The notes beneath the pieces were generated by a model. The model did not search any database, was not told the origin of the DNA, and saw only the letters and a list, made by a program, of their open reading frames with translations. Positions 1 to 51,141 of a stretch of 51,141 nt of DNA are shown here, piece after piece; position 1 is the stretch's first letter, and each line of letters starts with the position of its first letter. The stretch comes from a virus. The stretch spans positions 1 to 51,141 of IMG/VR virus record IMGVR_UViG_3300044799_000031, one strand, 5' to 3'. A program made the position numbers and the translations under genes.

Positions 1-127
1 ATTGGATCCCAGTTACCACAAGGACGAAGGGTACTGGAAAATCGACTTCATAGAGAAGGTTACGACGGAGGAACGTGCCCATATCGAGGAAGAGGTTCAA
101 CGTTCAAGGGAAGAGAGAGGCGGCGGT
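1..127. repeat. Terminal direct repeat, copy 1 (copy 2 at 51015-51141)
   Basis: Bases 1-127 are identical to 51015-51141. The reading frame of the ligase at the right end continues without a break into base 128, where it meets a TAG, so the two ends join into a circle of 51,014 bp. The exact length of 127 equals a common maximum k-mer of de Bruijn assemblers; the overlap is therefore better read as an assembly signature of circularity or circular permutation than as a packaged terminal repeat. Confidence 0.95.
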
Positions 128-706
128 TAGGAAATCATCTATCTTGTGTATGGTTGTTCTCCAGTCCTTGAAGTCCTTCGACATAAGATGAAGAGTATCA
201 ATTCCATATCTTCTCAACCATTCGTCTTTAAGAAGGTCTCTATCTTTCTGGGTCGGTATTGCTTGATGGAAGATGCCATCAACCGATAAATGGAGCAAGT
301 TCATTGAATCAAAGAAGTCGAGTTTATAGTAATATTTTGGCCCACTCTGTGAAGGGAAAGGAAAATTATGAATGAATCGTTCTGCAACGTTAAGGTATTC
401 TAGGAATGACCACGTCAATTCTTCGAGAGTACTCCAACAATTTATAAAATAGGAACGGCTAACCATGGAACTGTACTTGATGAATGTTTTCTCCGCTTTC
501 GTAGTTCTCGGCATAGGATAATGAATGATGGCGAGAAATGATCTGTAGCCATTGAAGAGGCGCATAATGTCCTCAAAGAGTATAGGATGATCCCTTTTTA
601 CCATGGTGTAGTGTGGACTCTTAGGTCCAGGGTAAAAGTCCATGAAGACATTTTTAATTCGACTTCTTTCCATGTTAGGCAGTCTTATTCTTTCCCTCCA
701 ATTCAA
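104..706 (-). CDS. Hypothetical protein, 200 aa
   Basis: A 200-residue protein that I do not recognise. It is rich in aromatic residues and has no obvious membrane segment, signal or Cys cluster. It is the last gene of a three-gene minus-strand operon: its start lies inside the 3' end of the HTH-like gene at 675-1061 (overlap of about 32 bases). Its 3' end runs tail-to-tail into the ligase gene, whose stop on the circle is at 128-130, giving a convergent overlap of about 27 bases. The overlap with the upstream gene on the same strand supports it being real. Confidence 0.6.
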   Translation of the reverse strand: MNWRERIRLPNMERSRIKNVFMDFYPGPKSPHYTMVKRDHPILFEDIMRLFNGYRSFLAIIHYPMPRTTKAEKTFIKYSSMVSRSYFINCWSTLEELTWSFLEYLNVAERFIHNFPFPSQSGPKYYYKLDFFDSMNLLHLSVDGIFHQAIPTQKDRDLLKDEWLRRYGIDTLHLMSKDFKDWRTTIHKIDDFLTAASLFP

Positions 707-1061
707 TCGTCAATGCAAGCATTTTGATGAATGCTTTGGTCTTCTCCGTTTCTCCGAGCAATGAAACGGCATACCAGAAGTCAGAGTACTCTTTCTTGGT
801 CAGTTCAAATCTAAGGTGTTTTACATTCTTATGAAAGAATTCATTACTCAAGACTCGGAATCTGGGTCCAGAAATGCCCAGTTCTCGTTTTAAAGATTCT
901 ACTAATTGAGGATGCCTCATCAAATACATGCTTACAGATGATCGAGTGATTGCTCTTCCTGTTTTATACCTGATTGCTCGGGTTAGACGAGAAGGAGACA
1001 TGGTTTTAAACTCACGTATTAGGAGAGGAAGGTCGTGAGAAACTTGGTATGGTTTACTCAT
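675..1061 (-). CDS. Small HTH-like protein, 128 aa
   Basis: The first 60 residues are basic and predicted helical, with a pattern like a helix-turn-helix (SRLTRAIRYKTGRAITRSS followed by a second helix). This suggests DNA binding, but no family is clearly recognised. The C-terminal half is helical, of unknown role. The ATG at 1061 overlaps the stop of the upstream 58-residue gene (stop at 1054-1056), so the two are translationally coupled. With its neighbours it forms the only minus-strand operon of the genome, which would suit an early or regulatory function; that is inference. Confidence 0.6.
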   Translation of the reverse strand: MSKPYQVSHDLPLLIREFKTMSPSRLTRAIRYKTGRAITRSSVSMYLMRHPQLVESLKRELGISGPRFRVLSNEFFHKNVKHLRFELTKKEYSDFWYAVSLLGETEKTKAFIKMLALTIELEGKNKTA

Positions 1062-1230
1062 TTAGACCCTCAATCAATTTCTTTAGAACGTCCTTGTCTA
1101 GCCTAAGGATTCTTTTCAGAGAAATTTGAATATATGTATTAAGACGCTTCTTTTTCGCCATTAATTTGAGCAACAACCAAACGTTAGAATCTATTTCTAT
1201 GATATGTTTGGTCAACGAACAGACACCCAT
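1054..1230 (-). CDS. Small possible ribbon-helix-helix protein, 58 aa
   Basis: An open frame of 58 codons begins with ATG at 1228-1230 and ends with TAA at 1054-1056. The pattern IEIDSNVWLLLKLMAKKK followed by an amphipathic helix resembles the beta strand and first helix of ribbon-helix-helix regulators, though the match is weak. It is the first gene of the minus-strand operon. A TATA-like element at 1249-1258 on the minus strand lies about 24 bases from the ATG, so its mRNA is probably leaderless. Its stop overlaps the next gene's start. Confidence 0.55.
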   Translation of the reverse strand: MGVCSLTKHIIEIDSNVWLLLKLMAKKKRLNTYIQISLKRILRLDKDVLKKLIEGLNE

Positions 1231-1326
1231 TGCACTATTTGTGCGATCTAATATAAAAGAGTTATGTTATGCTAAAGATTATAAATTCGGCGACCATAGT
1301 ATATTTCGTCTAAGAGTCTGCCATAG
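1231..1326. promoter_or_regulatory. Divergent promoter region
   Basis: This 96-base gap separates the minus-strand operon from the capsid protease gene. On the minus strand TTTTATATTA lies at 1249-1258, about 24 bases before the ATG at 1230. On the plus strand there are two TATA-like elements, ATTATAAATT near 1279-1288 and AGTATATTT at 1298-1306; the second is about 25 bases before the GTG at 1327. Both mRNAs would then be nearly leaderless. A shared region of this kind could also hold operators. Confidence 0.55.
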
Positions 1327-2499
1327 GTGACAATATTGTCTGTTTGTGAGTCCAACGGGTGTAAACCAGACACCCAATCGAATTCTCTGTTTAAGCATCC
1401 GTTGGTGCAGACTCTTTTAGATCAATTACCCATTCCGACCATTAGCACTCCATTTAAAATCGAGATGCCTATAGCGAAGAGTTTCCATGAGAAAGGAAAG
1501 TTTATCGTTGCTGGTTACGCCTCGGTAGAGGTCATCGACTCCCAGAATGAAATGATTCCACTTCCTGTTCTAAAGGATGCTTGGATACGGTTCCGGAAGA
1601 ACGAGGACTTCAAGATTGGAAGTCTCATGCATACCAATATACCGATCATTAAAATCCTTGACGAGTACCGTGACTCAAAAGGTCAACTTTGGAAGAGTGG
1701 GGTTGATGAGACCGGTCTCTTCATTGTTGCCGAGGTAAGAGACGACATTGAAATGGGTAAGAAGACGATTGTGCTCATTGAGAAAGGCGACTTAACCGGG
1801 TTTAGCATTGGAGGAGAGGCCTTGGCTAGTTCGGTAATATGTGAGGGTCGATGTTATACTCGCATCGATAAGATGGAACTCCACGAGATCGCCGTAGTTG
1901 ATAGGCCAGCCAATCAACCATCGGTCTTCACGATTGTTAAATCGGAGAGGTTAAAGAAGTTGGTCGAGTTAACCGACGTCTTGCCTAATCTCATCATTAG
2001 TCCGGGCGTCGCTCGACTTGGTGGGAGCGTTGCTGAATTAGGTGAAGGCCATGACTTTGACGTAATTATATCGGCGACTAAAGGATCCTTCGTTGATCGT
2101 GCCATTCAGACGAGAATATTCAACGAACTTAGGAAGATTGGTCGAGAGGACATTTGGAAAAGTATTCACATCACCCACGAACCTGAAGGTCTGGGACCCT
2201 TTACCGACTTTGTTAATTTGTACGATCTTGTGCTGCTCCGTTCTCCAATGGAAAAGAAAAGCATGGTTCTTAAAGGCGGAGAATCATTAGAGCAACTCAT
2301 GGAGGAGTTTGACCTTAACACTGATTCGATTGAACAGGTTAAGGAACTTTTTTGGGAGGATGTTGAGAAGGGTTCAACCCTCATTCTCGCTTCGATCCAT
2401 AAACTGGATGAGGCAATGACGACCTTAACGAAGAATAATTCAGACAAATTAATAATGGACTCGATCCAGAAGTTGGACGGGGTCCTATCCAAGTTATGA
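1327..2499 (+). CDS. XkdF-like prohead serine protease fused to a nucleotidyltransferase-like domain, 390 aa
   Basis: Residues about 45-205 match the XkdF-type capsid maturation protease: a GYASVEVIDSQNE strand, a candidate catalytic His102 in LMHTN, and Ser160 in TGFSIGG, followed by HEIAVVDRPAN. The enzyme should cleave scaffold and capsid N-termini in the prohead, and its place directly before the scaffold and capsid genes fits. Residues about 215-305 look like a different fold: ARLGGSVAELGEGHDFDVII carries the G-G-S and D-x-D pattern of minimal nucleotidyltransferases. That assignment is inferred from pattern only. The GTG start was chosen because a TATA box sits about 25 bases upstream; the in-frame ATG at 1465 is an alternative. 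Confidence 0.8.
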   Translation: MTILSVCESNGCKPDTQSNSLFKHPLVQTLLDQLPIPTISTPFKIEMPIAKSFHEKGKFIVAGYASVEVIDSQNEMIPLPVLKDAWIRFRKNEDFKIGSLMHTNIPIIKILDEYRDSKGQLWKSGVDETGLFIVAEVRDDIEMGKKTIVLIEKGDLTGFSIGGEALASSVICEGRCYTRIDKMELHEIAVVDRPANQPSVFTIVKSERLKKLVELTDVLPNLIISPGVARLGGSVAELGEGHDFDVIISATKGSFVDRAIQTRIFNELRKIGREDIWKSIHITHEPEGLGPFTDFVNLYDLVLLRSPMEKKSMVLKGGESLEQLMEEFDLNTDSIEQVKELFWEDVEKGSTLILASIHKLDEAMTTLTKNNSDKLIMDSIQKLDGVLSKL

Positions 2500-2507
2500 G
2501 AAATCAA

Positions 2508-2525
2508 ACTATAAATAAATGGTGA
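2508..2525 (+). promoter_or_regulatory. TATA-like element and SD for the scaffold gene
   Basis: ACTATAAATAAAT at 2508-2520 is directly followed by GGTGA at 2521-2525, six bases before the TTG start at 2532. The SD supports the TTG as the true start. The A/T element is close to the gene, so either the mRNA is leaderless from it or the real promoter is further upstream. Confidence 0.4.
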
Positions 2526-2531
2526 ATAATA

Positions 2532-3101
2532 TTGCCAGACAACGAAAAGAAACCTGAAGAGAAGCAGAAACCAGACGAGAAGAAACCGGAAGAGATTAAA
2601 CCGGAAAAGAAAGCAGACTCATCCCCTCAATGGGCGGTTGAACTGTCCGCCAAGATAGACAAACTAGCCGATTCACTAAAGACATTCGCCGAGAAGATTC
2701 CTCCGGAAGAGAAGAAACCAGAGGAAAAGAAAGCAGACAAGCAACCAGAACCAGATAAGTATCCTAAACCGGAACAGAAGGCCGTACCTTGCGGAGAAGT
2801 TCCTCCAGAGAAGAAAGAAGGTTATCCTGCCGCACCAGAGAAATATCCATATGAACCAGGCGCCAAGAAAACAGACGGACAACCAGAGAAATATCCGTAT
2901 GGTCAACAGGATCTCAATAAGATGGTCGAGACAGCCATCGAGAATGCCATGAAGAAGAGGTTCGTGGAGATTCCAATCGAGAAGAGAGGACTCGTAGGAC
3001 CTCAAGGAGACCAGTCTGAAGAGATTGATCTCACGCTTGAACACGTCCATCAAATGTCCTGGGAAGACGTTCATATTCTCGCCAAAAGGCTGGGAGCCTA
3101 A
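2532..3101 (+). CDS. Lys/Glu/Pro-rich scaffold-like protein, 189 aa
   Basis: The first 140 residues are low complexity, built of repeated E-K-K-P-E-E, K-Y-P and P-E-K units, with one amphipathic helix (WAVELSAKIDKLADSLKTFA). The last 50 residues look folded, with helices around QQDLNKMVETAIENAMKKR. A highly charged, helical protein between the prohead protease and the major capsid protein is the usual place for a scaffold, so I call it scaffold-like by position and composition; no homologue is recognised. It starts with TTG after a GGTGA, and its TAA overlaps the capsid ATG (TAATG), which couples translation of the two. Confidence 0.7.
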   Translation: MPDNEKKPEEKQKPDEKKPEEIKPEKKADSSPQWAVELSAKIDKLADSLKTFAEKIPPEEKKPEEKKADKQPEPDKYPKPEQKAVPCGEVPPEKKEGYPAAPEKYPYEPGAKKTDGQPEKYPYGQQDLNKMVETAIENAMKKRFVEIPIEKRGLVGPQGDQSEEIDLTLEHVHQMSWEDVHILAKRLGA

Positions 3102-4243
3102 TGAAACCGACAATCGACGAACTGATGCTTAAGTACTATGGTCCTAGCAAAATGATCCGTAAAGCGGCCGTAGTCTCAGAGACTGCAGGTTCAGGAACCT
3201 ACTGGGAACCACTCTACGGAAAGAAAGCGTGGAGTCAGTTGAACCTTGAACCAAACATCTTCGCCGTCATACCCAAAGAACCCTTTATGAAGACCGGTTT
3301 CAGACTTTTGACCGCTCGAGCGCACTCAAGTGGCGGAGGCATAGCAGAAAGCACAACCGGAGGAGCAGTACCTTCTCCACAGAAACTGACATTCAAACAG
3401 GTAAGCGCTAAACCAAAGACAATCGCTCACACATTCGACCTTGGTGAACTAGCAGAGTACCTCGGTTCAATCGACGATGCCATAGAACTTCTTCCGACAT
3501 ACCGACAGGAGATTGGTGATGAACATATCTTCTGCATCAACAAGATGCTCGGTGCTAAAGCAGAGGACGGAGCAGCCGGGGACAACATGGAATCAGTGGA
3601 CCGTATCATCTCATCCTATGCAGAGAGAAATGGAAACTCAGAATTTGCCTCAGGCGAAGCGGATATCTATGGACTAGATCGAGACGCGGATTCAGCGGTT
3701 ACAGCAGTCACATCGGCGCACGTGGTCGAAAACGATGGCGTCGACAGGGATCTAACCCTGACGTTGATTGATACCGTTCTTCAGTACATCTGGGAAGGAT
3801 CAACATCTCCAGGCGGATACACAATTGAAGGTGGAGGAAAACCAAAGGTCGTCATGACCAAGACAAACACTCTCATGCGATGGCAGCAACTACTTGAAGC
3901 AGAAAGACGATTCATGGACACTGCGAGAATAGTTCCAACATTTGGAGGAGTACGAGGACCAGCGCCGGGAATCGAGACGGGATTCATGGTCTCGACCTAC
4001 TTCGGCATTCCAATCATACCGAGTCAACACGTGAACAACCGCGACACGATAGGCGGAATATACTTCTTGGACACGGACTTCCTCAAGGTCGCCGTCGCTA
4101 AACCGACAACCTACTCTGAGACCGGACGCTCGGAAGGATACCTCTACAGAGGTTACTTTGCAATTGAAGGCATGTACGAGACAATGGCCGAACTGCGCTC
4201 ATACAGGTTCTCTTGTCACGGCAAACTGGTAGATCTCAAGTAG
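3101..4243 (+). CDS. Major capsid protein, HK97-fold type, 380 aa
   Basis: The length, the position after protease and scaffold, and the C-terminal third (FGIPIIPSQHVN, then YFLDTDFLKVAVAKP and a long beta-rich end) fit the HK97-like major capsid proteins of tailed viruses. A helix-rich region around residues 120-180 may correspond to the spine helix, and GFMVSTYFGIPII to the P/A domain strand that precedes the capsid C-terminus. It forms the icosahedral shell. The gene has C-rich codon choice compared with the accessory genes, as expected for high expression. The next gene has its own TATA box at 4249. Confidence 0.8.
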   Translation: MKPTIDELMLKYYGPSKMIRKAAVVSETAGSGTYWEPLYGKKAWSQLNLEPNIFAVIPKEPFMKTGFRLLTARAHSSGGGIAESTTGGAVPSPQKLTFKQVSAKPKTIAHTFDLGELAEYLGSIDDAIELLPTYRQEIGDEHIFCINKMLGAKAEDGAAGDNMESVDRIISSYAERNGNSEFASGEADIYGLDRDADSAVTAVTSAHVVENDGVDRDLTLTLIDTVLQYIWEGSTSPGGYTIEGGGKPKVVMTKTNTLMRWQQLLEAERRFMDTARIVPTFGGVRGPAPGIETGFMVSTYFGIPIIPSQHVNNRDTIGGIYFLDTDFLKVAVAKPTTYSETGRSEGYLYRGYFAIEGMYETMAELRSYRFSCHGKLVDLK

Positions 4244-4246
4244 CAT

Positions 4247-4303
4247 TCTTTAAATAGGATGCATCTATTCTATTTTGTCCGTCCAGTTTATTTTAGTCTG
4301 GAC
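4247..4303 (+). promoter_or_regulatory. Promoter for the 121-aa gene, with a small hairpin
   Basis: CTTTAAATAGG at 4249-4258 is a strong archaeal TATA box just after the capsid stop. A perfect 6-bp inverted repeat, GTCCAG at 4281-4286 and CTGGAC at 4298-4303, would fold in the leader. The gene follows at 4325. No SD is obvious in front of it. Confidence 0.5.
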
Positions 4304-4324
4304 ATACCGTCTTGAAGGCATAAC

Positions 4325-4690
4325 ATGAGTTTAAGTCTAAGGTTAAATCCGGATACTCTTCCGAGGCAAAGTAAAACGGTTCTAGATGTTCCTATGGAAT
4401 GTTTAGTCGGGAGACACAAGGCCTTAGATTTTCAGTATAATTCGGTTTATGGGGTTCCAATAATCAGATGCCGGGCGTGCGGAGCAAATTTGTCTAGACA
4501 AATTTTAGAAGGAGTGAAGTCCAGAACGGAACTTAGGGAAGTGGAGAAGAAGGCCAGAACTCGTAGAAGTACTCCATCTGAGTCCCTCGACAGACTTGCT
4601 ATGACCCACGACGAGGATAAAATTAGGGATCCTATTCTACGTTCTTTAGTTGAGGCGAGGGTCAAGCAATTAGAGGAGAATAGACAGTGA
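4325..4690 (+). CDS. Hypothetical protein with one CxxC, 121 aa
   Basis: It holds Cys-Arg-Ala-Cys-Gly at about residues 49-53 in the middle of an otherwise helical, charged sequence, so a metal site could form if two chains pair or if the earlier Cys26 contributes. The C-terminal half (about 60-121) is predicted helical and charged. It stands alone behind its own TATA box, between the capsid and the beta-helix genes, so it may be a virion accessory protein. Function not recognised. Confidence 0.55.
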   Translation: MSLSLRLNPDTLPRQSKTVLDVPMECLVGRHKALDFQYNSVYGVPIIRCRACGANLSRQILEGVKSRTELREVEKKARTRRSTPSESLDRLAMTHDEDKIRDPILRSLVEARVKQLEENRQ

Positions 4691-4745
4691 CAAGCGTCAC
4701 ACCAGCAAGACTGGTTTCAAACGCGGTCCTCTTTCCGGACCAAAC

Positions 4746-4771
4746 TTTAAATAGTGTCCGGTTCAGAGGTG
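4746..4771 (+). promoter_or_regulatory. Promoter of the beta-helix gene
   Basis: TTTAAATA at 4746-4753 in the context CAAACTTTAAATAGTGTCC. GGTG follows at 4768-4771, and the gene itself has a further strong SD (GAAGGAGGGT, about 4795-4804) before the ATG at 4813. Confidence 0.55.
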
Positions 4772-4812
4772 TAAAGTGTTTAGCGATAAAGCATGAAGGA
4801 GGGTAGAAAAGG

Positions 4813-5790
4813 ATGGGACATGACAAAATTATAAAGGTCTGCTCGAAAGGAAAGTACTTTGATACTCTAGTCAGAAGTTTTGCTATGGCTGCGTATGGTT
4901 CACAGTTCTTCGTTGACAGAAACACTCCGGGTGTTGATACCCAAGATGGAGAGAGTTGGGATACACCGTTACTCACTCTTACTAAAGCAGTTGAAAAGTG
5001 CACGGCCAATAAGGGCGACGTCATATTCTGGAGAGGAAGAGTCACGACTGGTCAACAGTTGCTCACTCAACAGATCATCAACAAGAATGGCATTCACTTG
5101 TTCGGCATGGGTTGGCTCTTCGGAAAAGGAGGAGGTTACAACTCCTGCTTCGTAAGTCCTCAAACCGCACTGGGTTCAGACAACTTTGCCGCCACAATCT
5201 GCGAGAAGGGAGGACTAGAACTCTTTGCCCATGGCATTGAAGTCGCTGGTCTGAAGTTCTACGCTCCAGACGTTGCTCAACTTCAAGGCCACATAGTCTC
5301 AGGTAAGGACACCGGTTCACCGTTCCAGGGCATATCGATCCACGACAACGACTTCCAAGGCGACGTCAATGGGTCGGGAGAGCAAAGTGGAGTCTTCCTC
5401 GAATCTCAGGAAGGTCTGTACTTTGGTTTCAACAACCTCTATTACACCGAATATGGAGTATGCCTCAGATCCGGCGGATCAGACTATTCAACAGGAGCAT
5501 TGATTGAAGAGAACGTCTTTAGAGGAAACAAATACGGACTAAGAATTGCCGTTGACGCATGTCTGAATTTGATTAGGAAGAATAGACATCTCGTGGAGGG
5601 CGCTCTAGGACGCGGATGGGCAATGACTCAAGGAGTACTTGTCGACATCGGAGGCAACGATAACGACTTCGAGGATCTTGAGATCTATCACGCGACTAAA
5701 AACACTGCCATAACCAACAACGGAACGGCCAATGTCTTCAGACGATGCTACTATGACGTCACGAGCGGAGCAGGAACTTTATTCACTTAG
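4813..5790 (+). CDS. Right-handed beta-helix virion protein, 325 aa
   Basis: After about 30 residues the chain reads like the start of a parallel beta-helix (SQFFVDRNTPGVDTQDGESW, then TPLLTLTKAVEKC and GDVIFWRG). From residue 90 on come short repeating rungs of the type N-x-F/I-x-G-N (HDNDFQGD, FGFNNLYY, IEENVFRGNKYGLRI, GGNDNDFEDLEIY). Such folds form tailspikes, fibres and capsid decorations that bind or cut polysaccharide. No catalytic residues can be assigned. It lies after the capsid gene with its own promoter, so a head decoration or receptor-binding role is possible. The ATG at 4813 was chosen for its SD; ATG at 4885 is an alternative. Confidence 0.7.
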   Translation: MGHDKIIKVCSKGKYFDTLVRSFAMAAYGSQFFVDRNTPGVDTQDGESWDTPLLTLTKAVEKCTANKGDVIFWRGRVTTGQQLLTQQIINKNGIHLFGMGWLFGKGGGYNSCFVSPQTALGSDNFAATICEKGGLELFAHGIEVAGLKFYAPDVAQLQGHIVSGKDTGSPFQGISIHDNDFQGDVNGSGEQSGVFLESQEGLYFGFNNLYYTEYGVCLRSGGSDYSTGALIEENVFRGNKYGLRIAVDACLNLIRKNRHLVEGALGRGWAMTQGVLVDIGGNDNDFEDLEIYHATKNTAITNNGTANVFRRCYYDVTSGAGTLFT

Positions 5791-5810
5791 TAGGGTTTTA
5801 TAGACTACTT

Positions 5811-5827
5811 CTCCCAGACCGGGGGAG
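5811..5827 (+). terminator. Possible hairpin after the beta-helix gene
   Basis: CTCCC at 5811-5815 can pair with GGGAG at 5823-5827, about 20 bases after the stop. The stem is short and no long T run follows, so this is weak. Confidence 0.25.
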
Positions 5828-5855
5828 GCTAATCTTCCGGTCACTTAAAGGAATC

Positions 5856-5897
5856 AATAAATACAAGAAGGAGAAATAAGGATTAAAGGAGGTTTGG
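5856..5897 (+). promoter_or_regulatory. Promoter and strong SD of the 86-aa gene
   Basis: AATAAATA at 5856-5863 is followed 32 bases later by GGAGGTTTGG at 5888-5897, then the ATG at 5899. The leader belongs to the same class as the GGTGTTTGG leaders described elsewhere in this annotation. Confidence 0.5.
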
Positions 5898-5898
5898 C

Positions 5899-6159
5899 AT
5901 GACTCTGACGGTGTCTTTCGAACGAATAACTCCAATAGGATCCGTGAGGAAACTCTACCTCAAGATAGTGGACGCTGGACCATCCGGGGGAGCAGTCGAC
6001 TTATCAAGTTGGTTGAGTCACATTCTCTGGGCGAATGCCGTGGATATAACCAACGGCGGTAAGGTGACGACTATTTGGACGGACGGAAATGAGACCATTA
6101 CCTTGGGTAACGCTGGTTCTAATGGGGCAACCGTTAAACTCGTCGTGGAAGGTTTCTAG
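5899..6159 (+). CDS. Small beta-rich protein, 86 aa, paralogue of the next gene
   Basis: Short strand-rich protein ending in ATVKLVVEGF. The following 85-aa protein ends in GIVKLRVEGW and matches in the middle (ANAVDIT against ALAVNME), with the same length, so the two are tandem paralogues. They lie among virion genes and may be decoration, neck or fibre subunits; this is inference. A very strong SD (AAAGGAGGTTTGG) suggests high translation. Confidence 0.6.
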   Translation: MTLTVSFERITPIGSVRKLYLKIVDAGPSGGAVDLSSWLSHILWANAVDITNGGKVTTIWTDGNETITLGNAGSNGATVKLVVEGF

Positions 6160-6417
6160 ATGTTCAAGGTTCAAGACGATCTTAGGTCGGTACAGATTGC
6201 TCCGTACCTGAAGATGGCGGTCTATCAGATAGTCTACCAGGGACCGGATGAAGGAGTAGTCAAGACCGACTTTACCGTCTTCTTCGCTTTAGCGGTTAAT
6301 ATGGAGACCGGTCTTCCTGTTCGAGCAAGATGGGAAAAAGGTGGATCCTGTGTTCAGGTTGGACCATTTGGAAAAGGGGAAAAGGGTATAGTAAAACTGA
6401 GAGTGGAAGGATGGTAG
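6160..6417 (+). CDS. Small beta-rich protein, 85 aa, paralogue of the previous gene
   Basis: It starts immediately after the stop of its paralogue, with no spacer. It has the same beta-rich build and the same C-terminal signature, but no Cys-rich or membrane region. Its end overlaps the next gene by 7 bases (ATGGTAG). Probably a virion component, by context only. Confidence 0.6.
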   Translation: MFKVQDDLRSVQIAPYLKMAVYQIVYQGPDEGVVKTDFTVFFALAVNMETGLPVRARWEKGGSCVQVGPFGKGEKGIVKLRVEGW

Positions 6418-6605
6418 AAGATAAGGATTGCGCGGTCGGTCTAATCAATCTAATCGACAAACCTAAGGAGTGGAGTCAAGCGGTCACGAAAGAACTGATC
6501 GAGCAAAGCAATAAAATTAAGATCCTTCAGTTGGAGTGCGCGGCGACGATTGGTCTCGTCATGACCGTTCTCGCATTAATATTCAAAATGGCACTAGGAG
6601 GATAA
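6411..6605 (+). CDS. Small protein with a C-terminal membrane segment, 64 aa
   Basis: A charged N-terminal half (MVEDKDC...KPKEWSQAVTKELIEQ) is followed by one hydrophobic helix near the end (TIGLVMTVLALIFKMAL). The ATG at 6411 overlaps the previous stop; a longer in-frame reading from 6330 lies inside the upstream gene and is unlikely. One membrane helix and a cytoplasmic head would suit a holin-like or haemolysin XhlA-like protein, but that is a guess. Confidence 0.55.
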   Translation: MVEDKDCAVGLINLIDKPKEWSQAVTKELIEQSNKIKILQLECAATIGLVMTVLALIFKMALGG

Positions 6606-6609
6606 TTTA

Positions 6610-6936
6610 TTGCGGGAGAGTTACTATCAAAAAAATAAATCATGGTTATGTGCAAGGCAAAGAATTTTAAATAGACGACATCGTGCTAAAGTAAAAACTG
6701 AATTATTTGGGGTGCTTGGAGGAGAATGTGCTATATGTGGTTTTACTGATATTCGCGCATTACAAATTGATCACATTAATGGCGGTGGTAAAAAAGAGAA
6801 ATATCGTTTGCATGGACGTCAAATGTTGTATTTTAGCATTCTAGAAAAAATAAAGATTGGGTCCAAGGAATATCAAATACTTTGTGCTAATTGTAATTGG
6901 ATTAAACGAGTTGAGATGAACGAAGTAGGAGGTTGA
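6610..6936 (+). CDS. HNH endonuclease, 108 aa
   Basis: Zinc pairs C40xxC43 and C92xxC95 flank the HNH core, with IDHINGGG (Asp54, His55, Asn57) and the last Asn at 96 (CANCN). These are the marks of a free-standing HNH nuclease that nicks or cuts DNA. Base use differs sharply from its neighbours: it is A/T-rich with codons such as AAA, ATA and TTA, which suggests recent insertion as a homing-type element between structural genes. TTG start at 6610 after GGAGGA (6597-6602). In tailed viruses HNH proteins can also help packaging, but they then usually sit next to TerL. Confidence 0.85.
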   Translation: MRESYYQKNKSWLCARQRILNRRHRAKVKTELFGVLGGECAICGFTDIRALQIDHINGGGKKEKYRLHGRQMLYFSILEKIKIGSKEYQILCANCNWIKRVEMNEVGG

Positions 6937-6940
6937 CAAG

Positions 6941-7111
6941 ATGGTTTTAAACGTCGAAGTTGCCGCCAATAAATTCGCCGACAATCTCGCCGACGACGCT
7001 CTGGCCACCGCCATTGAAGCATGGTTAGATGGTTTGAGCATAACAACAATTTACAACTGCACCATAGTTCACTATCAAGGTTTCTGGAGAGCGGTAGTCG
7101 TTTACGTTTAG
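6941..7111 (+). CDS. Small hypothetical protein, 56 aa
   Basis: ATG at 6941 follows a perfect AGGAGGT (6926-6932) with 8 bases between. The protein reads MVLNVEVAANKF, then a helix (LADDALATAIEAWLDGL) and two strands ending in FWRAVVVYV. The SD and fit between two genes make it convincing although it is short. Function unknown; it precedes the head-tail connector genes. Confidence 0.6.
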   Translation: MVLNVEVAANKFADNLADDALATAIEAWLDGLSITTIYNCTIVHYQGFWRAVVVYV

Positions 7112-7119
7112 GTGATTGA

Positions 7120-7854
7120 ATGGTCTACTCGCCAAAGTATACGTCCCAGACAAAGGTTCAAGGCTTAACCCAGTTTGCAGCGGGTTCAACTTCCAAACCT
7201 ACTGTAACCGAGGTTCTTCAATGGATCCAAGAGGTTGAAGCGGACGCTGACGAACGAAGTCTGTACACTTATGCTGTAACCGATGAAGTCATGGACATAC
7301 CCGGTAAACTCGACTATCCCGCCAAGAACACTCTCGCTTGGGTCGAGGCTCTCGCCGGATTCGCCTATTCAGAGGTCAGCAATAAGATACTTATGCCTCC
7401 GAGGACGCCGATAGTCTCCGTAACTGCTCTTAGCAGGAGAACGACTTCTCTGACGGAGACTCCAGTATGGGAGTTACTCACGGAGGGTCCAAGTTCGACA
7501 GGTTCTTTCATGCTGCTCAAGAGGAGGACGAAGACCAATCAGTACCTTGCCTTCGCCATATTCTTCTACCAGAATGAACCCGATGCTGGTCTAGGGAGAG
7601 TTAAGATGACGTACAACTATGGTTGGAACCTAGGCGTAGACATCATCGGAGAATGGTGCACGCTAAAGGTCGCTATAAAAGTTCTCGATGTGCTGGTTAG
7701 GACCAATACGCCATATGGGTCGTCCGACTATGGTCTAACGGATCTTCGCATCGGTTTGGATCTCAAGAAGAGTATAGCGACTATTACCGATAGGATCTCT
7801 GAACTTGAACTGGAGTATTTTCCCGTCCAGAAACTCGCGTTTAGTTTCATCTAA
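7120..7854 (+). CDS. Head-tail connector (adaptor) protein, 244 aa
   Basis: It lies between capsid genes and tail genes, where the adaptor that docks under the portal is encoded. The helical N-terminus (TVTEVLQWIQEVEADADERS), beta insert, and long C-terminal helix (ITDRISELELEYF) resemble gp6/gp15-type adaptors, but similarity is structural in flavour and not decisive. SD is GGTGATT directly after the previous stop. The next gene looks like the head-closure protein, which fits this order. Confidence 0.5.
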   Translation: MVYSPKYTSQTKVQGLTQFAAGSTSKPTVTEVLQWIQEVEADADERSLYTYAVTDEVMDIPGKLDYPAKNTLAWVEALAGFAYSEVSNKILMPPRTPIVSVTALSRRTTSLTETPVWELLTEGPSSTGSFMLLKRRTKTNQYLAFAIFFYQNEPDAGLGRVKMTYNYGWNLGVDIIGEWCTLKVAIKVLDVLVRTNTPYGSSDYGLTDLRIGLDLKKSIATITDRISELELEYFPVQKLAFSFI

Positions 7855-7863
7855 GGTGAGTTA

Positions 7864-8211
7864 ATGGGTTACTTCGACGATTTGCTTGCAAAAGAAGGAG
7901 AAACCATTCAAAGGTACGAAGTAAACTTCTCAGCGAGAAACCCTCCGACTAATCGGGCGTTTGTGTCTTGGAAGGATGCCGTAGACGTCTCCGTCGTCGT
8001 TAGGGGAGTACCCGCCGTTACCGAGACGAGGAAAGAAGGAACGCATTTTCTCAATCAGATTCTCGTTTTAACGATCAACATGTTGACAGTCAATGACGTG
8101 ATTAAGTGGGAGGACTCTTATTTCACAGTCCTCAATGTGGAAAAAGTTTATTTAAAAGGAACCCTCCAATACTACAGATGCGTTTGTCAGGAGAATCTCA
8201 CTTTTCCCTAG
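7864..8211 (+). CDS. Head closure / head-tail joining protein, 115 aa
   Basis: A small mostly beta protein (YEVNFSARN..., NQILVLTINMLTVNDVIKWED, YFTVLNVEKVY, LQYYRCVCQEN) with the barrel-like build of the stopper proteins (gp16 / gpFII type) that close the capsid after packaging. The assignment rests on size, fold pattern and position between the adaptor and the tail-completion gene. SD GGTGA precedes the ATG. Confidence 0.45.
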   Translation: MGYFDDLLAKEGETIQRYEVNFSARNPPTNRAFVSWKDAVDVSVVVRGVPAVTETRKEGTHFLNQILVLTINMLTVNDVIKWEDSYFTVLNVEKVYLKGTLQYYRCVCQENLTFP

Positions 8212-8222
8212 GTGTAGAGCAA

Positions 8223-9494
8223 ATGGTCGACTTGACGGATCCGGTAGAAACGATAACTGAACTTTTGTCAGACGAGACTACTGGACTCGGAACAACCGGT
8301 TACACGATCACCAACGATAAAAACAATCTTCTAACTTTAGTGAACAACGATATTTTAGTCATGTACATTTTCAACAAGGAGGATCTAAGAACAATTTTTG
8401 GTGAACCGACTAGATGTGACGTTTTCATTACAGTTACTGCGGAGACCGCGGTCGAAGAGTGGATAGGTTTAACCACAAAGCAGATTGTAACTCCCGTCAC
8501 TCTCACTGTCCATGTCATCGATAAGACCGTTGAAGTTAATTCGGTCGAACAATTGATTACGGCGGCCTTAGTTAGGTATAAAACTGTAGAGGCAATACGC
8601 AAATTCATTAAGGATCATACCTCATCACCTGGTGGCACTATAGCAATATGGGAATTGCTCGACGTAAAAAATGAAAATGATGTTACGACTAAACCGATAT
8701 TGTGGAAGGCCATCGTCAAGACTCAGGCGACCACCTACTATACTCCTGATCTTCCAGAAGAGACCATAGTTAAAGTCGCTTTCGACTCTCATGCATCCGA
8801 CAGTTCTTCTTACCATTTGGGTTCGATAAGTCTAGACGACGTTGACGTTGGTGCTCTCCCGTGTACTAAAGTGCTTGATCCGGGAGTGTACGCCGTTGAA
8901 TGGACAGATGCTGAGTTTGTAGAATGGCAGGTATCAGGTCTAGTTTCAGTTGAAGACAGCGACCATTCAAGTACGATTCTGACGGTTACAGGGACGGGAA
9001 CCGCGACGGCCATCTATAATTCTGAGAGCGACAACCTCGATTTTGAGATTCCGCCCTTTGCTCCTCCGAAAGACTGGGTGCCCAAGACAGACGACAGCGA
9101 CCCCTGTAACTTTTGGACTTATCCATGCTATTCTACCGATGCGGACTTTTTTCATGGAAGTCGATGTTTGGTGTTGCCCGTGGCCGACCCTCTTTACGGT
9201 GGATGGGTGAAACATACATTCGGCGTTTACTTTAAAAAAACCGACGTAGTGTCAATGCAGTGTACCGCTTGCGCTGTCGGTTTCGGGCATCCATTCGAGA
9301 CCCTTACTGTCACATACTTTTACAATGATGGAAGCACTCTAGACGTTGAATTTGAACTTACGGATCAATGGTCGACGTGTCACCTTGACACTTATCTTGA
9401 CCCCATTAAGAAACTTGTAGCCTTAGCATTTTGGGCACCTCATGCTGTTGCCATTCATCTAGATTATCTCGACATACACTTTGTGGGGATGTAA
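8223..9494 (+). CDS. Tail-completion-like protein with C-terminal Ig-like and jelly-roll-like domains, 423 aa
   Basis: Residues about 1-165 look like a tail terminator/completion protein (TDPVETITELLSD, then a long helix AIRKFIKDHTSS). Residues about 170-275 are an Ig-like region ending VSVEDSDHSSTILTVTGTGT. The last 140 residues resemble a carbohydrate-binding jelly roll (FHGSRCLVLPVADP, TLTVTYFYNDGSTLDVEFEL). Such added domains often decorate tails and bind cell surfaces. The ATG at 8223 has GGTG 9 bases upstream; the longer frame from 8106 lies inside the upstream gene. Domain calls are pattern-based. Confidence 0.5.
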   Translation: MVDLTDPVETITELLSDETTGLGTTGYTITNDKNNLLTLVNNDILVMYIFNKEDLRTIFGEPTRCDVFITVTAETAVEEWIGLTTKQIVTPVTLTVHVIDKTVEVNSVEQLITAALVRYKTVEAIRKFIKDHTSSPGGTIAIWELLDVKNENDVTTKPILWKAIVKTQATTYYTPDLPEETIVKVAFDSHASDSSSYHLGSISLDDVDVGALPCTKVLDPGVYAVEWTDAEFVEWQVSGLVSVEDSDHSSTILTVTGTGTATAIYNSESDNLDFEIPPFAPPKDWVPKTDDSDPCNFWTYPCYSTDADFFHGSRCLVLPVADPLYGGWVKHTFGVYFKKTDVVSMQCTACAVGFGHPFETLTVTYFYNDGSTLDVEFELTDQWSTCHLDTYLDPIKKLVALAFWAPHAVAIHLDYLDIHFVGM

Positions 9495-10016
9495 ATGAAA
9501 GAAGTTTCAATGGTCATAGTGGTCGACGAGGAAGAGACTCTAATCGACGATTTCATCGCTTACTACAAGAAACTTTTGATTAATCCGGATATTGAGAGGA
9601 TTGTGATTTGGAAACGCGGAGGAGAACTTCTGAAACAGTATGCTGATGTTACAGAGAAGTCCGATGTTGATTTGTGCACTGCTCGTAAAAGAGGTTTTGC
9701 TCTTGCGACCTCGTCTTACATTCTGAATGCTGATGTAGACACCAGACTTCCTCATCCATTTCTACCTTGGGCATCGATTAAGATGAAGACTGTGCCGGAT
9801 GTGGGCGTTGTCGCTCTAGACTATGATTATCCATTCACGCAAGGCCATCTGGCGTTTGGAGCAAGTTTATTTAAGACCGAGTTGCTTAAGCACTACTATG
9901 ATAGGCCAGAAGGCGGTTGTGAGTGCATCAACATGTGGAATAAAGTTAGAAACGCAGGTTTCAAGATTATTGGTTTACCGATGTTTGCCATTCACAAGAA
10001 GGAGGTTATTAATTGA
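9495..10016 (+). CDS. Small GT-A glycosyltransferase-like protein, 173 aa
   Basis: The N-terminal strand (VSMVIVVDEEETLIDDF), an ARKRGFALATSSYILNADVD segment with D80-V-D82 as the metal-binding DxD, and a later GCECINMWNKVRNAGFKI match the core of family 2 glycosyltransferases in short form. The family moves a sugar from a nucleotide-sugar to an acceptor. It is set between the tail-completion and tail-tube genes, so a tail protein may be the acceptor; a role on modified DNA bases cannot be excluded. It is shorter than typical members, with no membrane segment. Confidence 0.65.
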   Translation: MKEVSMVIVVDEEETLIDDFIAYYKKLLINPDIERIVIWKRGGELLKQYADVTEKSDVDLCTARKRGFALATSSYILNADVDTRLPHPFLPWASIKMKTVPDVGVVALDYDYPFTQGHLAFGASLFKTELLKHYYDRPEGGCECINMWNKVRNAGFKIIGLPMFAIHKKEVIN

Positions 10017-10921
10017 CGGATGTAATTTGTCCAGAGCATGTTAAAGTTTTTTACGACGTGGAGGACGTCTATGGCGACGGAGGAAGTTCTGGTGCACCCG
10101 ATTTCTCTTGGATAGGAATTATTCAGGACGTTCCTCAGACTTTCGATTATTCCCGGAAAGAGTGTCGGGGTCTGGGGAGCATTGACATTAGTGCTCTAGC
10201 GGATGGACTCAAAAGTCCCGAGTTAAGCATTAAATGGGTGATTCAACGGAAGTCCGGAGCATTCGATCCTCTAACATTTCTTGATTATGCCAAAAGTTTT
10301 CCTGAAGGCATTGGAGTTGAATGGGGTGCCGAATATGGTCTCTCTTATCTCTCGATGTGGTATAAGGGTCTGCTTCCAGACTCTTTAGACGTTGAATTTT
10401 CCATTGATTCATTTCAAATCGCCACCATGAAACTTATTGGGAGAGAAGTGATTGATGGCGTCGCTTTTGTTGGAAGCGGTTATCAGGACAATCCTCTAGA
10501 CGTTGCTAATGGTTACAGTCTTCCTTTAACTGGTCATGATGCGGAAGTGTTCATGAACGCTGCAGGGGCATCCGATGAAAGTCTAACTGATGTGAAGAGA
10601 GTCAAATTCTCCCTTAAAAATAATCTCACTAGAGTTCCTGTTATCCGAGAGAATATTTCAAATCTACTCAAGTACATCTTGAGAACTAAACGTGAACTTT
10701 CAGGCGAAATAACCTGTTTTATGGAGAACAAGGACAAGTATGCTGATTTACTTAACAGCACTCTCCTCGACATACGTATTGATCTTCAGAAAACGGACAA
10801 TACTCCATATTTCGATTTTACAAACGTTAAACTTGACAAGGGATCCATCACTACCAGAATAAACGAGGTTCCTTGCGAAGTGACTTTACCTTTCATTGCG
10901 TCTAGTCTAGGAACAGGATAG
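10013..10921 (+). CDS. Major tail tube protein, 302 aa
   Basis: A beta-rich protein with the order and size of tail tube proteins: DFSWIGIIQDVPQTFDYSRK, a central barrel, and IKFSLKNN-type strands ending in a conserved sounding VTLPFIASS. It follows the completion protein and precedes the chaperone pair, which is the standard order in siphoviruses. It starts with TTG that overlaps the previous TGA (TTGA). It would stack as rings to form the tail tube through which DNA passes. Confidence 0.65.
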   Translation: MTDVICPEHVKVFYDVEDVYGDGGSSGAPDFSWIGIIQDVPQTFDYSRKECRGLGSIDISALADGLKSPELSIKWVIQRKSGAFDPLTFLDYAKSFPEGIGVEWGAEYGLSYLSMWYKGLLPDSLDVEFSIDSFQIATMKLIGREVIDGVAFVGSGYQDNPLDVANGYSLPLTGHDAEVFMNAAGASDESLTDVKRVKFSLKNNLTRVPVIRENISNLLKYILRTKRELSGEITCFMENKDKYADLLNSTLLDIRIDLQKTDNTPYFDFTNVKLDKGSITTRINEVPCEVTLPFIASSLGTG

Positions 10922-10931
10922 GAGGGACAGG

Positions 10932-11291
10932 ATGGAGAAGAAAATTACTCTAGATGAAAGGTTCGGCAAAGAGTTTGCAGGGGCATACGTCTTCCGTAGC
11001 ATAAGTTGGGGGAGAAGCAACCAGATAACGAGCGACTGCACTTCCGTGAATCCGGCGATCAAGACGAGCAGGATCGATCTCAAGAGACTTCAGGGTTTAA
11101 TGCTCAACGAAAGCATGAAGGAGCGCCCGAAGATAATCACTCTGGACATGCTCCTGAGCGAGGATCCCGAGAAGGGCATACCCATGGTTTTAGGTGAAAT
11201 TCTGATGTCGTGTGCCGATTTTGTTAACGGATACACCGAGAAGGATCGCGCCGAACTAAAAAACTTGAAGAAGCAATGGGGTTTGGGTTGA
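10932..11291 (+). CDS. Tail assembly chaperone, G-type upstream part, 119 aa
   Basis: A helical protein placed between tail tube and tape measure, where gpG-like chaperones are encoded. Near its end the zero frame reads CTA AAA AAC, a canonical A AAA AAC slippery heptamer at 11258-11264, and the -1 frame is open onward through 11554. Most ribosomes should make the 119-residue G form and a minority a G-T fusion of about 208 residues. G-type chaperones coat the tape measure during tail assembly. The two-frame layout supports the assignment more than sequence similarity does. Confidence 0.7.
   Translation: MEKKITLDERFGKEFAGAYVFRSISWGRSNQITSDCTSVNPAIKTSRIDLKRLQGLMLNESMKERPKIITLDMLLSEDPEKGIPMVLGEILMSCADFVNGYTEKDRAELKNLKKQWGLG
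11258..11264 (+). promoter_or_regulatory. Programmed -1 frameshift slippery site (A AAA AAC)
   Basis: In the reading frame of the 119-aa gene the codons at 11256-11264 are CTA AAA AAC, so the heptamer has the X XXY YYZ form. A slip of -1 continues with CTT GAA GAA GCA ATG into the 11276-11554 frame, bypassing the TGA at 11289-11291. About 20 bases further, TGGGT and ACCCA (around 11284-11299) can form a 5-bp stem. Confidence 0.75.
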
Positions 11292-11554
11292 GTCACCCAG
11301 ACCTAAGCGTATATAGACTCGTTAAGAGTGGTGAATCGGGTTTGAATCTAAATTTGAGCGACCTATTTCCGAAGGTTATCAAGGTGCCTTCTTTCTTCGA
11401 CATAGTTGTCTCCTTCTTCTCTCGTAAATCTTTAGTCGTATTGGTCGAGGCTTATCCCGTTAATCTCATCAGACGTTTAGAGTTTATCCAGAAGAAAGTA
11501 GACGAGGAAATAAAGGCGAAGATAGACAAGGCGAGGAGGGACGCGGGTGTCTGA
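11276..11554 (+). CDS. Tail assembly chaperone, T-type extension (made by -1 frameshift), 92 aa
   Basis: This frame has an ATG at 11276 but no SD of its own, and it is open from the slippery heptamer at 11258-11264, so it is most likely translated as the C-terminal part of a G-T fusion. It carries VPSFFDIVVSFFSRKSLVVL and a charged helical end (VDEEIKAKIDKARRDAGV). In siphoviruses the T part of the fusion binds the tail tube protein while the G part binds the tape measure. A helical C-terminus and the overlap of 16 bases with G fit that family's layout. Confidence 0.7.
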   Translation: MGFGLSHPDLSVYRLVKSGESGLNLNLSDLFPKVIKVPSFFDIVVSFFSRKSLVVLVEAYPVNLIRRLEFIQKKVDEEIKAKIDKARRDAGV

Positions 11555-11948
11555 GTACGGAGGACTCGAGGTCGACATCAAGATCATTAATCTAGACGAG
11601 GTTAAACGCGCTCTCAAGACCTTCGGCGTCGACATGCAGAATGAACTTTTGAATGCTCTCCAACCTATAGCGAGCGAGGAGGAGAAATTTCTCAAGTCGA
11701 CTTCAGGTTTCAGGGATCGAACCGGCCATCTCAGGAGAAGCATGTATGTCACCGTGCTCTATAATCCCCCGGGAATCGAGGTCGGGGTCACATCTAACTA
11801 TGCGGTCTACGTTGCTATGGGTCACGGTTCTTGGAGAGGGAACTGGTGGTTAACCTATCTCCATTCCGCAGTCCCCAGAATAATCGACGGTTTTGAAAAA
11901 GCAGTCAATAGAATGGCCGTTAAGTTTAATCGAGGTGGATCATCTTGA
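11547..11948 (+). CDS. HK97 gp10-like tail/neck protein, 133 aa
   Basis: The segment DRTGHLRRSMYVTVLY, followed by IEVGVTSNYAVYVAMGHG, is the usual signature of gp10-like proteins (a basic loop with T-G-x-L-R-x-S, then yAxyvExG). They join tail and head or complete the tail. Here the gene lies after the chaperones instead of before the tail tube, an unusual order. GTG start, overlapping the preceding T frame by 8 bases; its end overlaps the next gene by four bases (TTGA). Confidence 0.7.
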   Translation: MSEYGGLEVDIKIINLDEVKRALKTFGVDMQNELLNALQPIASEEEKFLKSTSGFRDRTGHLRRSMYVTVLYNPPGIEVGVTSNYAVYVAMGHGSWRGNWWLTYLHSAVPRIIDGFEKAVNRMAVKFNRGGSS

Positions 11949-12478
11949 GTCTGGGTTCAATGAGTCTGGGGGGAGGCGGTCCAACTCTGATGATGAGCAT
12001 TGCTGCTCGGGACATGACAGGCAATGCCTTCGATCAGGTTGAAGGAAAGATGGATAAACTCGCTATGACGAGCGTTAGAGCGGTCGATAAAATAGGAATG
12101 CTTGCCATGCAATTCGCCACGTTTGGAAGGATCACCGGTCTATTGAACGACGAACAGGCCAAGATGATCGGCATTTTTGGCGCCGTCATCAATGTTCTGA
12201 CTACTGGTTATTATGTAGCCAAGATGATAGCGACTGCTATTACATGGGCGCACAACGTCGCTTTAACCTGGGAAGTTGCTCTTATGACTCTAGGGATTGG
12301 AGTGGCTATTGCTGCTGCTGCCGCTATCGCCATTCTCGCTTCCCAGACTCAAAGTGCCGCTGTTGCTCAGAAGAACTACAACGTCGAACTCGAGAAAGGT
12401 ACAACTCTCCAAGAGAGGAGAACTGCTAGTCAGCGGTTAGTTCGTCGCGGCGAATATGAAGAGGTTCTCGTGGAGTAA
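11945..12478 (+). CDS. Short tape-measure-like tail protein, 177 aa
   Basis: The N-terminus (MMSIAARDMTGNAFDQVEGKMD) and a central pair of hydrophobic helices (about 65-95 and 105-132, the second with AIAAAAAIAILAS) resemble the N-terminal and membrane-inserting parts of tape measure proteins. The position between chaperones and tail hub is the right one. The length is extraordinary: tape measures usually exceed 600 residues because length sets tail length. Either the tail is very short or the rest is lost. TTG start at 11945. Confidence 0.6.
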   Translation: MSLGSMSLGGGGPTLMMSIAARDMTGNAFDQVEGKMDKLAMTSVRAVDKIGMLAMQFATFGRITGLLNDEQAKMIGIFGAVINVLTTGYYVAKMIATAITWAHNVALTWEVALMTLGIGVAIAAAAAIAILASQTQSAAVAQKNYNVELEKGTTLQERRTASQRLVRRGEYEEVLVE

Positions 12479-12484
12479 CTAAAA

Positions 12485-14668
12485 ATGTCTTTATCAATCC
12501 CTCATGCTGAAGTCAAGGTGAATGGAACCGAAGTCGTAGTACAAAATCTTATAGAGGTCAATATTCATCTCGGATGCACCAAGGAAGTTTCTAGTTTTGA
12601 GGTGGTTGTGAACAATGGCAATTCCGTCTACTACGCGGGAGACTACAGTCGTGGCAAGACAAAGGAATTTGTTAAAGGCTCTGTCGTCACCATAAAAGTA
12701 AAGCGGGGCGTGATAACAGTAGATACGTCTTACCTGTTTACGGGGACTCTCGGAAATTGCGAATATATCGATGAGGCCGAGGACTATGCCTTCAGAAATG
12801 TTGTTATTCTCAGAGGAAGATGCCGAGGAAAACAGTTCTTTAGTAGGAAGTTTGATGGCAATCTGAGTGATAACGTTGGAGTGACTTACCGCGCTTATCA
12901 TCGAGGTTTAGGGGAAGCCGAAAGCCTAGTCGCGTATTTAATTGACAATTATACGACTTTGGAGCATTTTCGGGAAAGTACCGACGGAGACGAGGATGCC
13001 TCATCTAGCCAAAAGGATGTTGTAGTCGTTGACAGTTCATTCTTTAGTGAAAACGATCTTGTAAGAATTATAGACGATAATTCCTGGGAATATAATCAGA
13101 TTGACAGCATTGATGGCAACACTTTAACGATGAAAGGCGATTTGGTGAACGACTATGCAGTTATTGATTCCCTTAGAGTGGATCTCGATTTAATTCGAGC
13201 ATCTAACACGTCTTATACTTTAATGCGTTTTGAGCACGAAACAATTTTTGACATCATCAAATTTATTGCCGACACGGCGAGCACCGTTGATGGAGTGATA
13301 GGTTACGACTTCCGCTGCGAGCACGACGGTTGTTTTGCTTGGCTTCCCCGTGGACTTCTCGCTGAACCGTACGGTCTAGAGGAGGAGTGTCAACTTCATA
13401 GATTGCTTGATGATGCTGAGCGCGTGAAAAACACTATTTGGGTTTATGGGAAGGCAGATAAGCCTTATCCTCTCGATCTAGACGGTCAAGCATGGTCTGA
13501 CTCATTGACGGATCTTGATGCTCCATCGGTAAAAGCCGAATTGAATACCGATGCTTTTTTAGGTCAAAAAGATGTTGTTCTAGTGGCAGGTGAAGGAGCA
13601 CGATTCCTTGAAGATGACTGGGTTTTTCTGATGGATACAAACGTTGGTTCCGGAGAATTGATTCAGATTGACGGCATATCCGGGGACACTTTGACAATGA
13701 AAACAAATCTGACCAAAGACTGCTTGTTGGCAAGTTGGGGAATAGTTTTTCTAGTTTACTACAACAATAGTCAGGTTGGTTGGGGTTTCGAACCGGAAGG
13801 AGACGAGAACCAATTAGAGATTACGGCCGGAGGCACAGTAAGAGAAGGTTACAATAGCGTCAGCGTCCATCTCCTCGTTTCTGGCAATTGGTGCAAAGTG
13901 ATGCTTGTCTTCAAGGAACCCGTAAATCTGAATGATTACCCTGAAATTATTGGAAGTCTGTATTTCAATACGATTGTTCCTAAGAATTATCGGTTAACTC
14001 TTCTAAGCGGAAATTGTGGAGCAAATGAATGGGCGGACTCTGTGGAACAGTCTGGTCTTTCTGAGGATCAGTGGTTAGACATGAAGATTGAAGGAGGAGA
14101 AAAAAATGCAAAGAATTGGTGGAGTGCAATAGACTTCAACTGGACAAACGTTAGATGCATAGTCTTCGACGTCTTATACGAGGTTAATGGAAACCATACC
14201 TTCTTCATCGATAGACTTTACTTGTCGGGGAAACGCTGGGGAGGAGGTTCAGACGACGAAGCGGTAGACGGATTTGCAGAGGCCACCGACAGTCAAATCG
14301 ACTACGGTCCTCAAGAGCACGTGGTGATCAGCGACATGCTTCTAAGCGACGCCGAGTGCGAGGCAAAGGCGCAGTCGCTAAAATCCTTTTACCGGAGTCC
14401 TCGCTTGAGTTTTGAACTCTTTACCAAGAGTCTCGACTGGGGGGACAATCATTTAACCGCTGGAAATCGTACAGGTATTCTTCTTACCGGTCATGATATT
14501 CAAGGTTGGTACCGTATTGACTCGATAGACCTGTCCTTTAGCGCCGACTTTCAGAATGTGGTTACGACGTTCATGATTGAAAATGCTCCATTACGGACTG
14601 CCGACTATCTTTACGCCTTGTCGAGAAAGATCCGCGAACTGGAGAGAAGTTATAGTACGATCCGTTGA
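12485..14668 (+). CDS. Tail hub / baseplate protein, 727 aa
   Basis: The N-terminus (PHAEVKVNGTEVVVQNLIEVNI) and the C-terminus (RTGILLTGHDIQGWYRIDSIDLSFSAD shape) resemble tail hub proteins of the gp27/gp44/gpD group that cap the tube and hold the fibres. Two inserted modules repeat each other: residues about 177-220 and 361-409 both begin QKDVV and end with GNTLTMKGDL or GDTLTMKTNL. A further beta domain (about 425-600) looks like a binding module. There is no SD before the ATG at 12485. It is the last large tail gene. Confidence 0.65.
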   Translation: MSLSIPHAEVKVNGTEVVVQNLIEVNIHLGCTKEVSSFEVVVNNGNSVYYAGDYSRGKTKEFVKGSVVTIKVKRGVITVDTSYLFTGTLGNCEYIDEAEDYAFRNVVILRGRCRGKQFFSRKFDGNLSDNVGVTYRAYHRGLGEAESLVAYLIDNYTTLEHFRESTDGDEDASSSQKDVVVVDSSFFSENDLVRIIDDNSWEYNQIDSIDGNTLTMKGDLVNDYAVIDSLRVDLDLIRASNTSYTLMRFEHETIFDIIKFIADTASTVDGVIGYDFRCEHDGCFAWLPRGLLAEPYGLEEECQLHRLLDDAERVKNTIWVYGKADKPYPLDLDGQAWSDSLTDLDAPSVKAELNTDAFLGQKDVVLVAGEGARFLEDDWVFLMDTNVGSGELIQIDGISGDTLTMKTNLTKDCLLASWGIVFLVYYNNSQVGWGFEPEGDENQLEITAGGTVREGYNSVSVHLLVSGNWCKVMLVFKEPVNLNDYPEIIGSLYFNTIVPKNYRLTLLSGNCGANEWADSVEQSGLSEDQWLDMKIEGGEKNAKNWWSAIDFNWTNVRCIVFDVLYEVNGNHTFFIDRLYLSGKRWGGGSDDEAVDGFAEATDSQIDYGPQEHVVISDMLLSDAECEAKAQSLKSFYRSPRLSFELFTKSLDWGDNHLTAGNRTGILLTGHDIQGWYRIDSIDLSFSADFQNVVTTFMIENAPLRTADYLYALSRKIRELERSYSTIR

Positions 14669-14673
14669 TCATA

Positions 14674-14725
14674 GTTACAACTGTCATGGTCCAACTAGTC
14701 CCTCTGCCTGACCGTGGGTTGTAAC
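14674..14725 (+). terminator. Two-part hairpin after the tail hub gene
   Basis: GTTACAAC (14674-14681) pairs perfectly with GTTGTAAC (14718-14725), and inside it CATGGTC (14685-14691) pairs with GACCGTG (14710-14716) with one G-T pair. The structure starts 6 bases after the tail hub stop and ends 19 bases before the next start. It may terminate, stabilise or process the long tail mRNA. No T run follows it. Confidence 0.5.
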
Positions 14726-14744
14726 GATAAAAGAGGAGAAAACC

Positions 14745-14864
14745 ATGAACAAGGTTAGACTGCTATACTGTGCCATTCGATTGATTCCGATTGCCCTAGT
14801 GATAGTCTGTTGCGCTTTGCACATGTACAGCCAGTTTGGCGCCGGTTGCGACGGAGACTTCTAG
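14745..14864 (+). CDS. Small membrane protein, 39 aa
   Basis: ATG at 14745 follows AGAGGAGAA, a good SD. The protein has a basic start, one membrane helix (LIPIALVIVCCALHMY) and a short acidic tail. Its TAG abuts the next ATG directly. It is the first of three small membrane proteins placed after the tail genes, a place often used for lysis or egress genes; the role is inferred only. Confidence 0.5.
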   Translation: MNKVRLLYCAIRLIPIALVIVCCALHMYSQFGAGCDGDF

Positions 14865-15137
14865 ATGCATTCTATGCGAAGACCCAAATCCCCTCTTTTT
14901 TCTGCCCTCGTTCGTCTTCTCAGATTCAGGAGGAAAGTAGACCTCTCCATGATGGATGCTGTCTTCTTGACCATCGGCGTCGGCATTGGATCAACTTCCA
15001 TGGCATTGGCGATTCTATGTTTGTTGCCATATGCTATAATCTTACTTACTGCCGGTTGGATTCCCTACGGGATATGGTGGGGTCTATGCCATTATTACAA
15101 ACGTAAGGATGCGAAGACGGAAGCGGGGAACGTTTAA
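14865..15137 (+). CDS. Small membrane protein, two helices, 90 aa
   Basis: Basic N-terminus (RRPKSPLFSALVRLLRFRRK), then two hydrophobic helices (MDAVFLTIGVGIGSTSMALA and LCLLPYAIILLTAGWIPYG) and a charged C-terminus. The build is holin-like. It begins directly at the end of the 39-aa gene. A longer reading in another frame over 14810-15106 is a shadow. Confidence 0.5.
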   Translation: MHSMRRPKSPLFSALVRLLRFRRKVDLSMMDAVFLTIGVGIGSTSMALAILCLLPYAIILLTAGWIPYGIWWGLCHYYKRKDAKTEAGNV

Positions 15138-15182
15138 ATTCGACGAGGACCATGGTAGGTCGTGAATTAACTTTTGACAACT

Positions 15183-15227
15183 ATATTTAAAGGTCACAAG
15201 GTTACTTGTGTACGGGGTTCGGAGGTG
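15183..15227 (+). promoter_or_regulatory. Promoter and SD of the 88-aa membrane gene
   Basis: ATATTTAAAGG at about 15183-15193 is a TATA box, followed by GGAGGTG at 15221-15227, five bases before the GTG start at 15233. Confidence 0.55.
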
Positions 15228-15232
15228 AAAGC

Positions 15233-15499
15233 GTGTCTGAACCAAAGAGTCAGCATTTCGGATTCAAGACTTCAGGTCTAGTCATCGGCGGTCTCTTCCT
15301 CATCATCTGGACTTTGGCCTTCATGTTGGGTCAAGCGGTTCCGGCCATGATTACCGGAGAACCAATATCAGCAGAAGTATGGACTTTGTTCCTCACCGTC
15401 ACTCTGATCATAGCAATTCTGACTATCGTGATCTACATCCTGCATGTAGTATACAAACTTGTCTATGCTGGCGAAGAATTCATACAGAAGTCGAGTTAA
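15233..15499 (+). CDS. Small membrane protein, two helices, 88 aa
   Basis: GTG start at 15233 with GGAGGTGA just upstream. Two hydrophobic segments are seen: SGLVIGGLFLIIWTLAFMLG and WTLFLTVTLIIAILTIVIYI, with a short polar link. The whole is a two-helix membrane protein of the size of holins, but no family is recognised. A T-rich terminator follows at 15531-15552. A start at 15206 in the same frame would leave the SD inside the gene and is less likely. Confidence 0.55.
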   Translation: MSEPKSQHFGFKTSGLVIGGLFLIIWTLAFMLGQAVPAMITGEPISAEVWTLFLTVTLIIAILTIVIYILHVVYKLVYAGEEFIQKSS

Positions 15500-15530
15500 G
15501 TGGGATAGGTCTTCCGTTAAACCCTCCCTA

Positions 15531-15552
15531 TTTTTTAAATGTCTTTTTTTTT
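15531..15552 (+). terminator. Oligo-T terminator
   Basis: T6 at 15531-15536 and T9 at 15544-15552 follow the last gene of the tail/membrane block. Runs of T without a hairpin end transcription in archaea, and the next promoter begins about 45 bases later, so this is a module boundary. Confidence 0.6.
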
Positions 15553-15596
15553 CTATGTTCGGTTGTCACTCGAGGCGACTATAGAGTCAAGTAAAC

Positions 15597-15638
15597 TTTA
15601 TATAGTGCGGAGTATAGGGTTTTTATGTGGGTGTTTGG
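15597..15638 (+). promoter_or_regulatory. Promoter with GGTGTTTGG leader (early block)
   Basis: TTTATATA at 15597-15604, then GCGGAGTATAGGGTT and, 33 bases after the TATA start, GGTGTTTGG at 15630-15638. The 15-base block GCGGAGTATAGGGTT and the TGGGTGTTTGG leader recur in the promoter at 32579-32619. Confidence 0.65.
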
Positions 15639-15640
15639 GA

Positions 15641-15862
15641 ATGGAAGCAAAATTTGATTTAAACTCCAAATACATTACGAAGATAGATCTTGTATTTGAG
15701 AACCAAAGAGATCTTTCACACAAATTGTTCAAGGCCGGGACTACGGTCCGACCCGAAGGAAATCCTTCTGAGAATCTTGTTGTGGTTCGGCAGACCTATC
15801 CTAACGACGACTACTTCGCCACAGTCAACGTGCCAAATCTTCGGAAGGTGTTGAACGAATGA
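15641..15862 (+). CDS. Hypothetical protein, 73 aa
   Basis: ATG at 15641 sits 7 bases after GGTG of the conserved leader; an in-frame TTG at 15635 is possible. The protein reads as alternating strands and a helix (YITKIDLVFENQRDLSHKLF, then ENLVVVRQTYPNDDYFATV). It opens a string of overlapping small genes (15641-17063) ended by a hairpin terminator. Function not recognised. Confidence 0.55.
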   Translation: MEAKFDLNSKYITKIDLVFENQRDLSHKLFKAGTTVRPEGNPSENLVVVRQTYPNDDYFATVNVPNLRKVLNE

Positions 15863-15954
15863 GCAACGTCAAATTGGTAATCGGATTCGGATTCATCTTT
15901 GGTTGGATCGCCTTAGTCGGTTGGCTGATGTTCAAGGCATTCCTTCATGTTTGA
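15859..15954 (+). CDS. Tiny membrane protein, 31 aa
   Basis: ATGA overlap with the previous gene. Nearly the whole protein is one hydrophobic helix (VIGFGFIFGWIALVGWLMF). The overlapping start and stop and the membrane-like composition support it; role unknown. Confidence 0.45.
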   Translation: MSNVKLVIGFGFIFGWIALVGWLMFKAFLHV

Positions 15955-15968
15955 GGAGAGAATCTGAT

Positions 15969-16559
15969 TTGAAATTGAGGATGTACGACGAAGTTATTTA
16001 CGTAGATGGTGTCGAAGAACCTTTCCGCAGCATCGTCAACTACATTCTGGAAGAAAAAATAGTCGGATTTAATTCAACTCGTGACTCAAAGATGTTGACC
16101 ATCGCCGTTCAGGACCTTGAACTTTATCTGAGCATCAACTTTGGAAAAGAAGTTCTTCAGGAATTGCTTCACGACCACAAGAAGGTTCTCACATCTAGAA
16201 TGTTCCACGAAGAAACTGGACTATGGTTGGATCTTTGGATCAAGAAGTGGAGGGAGAGAACCCAACTTCTCTTTTCTCGGGACAAATATGACACAATGAC
16301 TAAGGGTCAAACAACCATATTCGATCTTAAAGGATATGACTATGAAGAGGCGATGGAACTTATTTCGGGGGAATTGATAAGGAAAGGAGAAATCTGTTGC
16401 GTCCAGATTCTGTCCTCCGCACTGCTTAGGAGAGTCGTCAGTCAATGGAGTCGCCCTCCGAATGTAGGCCAACTTCTATCTTCAATAGTTAGACAGGTCC
16501 GGGACCTTAGGGGGATTATCGGTCCGGTCGTCTACATCAAGATGTTCAGGGGAGAATAA
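15969..16559 (+). CDS. Hypothetical protein, 196 aa
   Basis: A soluble mixed alpha/beta protein with many charged and aromatic residues (LWLDLWIKKWRERTQLLF) and no Cys pairs or known motif. TTG at 15969 is preferred because GAGGAGA (15953-15959) lies upstream; ATG at 15981 is also in frame, and the frame is open further upstream across the tiny membrane gene. Its TAA overlaps the next ATG. I cannot assign a function. Confidence 0.55.
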   Translation: MKLRMYDEVIYVDGVEEPFRSIVNYILEEKIVGFNSTRDSKMLTIAVQDLELYLSINFGKEVLQELLHDHKKVLTSRMFHEETGLWLDLWIKKWRERTQLLFSRDKYDTMTKGQTTIFDLKGYDYEEAMELISGELIRKGEICCVQILSSALLRRVVSQWSRPPNVGQLLSSIVRQVRDLRGIIGPVVYIKMFRGE

Positions 16560-16660
16560 TGGCAAGAATTTATGAGATCAATGTAAAGAATCGTTATACG
16601 TTTGAAGATGGGATCTGGTACATTGCCGAGAACCTTAAAACTAGGAGACCTCAAAAATGA
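16559..16660 (+). CDS. Tiny hypothetical protein, 33 aa
   Basis: TAATG overlap with the gene before and ATGA overlap with the gene after. The protein is polar with a strand-like YTFEDGIWYIAENL. Supported only by the gene string. Confidence 0.4.
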   Translation: MARIYEINVKNRYTFEDGIWYIAENLKTRRPQK

Positions 16661-16842
16661 GATTAAACCTCTTCGTCGCAATTGAAGCATCCTGTCTTCT
16701 CGTCATTCTGGCCGCAGTCTTCTATCTGCTCAACAGAACCTGTTGGACTTTGATGCTTCTCATTTTACTTTTGATCCATTGCATCCTCTGTTCAATCTAT
16801 TTCACGAATAAACCTCATAGAGAGTCGGAGGTGAAGAAATGA
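16657..16842 (+). CDS. Small membrane protein, two helices, 61 aa
   Basis: Two hydrophobic helices separated by a short NRTCW loop (NLFVAIEASCLLVILAAVFY and LMLLILLLIHCILCSIYF) and a charged tail. Overlaps both neighbours by four bases. Function unknown. Confidence 0.5.
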   Translation: MRLNLFVAIEASCLLVILAAVFYLLNRTCWTLMLLILLLIHCILCSIYFTNKPHRESEVKK

Positions 16843-17063
16843 ATAGCAACCAGAAGAGACGGAGAGTCATAGCGTTGGACTCACGAGTCCTCGTGGTCGC
16901 AGTCGAAGGAGGTTGTAAGGATTTTGCAGCATATATTGGCGCGGTCCCCGGAAGAAATTTCGACGAGGAATCAAGTTTGGTTGAAGGCGAAGGAACCAAA
17001 CTCTCGATGGCCTTAGCAAGATTCTTATTCCCGGACTTCAGCGATCTTTCGTACAGGAGTTAA
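16839..17063 (+). CDS. Hypothetical protein, 74 aa
   Basis: Basic N-terminus followed by a strand-rich VIALDSRVLVVAVEGG and a helix. Strong SD (GGAGGTGA, 16828-16835) inside the end of the upstream gene, with ATGA overlap. Last gene of the 15641-17063 string; an intrinsic terminator-like hairpin follows. Not recognised. Confidence 0.5.
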   Translation: MNSNQKRRRVIALDSRVLVVAVEGGCKDFAAYIGAVPGRNFDEESSLVEGEGTKLSMALARFLFPDFSDLSYRS

Positions 17064-17117
17064 CGAGAAGGAAACCGCCACGGAGAATGAACATGAAAAG
17101 TAGGCGCTTAGTCTTCC

Positions 17118-17138
17118 ACACCCAACAAGGTGTTTTTT
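17118..17138 (+). terminator. Hairpin plus T6 terminator
   Basis: ACACC (17118-17122) and GGTGT (17129-17133) form a perfect 5-bp stem with a 6-base loop, running straight into T6 (17133-17138). It closes the gene string that ends at 17063. Confidence 0.6.
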
Positions 17139-17218
17139 CATATTCTCCCTTCCCTATAGGTAGGTTAAGCGTCGAAATGCTTGCTCTTCTCACGGGCGGC
17201 CTTTAACTCGGTGATTAG

Positions 17219-17374
17219 ATGGAAAGAGGAACCGGAGAACCAGAAAGATTCAGGATGATCATTCACCATGGTCAATGTTTTAATCCTGATTGCCCATTGC
17301 ACTATTATGGCAATTGTTCGAGACTTTGCATGGAAAGAATCATTAAAGAGAAACTTGAGGTGCAGAAGAAATGA
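17219..17374 (+). CDS. Small Cys4 zinc-binding-like protein, 51 aa
   Basis: The centre reads CFNPDCPLHYYGNCSRLC, with spacing C-x4-C-x7-C-x3-C, suggesting one zinc site. GGTGATT precedes the ATG closely, and the stop overlaps the next gene (ATGA). Possible small nucleic-acid or protein adaptor; function unknown. Confidence 0.5.
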   Translation: MERGTGEPERFRMIIHHGQCFNPDCPLHYYGNCSRLCMERIIKEKLEVQKK

Positions 17375-17655
17375 GGGAAAAGGGACGAGTACAGGCATGC
17401 CTTAAATGTGGTATTCCCTTCTTCGCTAAAGTTAAGAGAGGAAAAGACGGAAGAGAGTACGTGGAGACCTTCTGTCAGAAGTGTCGGAACCGACTTCATA
17501 ACGAGACTCAGGTCAAGAAACACGAGGATAATGAACGAATTCGGTTAGTCCCTGGCAAACCTGACCTTCAAAGGGAGGTCGAGAAACTGATTATGATTGA
17601 GAGACAAGAGTCTCGAACACATCGGTCTAGGAAGCAACCTTTAAATAAGATCTGA
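17371..17655 (+). CDS. Small zinc-ribbon protein, 94 aa
   Basis: Two CxxC pairs (CLKCG near residue 10-14 and CQKC near 35-38) flank a basic beta hairpin, a typical zinc ribbon, followed by a charged helical tail. It could bind nucleic acid or act as a transcription adaptor. The TATA box of the next gene lies within its last codons. Confidence 0.6.
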   Translation: MREKGRVQACLKCGIPFFAKVKRGKDGREYVETFCQKCRNRLHNETQVKKHEDNERIRLVPGKPDLQREVEKLIMIERQESRTHRSRKQPLNKI

Positions 17656-17678
17656 GCGAAGAGAGGTCAGGGTGTCTG
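17640..17678 (+). promoter_or_regulatory. Promoter with GGTGTCTG leader
   Basis: TTTAAATA at 17640-17647 and GGTGTCTG at 17671-17678 are 31 bases apart start to start. GGTG lies five bases before the TTG at 17680. Confidence 0.6.
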
Positions 17679-17679
17679 A

Positions 17680-18090
17680 TTGCCAATAGTCACATCTTCC
17701 TTAGCGGAAAGGCACAATCTTCCTGAAGGCTCCATTAAGATTTTAGTTACCAGAAAATGGCCGTTCTGGATCAAAGGACTTAAGGAAGAGATTGATCAAT
17801 GGTTACCCGAACTTGCTCCCTCTGAGGAACTGGAACGAGAATATCAGAGAGAGATCGAACGGATCCAGATTCCTAAGACAGCATGGAATCTAGTTTCCTT
17901 TCCGTTCAGGTACAGAAGAGGAATTATGATGTCGAGTAAGTCAGTCTCACTTCTTCGTAGTTTAAAGAGAGACTCCAATCTGGGTACTTGTGTCGATCTT
18001 TTAACTAATGAAAAGTCGGATGAATGTTCTCATAGAAAACTGCTCAAGGAATTAATTGATCCGATTGATCCGGCGGAGAAGATAAAATGA
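17680..18090 (+). CDS. Hypothetical protein, 136 aa
   Basis: It begins MPIVTSSLAERHNLPEGS and continues with KILVTRKWPFWIKGL. The short pattern L-P-E-G-[ST]-[IL]-K-I-[LF]-V-x-R-x-W also occurs in the 143-aa protein at 28227, so the two may share a binding motif. The rest is helical and charged with two Cys near the end. TTG start is set by the SD in the leader. Its end overlaps the nuclease gene (ATGA). Confidence 0.55.
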   Translation: MPIVTSSLAERHNLPEGSIKILVTRKWPFWIKGLKEEIDQWLPELAPSEELEREYQREIERIQIPKTAWNLVSFPFRYRRGIMMSSKSVSLLRSLKRDSNLGTCVDLLTNEKSDECSHRKLLKELIDPIDPAEKIK

Positions 18091-18722
18091 TTACTCTCGA
18101 TCACGAGAAAAGTCAGGAAATAAGCGACATACTTCACACTCTACAGTCGACACCTAGAAATGAACTACATCTTACAGACGACCCCAAGATTAGTTGTCCT
18201 CTAAAGGCCTTTTGTCGTCTTACTCTCATTCAACCTCACTATTCGAGAAGGACTTCTGCCGTATTTATACGTGGTTTAGTTTATGATGAATTGTTCAAGA
18301 GGGCGTTCAAGGCCACTGAAGTCGAGAAGCGTCTAGGCGTGTCGGTCGGACATCCGGATGTTCTCTCGAATGGTTGGCCTGTCGAGGCCAAACACACTAC
18401 GAGAGTTTTCTATACACCCGAGGATCTTCCCGGCAAGTGGGTTTACCAGACTAAACTGGAGGAAGTCTATTGTGAAGTGAAATTTGGTTGGTTATGTATA
18501 GGTGACATTCTATCAGGTGTCATAACGGCGTGGAAAATTTCGTTGGTTGAAGCAGAATTCGATGATATCGAGAATAACCATCTTCTTATGATGGAGTCTC
18601 TCAAGAGAATTATTCAAAGTAAAGACCCAGAACTTTTGGATCCCATACGAAGGGAATGTGCCTTATGCTTCTATAATCATGAAGACGGTTGTCCGAAGAG
18701 ACCCAGGACAAAGAGAACATGA
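18087..18722 (+). CDS. Cas4-like PD-(D/E)xK exonuclease with Fe-S cysteines, 211 aa
   Basis: Residues GHPDVL (Asp91) and PVEAKHT (Glu100-Ala-Lys102) form the PD-(D/E)xK core, followed by QTKLEEVYCE, which resembles the QxxxY motif. Cys37 and the C-terminal C191xxC194-x7-C202 match the four cysteines that hold the iron-sulphur cluster in Cas4/AddB-type nucleases. There are no cas genes near; archaeal viruses often carry lone Cas4-like exonucleases for recombination or end processing, or to disturb host CRISPR adaptation. RadA lies 1.3 kb downstream in the same direction, favouring recombination. Confidence 0.75.
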   Translation: MITLDHEKSQEISDILHTLQSTPRNELHLTDDPKISCPLKAFCRLTLIQPHYSRRTSAVFIRGLVYDELFKRAFKATEVEKRLGVSVGHPDVLSNGWPVEAKHTTRVFYTPEDLPGKWVYQTKLEEVYCEVKFGWLCIGDILSGVITAWKISLVEAEFDDIENNHLLMMESLKRIIQSKDPELLDPIRRECALCFYNHEDGCPKRPRTKRT

Positions 18723-18895
18723 AGGAACTTGGAACAATTATTCTGATAGTATTAGGCGGCATCAAGATTATTTCTGGATTAGAAGACGCAGGGAAACACG
18801 GTATGCCAAAAGAGGGCAAGTACAATGCTAGGATAGAGGTTTTAGAGACCCTCGTAGGAGTCCTTTTTATCCTAATTGCTCTCGAAATTCTTTAG
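18719..18895 (+). CDS. Small membrane protein, 58 aa
   Basis: ATGA overlap with the nuclease gene. An N-terminal helix (LGTIILIVLGGIKIISGL) and a C-terminal helix (LVGVLFILIALEIL) frame a short polar loop with KHGMPKEGKYN. A longer reading from 18689 would lie inside the nuclease gene. Function unknown. Confidence 0.5.
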   Translation: MKELGTIILIVLGGIKIISGLEDAGKHGMPKEGKYNARIEVLETLVGVLFILIALEIL

Positions 18896-18913
18896 TAACA
18901 GGTATGTGATTAC

Positions 18914-19447
18914 ATGACAGAAGAAAACAAGTTGGAAAGAAGAGACTTTTCACCCTGGGTAGTCGACGTCGTCTACGCCGCTCAGGAGGGCATCTGTGCC
19001 AAAGCGAACTGTGGAAAGTCGTTGTCGCACGGGTTTCATCGTCACCACAAGGATGGGAATCCAAACAACAATTCTGTGGAGAATCTAGAATTATTCTGTC
19101 CCGAATGCCACGGAGGAGAAATGTTCCAGACGCTGCGAGCCAAGAAGATTGCTCTCTTAGGACAGTTGCAGTCCGCTATAGACTCCGCCATTCAGGCGAA
19201 GATGAGCGGGACCTCGATGGAGAAGATCCTCGACGGAATCAAGTTGGCTCTGAGTCTCACGGAGCAGACGTCTGGTCTGGCGCCGGAACTTCCGCCTCCT
19301 ACCGTTCAGATGACGAACTACCTGATATCCTCGGGTATCCTTGTCAAGGAGAAGGAGAGAGGCATAGCGGAAGGAATCCAGATCGGTCTGTCCACGGTCA
19401 ATGAGGCAATTCGGCAGTACATGGAGACGGACAAGAAAAAGAAGTGA
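18914..19447 (+). CDS. HNH-type zinc protein, 177 aa
   Basis: C28-x4-C33, a GFHRHHKDGNPNNN core (His44, His45, Asn near 49-53) and C62-P-E-C65-H match the HNH endonuclease fold. Residues about 70-177 are helical and unrelated to the nuclease core, perhaps for target or partner binding. Unlike the HNH gene at 6610, base use is like its neighbours, so it looks resident and could work in DNA processing or repair. Confidence 0.65.
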   Translation: MTEENKLERRDFSPWVVDVVYAAQEGICAKANCGKSLSHGFHRHHKDGNPNNNSVENLELFCPECHGGEMFQTLRAKKIALLGQLQSAIDSAIQAKMSGTSMEKILDGIKLALSLTEQTSGLAPELPPPTVQMTNYLISSGILVKEKERGIAEGIQIGLSTVNEAIRQYMETDKKKK

Positions 19448-19451
19448 TTCT

Positions 19452-19727
19452 ATGGTAGTTAACATTCTAGTTCCTAAACCCGAAGACCAGAAGCAGGAAC
19501 CGGACAATTTAAATTTCAGGATATTCTCTTCTAAGTGCAAGTACCATGGTTTAATTAAAAGACCTTCCATTTTCGGGTGCAAGATTCTTAGAAGCGCCTG
19601 TACGGTTCATGACTGTCCGAGACTCAAGAAAAATTTTCAGAAGGTTAAGGAGACTCTAGAACTGGATCCCAATCTTACGGAGAAGTCAAGCGTATTCTCA
19701 TGGAGGCAGAGAGTTGGCAAACGGTAA
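19452..19727 (+). CDS. Small Cys-rich protein, 91 aa
   Basis: Four Cys in the middle (SKCKYHG, GCKILRSACTVHDCP) suggest a zinc or iron-sulphur site. The ATG at 19452 was chosen over an in-frame start at 19401, which lies inside the HNH gene. Overlaps the next gene by 14 bases. Not recognised. Confidence 0.5.
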   Translation: MVVNILVPKPEDQKQEPDNLNFRIFSSKCKYHGLIKRPSIFGCKILRSACTVHDCPRLKKNFQKVKETLELDPNLTEKSSVFSWRQRVGKR

Positions 19728-19977
19728 GACCCAAACCTTGAATCAGGAGCAGGATCTACCACTCGTCAAGGAGAAGACATGCCCGAACGACGGCGCTATT
19801 CTTATCCTCTTAGAGATGATTAATGGACCCAAGTATAGCGCTCCTCCAGTAGAGGGTTCGACATCTGCGGTAGAGAGGACCCTCTTCGACTCCTTCTGGA
19901 TCGCCGTCTGCCCCGACTGCCGTCAGAAGTACCGGATGTACGAGAGAACCTTTGAGGTGCCTAGAGTCTCGAAGTGA
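19714..19977 (+). CDS. Small zinc-ribbon-like protein, 87 aa
   Basis: Cys pair-like sites at KTCPNDG and AVCPDCRQKY are separated by about 44 residues, a spaced zinc-binding set. TTG start. It overlaps the preceding gene and ends just before radA, so it is part of the same operon. Function unknown. Confidence 0.5.
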   Translation: MANGKTQTLNQEQDLPLVKEKTCPNDGAILILLEMINGPKYSAPPVEGSTSAVERTLFDSFWIAVCPDCRQKYRMYERTFEVPRVSK

Positions 19978-19981
19978 TGGC

Positions 19982-21085
19982 ATGGTCAAAAAACTTAAAG
20001 AAGAAACCCCCATAAAGGATAAACCAACGGACGCCAAGACCAACTCGGACCAGGAGGAGGAAGTCCAGACCGGCAAGAGGTTGGAGGATCTCCCCGGCAT
20101 AGGTCCGGTCACCGCTAATAAACTTAGGGATTTAGGTTACAGTCTAGTCGGTCTAGCGACCGCTCGAGCGGACGAGGTAGGCGCCGAGATGAGGGTCAGT
20201 TTCCAGATCGCGAAAGGATGGGTCATGGCCGCCCAGGAAGTGGTCATGGCTAAGATGACGCTTAAGACTGCTACCGACGTCGACAAGGCGAGGAAGGCAA
20301 AGCAAATCTTTTTCGAGACAGGTTCCAAAGCATTCAACGCTCTAATTGGTGGAGGAATAGCAACCATGCGAACTACAGGTCTAGCCGGAAGATATTCGAC
20401 GGGAAAGACCCAGGCATGCGACGACGCAATAGTCTCATGTTTATCGAAGGGGTTCGAAGGCGTATGGATAGAGACTGAACCTGATACTTTCAGTCTAGAC
20501 AGAATCAAAGAGGTTGCTCGGGAGAGGAATCTCAACATAGACTCCGATAAACTCTTCGTGTGCGAGGCGGACCAGATCCCGACCGCTAAGGCTCAGTATC
20601 TTCAGTATAAGATCATTCAACGACATCTGGAGAATGGTGCAAGCATCAAGTTGGTCGTTGTAGACTCCTTCACCGCCAAGTTTAGACCGGGTTACTCGAG
20701 AAGAGAGATGCTTCCGGTGAGGACGAGGGAGTTTACCGAGCATTTTCTAATCATAGACTATCTTGCTGCCAGATACAACCTCGCTTGGCTGCTGACCTGT
20801 CAAGTCATAGGCGCTCCGGATCCGGGTCAGAGTCTGGGAATCAGAGTCAAGACCGGAGACGAATTCTATCCGGTCGGAGGCGAGTACCTTCTCCACTCGA
20901 TGAACACTTGGGTGGGAATGCAGCAGATCAAGACCGAATTGTGGAAGGCCGTCCTCTTCGACTCGAGTTACCTTCCGAGGTCGTCGTGTGGTTTCATGAT
21001 CACGAAAAAGGGACTGATGGACGAGATTGCCAAGACTCCGACTGCGACGACTGAGGAGAAGAAGAAGAGTGATTCTTTAAAGTGA
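19982..21085 (+). CDS. radA: RadA/Rad51-type recombinase, 367 aa
   Basis: A helix-hairpin-helix near residues 35-60 (LEDLPGIGPVTANKLRDLG) and a RecA-type ATPase follow the archaeal RadA order. Walker A is GRYSTGKTQ (136-144) instead of the usual GxxGSGKTQ, and Walker B lies in KLVVVDSFTAKFR. The L2 area around LTCQVIGAPD is shortened. RadA forms filaments on single-stranded DNA and drives strand exchange; in this virus it probably serves recombination-dependent replication with the nucleases at 18087 and 22030. The ATG at 19982 was chosen; an in-frame start at 19952 overlaps the upstream gene. Confidence 0.9.
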   Translation: MVKKLKEETPIKDKPTDAKTNSDQEEEVQTGKRLEDLPGIGPVTANKLRDLGYSLVGLATARADEVGAEMRVSFQIAKGWVMAAQEVVMAKMTLKTATDVDKARKAKQIFFETGSKAFNALIGGGIATMRTTGLAGRYSTGKTQACDDAIVSCLSKGFEGVWIETEPDTFSLDRIKEVARERNLNIDSDKLFVCEADQIPTAKAQYLQYKIIQRHLENGASIKLVVVDSFTAKFRPGYSRREMLPVRTREFTEHFLIIDYLAARYNLAWLLTCQVIGAPDPGQSLGIRVKTGDEFYPVGGEYLLHSMNTWVGMQQIKTELWKAVLFDSSYLPRSSCGFMITKKGLMDEIAKTPTATTEEKKKSDSLK

Positions 21086-21094
21086 GGCGTGACA

Positions 21095-21235
21095 ATGTGC
21101 ATAAGACATAGATGGGATAATTCAAGCACTTTCGAGAGACGATGTCTCAACCCTGGATGCGGAAGGCGCCAGACAAGAGGTAGAAATGCCGATGGATTCA
21201 CTGACTGGAAGGACGTTGATGAACCACAACATTAA
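21095..21235 (+). CDS. Tiny Cys-containing protein, 46 aa
   Basis: Begins MCIRHRWDNSS and contains RCLNPGCGRRQ, so Cys2, His5, Cys17 and Cys22 might bind one zinc. It is too short for family assignment. The 3' end overlaps the next gene by 17 bases. Confidence 0.4.
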   Translation: MCIRHRWDNSSTFERRCLNPGCGRRQTRGRNADGFTDWKDVDEPQH

Positions 21236-21362
21236 GACTCTAGAGCGGAAGTTCACTCTGGCGGAACTTTGGGAACTGGAGAAGGAGTTAAGGGATAAGT
21301 TCCAGTCAACAAACTTGACCTACTATGAAAAGAAATTGATTAAGGAGATTCTAGGAGATTGA
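21219..21362 (+). CDS. Tiny helical protein, 47 aa
   Basis: Two charged amphipathic helices (TLAELWELEKELRDKF and YYEKKLIKEILG). Overlaps both neighbouring small frames (TTGA at its end). Supported by the gene string and codon use only. Confidence 0.4.
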   Translation: MNHNIKTLERKFTLAELWELEKELRDKFQSTNLTYYEKKLIKEILGD

Positions 21363-21484
21363 CGCCAATTCAAAGAAGTAAGACCATTCTCCTTCAGAAC
21401 GGCAGGCCAATCATCCTCAAGCAAAGTGAAGCAAAGTGCTCTTATTGTGGCAGAATCAAATGCGTCTGCGGGGCAACGGTATGA
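21359..21484 (+). CDS. Tiny zinc-knuckle-like protein, 41 aa
   Basis: TTG start with AAGGAGAT 8 bases upstream. The C-terminus reads CSYCGRIKCVCG, a compact C-x2-C-x4-C-x-C group. The stop overlaps the next ATG (ATGA). Likely metal-binding. Confidence 0.4.
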   Translation: MTPIQRSKTILLQNGRPIILKQSEAKCSYCGRIKCVCGATV

Positions 21485-21771
21485 GTAGATTAGAGGTTAT
21501 AAGAAGAACAGTCTCCTCTAAATTCCTGGAGCGGTCCAGAGAGACCCTGTTGGAACTTCTTACCAAGAAGACGAATGTCATCCTAACGGCGATTGAGGCC
21601 GTCCTCATAAAAGACGTCTTCGACATTGGACTCGAAAGGATTAAGAATCGTGTTAACGAAGAAGTTGAATGGGCGCCCAATTCAGGAATCGTGATGACGA
21701 TCGGGAAGAGTGGAAATTACAGACCGGATCCACAACTAATTAAAAGGTTTAGGAGAACAGATTTTGGATAA
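21481..21771 (+). CDS. Hypothetical helical protein, 96 aa
   Basis: Predicted almost wholly helical and basic, except for a short strand near IVMTIGKSGNYRP. The ATG at 21481 overlaps the previous stop; the in-frame start at 21436 is less likely. Not recognised. Confidence 0.5.
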   Translation: MSRLEVIRRTVSSKFLERSRETLLELLTKKTNVILTAIEAVLIKDVFDIGLERIKNRVNEEVEWAPNSGIVMTIGKSGNYRPDPQLIKRFRRTDFG

Positions 21772-22033
21772 GGAATGGATCCGATCCGTCCTCAGAGTAA
21801 TGCTTGACAAGTTGCCTAAAGAGGAACTCATCGAGAATCTGATAATCATATTTGAAACCGTCTGCAACGATGACGAGAAACTCAGGGATCTGACCCATCT
21901 AATAGTTACCGAGATCCAGGTCAGAGAGATCTTGATGGGGAGAAGCGACATCAAGGACTATGAGGAACCCCATAGAAGCGAACTTAAGAAGAGACTAGAC
22001 GAAGAGAACCGGAAAGGGTGCGTCATTGAATGA
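21764..22033 (+). CDS. Hypothetical helical protein, 89 aa
   Basis: Helical, strongly charged (LPKEELIENLIIIFETVCND, then VTEIQVREILMG). TTG start within the end of the previous gene, and its stop overlaps the Hef-like nuclease ATG, so the three are one unit. Could be a partner of the nuclease; no family recognised. Confidence 0.5.
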   Translation: MDKEWIRSVLRVMLDKLPKEELIENLIIIFETVCNDDEKLRDLTHLIVTEIQVREILMGRSDIKDYEEPHRSELKKRLDEENRKGCVIE

Positions 22034-22674
22034 TATTCATCGACAACCGTGGGACCGGAGAAGAAGAACTGGCCCGGATCCTTCAAGTTAGATTCCATTT
22101 AGCCGTTGAGGTCCGTCATCTAGACAGTGGGGACGTAAACTTCGGCGACATAGGCATAGAGAGGAAGTCACTTGCCGATCTGTATAACAGCGTCTCCGGA
22201 AAGAACAGGCACTTCTGGGAACAGTTGGAGGTTCTCAAGAGGACGTACAAGTCACCCTTCGTCATGTGGGAGGGTCCGGTCGACTTTAGTGACAACTGGG
22301 TATCAGGTGTCTACTTCTCAATCATTCTAGGTTGGCGGATTCCGGTCATTCATACCACAAACATTGACGATTCGGCTAGAGCGGTTAAACAGTTATTCCT
22401 CAAGTATGGGAGATCAACCGACAAAAGTTACCCTCCGGCGGGAGTGACCAAGATGGAATCGCCGGAGAAAGTTAGATGGATGATGCTTCAATGCGTCAGG
22501 GGAATAGGACCTAAAACTGCGGAATCCATCATTAGGGAATGCCCTTTTCTATTTAGTTACTACAATTGTCTCGAACTAGAAAACACATTAAAGAAAGTCA
22601 AAGGTCTACCGTCCAAAAGCAAGGTTCTACTTCTCGCCACCATGGCGGCGAACACGGTTAATGGAAGGCATTAA
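22030..22674 (+). CDS. Hef/XPF-type ERCC4 nuclease with HhH domain, 214 aa
   Basis: The ERCC4 core is clear: FIDNRGTGEEE at the start, GDVNFGDIGIERKSLADL (Glu44-Arg-Lys46, Asp50) as the catalytic ERKxxxD, and then a C-terminal helix-hairpin-helix domain with CVRGIGPKTAESIIREC (about 155-171). It matches the nuclease half of archaeal Hef/XPF, which cuts forks and flaps; the helicase half of Hef is absent. It is the last gene before a 267-base regulatory gap. It should resolve recombination or replication intermediates together with RadA. Confidence 0.85.
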   Translation: MIFIDNRGTGEEELARILQVRFHLAVEVRHLDSGDVNFGDIGIERKSLADLYNSVSGKNRHFWEQLEVLKRTYKSPFVMWEGPVDFSDNWVSGVYFSIILGWRIPVIHTTNIDDSARAVKQLFLKYGRSTDKSYPPAGVTKMESPEKVRWMMLQCVRGIGPKTAESIIRECPFLFSYYNCLELENTLKKVKGLPSKSKVLLLATMAANTVNGRH

Positions 22675-22941
22675 TAGAGGAGAGATAGAGAGAGATATGA
22701 ACAGAAAGTATATATATCTTACATCCCGAGTCGAGACCTTTTTACATTCATCCAACATCGCCGTCCCTCGAGGGTTTATAAGGCGTCCATCTGAAGCAAG
22801 GTTTTTTACATGTTCCTTTTTGTTTATAAATACATGTCTACGAACATCGATCAAGTGCCTCGATACGCGATTGACACCTTTACGCATACTTTTTAAATTG
22901 TTGGACATCTTCATGTTAAACCGGTCTAAACAGGGGATTAT
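22675..22941 (+). promoter_or_regulatory. Intergenic region with four TATA-like elements and a palindrome
   Basis: This is the second-largest gap. It holds TATATATATC (22708-22717), GTTTATAAGG (22773-22782), TTTATAAATA (22823-22832) and TTTTTAAATT (22890-22899), and a perfect palindrome CCCTCGAGGG (22765-22774) that touches the second one. The 98-codon open frame across it has unlikely composition. It must at least carry the promoter of the replication operon that starts at 22942, and it is one of the better candidates for a replication origin. Confidence 0.5.
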
Positions 22942-23214
22942 ATGTCAAGTTCTCTAGACGAGATCGCCGTCAACAACCAGAGGGAGAGGTACATGGAGTT
23001 GGCCGGCATGTACAAGGAGAGGAAGAAAGGCCGCGTGCAGTCACTTCAAAGGATCCTCGCAAAATTCGCTCTTCAGGAAGGCATCTCCTCATTTAAGGCG
23101 GCGAAGTACCTCGACCTTCTCAAGAGTGCCGAGTTAATAATAGTTTCGAAGGGCGGTAAAGTCTGGTCCTATAATGAGGAAGCAGAATGGGAGTTATTCA
23201 AGGTGAACATCTAA
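22942..23214 (+). CDS. Small winged-helix-like protein, 90 aa
   Basis: Residues 30-90 have the helix-helix-helix-wing layout of a winged HTH (LQRILAKFALQEGISSFKAA, YLDLLKSAELIIVSKGGKVW). First gene of the operon leading to DNA polymerase, so a regulator or replication adaptor is likely. Its TAA overlaps the ATG of a second protein of the same kind. Confidence 0.55.
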   Translation: MSSSLDEIAVNNQRERYMELAGMYKERKKGRVQSLQRILAKFALQEGISSFKAAKYLDLLKSAELIIVSKGGKVWSYNEEAEWELFKVNI

Positions 23215-23483
23215 TGGCCAGAATCCATTCAACGACCAAAGTCAAGATAATGGATCTAGTTCTCTCCGTAATGTCGACCGAAAAATATATGACGTCCTCA
23301 GATCTCATTCAGATGTTGAAAAATCTTCCGCATAAGAATCTGATGAGGACTGGTTTATCGTCCAACAGACTCGTCCATATCATGAAGCGTCTAATCGCCG
23401 AACATCAGGTTGAAGGCAGTAGAGGAAAGGGTCAAATTTATCACTGGCGGAGACTCAAGGTTCAGGATACTCAAGGTGATTGA
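23214..23483 (+). CDS. Small winged-helix-like protein, 89 aa
   Basis: It again shows a three-helix plus wing pattern (KIMDLVLSVMSTEKYMTSSD, then LSSNRLVHIMKRLIAEHQV and a YHWRRL wing). The ATG at 23214 gives TAATG coupling with the gene before; the in-frame start at 23187 is inside it. Likely DNA-binding; two such proteins in a row may act as a pair. Confidence 0.55.
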   Translation: MARIHSTTKVKIMDLVLSVMSTEKYMTSSDLIQMLKNLPHKNLMRTGLSSNRLVHIMKRLIAEHQVEGSRGKGQIYHWRRLKVQDTQGD

Positions 23484-23484
23484 A

Positions 23485-23673
23485 ATGAAGAAACAGAAGT
23501 GTCTGGCGATGAAGTGCCTCTCATGTAAGAGGGCGTATCCTCTAAAAGAGGTATTGACGGATCCAATCTCCGGCAAGTCAAAGGAAGTTGAAGTGACGGA
23601 GTGCAAGCAGTGCGGCAGAAATCTGACGAGGATCCGACTCGATAAAAAGAGAGGTAAACCTCTGAGGAGGTGA
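23485..23673 (+). CDS. Small zinc-ribbon protein, 62 aa
   Basis: AAGGTGAT (23473-23480) is a perfect anti-SD match before the ATG at 23485. Cysteine pairs CLSC (about 12-15) and CKQCG (about 41-45) flank a charged loop, a zinc ribbon. The tail is basic (RLDKKRGKPLRR), so nucleic-acid binding is plausible. A longer frame from 23410 lies inside the previous gene. Confidence 0.6.
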   Translation: MKKQKCLAMKCLSCKRAYPLKEVLTDPISGKSKEVEVTECKQCGRNLTRIRLDKKRGKPLRR

Positions 23674-23677
23674 TGAT

Positions 23678-23983
23678 ATGCCCGGAGAAGAAGGACTCTG
23701 CAAGAAGGATGTACCCATCACTTTCGTGGATGTTCGCCACAAGGCAACGGCGATCTCAGTTCATACTCTCGGTTTAATCGAAATCGTCGAGAACATTCTG
23801 TACCGCATCAATGTCAACATGAATGAGGATCCATCGAAGTCAACCGTTAAAGACTCTAAGGTGGAAGGTTCTCCGAATCTTCTTTCCGATACCCACAAGA
23901 TGCAGTGCCAGACTATGGAGGACTTGAACCGTTTAGAGACTTTGCTCAACGACTTGAAGAGTAAAATTGTACCAAATAGTTAG
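23678..23983 (+). CDS. Hypothetical protein, 101 aa
   Basis: GGAGGTGATG precedes the ATG, an ideal SD. The protein has a short strand region (ITFVDVRHKATAISVHTLGL), a linker rich in Ser/Asp/Lys and a C-terminal helix (TMEDLNRLETLLNDLKSKI). Placed just before the putative ssDNA-binding protein, so a replication accessory role is possible. Not recognised. Confidence 0.55.
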   Translation: MPGEEGLCKKDVPITFVDVRHKATAISVHTLGLIEIVENILYRINVNMNEDPSKSTVKDSKVEGSPNLLSDTHKMQCQTMEDLNRLETLLNDLKSKIVPNS

Positions 23984-23997
23984 GAGGTGAATGAAGA

Positions 23998-25107
23998 ATG
24001 GAAATAAAACCAGAAGAAGAGAATCGTCTCAAGAAGATTGCTTCAACGAACAAGGCCAAAATCAACGACGTCCTCAAGATGTACAAGGACGAGTACGAGA
24101 AACTCGAGAAGGAAGGTCTCAAGGACAATGTGTCCCACTTCGCCGTCAACGCCGTCATGAACTCGTTCAGAAGAACGAAGATAAGGCAGAGTGCTCCGGG
24201 GAAGAAAGTTAAACCGATCTCTATATCCGGGTTCCTTCTCGGCGACCTAGGTCTCTGGGACAAGGCGGACCAGATGAGGAAGACCGCTAAAAACTACGTC
24301 GACCAGAACGGCGTTCAGGCGGCCATCGACGCTCAACTAATAAATTCCAACAACGAGATTCTGGATCAAAGAGAGCACGTTTACGGTCGTGAGAATCCGA
24401 AATACCTTGAACCTCTCCCGCCTAACCTGAAGGTGAGGTCCAGAACGCTCTTCGGAATGTTCAGAAAGAACGGAGACAAGATCTTCAAGTGGACCACGAT
24501 CCAGACGAACGACAACTCCCTCGCTCGGGCGTGGGGGAAGATCAAGACGTTCTTGCCGTGCCAGACCACCGCGATACCCAAGGAAGAGGATGACACAGAA
24601 ATGCGTTTCAGTTCAAGTCAAGCGGAGGACACCATGACAGTCTTCAAGGCGGTCAAGGAAGAAATGGACGTTCATAAAATTCTCATGACTCTTGTAGACA
24701 AGGAAACGACTCCGATAAAGGACGTGGAGAAACACCACGAGACTTACAAGGACGCTTGGGATCGCAGGATAATTCTCAAGGGAATAGTTGCTTGGATAGG
24801 CATCGACAGGCCAAACTCGTGGAACGCCATCTATGCGGGGTTAATGAACCCCGACAACGAGGAAGAACTAGTAAGGATCCTTATCCCCGAGCACGTGCCA
24901 ATCAACTTCGGCGAACTAAGCGAGATCGTCGTCTTCGGCAGGACCAAGAGGAGCAAGGCGAAGGATCCGGAGACCGAGAAGTGGGAGGACGCCGACGTCC
25001 GGGTGGACGTCTTCGGAATATACCCGATGCCGGGTCTAAGCACGCCAAAAGAGACTTCAGAGGCGGAGATGACCGAGGAAAGAGAAATTGAAGGATGGTT
25101 GTCTTAA
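23998..25107 (+). CDS. Possible OB-fold single-stranded DNA-binding protein, 369 aa
   Basis: The N-terminal 60 residues are charged helix; from residue about 125 to 335 the chain is beta-rich with segments like LKVRSRTLFGMF, FKWTTIQTNDN and IVAWIGIDRPNSWNAIYAGL, and it ends in an acidic tail (EAEMTEEREIEGWLS), as many SSB/RPA proteins do. Position between zinc ribbon and DNA polymerase genes fits an RPA-like protein that coats ssDNA. This is inferred from build and context, with no diagnostic motif. AGGAGGTGA gives the start; codon use is C/G-rich, suggesting high expression. Confidence 0.45.
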   Translation: MEIKPEEENRLKKIASTNKAKINDVLKMYKDEYEKLEKEGLKDNVSHFAVNAVMNSFRRTKIRQSAPGKKVKPISISGFLLGDLGLWDKADQMRKTAKNYVDQNGVQAAIDAQLINSNNEILDQREHVYGRENPKYLEPLPPNLKVRSRTLFGMFRKNGDKIFKWTTIQTNDNSLARAWGKIKTFLPCQTTAIPKEEDDTEMRFSSSQAEDTMTVFKAVKEEMDVHKILMTLVDKETTPIKDVEKHHETYKDAWDRRIILKGIVAWIGIDRPNSWNAIYAGLMNPDNEEELVRILIPEHVPINFGELSEIVVFGRTKRSKAKDPETEKWEDADVRVDVFGIYPMPGLSTPKETSEAEMTEEREIEGWLS

Positions 25108-25133
25108 CCTCCTTCCCTATTTATGGTGAGACT

Positions 25134-25370
25134 ATGGTGTTGAAGGAGAAAGAGTTGAAGGCGAGGGGAATTTGTGCCTTCTGCAACTTCAGCGAAAACT
25201 GCGTCGACTGTTCCCATAAATATGGAGTAGAGTTGAAGTGGTCGTTGTACGCTCTCTTCAACTGGAAAAAATGTCAGGATTGGAGATTCTACTTGTCACC
25301 ATCAACCCGATTACTCGAGAGATTTAAAGATTTCTTGTCGAGGAAGATGAATTGGTTCAAATGGCTTTAG
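25134..25370 (+). CDS. Small Cys4 zinc-binding protein, 78 aa
   Basis: GICAFCNFSENCVDCSHKYG has the C-x2-C-x5-C-x2-C spacing of a zinc site. The rest is aromatic and basic. ATG at 25134 has GGTGA just upstream; the in-frame ATG at 25095 lies within the previous gene. Its end overlaps the DNA polymerase start, so it may be a polymerase partner. Confidence 0.5.
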   Translation: MVLKEKELKARGICAFCNFSENCVDCSHKYGVELKWSLYALFNWKKCQDWRFYLSPSTRLLERFKDFLSRKMNWFKWL

Positions 25371-27880
25371 TCACCGCTGAAAGCACGATGGTCTCTAAGG
25401 ACGGCCAGATGATACCATGCGTCGTCCTAATAGGGAGGGACAAGGAAGGCAAAAGATTAAAATGGAGAACGTCATTCTATCCCTTCTGTTTCCTTAGAGA
25501 GGAGGACTTCATCAGGTTATCCGGAGACCAGAGTTTCCATCTTAAGAGTGTCATGAGAGACTACGAAGGAACCAGTGGAAGGAGTCTGGGTAAGAGGGTC
25601 ATGACGAAGGTCTACTTCAATACGAGCAAGGACTTGACCAACTTTGACCATCTGGTTCGAAAGTGGGGAAAAGTCCATCTAGGTGAACCTATTTACACCT
25701 ATGAGTCAGACTTGTCCAGCGCCGCTTTACTCGCCTTGAGGTACCTGATTGACAAAGAGATTAAAGTTGGTCTCGAAATATCCGATTCAGGTGAAGTCAA
25801 CCCCATAGAGGTTGACTGGTTAAATCTGCGGAAATGGTATCTAGACCTTGAAACCTATTCGACTAAACAAGGATCCTTCTCCTCCAGTCGTGATCTTCCA
25901 ATCATCATGTTCTCGTTCTGGGACTCCTTTGATTGTGGTCTGTACACTCTTTATGTCAAGAATCCGAAATGGCCTAAACCGCCTCGCTTTAAATCAATGT
26001 TCAAGAACCACTGGATTAAAGGGTTCGAGACGGAAGGAGAAATGCTCGGTTTTCTAGTCGACAAGGTTGAGTCAATGGACCCCGACCTCTTCACGGCGTG
26101 GAACCTCGACCGTTTCGACATGGTTCAATGGGTCAAGAGAATGGACAAGTATGAACCCTTAAGTCCCAAACTATTGAGTCCGTTCAGAAGTTTTTCCAGA
26201 CAGAAACTTCCGTTCCGAATTAAAGGGAGAATATGTTTTGACTTGATGAAGGCGTTCAAGAGGTTCACCGATGCCGAGATGGTGTCTTACTCTCTATTGT
26301 ACGTCGTCCAAAATGAGAATTTAAAATCCTTTATACCCTTGGAGAAGATTCCGTTCAAGGGTTCTCCGGCGGAAACATGGGACAAATATCCTGAAGTAGT
26401 CTTTAAGAGGAACGTTAACGATGTTCTAATCATTAAGGCGTTAGACGAGAAACACGACTTAATTGGGATGTTCGATGACCTTCGCCGGGAATTTGGTGCT
26501 CTCTTCCATGAGGTTCTTATGAACTACCGAGTTTTGGATACGGCACTTATGAGGTTTATTAGAGGAAGGATTATACTAGGAACCAGTCGTCATGACAAGG
26601 GTGAGAAGAAAAGTTCCTATCTAGGTGCCATAGTCATCGATCCTGTACCGGGAACCTACGAATTTCTTGCTGCTTTTGACTTCAACCGGGAGTATCCGAA
26701 CATTATTGATTCGTTTAACATTGGACCCGAAACATATCGGGATGAGACGTATAAGGGTCCGTGCTTCACAATCAAATATAAGGACTTTATCTATAAGTTT
26801 GTTAAGACGCCAAAGAGTCTTATAGCCCAATTGATTGAGTCTTTCTTTAGGAAGAGAGACGAGTACGAGAAGGAATATGATAAGGCGATCACGACCGGGG
26901 ACAAGAATGAGATCCACAAGTGGTGGAGAAGGGTCTTCAATATCAAGAAGATGACGAATGCCATCTATGGAGTCATGGACTTCTCGAGTTTCCGTCTGCA
27001 TAGAAAGGAATGTTCGGCGGCGACCGTTGTCATCGCCAGAATTGCCATCGAACATCTCGCTAAAAAGGCGAAGGAAATTGGGTACAAGATTCTCTATGGC
27101 GACACCGACAGCATCTTCGTCCCAATGAAGTCGAGAGACAGAGAAGAATCTGTCCAAGAAGGTCAGAAACTTGCAGTATACTTTAACGAGGTACTCTCTA
27201 GATTTTTCATTGACGAATACGGCATAGAAAAGGCGCCCAGCAACTTGGGTTTAAAGAAGGTTTATGGAAAGTTTCTCCTTGTCGCCAAGAAGTTCTATGC
27301 CGGAAAGTATTTCTGGGATGAGAAGAAAGGGTATAAGGAGGACTTCGATTTCAAAGGTCTAGAAGTCATACGAAGCGACAGCAGTGATGTTGAGAGGTCC
27401 ACTCTTGAGACGATGGTCAAGATGATTCTGTCGGGCGAGAAAGGTTCCATCATTCAGGACTTCTGGAGAGGAGTCACGGAAAAGTTTAATATGAGATTCT
27501 ACGGTTATCTAGACGTGTCATATCCTCTTCAGATTAAACATAAATTTACTTTTTACAATCAGGAACCAGAGAAAAAGCAACATCTACCTTCCCACATCAG
27601 ATCCGCATTGTATTCCAATAAGTTTCTCAACACCGACTTCGGTCCCGGAGATAAACCGAGGCGTCTACCGGTTAAGAGTAAGAAGGTATGGGATCTTGAA
27701 TTCAAAGGGAAGATTCTCCATTTGGAATTGAAGGATGTCTCCGTGACTGAAGATATGGTTCTCCCGGATTGGATACTTAAATCCGTGGACTGGAGTCGAA
27801 TCTATAATCGACTAGCCGAGAAAGTCCACAAGATCCTTCAATTAATCAATGTGCAGTCGAGTCTGGAGGCGTTTAAGTGA
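25352..27880 (+). CDS. polB: Family B DNA polymerase, 842 aa
   Basis: All main motifs are present. Exonuclease: Exo I WYLDLETYS (Asp165, Glu167), Exo II AWNLDRFD (Asn251, Asp256), and a VNDVLIIKALDEKH segment in the Exo III place. Polymerase: motif A AFDFNREYPNII (Asp443), motif B IKKMTNAIYG (532-540), motif C YGDTDS (Asp584, Asp586), then KKFYAGKYFW. It should be the proofreading replicative polymerase of the virus. It is close to the usual length. No intein or frameshift is seen. TTG at 25352 has GAGGAAG about 9 bases upstream; ATG at 25361 is also possible. Confidence 0.95.
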   Translation: MVQMALVTAESTMVSKDGQMIPCVVLIGRDKEGKRLKWRTSFYPFCFLREEDFIRLSGDQSFHLKSVMRDYEGTSGRSLGKRVMTKVYFNTSKDLTNFDHLVRKWGKVHLGEPIYTYESDLSSAALLALRYLIDKEIKVGLEISDSGEVNPIEVDWLNLRKWYLDLETYSTKQGSFSSSRDLPIIMFSFWDSFDCGLYTLYVKNPKWPKPPRFKSMFKNHWIKGFETEGEMLGFLVDKVESMDPDLFTAWNLDRFDMVQWVKRMDKYEPLSPKLLSPFRSFSRQKLPFRIKGRICFDLMKAFKRFTDAEMVSYSLLYVVQNENLKSFIPLEKIPFKGSPAETWDKYPEVVFKRNVNDVLIIKALDEKHDLIGMFDDLRREFGALFHEVLMNYRVLDTALMRFIRGRIILGTSRHDKGEKKSSYLGAIVIDPVPGTYEFLAAFDFNREYPNIIDSFNIGPETYRDETYKGPCFTIKYKDFIYKFVKTPKSLIAQLIESFFRKRDEYEKEYDKAITTGDKNEIHKWWRRVFNIKKMTNAIYGVMDFSSFRLHRKECSAATVVIARIAIEHLAKKAKEIGYKILYGDTDSIFVPMKSRDREESVQEGQKLAVYFNEVLSRFFIDEYGIEKAPSNLGLKKVYGKFLLVAKKFYAGKYFWDEKKGYKEDFDFKGLEVIRSDSSDVERSTLETMVKMILSGEKGSIIQDFWRGVTEKFNMRFYGYLDVSYPLQIKHKFTFYNQEPEKKQHLPSHIRSALYSNKFLNTDFGPGDKPRRLPVKSKKVWDLEFKGKILHLELKDVSVTEDMVLPDWILKSVDWSRIYNRLAEKVHKILQLINVQSSLEAFK

Positions 27881-28227
27881 AATGGTCGCCAAGAGAGGTA
27901 GCGATCCTTTATCTTCACTATTCGACAAAATCGTGGTCGCAAATCCTGTCGATGCTTCCCGGAAGGAACCAGAAAGATGTGTCATGCAAAGCCGTACGCA
28001 TGGGTCTCAAGAGGTCCGAGTACAATACCTCTCAGGGAATGTACTTCTTGTTCGCCTTCTGTTCGAGGCATGGCAGAATACCCCGAGAAGAAATCGTCTG
28101 GAGAGGGAAGAAAAATCAAATACCCTACTGTCCGAGACCATACTGCACGACGAGACTCCGTCTAAAACCGAGAAGCAGCAGATTAAGGAGAAGATACCGA
28201 AACATGGATAAGGTGAAGGGTTTCTAA
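27877..28227 (+). CDS. Myb/SANT-like HTH protein with Cys cluster, 116 aa
   Basis: Residues 1-45 show the Trp-spaced helix pattern of Myb/SANT-like domains (KWSPREVAILYLHYSTKSW, LPGRNQKDVSCKAVRMGL). A later set of Cys and His (AFCSRHGR, YCPRPYC) may bind zinc, and the C-terminus is very basic. It probably binds DNA. GTG start overlapping the polymerase TGA. Confidence 0.65.
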   Translation: MKWSPREVAILYLHYSTKSWSQILSMLPGRNQKDVSCKAVRMGLKRSEYNTSQGMYFLFAFCSRHGRIPREEIVWRGKKNQIPYCPRPYCTTRLRLKPRSSRLRRRYRNMDKVKGF

Positions 28228-28658
28228 TGACCAAGTTAAGCGAGAGGAAAGAGTACGAGATAAGGACCAAGAAGAAGAAGATAATCGAGGCCATAAGAAA
28301 TGCCATCGACAGTATTCAGTCGAAGATGGATCGTGGAGAGATTCTTAGAGACGAGGATCTACGATTCCTAAAGACCGTGTTTAAGGAGTGGCCAGCACTC
28401 GAAGAGAGTATTGTCGAGGAGAAGAAACCTGATCTTCCAGAAGGAACATTAAAGATCTTCGTCGAGAGATTCTGGAAGTTGAGTAAAATTGCTCCATTGG
28501 AAGAAGTACTCAAGGATGGAGGTTACTTCAGGTGCGATGTATGCAATGAAATACATCCAACTGGACGATCCTGTATGTATGATGAATATCGGGAGAAGCA
28601 CGAACCAAAAGAACTGGACATGAACGTGGAGGTAAAAGAGTATGAAGGTGACCCTTGA
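28227..28658 (+). CDS. Hypothetical protein with CxxC, 143 aa
   Basis: N-terminal 65 residues are helical and charged; then comes LPEGTLKIFVERFWKL, the pattern shared with the protein at 17680, and RCDVCNEIHPTGRSC with three Cys and a His for a possible zinc site. TAATG coupling with the Myb-like gene. Function unknown. Confidence 0.55.
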   Translation: MTKLSERKEYEIRTKKKKIIEAIRNAIDSIQSKMDRGEILRDEDLRFLKTVFKEWPALEESIVEEKKPDLPEGTLKIFVERFWKLSKIAPLEEVLKDGGYFRCDVCNEIHPTGRSCMYDEYREKHEPKELDMNVEVKEYEGDP

Positions 28659-28995
28659 CTTAATGAAGTTCTTCCAATTGTCCGGAGCGGAGAAGAGGCC
28701 AGTCTTCTTCTATATGAATGGTCTCTACGCCAATGGTATCATCTGGTCTAGACGGAGAAGTTTCATATCCATTGCCCATGAGGTCGAGCACGGCATACTC
28801 AAAAAACCTTACGAATGGAATATGAATGCTTCTGTCATTCTGATGTTCGATTTTTTCAATGACGTTCTCGATTTTATCAACGGAATCCTTCGATATAAGG
28901 CGTGGCGTAAAAATGTCCACGATTGTCTGGGTGACGTAAAATTGACTTGGAGCGACTGGCTTGACTGGATCTTATGCAGGGACCCTGGAGAGTAG
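28642..28995 (+). CDS. Hypothetical protein with an HExxH motif, 117 aa
   Basis: The segment SFISIAHEVEHGILKKP holds HEVEH in a helix-like context, as in zinc metallopeptidases of the zincin type, but the protein is short and no third zinc ligand can be assigned with confidence. The rest is aromatic and helical (VILMFDFFNDVLDFINGILR). It overlaps the previous gene by 17 bases. A minimal peptidase is possible; the motif could also be chance. Confidence 0.45.
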   Translation: MKVTLDLMKFFQLSGAEKRPVFFYMNGLYANGIIWSRRRSFISIAHEVEHGILKKPYEWNMNASVILMFDFFNDVLDFINGILRYKAWRKNVHDCLGDVKLTWSDWLDWILCRDPGE

Positions 28996-28998
28996 ATT

Positions 28999-29190
28999 AT
29001 GACGACCATTAGTTTCGTTATGCCGGCCGCCGGTCATTGGATCCACGGCGCAGAAATTGCTGGTTTAGACTGCTTGTGGTTCTACGAACCGGGAAGCGTG
29101 GAGAAGAAGACTATTAGAGCAAACTTCCCAAAATTAAGGACTACTTTTCTCGGAATCCCTCAGAGACCCTCGTCTCATAGATCATTTTAA
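28999..29190 (+). pseudogene. Truncated relic of a C5-cytosine methyltransferase N-terminus, 63 aa
   Basis: Residues 2-44 align without gaps to residues 9-51 of the full cytosine methyltransferase encoded at 36100, with about 16 of 43 identical: both have F-V, A-G-H-W, a W before E-P, and N-F-P at the same positions. This is motif I of the methyltransferase. The frame stops at 63 residues, before the catalytic PPC, and is followed by a T6 run and a long stretch without clear genes. It is probably the leftover of a second methyltransferase gene; a short functional form is unlikely but not excluded. Confidence 0.65.
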
Positions 29191-29734
29191 TCTATTTTTT
29201 CTCGTCTAGACTATAGAGAGGTCTTTAGAATATAGGGTTCGTCCTTGGATGAGTCCCCCAGATGGTCGCGCAGGGTGCTCTAGAGCAGTTATCACTTAAG
29301 CATAACCGTTTGTTGCACGCTCACTATAGGCAGTCGCTCTCCGTTTAACTAGAAAGTTCAACTGGGTGATCCTGATCCTCAACATCGTGTAACTGATGGT
29401 TGTCACTTGCATGGTCAAGGTTTATATTGTGCCTTTGTGAGCGAGTCCTCAAGTGACACTGGAGCGGGATCATGTCAACCTCAAGAATTCTCTCAAGTTG
29501 CACCGACGACGACAATTTATACTCGAGCGACACCAGACGTTTTTTTCGTGGACGACCTGCACAGTAGAATCTCCAGAAGGTTCCGAGGTTGAATTATTAG
29601 TCTTCGTCTATACGGGGGACCAATTTTTGAGGTTCATGTTGAAGTCTTTACGTACACAGGAACCTCTTTTGGTGACTTCAACCTCGTATACTTTTATTTT
29701 CTCCGTCGTTCAGGACAATTTATTGATTTCAACG
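29191..29734. other. Long non-coding or decayed region
   Basis: About 540 bases with no convincing gene. It opens with a terminator-like T6 (29195-29200). From about 29400 on, short open frames in all three plus frames carry protein-like strings, among them VFVYTGDQF and VFTYTGTSF, which lie 44 bases apart in different frames. That suggests a beta-rich gene broken by frameshifts. GAATATAGGGTT near 29227-29238 resembles part of the promoters at 15597 and 32579. No tRNA could be folded. Confidence 0.4.
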
Positions 29735-29781
29735 TTTAAATAATGGTTGAGCATTAGGTTAGATTAGAAAAGATTGGAGGT
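29735..29781 (+). promoter_or_regulatory. Promoter and SD of the 75-aa gene
   Basis: TTTAAATA at 29735-29742; GGAGGT at about 29776-29781, ten bases before the ATG at 29792. Confidence 0.5.
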
Positions 29782-29791
29782 TGAATAAATA

Positions 29792-30019
29792 ATGTTCAAG
29801 AAAGTGGAAGATACTCCAGATGTTAAGCATGCGAACTCTTTATCCGCAAGACTTGCAAAGGAAATCAATACATTACCTAAGGGGACGTACAAAATTGATT
29901 TGAAAGATTCCGGTTACGGTTCGCTTCTCTCGTTGAGAAACAATCTGGCAAAACTCCAAAAGAGTCTTTCTATAAAAGTCCACAGCAGACACGATGAAGT
30001 CTACGTTGAAAAACTATAG
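29792..30019 (+). CDS. Hypothetical protein, 75 aa
   Basis: A small alpha/beta protein (SLSARLAKEINTLPKGTYKI, then SLLSLRNNLAKLQKSLSIKV and a HDEVYVEKL strand). It sits alone between two TATA boxes, upstream of the ribonucleotide reductase. Function unknown. Confidence 0.55.
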   Translation: MFKKVEDTPDVKHANSLSARLAKEINTLPKGTYKIDLKDSGYGSLLSLRNNLAKLQKSLSIKVHSRHDEVYVEKL

Positions 30020-30045
30020 AGGACCGCAACTTTCAAAGGATTTCC

Positions 30046-30085
30046 TTTAAATATTTGAAGGACCTTCTAGGCGTCAGGTGTTTGG
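30046..30085 (+). promoter_or_regulatory. Promoter with AGGTGTTTGG leader (nrdD)
   Basis: TTTAAATA at 30046-30053 and GGTGTTTGG at 30077-30085, 31 bases start to start. The GGTG serves as SD for the TTG at 30087; GTG at 30078 is the in-frame alternative. Confidence 0.65.
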
Positions 30086-30086
30086 T

Positions 30087-32000
30087 TTGAAGAAGGACGA
30101 ACTATTCTTCAGGAACATTCTTCAAGCGATGGACCCTGACTTTTCTGATTATATGTTTGGGAAGGACTACAAACTTCTAGAAGTCGATGGCATAACGAAG
30201 ATTAATCCCTTCAAATTTAGGAAGGACTATTGGAGTATGCCGTCCGATCAAGTAACCATCAATCCAAATGCGAATCTCGGGAATACTGGGGACCGTAAAA
30301 ACTTTTGTAATCTCATCAGCGAAGTCTCTGCTCCTGTCAATAAATTATCGGCGTTGATGCTTATACGAAAATATGGTAACAGGAGAGGCAACAATCATGA
30401 TGGCGATGATCTTGTCGAGAATATTGTCAATGGCGCTTTGTACCATCATAATCTCACCCTCTACGATCTTCCGTACTGTATTGGTCTTTCCCTCTATCCT
30501 ATCATTAGCGAAGGTCTCTGTCTCGGCGGTCTCCTGAGCAACCCTCCTCATCGGCCAACCAGTTTTGTTAATATAGCGGTTAGATTCGTGCAGTATGCTT
30601 CAAACCATTTTGCTGGAGCGACGGCCATTACCGATTTTTTTCTCCATTATTCGTACTACACTTCTCAGAGGAAGGACTACAGCGATAAGAAACGGGAAAA
30701 CGATCTTCAAAATCTTATTCATGGATTTACCGATGAGGTGAGACTTTCTGGTCAGAGCCCGTTCACCAATCTTTCTCTTCTAAGTCCGGAGACGATGCGG
30801 AGTATGATGGGGAACTACCTTTGGGGTCTAGACACAAAGGTCTCTGATCTCATGGACGAGATTATGCATAATCAACTCATATACGCTAAATTCTTCAGTC
30901 AAGGCCAATTGGGTCCGGACAGGAAACCAACGGGTCTGCCTTACCGCTTTCCCATCACTACCTTGGTTGCTGATCCTTCCTTTGAGAAGGAGTATCCTGA
31001 AGTCTGGAATCAGATCCTTGAATCAAACATCAATCTCTGCTACCTAAACATTCTGAATAACATGCAGACAGATCTTAAGAGTCTATCCATGTGCTGCCGA
31101 CTGACTCAAAACATTGAGGACCTTCTTAAATTGAATGTAAACAACACCTTTGGTTCGTACCTCTCAATCGGTTCACACGCCGTTGTATCTTTGAATCTTC
31201 CTCGGATCGCTCATGAAACAAAGGACGAAGATAAATTTATGGAGATCCTCGTGGAACGATGCGAAATGGCGCGCAAACTCCTTCTCATACATAGAGAGGA
31301 AATTCTCCAGAATAGAAGACTCAAATACCATTGGTTCTTCAAGACGAAGAAACTCGATCTCAAAGCCAATTTCTTCTCTACTATAGGGTTCATTGGCTTG
31401 GCGAATGCTCTAGAAATTCTGGGAATGAGAGTTACAGAGGTGTCCGGAGGCCTTAAATTTGCCAAGAAGGTTCTTCAAGTCCTTAAAAACAAGTCCGTGG
31501 AGTATTCTCGGGAAGATGGTTACATGTACAACATCGAGGAGGTTCCAGCGGAAGGCGCCTCTGGTGTGTTGGCGCTCAAGGACAAAATGCTTTATAATGG
31601 GACGCATGATTATTATGACAATCAGTTTGTTCCTCTCTCATACGACATCAGTTTGTTGGACAGGATACTCATTGAGGGAGAACTACAGTCCTACTGTACC
31701 GGAGGTTCTATTGCTCATCTCAACGTCGACTCTATGATGGAGGCCAGATCCGGCGTGGACTTTACGGAGAGACTCCTCAAGATAAGTAAGTTGGTTCACT
31801 TCGCCCTGAACAAGGGTTTCACAGTATGCAGTAGCGGTCATGTTGTCCAGGGCATCTATCAGAAGTGCAAAGAATGCGGTAGCGAAGACGTGGATCACGT
31901 CACCCGGATAGTTGGTTACTTCGCTCCAACCAGTTCTTGGAACCGAGCAAAGCAAGCGGAGTTTAAAACCCGAACATGGATGAAATTCACTCATGTCTAA
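30087..32000 (+). CDS. nrdD: Anaerobic (class III) ribonucleoside-triphosphate reductase, about 637 aa
   Basis: Diagnostic pieces are present in order: QSPFTNLSL, the active-site SMCCRL, FGSYLSIGSHAVVSLNLPRI, NIEEVPAEGA, YDNQFVPLSY, then a C-terminal zinc site (Cys-x2-G-H and CKECG) and the glycyl-radical loop RIVGYF with the Gly 27 residues before the end. It makes dNTPs from NTPs without oxygen. The N-terminal ATP-cone is missing, so dATP feedback may be absent, as in T4. No NrdG activase is seen in this genome, so the host must supply one. Its end overlaps the methyltransferase gene by 8 bases. Confidence 0.92.
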   Translation: MKKDELFFRNILQAMDPDFSDYMFGKDYKLLEVDGITKINPFKFRKDYWSMPSDQVTINPNANLGNTGDRKNFCNLISEVSAPVNKLSALMLIRKYGNRRGNNHDGDDLVENIVNGALYHHNLTLYDLPYCIGLSLYPIISEGLCLGGLLSNPPHRPTSFVNIAVRFVQYASNHFAGATAITDFFLHYSYYTSQRKDYSDKKRENDLQNLIHGFTDEVRLSGQSPFTNLSLLSPETMRSMMGNYLWGLDTKVSDLMDEIMHNQLIYAKFFSQGQLGPDRKPTGLPYRFPITTLVADPSFEKEYPEVWNQILESNINLCYLNILNNMQTDLKSLSMCCRLTQNIEDLLKLNVNNTFGSYLSIGSHAVVSLNLPRIAHETKDEDKFMEILVERCEMARKLLLIHREEILQNRRLKYHWFFKTKKLDLKANFFSTIGFIGLANALEILGMRVTEVSGGLKFAKKVLQVLKNKSVEYSREDGYMYNIEEVPAEGASGVLALKDKMLYNGTHDYYDNQFVPLSYDISLLDRILIEGELQSYCTGGSIAHLNVDSMMEARSGVDFTERLLKISKLVHFALNKGFTVCSSGHVVQGIYQKCKECGSEDVDHVTRIVGYFAPTSSWNRAKQAEFKTRTWMKFTHV

Positions 32001-32550
32001 ACGACCATTTACAGAATGCTCGAACAAGCGGAAGGATCTCGACGACTTGTACATTACTCCGGAGTCCTGCATCCTGCCTCTCCTCAAGATAGAGAAGTTT
32101 GAAGGCAAAGGATGGGAACCGGCCTCGGGAACCGGTGCTATAGCGAAACACTTTCCAGGGATTATGGCATCCGACATAAAGACCGATGATTTTGTCTATG
32201 GTTATAAGGGCATAGACTTTCTCTGGAAGGTTCATACTCCTAGAGAGGAAGTCGACTTCATAGTTACGAACCCTCCTTTCAAATTGGCTCTAGCCTTTTT
32301 GAAACAGAGTCTCGCTTTTTCTCGGTTCAAGGTCGCCTTGTTCCTGAGGATCCAGTTTATGACCGGGAAAGAGAGAGTCGAGTTTCTCCGGAAGAACCCT
32401 CCTATCAGAATCCATGTCTTTGTCGGCCGTCCTTCCTGTCTAAATCTGGAAGGCAAGACTCTTGGGACGGGCATGAATTTTGCGTGGTTCATCTGGGAGA
32501 AAGGGTTCAAGGGAAAACCGACAATCGATTGGCTCGACGAGGAAGTTTAA
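31993..32550 (+). CDS. N6-adenine-type DNA methyltransferase (NPPF), 185 aa
   Basis: WEPASGTGAIAKHF is a motif I (AdoMet binding) and DFIVTNPPFKLALAFL is the catalytic NPPF motif of amino-methyltransferases acting on adenine N6 (or less often cytosine N4). The protein is small, with no separate target-recognition domain, as in several phage Dam-like enzymes. No restriction partner is near, so it likely protects viral DNA from host enzymes or marks it. Overlaps nrdD by 8 bases. Confidence 0.8.
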   Translation: MSKRPFTECSNKRKDLDDLYITPESCILPLLKIEKFEGKGWEPASGTGAIAKHFPGIMASDIKTDDFVYGYKGIDFLWKVHTPREEVDFIVTNPPFKLALAFLKQSLAFSRFKVALFLRIQFMTGKERVEFLRKNPPIRIHVFVGRPSCLNLEGKTLGTGMNFAWFIWEKGFKGKPTIDWLDEEV

Positions 32551-32578
32551 CTCTCAAGGGACGCAAAGTGGGGTAAGG

Positions 32579-32619
32579 TTTATAAGCGGAGTATAGGGTT
32601 ATAGAGTATGGGTGTTTGG
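32579..32619 (+). promoter_or_regulatory. Promoter with GGTGTTTGG leader (topoisomerase-like gene)
   Basis: TTTATAAG at 32579-32586, GCGGAGTATAGGGTT, then GGTGTTTGG at 32611-32619. The spacing is 32 bases. Nearly a copy of the promoter at 15597. Confidence 0.65.
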
Positions 32620-32622
32620 AAG

Positions 32623-34224
32623 ATGCAAGAGAAAATATTTAAGGTTGAAGGTTCTGACAAGAGGAAGCAATTTGCCGAGGAAGAATTGGATGAGGCCCAG
32701 AAGGCACATGGTTCCGATGTGGAGTACTTCTCACCGGAAACAGGATTTGCTCTCTTGAGCAAGGACGCTCCAATCAAATACCACATGTCGTTTGTCCGGC
32801 GTGCTTTATCCGCTGCTAGACTCAGTCTCAAGACTCCTCTCGAACTGAGGGAGTTTTACTATGCTATGCGCCAGAATCCGGATCTGGTCAAACCATTTGA
32901 CACGGGCAATCCCGACACAATCTATCCGAACGTGTTGAGGTCCATTATGGACGTTGAGATTTTATGTGATGTGGACCGCGACGTCTTCACGATTGGGAAC
33001 CTAAGCAAAGGTTTTATTTACTATTATCATTCGCCAGTCTTTGGCCAGAAGGAGCGCAAGATCGCCTTTACCGAGGTCATCGCCAGAACAATTATGTCTC
33101 CGGAGAAAGAAGAGGAATGGCAATGTGGCAACTGCGAGAACATCATTGTCGTGGAGAAGAACGCGGCGGCAACGAGGATGGTTGAACTCGGCATCTCAGA
33201 ATTTACTAACAGCATTATAGTCACGGTCGGTGGAAACTTTAGTCGAGCAATCTGGGAACTGACGGATCGTTTCAAAGACAAGAAGAACATGATATTCATG
33301 GCGGATGCTGATGCCTATGGCGTGGACATGCTTCGCACGATAAGGGTGGGCACCGAGTCGAGTAGACATCTACCGTACAAGTTCCCTCCCGAGATCTTCC
33401 CTAAGATATTCTTGGCCGGACTTTATCCTTCCATTGGTGAGGATTTAAATCTGCCGAACGATGTCGAGCAGAAGAGGCCACTTCAAAATCCCTTTGTTCA
33501 GCAAAGAATTGCTTTCTTGAGAAAATATGGTTTACTCAACGCGAAGGACGAGCAAACATGGAAGAATGACAAGACATACGAGTTGGAAGCCCTATCAACC
33601 TCGTTCACAGATGAGGCAGGTAAACCAATTGGCCTAGGCATCTATATCGTTGAGTATATGCGCTTGCACAACATACCTGTCAAGCCGCCAATCCCTCCGG
33701 ATGATGAATTGGAAAAAGAATTTCATGACGCCGCTATTGCAGAACTTAGGAGAGAAATTGATGAGAAGGTTACTTATCCGAAATTCTTCTGGGATCTTTA
33801 TCACCTGTTCACAGAGAAGAAGGAGGAACTAATCGGGGAGATTCTGGAGAAACTTCTTCCCGCCTACGAGAAATGTTTGGAGAGAGTAACCGCTAAGGAG
33901 ATCAAATTTCATATATACAAGCAATTCGAAGCGGATCCTAAACGAAGTACTTACGACTTAGCCGCGATCGCTCATAAACTTAAGACTAAATTTGACGTAA
34001 TAATAGATTGGGCAATGCAGGCGTTCGAGATAGCGATGGATGAAGCACTAATCGAGTATGATAAACCGTCCGCCAATACTGATGAAGTGGAGTTTACTCC
34101 AATTCATAATGAGACCAACTATGATCCGAATGGGTACGACCTCATACTCAAGAGGATGGGTGCCAAAGACGAGGACGTTGCTAGAGTGAGAGAAGCCCTC
34201 AAGAATCGGTTCGGGATGGAGTAA
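32623..34224 (+). CDS. Stand-alone DNA topoisomerase VI A / Spo11-like protein, 533 aa
   Basis: Counting from the ATG at 32608, residues 80-88 (LREFYYAMR) hold the Tyr pair of the 5Y-CAP winged helix, and the Toprim domain follows with VVEKNAAATR (Glu183), IIVTVGGNFS and FMADADAYGVDML (Asp233, Asp235) and a GTESS. These are the parts needed to cut DNA with a 5' Tyr link. A CGNC pair is inserted before the Toprim. The last 200 residues are a helical extension of unknown function. No B subunit is in this genome, so it resembles the Mini-A group of mobile elements. ATG at 32623 fits the SD in the leader. Confidence 0.85.
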   Translation: MQEKIFKVEGSDKRKQFAEEELDEAQKAHGSDVEYFSPETGFALLSKDAPIKYHMSFVRRALSAARLSLKTPLELREFYYAMRQNPDLVKPFDTGNPDTIYPNVLRSIMDVEILCDVDRDVFTIGNLSKGFIYYYHSPVFGQKERKIAFTEVIARTIMSPEKEEEWQCGNCENIIVVEKNAAATRMVELGISEFTNSIIVTVGGNFSRAIWELTDRFKDKKNMIFMADADAYGVDMLRTIRVGTESSRHLPYKFPPEIFPKIFLAGLYPSIGEDLNLPNDVEQKRPLQNPFVQQRIAFLRKYGLLNAKDEQTWKNDKTYELEALSTSFTDEAGKPIGLGIYIVEYMRLHNIPVKPPIPPDDELEKEFHDAAIAELRREIDEKVTYPKFFWDLYHLFTEKKEELIGEILEKLLPAYEKCLERVTAKEIKFHIYKQFEADPKRSTYDLAAIAHKLKTKFDVIIDWAMQAFEIAMDEALIEYDKPSANTDEVEFTPIHNETNYDPNGYDLILKRMGAKDEDVARVREALKNRFGME

Positions 34225-34247
34225 CTACGTGGTTTAAAAAGAGGAAA

Positions 34248-34496
34248 TTGGTCGATCCTGAAGACCTTTCTCTCCTTCAAATTATTCGTCAGTCCTCAAT
34301 GATTTTTCCAGAGAAAGATGAGAATGAAGTCCATCACTATGAGAGAGAGGATCTGATAGACTCATGGTTAGGTCCTGCACTAGTTTCAGTTGTACCGGTT
34401 CCAACTGGCATGACGTTACAAGAAGTTCTTGCCGCCATACAGGATTTAAATAGAAGGTCTCGCTGGAGAGGACCGCTTCCTAGGTACATAGAATGA
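34248..34496 (+). CDS. Hypothetical protein, 82 aa
   Basis: TTG start after AGAGGAAA. Acidic N-terminal half, then VVPVPTGMTLQEVLAAIQDL, a strand and helix, and a basic end. It follows the topoisomerase-like gene closely. Not recognised. Confidence 0.5.
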   Translation: MVDPEDLSLLQIIRQSSMIFPEKDENEVHHYEREDLIDSWLGPALVSVVPVPTGMTLQEVLAAIQDLNRRSRWRGPLPRYIE

Positions 34497-34502
34497 GGTA
34501 GA

Positions 34503-34542
34503 TTTAAATAGTTAGGAGTACAAGGTTAACAGGGGTGTTTGG
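34503..34542 (+). promoter_or_regulatory. Promoter with GGGGTGTTTGG leader
   Basis: TTTAAATA at 34503-34510 and GGTGTTTGG at 34534-34542 (31 bases). ATG follows at 34544. Confidence 0.65.
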
Positions 34543-34543
34543 C

Positions 34544-35164
34544 ATGGTTGAAGTTGAACGCGGTTGTGGTTTTAGAAAGATTCACGGTCTATATTTATGT
34601 GGTTCAGGTATGTCGGTAACCTGTGATCGACTGCCTTACGTTATTCATAAGTGCGTCTACTGTGGTTTTGTTCCATCAATGTTCCGAGGATTCTCTTGGA
34701 TTAATATGCAGTACTTACTTCCATCTCATGCTAAGACTTTAGAGGAATCTTCTCAACTTGACCTTCAAGGAACACGGGTTAAGTGTAAATGTCCGGCCGA
34801 TTGTCCTTTATGCTATCCTTCTCTTCAGAAGGTTAACGGTGTACGATCGGAGAAGTTCGGTTTTATGTGGGTCTCAAAGATCTATTATCCAACTCCGAAA
34901 GACTTCATTGACGAGGCAGTGGAGATGGGAGTATCCAAACGGATTTCATATCGTCCTCTAGGTCTGCGACTTGGCACGTGGATTCTACTTGCTCACAAGA
35001 AAGTCGGGATTGGGGAGGAACCAGCAATATTCTATGCCTTTAAACTTGAATCTATTCAGTACCTTCTCTGGGAGAGTGAGGCAACCGATAAATGGTTGAA
35101 GGAACTTAAGGACGCCGGTCTAGAACCTGTTATAATTCCAGATGGAGAGAAAAGACATGGGTAA
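34544..35164 (+). CDS. Cys-rich zinc-binding protein, 206 aa
   Basis: The first half has many metal-ligand candidates: RGCGFRKIHGLYLCG, HKCVYCG, and VKCKCPADCPLCYP. The second half looks like a folded alpha/beta domain (WVSKIYYPTPKDFIDEAVEM, LGLRLGTWILLAHKKVGIG). Probably two or more zinc sites. The family is not recognised; proteins with a G-C-G-x-R-K-x-x-G-L-Y-L-C start are familiar from archaeal viruses only as unknowns. ATG 34544 is favoured over GTG 34535 by the SD. Confidence 0.6.
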   Translation: MVEVERGCGFRKIHGLYLCGSGMSVTCDRLPYVIHKCVYCGFVPSMFRGFSWINMQYLLPSHAKTLEESSQLDLQGTRVKCKCPADCPLCYPSLQKVNGVRSEKFGFMWVSKIYYPTPKDFIDEAVEMGVSKRISYRPLGLRLGTWILLAHKKVGIGEEPAIFYAFKLESIQYLLWESEATDKWLKELKDAGLEPVIIPDGEKRHG

Positions 35165-35381
35165 GGTAGCAAGTTCATATCTGATTAAAATTCGCGGTCT
35201 ATTAGCGGATCTTGCGTCCGATCTTGAGAGTTTGTTGGAGGATCTCTATTCCGATGCCTTTGACGATGGAAGAAAAGAAGGATTAGACGAGGGAAAGGAT
35301 ATAGGTCACAAAGAGGGTTACGACGAAGGTTACGAGAAAGGATTTAATGAAGGTGAGAAGGATGCTGGGTCCGGACAATAA
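35157..35381 (+). CDS. Small acidic repeat protein, 74 aa
   Basis: After a helical first part (IRGLLADLASDLESLLEDLY) comes a Gly/Glu/Lys-rich tract of repeated three-to-four residue units (DEGKDIGHKEGYDEGYEKG). Such tracts form a glycine-spaced helix. ATG at 35157 has GGAGAG upstream; ATG at 35142 is in frame too. Its end overlaps the methyltransferase gene start. Function unknown. Confidence 0.45.
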   Translation: MGKVASSYLIKIRGLLADLASDLESLLEDLYSDAFDDGRKEGLDEGKDIGHKEGYDEGYEKGFNEGEKDAGSGQ

Positions 35382-36096
35382 AACTCAACTCGATATTGAA
35401 AAAGCCACTGAACGCGGTTTGATTCACAGAGATTACATCGCCCACTGTCTTCGTTGGAATCATGTGCTTAAATTCGCTAGAAGAGGAGACTCAATTCTCG
35501 ATTTAGGTTGCGGCGACGGTATGCTCGCTCAAATTCTCTTTGTTAATAAGTTTCGACCCAAACAATACGTAGGTCTTGATGTCCGTAAGACCGCCATTGA
35601 GAAACTGATGTCTAGGAAAGTGAACTTTCCGGTTACAGGTATAGTCAACGACATCAGGATTGGAAGCATTGGTGATGCCGCATCAGACTTTTTGGAGAAG
35701 TTTGATGTCGTAGTTTGCTTTGAAATAATCGAACATTTTGAAGACAAATATCTCGATCATGTGCTTCAAGAGATTTATAGGGTTCTGAAACCTTCCGGTT
35801 ATCTTCTATTATCAACACCAAACTATGATGGAGTACATAAGGCGCGGAATCACGTTCACGAATATTATGAGGTAGAGTTGGGGATGCATCTTGAGAAGGT
35901 CTTTTCCAGCATTTGGAAGATTGGCACCTTTGCTTCTCAGAAGGATATTCTGTCAGTTTTGACATGGTCGGAACGAGAACTCTTTGACAATCTTTCTAAA
36001 TGGTTTGACTCCAACGTCTTAAGCGTGATCTTCGCCAGTCTTCATCCTAGTCAGAGCAGGAACATTCTCTGGGTTTGCCGCAAGGAAGGGCAATGA
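35362..36096 (+). CDS. Class I AdoMet-dependent methyltransferase (UbiG/Methyltransf_11 type), 244 aa
   Basis: Motif I is ILDLGCGDGMLAQIL, followed by YVGLDVRKTAIEKL (motif II), VVCFEIIEHFEDKY (motif IV region) and VLKPSGYLLLSTPNYDG. This is a small-molecule or protein type of methyltransferase, with none of the DNA methylase motifs (no PPC, no NPPY). Its substrate is unknown; since the next gene is a DNA methyltransferase, a role in base or nucleotide modification may be considered. ATG at 35362 has GGTGA upstream; 35347 is the alternative. Confidence 0.75.
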   Translation: MLGPDNKTQLDIEKATERGLIHRDYIAHCLRWNHVLKFARRGDSILDLGCGDGMLAQILFVNKFRPKQYVGLDVRKTAIEKLMSRKVNFPVTGIVNDIRIGSIGDAASDFLEKFDVVVCFEIIEHFEDKYLDHVLQEIYRVLKPSGYLLLSTPNYDGVHKARNHVHEYYEVELGMHLEKVFSSIWKIGTFASQKDILSVLTWSERELFDNLSKWFDSNVLSVIFASLHPSQSRNILWVCRKEGQ

Positions 36097-36099
36097 TTT

Positions 36100-37530
36100 A
36101 TGAGTAAGACAGATTTAAAACCAATAACTATCGGTTTCGTGTATGGAGTGGCTGGGCATTGGGCTGTCTCCTCTAAGAAGAATGACTTAAAGATGGTATG
36201 GCATCATGAACCCGATAAGAATCTCAATGATATTTTTAAAGTCAATTTTCCTTGTGTCTTCTCAAGTAGATCAGATGAGGAATTATATTCGAGAGAAATT
36301 CCCGATATCGTTGTTGGAAGTCCTCCATGTTCAGCCTTTGCCTGCATGCTTGGAAGCATTCGAGGCGGTTACCAAGCCGAATTGATGGAAGAATTTGCTT
36401 CTCACGTTCTTGAATTTGGAAAAATCATAAACAGGATTCAACCTAAAATATTTATTTTTGAGAATGTAACCGGTTTATTTAATCAAGGAAAATTATTTTA
36501 CACATTTCTGTCTTCGGTAAAGAAGAATTATCAAGTCAACTTCCTAGTCTTAGATTCTGCCGACTACGGTGCCGCTCAACATCGAGTGAGGATTTTTGTC
36601 TTTGGCACTCGGAGTGATATTTCTCCCGAATTCATGTTCATTCCAAGTGAACACTTTCAAAAGAGTCTCATTTTGAGAGATGTTATAAAAGGATTGGAGA
36701 ATTTATCCCGTTTATGCGTAGAGGATCACGACTGGTATCAAGGTACACAGAAGATTTTTGGTACTTTTAGTCGAAAAGGTGTTCAATTTTCTTATTCTTG
36801 GGATTCCCCCCCCTCGACATGTATAACCACTAATGCTTATGGCAATTTACATCCGGACAAGACAAGGTGCATCTCCGTTTTAGAATTGAAAAGAATCATT
36901 GGTCTTCCAGACAACTTTAATTTAGGAGATTTTTCAGTTCAAAAGAAAGTTAGGATTTTAGCATTTGGAGTTGACGTCAGATTATGTTCTTTGCTGTTAA
37001 AAAATGTGAAACAATTTCTGAGAAGAGACGTTAGAGTAAAAAAAGGCTGTTTCTACCTTCCTCGGCCGAGTATGACCCACTACAAAGGTAGTTTTCCTCT
37101 CAATTTAGAGTCTATGCTACTTAAATTTTTAAACATCCAAAAGGAAGTTTTAATTTTACAACCATTTGGAGGTCGAAGTGCTTTAGGTCTTCGTTTAGAT
37201 GTGAAAAGAGAAGTGCAACCTGATGTCATTGGTGACGCACATTATCTTCCTTTTCGAGAAGGAATTTTTGACCTCATTCTTGCTGATCCTCCTTATTCAA
37301 ACGCCGAATCAGTAAACTTGTACCAGACAAAGAAAATTTCTTTTCGTGTTTATAGCAAGGAATTGGTTCGAACCATTAAATTGAATGGTCTAATCTGTTT
37401 TTATCATAAAATTTTACTTCCAACGCCGGATGGATGCATTAAACATGCCATAATAACAGTCGTGACAAGAACTTTTCATCATGCGCGAATTATAACGGTC
37501 ATTAAGAAAATTCAAGGCGGAGGGGTTTAA
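36100..37530 (+). CDS. C5-cytosine DNA methyltransferase fused to a DPPY methyltransferase-like domain, 476 aa
   Basis: Residues 1-305 form a C5 methyltransferase: FVYGVAGHW (I), GSPPCSAF with PPC at 75-77 (IV), FENVTG at 120-125 (VI), QHRVRIFVFG at 160-169 (VIII), and FGVDVRLCSLLLKNV at the end (X). It transfers methyl from AdoMet to cytosine C5. Residues about 325-476 form a second domain with LILQPFGGRSALGLRLDV as a degenerate motif I and ILADPPYSN (DPPY at 396-399), the motif of N4-cytosine/N6-adenine enzymes. The gene is distinctly A/T-rich against its neighbours, which suggests acquisition. A truncated relative lies at 28999. Confidence 0.88.
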   Translation: MSKTDLKPITIGFVYGVAGHWAVSSKKNDLKMVWHHEPDKNLNDIFKVNFPCVFSSRSDEELYSREIPDIVVGSPPCSAFACMLGSIRGGYQAELMEEFASHVLEFGKIINRIQPKIFIFENVTGLFNQGKLFYTFLSSVKKNYQVNFLVLDSADYGAAQHRVRIFVFGTRSDISPEFMFIPSEHFQKSLILRDVIKGLENLSRLCVEDHDWYQGTQKIFGTFSRKGVQFSYSWDSPPSTCITTNAYGNLHPDKTRCISVLELKRIIGLPDNFNLGDFSVQKKVRILAFGVDVRLCSLLLKNVKQFLRRDVRVKKGCFYLPRPSMTHYKGSFPLNLESMLLKFLNIQKEVLILQPFGGRSALGLRLDVKREVQPDVIGDAHYLPFREGIFDLILADPPYSNAESVNLYQTKKISFRVYSKELVRTIKLNGLICFYHKILLPTPDGCIKHAIITVVTRTFHHARIITVIKKIQGGGV

Positions 37531-37533
37531 TTA

Positions 37534-38157
37534 GTGTGTGTTCCCTGTCCTTTGTTGGATTTTTTCGATAAGAAAAGTTGGTACGCCAGACACTGGGAGA
37601 ATGTTGAGAGATGCCAACTCTGCGAGATTAGGAAGACAGGTCAACATCAATGCCCCGGTCTGGGTTATCCGAATAGTGCCATCATGTTTGTTGGAGAGGC
37701 GCCTGGCGCTGTTGACAATCCCGAATTAAGGAATCTAGTCTTTGTCGGCAATAAGTCCAGTGACCTAATGCTTGATATAATTTATGATTTGTGGCCGAAT
37801 GGTTACGATGACGTCTACCTCACCAATGTTGTGAAGTGCAATCCTCCTGGGAACAGGCAACCCACCGAGAACGAAGTTGAGTGCTGTTCGAAGTTTCTCA
37901 GAGAAGAAATTAGGATGGTGAATCCCATCTTCATTGTTGCTTTAGGGAGGACGGCGGCTAACTGGTTTGGTGTCACATCCAATCTTAATGAAGCAAGATT
38001 GACGCCTCACTTATGGGAGTCGAGACGCCTCTTCGTTCTCTATCATCCGGCTTACGTGCTGAGACTCGGTCCCAAGGCGGTCAGTCAATTTCGTGGCCAG
38101 ATGAAGGTCATTAGAAATCATCTCATCGATTTAGAGATTAGGTGTGAAGAAAAATGA
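37534..38157 (+). CDS. Uracil-DNA glycosylase, family 4, 207 aa
   Basis: GEAPGAVD (about 54-61) is the water-activating motif and HPAYVLR (171-177) the second motif of family 4. C27-x2-C30, Cys102 and Cys117 (or 118) match the four iron-sulphur cluster ligands. LTNVVKCNPPGNRQP is the hallmark around the third Cys. It removes uracil from DNA. It overlaps the kinase gene by ATGA. GTG start at 37534. Placement inside a cytosine-modification block suggests it clears deaminated cytosine. Confidence 0.9.
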   Translation: MCVPCPLLDFFDKKSWYARHWENVERCQLCEIRKTGQHQCPGLGYPNSAIMFVGEAPGAVDNPELRNLVFVGNKSSDLMLDIIYDLWPNGYDDVYLTNVVKCNPPGNRQPTENEVECCSKFLREEIRMVNPIFIVALGRTAANWFGVTSNLNEARLTPHLWESRRLFVLYHPAYVLRLGPKAVSQFRGQMKVIRNHLIDLEIRCEEK

Positions 38158-38741
38158 AAGGAAAACTAATCATAGTTGAAGGCGTCGACGGTTCCGGGAA
38201 GACCACTCTGATTGAAGGTCTGAAAACCCGCATGCAGGTCGACCACGTCTTCAACTATTCCTATCCGAAGGAAACGACTCCAGAGGAAAATGTGTCCTTT
38301 GCTCGAGGAGAATACCTTGCCTCCATTAAAATCTTTAAGGCACTCGTTGGCGATGGAAAAACTATTATATGCGACAGATTTCATCTTGGAGAGTATGCTT
38401 ATGGACCAATTATGCGAGGGTATTCCGAATTTCTAGCCGAAAGCATCCTTAACATCGAAGGAGAGATTAATGAGATTAAGAAAGTTGGTGAAGTTTATTT
38501 GGTCATTTTAGTAGTTTATGAACCAAAGATTCTCATGGGTCGTCTTCAGAAGAAAAAATTAAAGATGAGTGGAGAGTATCTGAGGACATCATCTCAATTA
38601 TCTTTTGTTAATGCTCGATATCGAAACGTCCCAACTAAATTGAATGCGATTGGATTCTTCACCGACTCAGCCATTTATGAAAACCATCCGGAGAGGATTC
38701 TTGATCAAACTGTAAAATTTATGATGGAGACTTTAATTTGA
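38154..38741 (+). CDS. Thymidylate kinase-like dNMP kinase, 195 aa
   Basis: P-loop EGVDGSGKTT (9-18), then a DRFHLGEYAYG segment (the DRx motif of TMK/dNK proteins) and a LID-like region with KKKLKMSGEYLRT. It should phosphorylate a deoxynucleoside monophosphate. Its substrate need not be dTMP: it overlaps the ThyA-family gene that looks dCMP-specific, so it might phosphorylate 5-substituted dCMP, as T4 gp1 does. That is inference from context. Confidence 0.8.
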   Translation: MKGKLIIVEGVDGSGKTTLIEGLKTRMQVDHVFNYSYPKETTPEENVSFARGEYLASIKIFKALVGDGKTIICDRFHLGEYAYGPIMRGYSEFLAESILNIEGEINEIKKVGEVYLVILVVYEPKILMGRLQKKKLKMSGEYLRTSSQLSFVNARYRNVPTKLNAIGFFTDSAIYENHPERILDQTVKFMMETLI

Positions 38742-39766
38742 AAGTCTTTGATGGCGAATCAATTCCACGAATGTATCCTGAAATCCTCCAATTTATAGTA
38801 GACCAAGGGCATGAAGTTGGACCCCGTGGTTTAATGACTAAAGAGATTTCGCCCGTAACCTTGATTAGTCATAATCCGAGAAAGAGGTTGTTCGGTCACC
38901 CTTGGCGGAACGAGGTGAGCATCTTCACCTATATTGAAGGTCTATGGATTCTTAGAGGGGAGGATACCCCAGACAGAGTTGTTTCCTATGTCAAAGGCAT
39001 GAAAGATTTTATTAATGCTACAACAGGCAAATTTGATGGTGCTTATGGACCTCAAATAAGACGTCTTGTCCGGTCATACATACACGGAGAAGGAGGTATT
39101 GATCAATTAGTCTATGCCTATTATACTCTTCTGGGTGATCCCGAGTCCCGTCAGGCCGTTGTAATTATTAATGATCCTCACGTTCACAAGATTCCTTCCA
39201 AGGATTTTCCGTGCACCTTATCATTTCAATTCCTCGTTCGTCAAGGAAAATTGAATATGATTGTGCATATGAGGAGTCAAGATGCATGGTTGGGTCTGGT
39301 CTACGATACCGGAGAGTTTCAGTGGATCCAAGAAATTCTTGCCGGTTGGTTGAACCTCGATGTCGGCGACTATACGCATGTCGTTGCCAGTCTGCACTTG
39401 TATGAAAGGGACGAAGAAAAAGCGTTGAAGGTCATTGAACACAATCGTGGTTGGGATCTGTACAAGGATGCTAAGATTCTTGACGCCCGGTTAGAAAAGT
39501 CCAAGTACGGCGAGACTGAAAAGGTGCTGGCCATCTTTGAAGAAACAGTGCGTTCCGGTGGGACTCTGGCAAAGGAGGTTTCTTCGATTCTTCTTGGCTT
39601 TAACGATTTCTATTCCAATTTAATCAACATCATTATGGCATACAATCTCCGTCTAAAAGGAGCGGACGATGCCGCTCTTATGATGGTTGAACATAATCCT
39701 ACTGATCTCGGTCTAATCTATAAAAGGAGGTGGTTAAATGGAAAAGAAGGTAATGGCGAGAAGTAA
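38738..39766 (+). CDS. ThyA-family enzyme, probable dCMP hydroxymethylase or methylase, 342 aa
   Basis: The ThyA core is clear: IEGLWILRG with the catalytic Glu, FPCTLSFQFLVRQGKL with Cys159, HMRSQDAWLGLVYD, and SLHLYERD. The spacings Cys159-Arg179 (20), Arg179-Asp190 (11) and Asp190-His220 (30) equal those of E. coli ThyA Cys146-Arg166-Asn177-His207, so Asp190 replaces Asn177. That residue chooses dUMP (Asn) or dCMP (Asp); dCMP hydroxymethylases carry Asp. No Trp is found where ThyA has Trp80. I therefore predict C5 hydroxymethylation or methylation of dCMP. TTG start overlapping the kinase TGA. The length exceeds ThyA (264) mainly at the C-terminus. Confidence 0.8.
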   Translation: MKVFDGESIPRMYPEILQFIVDQGHEVGPRGLMTKEISPVTLISHNPRKRLFGHPWRNEVSIFTYIEGLWILRGEDTPDRVVSYVKGMKDFINATTGKFDGAYGPQIRRLVRSYIHGEGGIDQLVYAYYTLLGDPESRQAVVIINDPHVHKIPSKDFPCTLSFQFLVRQGKLNMIVHMRSQDAWLGLVYDTGEFQWIQEILAGWLNLDVGDYTHVVASLHLYERDEEKALKVIEHNRGWDLYKDAKILDARLEKSKYGETEKVLAIFEETVRSGGTLAKEVSSILLGFNDFYSNLINIIMAYNLRLKGADDAALMMVEHNPTDLGLIYKRRWLNGKEGNGEK

Positions 39767-40112
39767 CGTCATTCGTGGGATGTTGAGGCCGATCGTGCTG
39801 GGGGAATTAGCGAAGGGACCTCTTCATGGTTACTTGCTCATTAAGAGGATTCGAGAGAAGTTCCATGTTTATCTTGGTCCAAGCACTATGTATCCTGCCT
39901 TATATGACTTGAAGGAAGCGGGTTTAATTGAATTTGACAAGTCGTGCACTCTCTTCGGGAAAGGAATATCCTTAAATCTCGATTCCGGGAGACCTATCAA
40001 GGTCTATGCTATAACTGAGAAAGGAAGAACCGCCCTTGCTCTGGATCTTCAAAATCTAAAGAACATTACTCACAATCTGGGAATAGGCATCAACGATGCT
40101 AACGGACAATGA
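39738..40112 (+). CDS. PadR-family winged-helix regulator, 124 aa
   Basis: MLRPIVLGELAKGPLHGYLL, STMYPALYDLKEAGLIEF and IKVYAITEKGRTAL are the PadR signature: a winged helix that binds operator DNA. PadR proteins are usually repressors that respond to small ligands. AGGAGGTGG before the ATG is an almost ideal SD. It overlaps the 3' end of the ThyA-family gene and the next gene. It might control the modification block or the terminase operon that begins just downstream. Confidence 0.8.
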   Translation: MEKKVMARSNVIRGMLRPIVLGELAKGPLHGYLLIKRIREKFHVYLGPSTMYPALYDLKEAGLIEFDKSCTLFGKGISLNLDSGRPIKVYAITEKGRTALALDLQNLKNITHNLGIGINDANGQ

Positions 40113-40512
40113 AATAAAGCAACTGATAGCAGAGAAGAAATTGGATATTGAACCGTACGATCCCGATAGACTTGGACCTGTCAGTTATGATCTGACGACT
40201 CACGCGTTTGGGAGCATCAATGACGTACGTCAATTGACGACTGCTGAAGTCATAACGATGCCTCGGGACTTAGTTGGGATCCTGACCCCTCGAAGTCGCT
40301 TAGCGGTTAGGGGACTGTTTGCCAGTTTCAGTCTTCTTGTGGACCCAGGTTTCAAAGGCCATTTGATCTTCCTCGTTTTCAGACCCGGGCAATTGACAGA
40401 GGACTACAACGTTTCTGATCTCTTTCAAATAATGTTTATGAAGATTGGGTCCGTGGGTACAAGTTATGATGAGAGACCTTCGAGTACCGCTATGGGGAGA
40501 AACGGATTCTAA
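40096..40512 (+). CDS. dCTP deaminase/dUTPase-fold protein lacking the deaminase Glu, 138 aa
   Basis: The fold is given by MLTDNEIKQLIAEKKLDIEP at the start, TPRSRLAVRGL, and LLVDPGFKGHLIFLVF followed by DLFQIMF, as in Dcd. Aligned to E. coli Dcd, RSRLAVRGL replaces RSSLARLGL, so Ser111 is kept but Arg115 is Val. The catalytic Glu138 falls on Leu (LIFLVF against IVLEFY). The Asp of VDPGF remains. It is also short (138 against about 190). It is probably not a deaminase; it may be a dUTPase-like or regulatory protein. Its TAA overlaps the terminase ATG. Confidence 0.75.
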   Translation: MLTDNEIKQLIAEKKLDIEPYDPDRLGPVSYDLTTHAFGSINDVRQLTTAEVITMPRDLVGILTPRSRLAVRGLFASFSLLVDPGFKGHLIFLVFRPGQLTEDYNVSDLFQIMFMKIGSVGTSYDERPSSTAMGRNGF

Positions 40513-42029
40513 TGGATGAGGTTGACGCCTTAAGACTGAAGTTGTCTCGCTCCAAGAGTGTTTGGGACGTCATCGACTGTATAAAAATTTGGAGAGACAT
40601 TCTGCTTAAAAAGAGCGATATGGAATTTAGAACCTATCAAATGCCTCTGAGCGATAAGATCATCGAATTTAGAGTGACGGAAGGCGCCTTGGGGAACGAG
40701 ATTGTAACCTTATGGTGCAGGCAGTCAGGTAAGACTGAAACCGTCTCTTTCACCGTTCTAGTTCTCGGCACCTTCTACATAATGTTTTTGAGGGAGGACA
40801 TCAATTGTGGACTCTTCGCTCCCGTTGAGAGTATGATCACCCACGTCACGAGAAACAGGTTGAGGACCAGATTTAAGAAGTTGAAGAAATTTCTGTGGGA
40901 CACAGGAAAGATCAAACAGATCGCCGGAGAAGGTCTAACATCCAGTCTCTTTGTTCTCGAGAGCATGGTTACGGATAAGGAGTTTACATGTCGATCATTG
41001 TCAGTCGGGGAACAAGCAGAAATTATTGGAGAAACGTTTGGTCTCATGATCATTGAGCAATCTGAACTCGTTAACGCCATGAAGTTGAAGACCGACGTTT
41101 TTCCAATGGGTGCTGAGAAAGGCGGGATCCGTGTGTTAACAGGGACGACTTCACCGTATTTCAAGAATGAGTACTTCAGGCAGGCCATTGAAAAGTGGAA
41201 TCCGGATCCTAGGAGAAATAGAAGCACCGCCGACTTTCTAGAGGTTGTCGACTGGAAGTTGGCCGCTGAATCGTCTCCTGCCTATCGTCGCTACGTGGAA
41301 CAGGAGAAGAGAAGGTTAGGATCCGACAGCATCGAGTTTAGAACCCAGTACTGTCTAGAGTGGTTGGGCGCCGCCTTGAAGTTTATCGGATTTGAGAAAC
41401 TGACATTACAAGAGAAGGACTATATCTGGGACAAGGAAAGACTTCGCTTCTTTGGCATCGATGTCGCTCGGGCGGGTGATAGTACCGTTGTCACCGTCAT
41501 TGAATTGAATGGGATGGAAATCTATATTCTCGGTTGGTTAGAACTTGAAGGTCTCGACTTTGAGAATCAATTTCCTAGGATAGTGAAGTTTCTCAAGGAG
41601 TATCAACCCCTTCGTTTTGGTGTAGTAGACGTTCCCGGTATGGGAGTCGCTCTATATGACATGCTTAAGAAGCGACTTTGGGATGAAGTTTTAGATGCCG
41701 AAGGAAAAGTCGTTGAGAGAGTTGCGTGGGCACGTCTTGATGGTTTCTATGGGTCCAAGACTGAGAACGACAATTTATTCAAATGCATGGATCGAGAATT
41801 TCAACATGGACGAATATACTTTCCAAAGACGACAAAGTACCTTCGAGAGAAGGCGAAGTTTGTTGACCAATTGCTTGATCTCGAAAGACATTATCTAGGT
41901 CATTCTCTGAAACTTCAGGCGCCAAAAATTAAAGGGAGACACGACGACTATCCTCTGAGTCTGGCTCTGGCCTTGTATGCCCTGAAGGAGAAGAGTTTTA
42001 AGACTGCTATAAGATCCATCAACTTCTGA
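40512..42029 (+). CDS. Terminase large subunit, 505 aa
   Basis: Walker A is LWCRQSGKT (67-75), the Walker B strand is GLMIIEQSE (177-185) with Glu but without the usual preceding Asp, and the RNase H-like nuclease has FFGIDVARAGDS (Asp317), FGVVDVPGM (Asp373) and GRHDDYPL near 480. It pumps DNA into the prohead and cuts it. No small terminase subunit could be recognised; the upstream genes are a PadR regulator and a Dcd-fold protein. It starts the virion module. Confidence 0.9.
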   Translation: MDEVDALRLKLSRSKSVWDVIDCIKIWRDILLKKSDMEFRTYQMPLSDKIIEFRVTEGALGNEIVTLWCRQSGKTETVSFTVLVLGTFYIMFLREDINCGLFAPVESMITHVTRNRLRTRFKKLKKFLWDTGKIKQIAGEGLTSSLFVLESMVTDKEFTCRSLSVGEQAEIIGETFGLMIIEQSELVNAMKLKTDVFPMGAEKGGIRVLTGTTSPYFKNEYFRQAIEKWNPDPRRNRSTADFLEVVDWKLAAESSPAYRRYVEQEKRRLGSDSIEFRTQYCLEWLGAALKFIGFEKLTLQEKDYIWDKERLRFFGIDVARAGDSTVVTVIELNGMEIYILGWLELEGLDFENQFPRIVKFLKEYQPLRFGVVDVPGMGVALYDMLKKRLWDEVLDAEGKVVERVAWARLDGFYGSKTENDNLFKCMDREFQHGRIYFPKTTKYLREKAKFVDQLLDLERHYLGHSLKLQAPKIKGRHDDYPLSLALALYALKEKSFKTAIRSINF

Positions 42030-42036
42030 TGTAACG

Positions 42037-42071
42037 TTTATATTTTGGTGCAGTTCTCTATAACTGAGGTG
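42037..42071 (+). promoter_or_regulatory. Promoter with GAGGTG leader after TerL
   Basis: TTTATATT at 42037-42044 and GGTGTCTG starting at 42068, 31 bases apart. No gene with a usual start follows within the expected distance; see the open frame at 42073. GTTAGT (42075-42080) and ACTAAC (42106-42111) could form a hairpin here. Confidence 0.5.
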
Positions 42072-42072
42072 T

Positions 42073-42222
42073 CTGTTAGTTAAGGATTTTATTGTTTTCC
42101 CCACGACTAACCGGCACACTCAAGAATTGACCGAGATTCCTCTTGGATCTGCGAGGGAGTTCAACGAGGACAATGCAAAATTCCTTTCCCCTAATCCCTC
42201 GTCTAAGATTTATATAAGATGA
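42073..42222 (+). other. Open frame of 49 codons without a usual start codon
   Basis: From CTG at 42073 the frame stays open to TGA at 42220-42222, coding a plausible peptide (LVKDFIVFPTTNRHTQELTE...). It has coding-like base use, its own TATA box and an SD (GAGGTG) directly upstream, yet no ATG, GTG or TTG near its beginning. It could start at CTG, be a frameshift remnant, or be a chance frame. Confidence 0.3.
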
Positions 42223-42243
42223 TTAACTCTTGAAGTGAAGGTG
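42209..42243 (+). promoter_or_regulatory. Promoter with AGGTGTC leader (Ig-like gene)
   Basis: TTTATATA at 42209-42216 and GGTG at 42240-42243 (31 bases), then ATG at 42249. Confidence 0.65.
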
Positions 42244-42248
42244 TCAAA

Positions 42249-42629
42249 ATGACGGATGAACTCTTTCTTGGGTTGCTGTTTCTCCTGATTCTGGTTATTC
42301 TGATTTTGTTGTTGTTAAGGAAGCATGTCGTGGCGCCGACCCTGAGTGTAGTGGTTGAGTCTAAACCATATGTCCATGGTGACTTTATCGCCATAAGTGG
42401 AATTTTAAAGGAAGACGGTGAACCAATCAAAGGAACGGTAATTGGGTTAACCGTTACAGATCCTTCGTCTACTGAAACTCCCATAACTGGAGCGACAACA
42501 GACGATGAGGGTAAATATGCAACATCATGGCAAATACCTTCTGACGCCGCACCCGGTGTTTGGACTGTTACGGCTACCGCGATGGGCGTGTCTGCTACCA
42601 CGACCTTCACTCTTAACAACAACTCTTGA
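42249..42629 (+). CDS. Membrane-anchored Ig-like protein, 126 aa
   Basis: An N-terminal hydrophobic helix (FLGLLFLLILVILILLLL) is followed by a beta-sandwich domain (LSVVVESKPYVHGDFIAISG, KGTVIGLTVTDPSST, EGKYATSWQIPSDAAPGVWT) like Ig/CarboxypepD-type domains of archaeal surface proteins. The helix would hold it in a membrane with the domain outside. It has its own promoter between TerL and portal. It could alter the cell surface (for example exclusion of other viruses) or be a virion protein; not decided. Confidence 0.6.
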   Translation: MTDELFLGLLFLLILVILILLLLRKHVVAPTLSVVVESKPYVHGDFIAISGILKEDGEPIKGTVIGLTVTDPSSTETPITGATTDDEGKYATSWQIPSDAAPGVWTVTATAMGVSATTTFTLNNNS

Positions 42630-42690
42630 GACATAAAGTATTTAATCATCATAAGATTATTCTTTTAGTGATTACTATCAGGATTTTACA

Positions 42691-45162
42691 ATGTCGAGCA
42701 AGAGAAGCAAGATGCCAGTTCGGCGCGGCATTCCAATGAATGATACTCGAGCGAAGGTCCTTAAGTTCGTTGCTAAGATGCTTAATAGACCATTAGTCAA
42801 GACGAAACCAGTTCAACCTGTCTATGTCTTTGAACCGGAACCACAGATTAGAAAACCTCTATTTGACTATGTTAATCTCTTTGAGGCGGCATGTCGTTCT
42901 TGGCCTCTTAGACGTGCTTTCCGTGCAATCATTCAGGAATGTACAAGAAACCGATGGATTCGTCAATCTAAGTTCAAGTGGAAGTGCACAAGTGAAACCT
43001 GTGAAAAGGAATATCAAACTCTTCCAAGTGGGTTTAAGGACGGAGAAACTCCCTCTTGTTCTTGTGGCGCTCCTCTGAGAGAACCTTCTAAGGAGCAAGC
43101 AGACATCTTTGACAGAATTCTAAAGACACCCAACGAGGATTATAGGTTTGACGATTTTGTTCGGTCAAGCATTTTTTACGACTTGGCTTTGGACGATTGG
43201 TACTGGGGTATAGGTTTCGTTAGGAAACCAAAAACAGCGGATGGGAAGATCATTGTTCAAAATGGCGAGGCCATTTACGAGAGAGTACCAAAATGGCTTT
43301 ATGTTGAGGATGCTCGATTCATATTTCCGGTCGCCGATCAGTACGGTCATCTCGGAGGATACGAGTACTTCTGTCCGGAATGTTACGATCTTCTCAAAGG
43401 CGATCAACCAGTTGCCCAGATTAGACCTGATACTCCTATTGAAGAGTTTGAGAGGTTGGTTAAGTGCCCTAACTGTGGAGGACTGATGGAGCAGACCGCT
43501 TATGTTCAGGAGATTCAGGGGGTCGTAGTCGCCAGATTCACGAAGTATGAATTGATTCATGGTTCTAGTTCCAGGGTGCTTCCTGCTTTATTTGGTAACA
43601 GCAAACTAATAACGGTTTGGAAACTGGTTCATACGATTCTTGCTATGGACGACTACAATTTTGAGGTATACAATGAAGGGAAGGTTGGAGCAATTCTAGG
43701 ATTTCCGGGGTACGATCAACTAGAAGTAGACGAGATAAATAAAGGCGTAGAAGAAGAACTTAAGCGCCTGGATAAACAGGACATTCAGACCGGAAGGTAC
43801 GAGAGGAGCAAGAAGATTCGGACGTTGATGCTTGGGATTAAGAAGGATCAAACTCCAATTCGGGTTCCTCTAATGGAGACTCTAGAGAACATGCAGTCCA
43901 TTGAATTCTATAGGTTGTACGCCAATGCTATTTCACAGGTCTATGGGACAACTCCAACCTTTGACGGTGGTGATGCTGGTGGACCCGGAGTAAGAGAGAC
44001 TATGGAAGTTCAGAATCGAACGATTATAGATCACCAGAGCAACTTCTCGGATTTATTTAATCAGGAAGTTTGTCCACTCTTCGGTATCTTTGACTGGTAT
44101 CTCGGTTTCAATCCCGTTGAGGCAAGGGATGAACTGAGACTTGCTCAAATTCATCAGACTCGAGCGGCAGCGGCATTCACCTATCTCAGAGGTGGGTTCG
44201 ACGTCTCGATAGCCGATGACGGGAATTTAATTATATCTGGTATGGGAGAAATTTCAGGAAACGAACCGGAAGGTTCTCGAGCAAGGGAGGATCGAGCAAT
44301 GATAGGCAAACCTTGGCGGTGGGAATACGGTCAAGCAGGAGGCCGGACTCAAGGTCAACAACTAGAACTTGCTGAACATGTACCCATTCGAACGCCTTTC
44401 AGTCTCCCTCATTCCGAGACCAAACTTCAGGGTCATCTAAATGCTATTCTGAATTGGGCAGTTAAGAGAGTCAAGAGTGGTTCGAACAGAGAAAGCACGG
44501 TTAAACAGGCGAAGGAGAAGGCGGACAAGATGCTCAAGGACTCCTATGAGTTTCTGGTGAATCGCGCTCTATCCCATGCAAGAAAGAGGACGGGAAAAGA
44601 GGTTCAAATTGGTCCTGAGGAATTTAAACGATTAGAGTCATGGAAGGCCAACAGTTTAGATGATTTTGAGTCGATTCTAAATGATCAGTTGACTGGTTCA
44701 GTGCAGAAGTCTCCAATTAAGAAGGCCGACGTCGCTAATCTTGAACCGACGACTAGACTACCGGCGTCTTGGTACGAGACAACTCGAACCAGAATTCTAG
44801 ACCATGAGTTTGCCTTGAATGGGGATCAAAACGAGGTTTACCTCACCATTGACGGTTACGAGGTGTCAAAGTCTAGGTTGTCCGCGACTGAATTTTCAAG
44901 GTGTATTTCACTCATGATTGAGTCCATGCTTGACCTGATAGATTATACGTATGATGGGAAAGAAGGATTTCCTATCGATGCTTTCGAAGAACATTCCATC
45001 GATTGGTTGTCTGATCTGAAGGTGAAGTATGACACCGAAACCATGGAATCAATCGTTGAATTCTTTAACGGAATTACTCTTCCTGACATTGCTCAGGCCT
45101 TCAATGGTCTTAGGGTCCGACTGGACAAGGTGAAATTTTCAACTCTTGAGGAGGTTACTTAA
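42691..45162 (+). CDS. Portal protein with zinc-binding insertions, 823 aa
   Basis: It follows TerL and carries portal-like segments such as FGNSKLITVWKLVHTILAMD, a long helix near AAAAFTYLRGG and the wing/stem region around YGTTPTFDGGDAGGPG. The portal is the dodecameric channel at one capsid vertex. Two Cys sets are inserted in the N-terminal half: C99/C104 with C123/C125, and C228/C231 with C259/C262, each able to bind zinc. The C-terminal 200 residues are an additional domain of unknown function. Length is above the usual 400-600. An A/T-rich TATA-like GTATTTAATC at about 42637-42646 lies upstream. Confidence 0.8.
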   Translation: MSSKRSKMPVRRGIPMNDTRAKVLKFVAKMLNRPLVKTKPVQPVYVFEPEPQIRKPLFDYVNLFEAACRSWPLRRAFRAIIQECTRNRWIRQSKFKWKCTSETCEKEYQTLPSGFKDGETPSCSCGAPLREPSKEQADIFDRILKTPNEDYRFDDFVRSSIFYDLALDDWYWGIGFVRKPKTADGKIIVQNGEAIYERVPKWLYVEDARFIFPVADQYGHLGGYEYFCPECYDLLKGDQPVAQIRPDTPIEEFERLVKCPNCGGLMEQTAYVQEIQGVVVARFTKYELIHGSSSRVLPALFGNSKLITVWKLVHTILAMDDYNFEVYNEGKVGAILGFPGYDQLEVDEINKGVEEELKRLDKQDIQTGRYERSKKIRTLMLGIKKDQTPIRVPLMETLENMQSIEFYRLYANAISQVYGTTPTFDGGDAGGPGVRETMEVQNRTIIDHQSNFSDLFNQEVCPLFGIFDWYLGFNPVEARDELRLAQIHQTRAAAAFTYLRGGFDVSIADDGNLIISGMGEISGNEPEGSRAREDRAMIGKPWRWEYGQAGGRTQGQQLELAEHVPIRTPFSLPHSETKLQGHLNAILNWAVKRVKSGSNRESTVKQAKEKADKMLKDSYEFLVNRALSHARKRTGKEVQIGPEEFKRLESWKANSLDDFESILNDQLTGSVQKSPIKKADVANLEPTTRLPASWYETTRTRILDHEFALNGDQNEVYLTIDGYEVSKSRLSATEFSRCISLMIESMLDLIDYTYDGKEGFPIDAFEEHSIDWLSDLKVKYDTETMESIVEFFNGITLPDIAQAFNGLRVRLDKVKFSTLEEVT

Positions 45163-45282
45163 TTGGGACAACCAACTGAGAAGGCGGCACCGCCTCGGGT
45201 TCTCTACGGTTACGATCCGATCTCGGGTCTCTTTGTTGCTCTACAAGTTGACAGTGACGGAAAGATTCAAACAACGAGTTGA
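45163..45282 (+). CDS. Tiny virion-associated protein, 39 aa
   Basis: TTG at 45163 has GAGGAGGT 8 bases upstream. It encodes a short beta-type peptide (RVLYGYDPISGLFVALQVDS DGKIQTTS in pieces). The TGA overlaps TTG at 45279, the likely start of the fibre-like gene. Its sequence resembles the N-terminal linker of fibre proteins, so it may act with or be the head of the next gene product. Confidence 0.5.
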   Translation: MGQPTEKAAPPRVLYGYDPISGLFVALQVDSDGKIQTTS

Positions 45283-46574
45283 ATCCCGTATAACTGGTCA
45301 TTACCTCCTCTGACGGCGGAGCGACTCCTGCTGAGATTTGGGCATACGCTGTTAGGTCTCTTACTTCTCCAACGTTTGGAGACTTAGTCACAAAGAATCT
45401 TGCTCACATAATATCAGATAGCGTCGCCTTTAAAGGAATTGATATAGCGACCATACTTGACGACACTAAGTATTTGACAAGAGAAAATCTCGTTTCCTTT
45501 ACCGCTGAGAGTATTGCAGGTTGCCTTAGTCACGTAGTTATTGATACAGATTATTTAACGGAGACAGCGATACCATCTTCACCTGAACCAGACAGCATCG
45601 GATACATGCTTCAGTACATTGCCAATAGGTCTCTTCCCGCTGGGGTAGTCACAAATAGTTTCGGTTATGGAGTAGCACTTCTTTGGGCGATTGCTCTTCC
45701 CACCTGTACTACAGGAAGTCTTGGCGCGCTCATCAAAACTGTTTTGCTGACGGACAGATTAACCGCTGTTCGTGCAGGTTATTTAGACAATCTTTCTGCT
45801 GGGGCAGTCGCTCTTGAAGCGTCATTGACCGCTATAAAGGGTCTTGGTTGGTCCACCGAAACTCTTAAAGTCATCAAGGATGCCATTGCTGCTTTGAATA
45901 ATCTATCTCAGTCGCAGATTCTCTCAGATGCAACACCATTTGCTGGTGCTGATATTGCTGTTGTCAAGGGTTATGTTGACGAAGTTGAATCTCTACTCAA
46001 GAGCGCCACTTACGGTCTATCTGCCTTGAGGGATGAAATTAACGCTAACGAAACTAAAATTGATACTGTAGATAGTGTTGTTGATGCCGTTAAGGTAGTT
46101 ACCGACAAGATTCCTAGACTTGTATCCCACATGGATTTCTGGGGTACTCCCCAAAGTTCCGTTAATTTAACCGCTGGAGGAGAAAGTGGGGTAGTCGCTC
46201 TCAGCAATGTAATCGTTACACTTCCGAGTGGTGTAACGATAATAAGGGTTACCGGGTTATTAGCCATAGCATTGATAAGGGATTCATCAACTTCCGATAA
46301 TGCCATTGACGTTTCAACTGGTCACATTGAAGTTAAAAAGAGCACAAATGGCGGCTATGTTACGGCGATAGATATACCTGACAATTCATGGTTGGTGGAT
46401 GTTAGCACTTCGTCTGATAGAGGCGGTGACGCTATGGAAGGGATCAACGATGTTAAGGCAGAAGTAGACGGTAGTGCAACCTATAATTTTGAGTTCGACG
46501 ATATCGGGGTAGACGGGAACAATCTTGAACTTCATGATATCAAGGTCGGTCTCAGGGTTTACTTTACAATCTAG
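45279..46574 (+). CDS. Fibre-like virion protein with an in-frame TAA at codon 5, about 431 aa
   Basis: The frame is coding-like all the way from 45294 (LVITSSDGGATPAEIWAYAV) to 46574 but has no usual start before TTG at 45474. The only fitting start is TTG at 45279, coupled to the previous stop by TTGA; it reads TTG AAT CCC GTA TAA CTG GTC, so TAA at 45291-45293 interrupts codon 5. The protein has a helical, coiled-coil-like middle (ANETKIDTVDSVVDAVKVVT) and a beta-rich C-terminus, like trimeric fibres. The TAA may be a true nonsense variant, a sequence error, or be read through; translation from 45474 gives 366 aa. Confidence 0.6.
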
Positions 46575-46592
46575 GAGATTGGGAAGATTAAT

Positions 46593-47174
46593 ATGACAAC
46601 TGAAACTCGTTACATGACGAGCACAGTAGTTCTAAGTGCCATGTATGATCTAAACATAATTAATACAAATTCAACCGTCACTAAAGCAGACGAAGTTTAC
46701 GAGGGAGACTGCAGTTTTTACATTAAGTGTAAAATTTATGCTTATCACGCTGATGCTTCAAGGATTTTACTTGGCACGTCAACTGTTCAAACTGAAGATG
46801 GTGGGCCTTCTTCATATAATGAATTGGACGTTACTTGGGCAGTTTCTCCAGCAAAGTCAATTTTGGTCACTGATAGGGTGCAGGTAGAGGTGTACGGTGA
46901 AATAGATGTAAATCCTCCAACTATTCTTCTGGCGACTCTCATAACTGAAGTATTAGGAGTCACGCAGTTGGATGCCGTTACGTGGACTTTTCACCTTTGG
47001 GTTCACGTCATTCGAATTCCAGGGAATGTGGATTATGTCTACTATTTTAGTTTTCTATTCGGTTCAACGACAAGAAATAGCAGGATAACAAATTTTACAT
47101 ACTCAACTCCTGCCGCAATTAAGGGGGTTAGTGGGAATATTATTCCGTTAATGCAGATTATGGATATGATCTAA
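46593..47174 (+). CDS. Beta-rich virion protein, 193 aa
   Basis: Thr- and Val-rich strands throughout (CSFYIKCKIYAYHADASRIL, VTDRVQVEVYGEID, TWTFHLWVHVIRIPGN, YVYYFSFLFG), with no Cys pairs or signal. Base use is A/T-rich. Coupled to the minor head gene by TAATG. Likely a fibre tip or capsid-associated beta-sandwich; function not recognised. Confidence 0.55.
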   Translation: MTTETRYMTSTVVLSAMYDLNIINTNSTVTKADEVYEGDCSFYIKCKIYAYHADASRILLGTSTVQTEDGGPSSYNELDVTWAVSPAKSILVTDRVQVEVYGEIDVNPPTILLATLITEVLGVTQLDAVTWTFHLWVHVIRIPGNVDYVYYFSFLFGSTTRNSRITNFTYSTPAAIKGVSGNIIPLMQIMDMI

Positions 47175-47455
47175 TGTCAGAAGAATTTTGGTCCTCAGAA
47201 AAAGGAGTTCTTATACGGATTGAGGATCTGGCGCACGATTTCACTTTCCAAATCTACAATGGCGCTTTACGGGGTTCATTTAAGGACGCGGGGTTTAGGA
47301 AGTTTAGATGGGCGACCACTCTTGACGGTTCAACGTGCAGATACTGTTGGGATCAAAACGGTCGTGAGTACAACGCTGGAATGTTTCTTCCAAGGATGCC
47401 GGCACATCCGAAGTGTAGATGTCTTTGGGATATACTTATAAGTATGTTTGAGTAA
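47174..47455 (+). CDS. MuF-type minor head protein, short form, 93 aa
   Basis: FRWATTLDGSTCRYCWDQNG (Cys55, Cys58) and MPAHPKCRC (His78, Cys81, Cys83) are the zinc-like signature of the Mu F / SPP1 gp7 minor head proteins. Those are usually 250-500 residues; here only the C-terminal core is present, with about 45 residues in front of it. It lies between portal and protease as expected. The missing N-terminal part may be carried by the enlarged portal C-terminus; this is inference. Confidence 0.75.
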   Translation: MSEEFWSSEKGVLIRIEDLAHDFTFQIYNGALRGSFKDAGFRKFRWATTLDGSTCRYCWDQNGREYNAGMFLPRMPAHPKCRCLWDILISMFE

Positions 47456-47476
47456 TTAATTAACGGAGACGGACAG

Positions 47477-47866
47477 ATGGAAAAGGATCTCACATACAGC
47501 AGAAACCAAAGACCGCAACCTTTCAAGGAGGTCGTGGGGACTGGAGGAACTATTCAGAAGGTTCCGATGAAGAAGTGGATAAGGGAAGTTGTTAAGAATC
47601 CAAACGGAGAAACAGCAGTTCGAGCACGAAAGAAGAATGATCCTGATCTTAAAAAGGTTCATCTGGCGACTTTATCTCACGTCACAATGGTGGATCCGGA
47701 AGAGATAGTAGAGAGGATGGAGAGTCATAGACCTCAAGTAAGTCCTCAGACGGATCTTACCTGTCGCACTTTAGACCAGAAGGTCGCCAAGGAAATGGGT
47801 TTTAGGCCAGCGGAGGCCGGAAAGTTTGGACAATCAAATAAGAAAAGCACTTCAGTTAACGAATGA
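47477..47866 (+). CDS. Hypothetical basic protein, 129 aa
   Basis: Hydrophilic, basic and Pro-rich (PQPFKEVVGTGG, PMKKWIREVVKNPNGE), with a single Cys and no hydrophobic core of note. GGAGACGGAC precedes the ATG. It overlaps the next gene by about 40 bases. Not recognised. Confidence 0.5.
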   Translation: MEKDLTYSRNQRPQPFKEVVGTGGTIQKVPMKKWIREVVKNPNGETAVRARKKNDPDLKKVHLATLSHVTMVDPEEIVERMESHRPQVSPQTDLTCRTLDQKVAKEMGFRPAEAGKFGQSNKKSTSVNE

Positions 47867-48203
47867 TAGGCGCCCGGGTTACACGATTCAATTTCACCCG
47901 TCTCGTTTTAATAAACCTCTAAGTTGTCGTTCAGGAATACATGAGCATCCTACAACAACCATCATTAATGGAATACCGTGCCTCTATTGTCTCGACTGCG
48001 GCGAACACATTGGGAAAGGTATTTGGGAGCGGACTTGGTCTAAAGGCGACATGGAGAAGTTGAGTACTCTTCAAGAAAGAAAACCCAGGACCAAAGAAGA
48101 AATAATGAGACAAATATGGGAAAGAAACCAGAAGAATAGGGATAAGAGTCTAAGCGAGTTCGTCCAGTTCAGGATGGAGTCCGGCATTGAAGGGCGTCGA
48201 TGA
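47826..48203 (+). CDS. Zinc-binding hypothetical protein, 125 aa
   Basis: PLSCRSGIHEHPTT and GIPCLYCLDCGEHIG provide a Cys/His set for one zinc site; the C-terminal half is a charged helix. TTG start at 47826 with GGAGG upstream. Its end overlaps the ligase start by 17 bases, so the two are coupled. Function unknown. Confidence 0.55.
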   Translation: MDNQIRKALQLTNDRRPGYTIQFHPSRFNKPLSCRSGIHEHPTTTIINGIPCLYCLDCGEHIGKGIWERTWSKGDMEKLSTLQERKPRTKEEIMRQIWERNQKNRDKSLSEFVQFRMESGIEGRR

Positions 48204-51141
48204 ACTATCAACTAAGGCACTTCATTTTCAAATAGCCAAGTTGAGAGTATTATTCAATCAGACTCCAGATTCTATTATTCGTGAAGGTATCATTAAACGT
48301 TATGGAATTGTTAGGAACCAGATTAAAAAGAGAGAAATTCCTTGGACATGGAATTATCACATTCTCGACGATTTAATCGTGAAAGGACCGGGAAGTTTCA
48401 TTAAACCGAATAAACCGGCGTGGAGAATATTCGACGCTAAAGAGGTTTTTGACATACCTGAATTCAGTCTACCTTCCAGAGTGGATATCAAAATTGATGG
48501 TATGAGGATCCAGATCCATTATGCCAATGGAGTCAAGTTTCTCTCAGAGGACGAAGGTCTAGATAAAACCGAGAAGTTTAAGATGGCGGCAAAGGAAGTC
48601 GAACAACTTCCGAAAGGAACCGTCCTCGACTCTGAAGGAGTCATTGTCGACAAAGGCGAGGTTCTTCATCGAACAACTTTTATAGGATACGCTAATGGTG
48701 AAGGATACGACGAGAATCTCGACTCTAAAGCAGAATTCTGGGTATTTGACATTCTCTTCTATCAGGGTAAGGATCTACGCAATCTTCCTTACTCTGAGCG
48801 TCTAACTTATCTAGACAAGATTAAAACCTCTGAGCATCTTAGGCCATTTCAAACCGGAAAGGAGTCCTTTACATGTCGAACTAGAGAAGAGATTTTGGCC
48901 GCCGTGAAGAAAGTAAGCGACATGAAAGGTTCCGAGGGCGCCATGATCAAGTTCTTGAATGGGACTTACGTTGAAGGAGTGCACAATAAGACATGGGTCA
49001 AGATCAAGAATCTTAAAGAGATCGACTGTATGGTGGTCGAGATTGAGCAACCTAAACATCAAAAGGGTCCTCTGGAGGGGAAACCAATTGAAGGCGTCTA
49101 CAACTACCATATTGCCGCGGGACCTTACGACGACAAATGCGCGTCCTTTTTGAAGGAGAAGGATCCCAAGAAAATTAGAGAGGTTAATGGCAAGACCTAT
49201 GCTTATCTGGGTAAAACCTTCAACACAAGTATTGCCGTCAAGGTTGGGAACATAATCAGGATCTGGACGCCTGAAGTTAATCGTTATCCGATAGAGGATT
49301 CTGGTTGCTCTACTTTTGGCGTGTATGAACCTAAGGTCCTCGAACACGTGGCAGAGAGGAATATACCGGACTCAATGAATGTGCTTATGAGGTTGAGTGC
49401 TGAGACCGTGCCACGACAACTTGGGAAGCAGGAGAGCAATTCGATGTACCTCCCCCGACATTCCTGCATGATGGTTTGGTCGGGTATTAAGACTCAGATT
49501 GTCAAAGAAAAACCCTTTGAAGGTATGCTAAACAAGGAACTCTATCTGTGTGATGACCACTATTTCTATGGTGAGATAGAGTTAACATCGATGAAGAAAG
49601 TTACTCGGAAGGAAGTTGAACAAGACATTCACCTTAATCGTATCTTCGGCGAAGACTGGGAGGACTGGAAAGGAGCACGAGAGTTTTACTCCTATGAATT
49701 TACGTTTGAGGCGGTTTTTGAACCTCAAGTCGTTGACGTGCCTAAAGGCGCTCAGACGTTCTTCTCCTTAGATCCGGAGACCGTACTCAGAATTGAAAGG
49801 GTCCGGACTAGCGCCGACTTCATAGGTTTGCTTCGGAAGGTTTCTAAGGACTATAAATTCGTTCTTCATCGCCACTATGGATCAGACTTAAACACCCACT
49901 TCGACCTAAGATGGATGTTTGATTCAACTCACAAGGAGGAGTTTAATCTATATGGCGATCCTCGGACCATGGATGTCGGGAGTAGCATTGACGCCCGGAG
50001 AAAGAGTTTCACAGAGTCGCCTGAATCTCTCGCATTATGGATGGTTACTGAAGGGGAACATTTAGAACGTCATGTAAGAGGAGTTGATACTCCTACCTAT
50101 ATTGACGTTATAGATTCCGGGACCTTGAAGATTCTATTGGAAAATGATTTGAATATTGAGTTAGAAATCGACGGTCGTAGTTTGAAAGGTTTCTTCCTCT
50201 ACTCAAAGGAACCGAAGGCCTCATTCAAGAAGGTCAGTTCATTTCTGGTCAAGGACGAGGAACACGGTCCTCCACTTTCTGAATACGAGGGTCTCGCTAA
50301 AGACGGTGAACCTCTTCCATCTAAATTTTACAAGTGGCAACCGGAATGTACGGACTGCAACTTTGTTCTTCAGAGGCATTATCCGACGGGACGAAAGGAA
50401 CCCATTAAACCGGGAGAAGAAGTTCCTCAGATGCATAAGGATCTAAATGACTCGGAGTTAGCCGACGTCTTTCTAGAGGGTTATGTTTCCAGTCGAATGG
50501 GGTGTCCACCGGCAAAGATGATCATGAATAAAGCGGAATCAAGTCCCGTATGGAACAAAACGATCAACATGATCATTCGGAAGATTAGAGATCATCTGGA
50601 TCTCAGGATGGAGATAGACAAGAAACTCATCGGAGTAACGATACATCCACCAGTCCCCGAAGGGATAACGGCATGGGAGAGTTTTCAAGGTAGAATGCAT
50701 GTTGGCGACAAGACCCAGGTGACTCCGAAGTTTGAACATCCAAAGGGTTGGCTTAACGAGGAAGGAGAACTAAGATTTCCAACAAGACATACCGGACCTG
50801 GGGAAGAGGTTCAGCAGGCACATTTTCTAGAAATTGCTCAGATACAGATTCTCGATAAAGGCCAAGTAAAATTTGGTGTGCAAAGAAAGGATCTTCACGA
50901 GTACTTCTTCTATGGAGAGAAGTTGAAAGGGAGATGGGTGCTTAGACGTCTAAAGATTGGTCTAGAGTTTCAGCACGACGCATGGTTGCTCATGAAACCA
51001 GAGGATCAGAAACCATTGGATCCCAGTTACCACAAGGACGAAGGGTACTGGAAAATCGACTTCATAGAGAAGGTTACGACGGAGGAACGTGCCCATATCG
51101 AGGAAGAGGTTCAACGTTCAAGGGAAGAGAGAGGCGGCGGT
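48187..51141 (+). CDS. ATP-dependent DNA ligase with two LigD phosphoesterase-like modules, 985 aa (runs off the window; stop at 128-130 on the circle)
   Basis: VDIKIDGMRI carries the adenylation Lys102 (KxDG). SEGVIVDK, FWVFDILFYQG, SEGAMIKF and TWVKIKN follow as ligase motifs III-V, and an OB-fold region (GKTFNTSIAVKVGNIIRIWT) ends near residue 370. Residues about 425-510 look PUA/ASCH-like (MVWSGIKTQIVKEK, GEIELTSM). Two LigD 3'-phosphoesterase-like modules come next: RHYGSDLNTHFDLRW (563-576) with LEIDGRSLKGFF, and FVLQRHYPTG (726-) with YGEKLKGRWVLRRL. They might clean 3' ends before sealing. TTG at 48187 has GGAG 9 bases upstream. The frame ends GERGGG-type just at base 127 and meets TAG. 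Confidence 0.85.
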   Translation, partial: MKGVDELSTKALHFQIAKLRVLFNQTPDSIIREGIIKRYGIVRNQIKKREIPWTWNYHILDDLIVKGPGSFIKPNKPAWRIFDAKEVFDIPEFSLPSRVDIKIDGMRIQIHYANGVKFLSEDEGLDKTEKFKMAAKEVEQLPKGTVLDSEGVIVDKGEVLHRTTFIGYANGEGYDENLDSKAEFWVFDILFYQGKDLRNLPYSERLTYLDKIKTSEHLRPFQTGKESFTCRTREEILAAVKKVSDMKGSEGAMIKFLNGTYVEGVHNKTWVKIKNLKEIDCMVVEIEQPKHQKGPLEGKPIEGVYNYHIAAGPYDDKCASFLKEKDPKKIREVNGKTYAYLGKTFNTSIAVKVGNIIRIWTPEVNRYPIEDSGCSTFGVYEPKVLEHVAERNIPDSMNVLMRLSAETVPRQLGKQESNSMYLPRHSCMMVWSGIKTQIVKEKPFEGMLNKELYLCDDHYFYGEIELTSMKKVTRKEVEQDIHLNRIFGEDWEDWKGAREFYSYEFTFEAVFEPQVVDVPKGAQTFFSLDPETVLRIERVRTSADFIGLLRKVSKDYKFVLHRHYGSDLNTHFDLRWMFDSTHKEEFNLYGDPRTMDVGSSIDARRKSFTESPESLALWMVTEGEHLERHVRGVDTPTYIDVIDSGTLKILLENDLNIELEIDGRSLKGFFLYSKEPKASFKKVSSFLVKDEEHGPPLSEYEGLAKDGEPLPSKFYKWQPECTDCNFVLQRHYPTGRKEPIKPGEEVPQMHKDLNDSELADVFLEGYVSSRMGCPPAKMIMNKAESSPVWNKTINMIIRKIRDHLDLRMEIDKKLIGVTIHPPVPEGITAWESFQGRMHVGDKTQVTPKFEHPKGWLNEEGELRFPTRHTGPGEEVQQAHFLEIAQIQILDKGQVKFGVQRKDLHEYFFYGEKLKGRWVLRRLKIGLEFQHDAWLLMKPEDQKPLDPSYHKDEGYWKIDFIEKVTTEERAHIEEEVQRSREERGGG
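51015..51141. repeat. Terminal direct repeat, copy 2
   Basis: Identical to bases 1-127. It codes for the last 42 or so residues of the ligase. See copy 1. Confidence 0.95.

Follow-up and report, generated by a model that had tools for sequence, protein, structure and literature searches.

A predicted dCMP 5-hydroxymethylase in a conserved operon of an uncultivated, probably archaeal, tailed virus

The window analysed here, the whole 51,141-nucleotide stretch of IMG/VR virus record IMGVR_UViG_3300044799_000031, encodes a protein of the thymidylate synthase (ThyA) fold that we assign, with a probability of roughly 0.87, as a dCMP 5-hydroxymethylase (hereafter HMase; Table 1). The assignment draws on its active-site residues, its predicted structure, its phylogeny and the operon in which it lies, and it indicates that the DNA of this virus probably contains disguised, that is modified, cytosines. 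A first-pass annotation had proposed a dCMP methylase or hydroxymethylase and had left the choice between 5-methylcytosine (5mC) and 5-hydroxymethylcytosine (5hmC) open; the proposal is supported, and the evidence leans to hydroxymethylation.

Table 1. Features of the window discussed in the text
Feature	Position	Strand	Basis or remark
Anaerobic ribonucleotide reductase NrdD	30078-32000		
Topoisomerase VI A-like protein (Toprim domain)	32608-34224		~70% identity among relatives; directly precedes the module in contigs that extend so far
SAM-dependent methyltransferase, HRDYxAHxxRW ... STPNYDG family	35347..36096	+	Pfam Methyltransf_23 1.1e-18
Accessory DNA methyltransferase: C5-cytosine methyltransferase (PPC, ENV, QHR motifs) and C-terminal DPPY-type amino-methyltransferase domain in one ORF	36100..37530	+	Pfam 3.4e-30; phrog_3816 on C-terminus
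Family-4-type uracil-DNA glycosylase (UDG) homologue, GEAPG and HPAY motifs, C27/C30/C102/C118	37534..38157	+	Pfam 4.2e-25, Arch_udg 2.4e-34
Thymidylate-kinase-like P-loop kinase, Walker A GVDGSGKTT	38154..38741	+	Pfam 2.8e-9; conserved upstream of HMase
Predicted dCMP 5-hydroxymethylase (ThyA fold), 342 aa, TTG start	38738..39766	+	Pfam, PDB, AlphaFold/Foldseek, tree
Codons Asp156-Thr160 including nucleophile Cys159; Asp156 = T4 Asp145, Thr160 = position of His147 in E. coli thymidylate synthase	39203..39217	+	alignments, MetaGPA
Asp190 codon = E. coli ThyA Asn177, T4 gp42 Asp179, MilA Asp186; predicted cytosine selector	39305..39307	+	alignments, PMC5175136, PMC6400193
PadR-type regulator, between HMase and Dcd-like, overlapping both	39738-40112		
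Dcd-like protein of the dCTP deaminase/dUTPase family	40096..40512	+	Pfam DCD 1.1e-15

Results

Active site and substrate

The first 4 bp of the HMase gene are shared with the kinase gene that precedes it, and the HMase product matches the Pfam thymidylate synthase model (Thymidylat_synt, PF00303) at 1.1e-21. Residues were numbered by alignment with E. coli ThyA, using a reference sequence in which positions C146, H147, R166, S167, N177, H207, Y209, W80 and W83 were verified. The residue spacings had been described as exactly those of ThyA, and they are: C159, R179-S180, D190, H220 and Y222 fall on C146, R166-S167, N177, H207 and Y209, with Asp190 in place of Asn177. The catalytic set of the fold is present (E67, R179, H220 and Y222, equivalent to Glu58, Arg166, His207 and Tyr209, together with C159), and since E67, Y103, R138 and D182 of the ThyA alignment are also kept, the active site is complete.

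Asp at the position of Asp190 is common to the cytosine-nucleotide enzymes MilA, BcmA and T4 gp42, whereas uracil users carry Asn (PMC5175136). In T4 gp42 the residue at the aligned site, Asp179, serves in cytosine recognition and protonation, and the D179N change cuts kcat by up to ~3600-fold (PMC6400193). In the MetaGPA study, ThyA positions 177 and 147 were the top two linked to contigs with modified cytosine, and at position 177 the modified contigs have mostly Asp (PMC8670742). These three reports bear out the earlier suggestion that an Asn-to-Asp change shifts the family towards dCMP and that T4-type dCMP hydroxymethylases carry Asp. At these two sites, Asp (177) and Thr (147) occur together in the window HMase, T4 gp42, phage G gp319, DSL-LC01, nattely, HTVC200P, Phendrix and ctUtU524, and Asn occurs at both in SPO1 gp29, EalM132, May and CRW-SP2, which either are dUMP hydroxymethylases, established or by annotation, or are closely related to them.

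D190, T160 and D156 are kept in all 10 relatives of 52-57% identity and in all 80 nearest IMG/VR homologues, collected with search patterns that excluded these three columns, though biased towards MRS-type enzymes. Since the three residues recur in all relatives, Asp190 is more than a chance substitution. The homologues in viral contigs were found with a four-row alignment; a single-sequence search of the viral contigs with the ThyA homologue gave no match. In two of the related records (L029 and L034) the HMase genes diverge sharply past about residue 70 while the flanking topoisomerase VI A-like and kinase genes are near-identical, a pattern that suggests recombination within the HMase gene.

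Predicted structure and phylogeny

The AlphaFold model of the HMase (pLDDT 90, pTM 0.91) has MilA as its best Foldseek match (2e-25, TM 0.80-0.87 over ~335 columns), ahead of thymidylate synthases (5e-16, TM ~0.55); likewise, the best PDB sequence match is MilA at 1.2e-29, against 1e-12 for thymidylate synthases. MilA (PDB 5jnh, 5b6d, 5jp9) matches over nearly the full length and has Asp186 at the Asp190 site, and as the closest solved structure in both sequence and fold it could speak for a CMP hydroxymethylase of the MilA/BcmA kind, with ribonucleotide substrates and serving a small molecule or RNA. However, Arg and Ser are marks of deoxy substrates, the ribose-type residues of MilA being Lys133 and Ala176 (PMC5175136), and in the PDB alignment the window HMase has Arg138 and Ser180 at these positions. 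Its operon, moreover, is DNA-related, and we regard an enzyme for ribonucleotides as extremely improbable. The residues thus support a cytosine nucleotide as the predicted substrate, with the deoxy form preferred.

In a tree of 54 rows made by a quick search, in which the inner branching, including that of the superclade, is weakly resolved and T4 gp42 has a long branch, the window HMase and ten relatives form a single clade (support 100). This clade is nested in a hydroxymethylase superclade (MilA/T4/SPO1; support 99) that includes T4 gp42 as well as the dUMP enzymes, and seven synthase-type rows stand apart (support 97-99). The phylogeny and the superposition proposed with the first annotation therefore place the protein with pyrimidine hydroxymethylases, and in the 54-row tree it was not found among dUMP-using synthases that carry Asp.

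An ordinary thymidylate synthase, or a dUMP hydroxymethylase, in which the Asn-to-Asp change is neutral has some points in its favour, as generic family models label the ORF a thymidylate synthase, a thymidylate-kinase-like gene is among its neighbours, and one synthase-type row outside the superclade, from phage Lynlen, has Asp too. Against it, all NCBIfam thymidylate synthase models score below cutoff, the best being TIGR03283 with 65 against 174.55 bits, which is also the one measure, by score and not residue by residue, by which methanogen-type archaeal synthases were compared. The separate clade, the presence of Asp in every relative, a Thr160 that is not the SPO1-type Asn, and a ThyX retained alongside an Asp-type gene in Stenotrophomonas phage AXL3 also argue against this reading, which we judge very improbable. 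A role in simply boosting thymidylate synthesis was rejected on the same sub-cutoff scores and tree placement.

Hydroxymethylation or methylation

A dCMP methylase of the Xp12 kind, forming 5-methyl-dCMP, has to be weighed as well, since Asp at position 177 alone turns a thymidylate synthase into a dCMP methylase according to work cited in PMC8670742, and PhiN is a known archaeal virus with methylated cytosines (PMC4284463). In T4 gp42, Asp145 is a polar active-site residue required for activity where the E. coli synthase has Leu143, and Val85 is found where the E. coli enzyme has Trp83, which screens the site from solvent (PMC6400193). The window HMase has Asp156 at the first of these positions and F91/I92 at the second. 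The first-pass annotation had drawn attention to a Trp-free W80 region; Trp is indeed lacking at both W80 and W83, but it is W83 that is informative, and a missing Trp80 was rejected as a diagnostic sign, because T4 gp42 keeps Trp82 there.

Stenotrophomonas phage DLP4 served as stand-in for the related 5mC phage Xp12, its own base being taken from this kinship. The DLP4 ThyA homologue has Asp at 177, but Pro after the Cys, Asn at the Asp145 site and a Trp around W80/W83, with a DHFR gene two genes away. All of these DLP4-type features other than Asp are absent from the window, whose HMase has Thr160 and Asp156 and clades with hydroxymethylases. A search of the record revealed no DHFR, ThyX, second ThyA or cytidine-deaminase-fold gene, a weak absence for a linear contig that may be incomplete. 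Because the cofactor ends as tetrahydrofolate in hydroxymethylation, this reaction has no need of DHFR. The T4-like Asp156, the lack of Trp at the W83 site, the superclade, the absence of DHFR and the contrast with DLP4 together favour hydroxymethylation over methylation for this enzyme, and a methylase is very improbable.

The operon and its relatives

In the window the genes follow the order methyltransferase, UDG, kinase, HMase, Dcd-like, and in about ten relatives the order topoisomerase VI A-like, methyltransferase, UDG, kinase, HMase, Dcd-like, TerL is kept. In a set of 11 related viral records, seven have both HMase and UDG and four have neither, two of the latter being contigs of 59 and 63 kb; the methyltransferase occurs in 6/7 HMase-bearing and 0/4 HMase-less relatives, and the kinase in 6/7 and 1/4. 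The window is one further record in which all four are present. Judging from gene content, the module is gained and lost within the lineage. The lineage can do without the HMase, as two close relatives lack the gene. These two (L013, 59 kb, and L021, 63 kb), close by TerL and RadA, also lack UDG and methyltransferase; L021 retains the kinase and the Dcd-like gene, so that the kinase also occurs outside the module.

The window UDG has the GEAPG and HPxYxLR motifs of family 4 and the four Fe-S cysteines, its Arch_udg match nevertheless being below the cutoff of that model, and its gene tracks the HMase among relatives. Of 87 loci, most have a homologue of the window kinase next to the HMase. In phage G, gp315 contains both domains in one protein (Pfam UDG 1.5e-12, thymidylate kinase 1.1e-6), and in many phages the C-terminal domain of a ~340-aa 'thymidylate kinase' belongs by profile match with the window UDG family (97.7%, 2.3e-12) and has a UDG fold, its best PDB matches being all UDG4/UdgX (2e-5); this fused domain is without GEAPG, with HPQYVRRF mostly kept. 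From such fusions, the two overlapping genes of the window can be seen as a pair that is fused elsewhere. In phages with an Asp-type ThyA, the proteins annotated as 'thymidylate kinase' (L002:1480-2472; kinase ORFs of L040-L104) are kinase-UDG fusions, the UDG often degenerate. The window kinase is a candidate 5hm-dCMP kinase or base kinase, and candidate roles for the kinase/UDG pair are uracil removal or, in hypermodification, the recognition or exchange of bases.

A coupled SAM methyltransferase

For METHYLTRANSFERASE (SAM methyltransferase family), the best PDB matches include UbiG/COQ3-type O-methyltransferases. Coupling was examined by searching with the methyltransferase family alone and scanning 79 loci for a ThyA homologue within 6 kb. 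One was present in 67 of them, on the same strand in 67/67; several pairs are separated by 4 bp, and all ThyA copies that were typed carry Asp. After clustering at 90% the coupling holds in 35/38 clusters, and the 12 uncoupled loci are mostly short or cut. The converse fails, as the methyltransferase was found at only 5/70 more distant HMase loci. The methyltransferase is thus a candidate tailoring enzyme and, by analogy, fits as one among several alternatives, the others including the glucosyltransferases of T4 and nattely and a carbamoyltransferase (PMC8670742). HMase analogues lie beside glucosyltransferases in nattely (beta-GT) and in phage G (gp313).

Four annotated phages have the methyltransferase (AXL3, PW916, ct3Et533 and ctUtU524), and an Asp-type HMase is nearby in 4/4. 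The AXL3 module reads methyltransferase, NTP-PPase, kinase, HMase, deaminase, and this phage has a separate ThyX-type gene (PMC7504290). Of 37 restriction enzymes, 35 fail to cut its DNA; the two that do, TasI and Tru1I, have A/T-only sites (PMC7504290). This resistance is independent experimental support for an association of such a module with genome-wide modification at G/C, of whatever chemistry. We found no earlier description of the methyltransferase and UDG-fold parts of the module.

Other genes of the window

The Dcd-like protein has Leu in place of the catalytic Glu (Glu138 of E. coli dCTP deaminase), as do five relatives by motif. A deaminase role was rejected on this loss, and the protein more likely hydrolyses nucleoside triphosphates, perhaps as a dCTPase/dUTPase that plays the part of T4 gp56. 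The PadR-type gene had no match in the relatives' loci searched (E 1e-4).

The C5-cytosine methyltransferase was not seen near L028-L030 or L034, and is thus not conserved with the module. Enzymes of this type require an unsubstituted C5. Its presence in the window makes complete cytosine replacement doubtful; replacement may be partial, or the enzyme may target other DNA. In L013 a C5-methyltransferase gene immediately precedes TerL. A further DNA-methyltransferase-like protein is encoded in the window at 31993-32550 (phrog_799, 8e-48). A small protein in the tail gene region (9495-10016) looks GT-A glycosyltransferase-like by eye and had no library match. At 48187-51141, an ATP-dependent DNA ligase domain is followed by ~700 residues, in part LigD 3'-phosphoesterase-like by eye, in a frame that runs to the contig end.

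Virus and host

The window encodes a terminase (TerL), a portal, an SU10-like major capsid protein and an HK97-type prohead protease, as expected of a tailed virus. The matches of its RadA-like protein are confined to haloarchaeal viruses (50,697 phage records), its PolB has many haloarchaeal virus matches, and the topoisomerase VI A-like protein had no match in annotated phages. With the Hef/XPF nuclease gene, these archaeal-type genes sustain the earlier proposal of an archaeal virus. NrdD suggests an anaerobic host, and by its gene content the virus probably infects an anaerobic archaeon; genome contigs searched with HMase and TerL gave no cellular relative.

Discussion

From the features above we infer the activity of the enzyme, the order of the steps and the modified base in virions as follows. 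Cys159 would attack C6 of dCMP, with Asp190 recognising and protonating the cytosine N3; the one-carbon unit would come from methylene-tetrahydrofolate or, depending on the host, methylene-tetrahydromethanopterin, and the methylene intermediate would be resolved by water, not hydride, giving 5hm-dCMP. The adjoining kinase would lift this product towards 5hm-dCTP, the Dcd-like hydrolase could remove dCTP/dUTP as competitors, and the modified base would be incorporated by the viral PolB. Within the module, a dCTPase is at most a possible role of the Dcd-like protein. The co-conserved methyltransferase and UDG-fold protein would probably work on the modified base or DNA, and the purpose of the pathway would be evasion of host restriction and other DNA-targeting defences.

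Since the methyltransferase is a conserved partner, the final base may be a further-modified 5hmC rather than plain 5hmC. A tentative and somewhat doubtful extension of this idea is that archaeal viruses and phages have in common an operon in which 5hmC made at the nucleotide level is methylated by the coupled SAM methyltransferase (e.g. to 5-methoxymethylcytosine or N4-methylated 5hmC), with the kinase/UDG-fold pair replacing the kinase/pyrophosphorylase pair of thymidine hypermodification. We found no paper on the methoxymethyl variant.

T4 gp42 resembles the window HMase in Asp at the 177 site, Thr after the Cys, the Asp145-type residue and the catalytic set, despite ~21% identity and a C-terminal extension in the window protein; T4 has a glucosyltransferase as partner, whereas by family match the window has none, and has the methyltransferase and UDG instead. 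Bacillus phage G gp319 and phrog_5131 show 36% identity near full length, the same Asp/Thr/Asp and kinase and UDG domains nearby, but the virus is a bacterial phage, kinase and UDG are fused, and a glucosyltransferase is annotated in the vicinity. The dUMP hydroxymethylases of SPO1 (gp29) and Ackermannviridae belong to the same superclade and have the D156-type residue, but Asn/Asn in contrast to the Asp/Thr of the window. AXL3 shares the methyltransferase family, the kinase and an Asp-type ThyA in an operon; it differs in its bacterial host, in having an NTP-PPase and a dCMP deaminase, and in an HMase that is 35% identical.

Haloarchaeal tailed viruses and halophage PhiN are likewise archaeal, with relatives of the window PolB and RadA, and base modification is known in them in the form of 7-deazaguanine and methylated cytosine (PMC8651126, PMC4284463). 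In contrast to the ThyA-fold hydroxymethylase of the window, ThyX is the viral thymidylate synthase reported for these viruses, and the survey of archaeal tailed viruses does not mention a hydroxymethylase (PMC8651126).

The new element is that pre-replicative cytosine hydroxymethylation, known from phages, would extend to a lineage of uncultivated archaeal tailed viruses, and that in many phages dCMP hydroxymethylases are linked to one family of SAM methyltransferases and to a pair formed by a kinase and a UDG-fold protein. As AXL3 has been isolated and shows an unexplained resistance across G/C-containing sites, the chemistry could be tested without culture of an archaeal host. For the archaeal tailed viruses themselves, the module predicts a way by which they may escape archaeal restriction.
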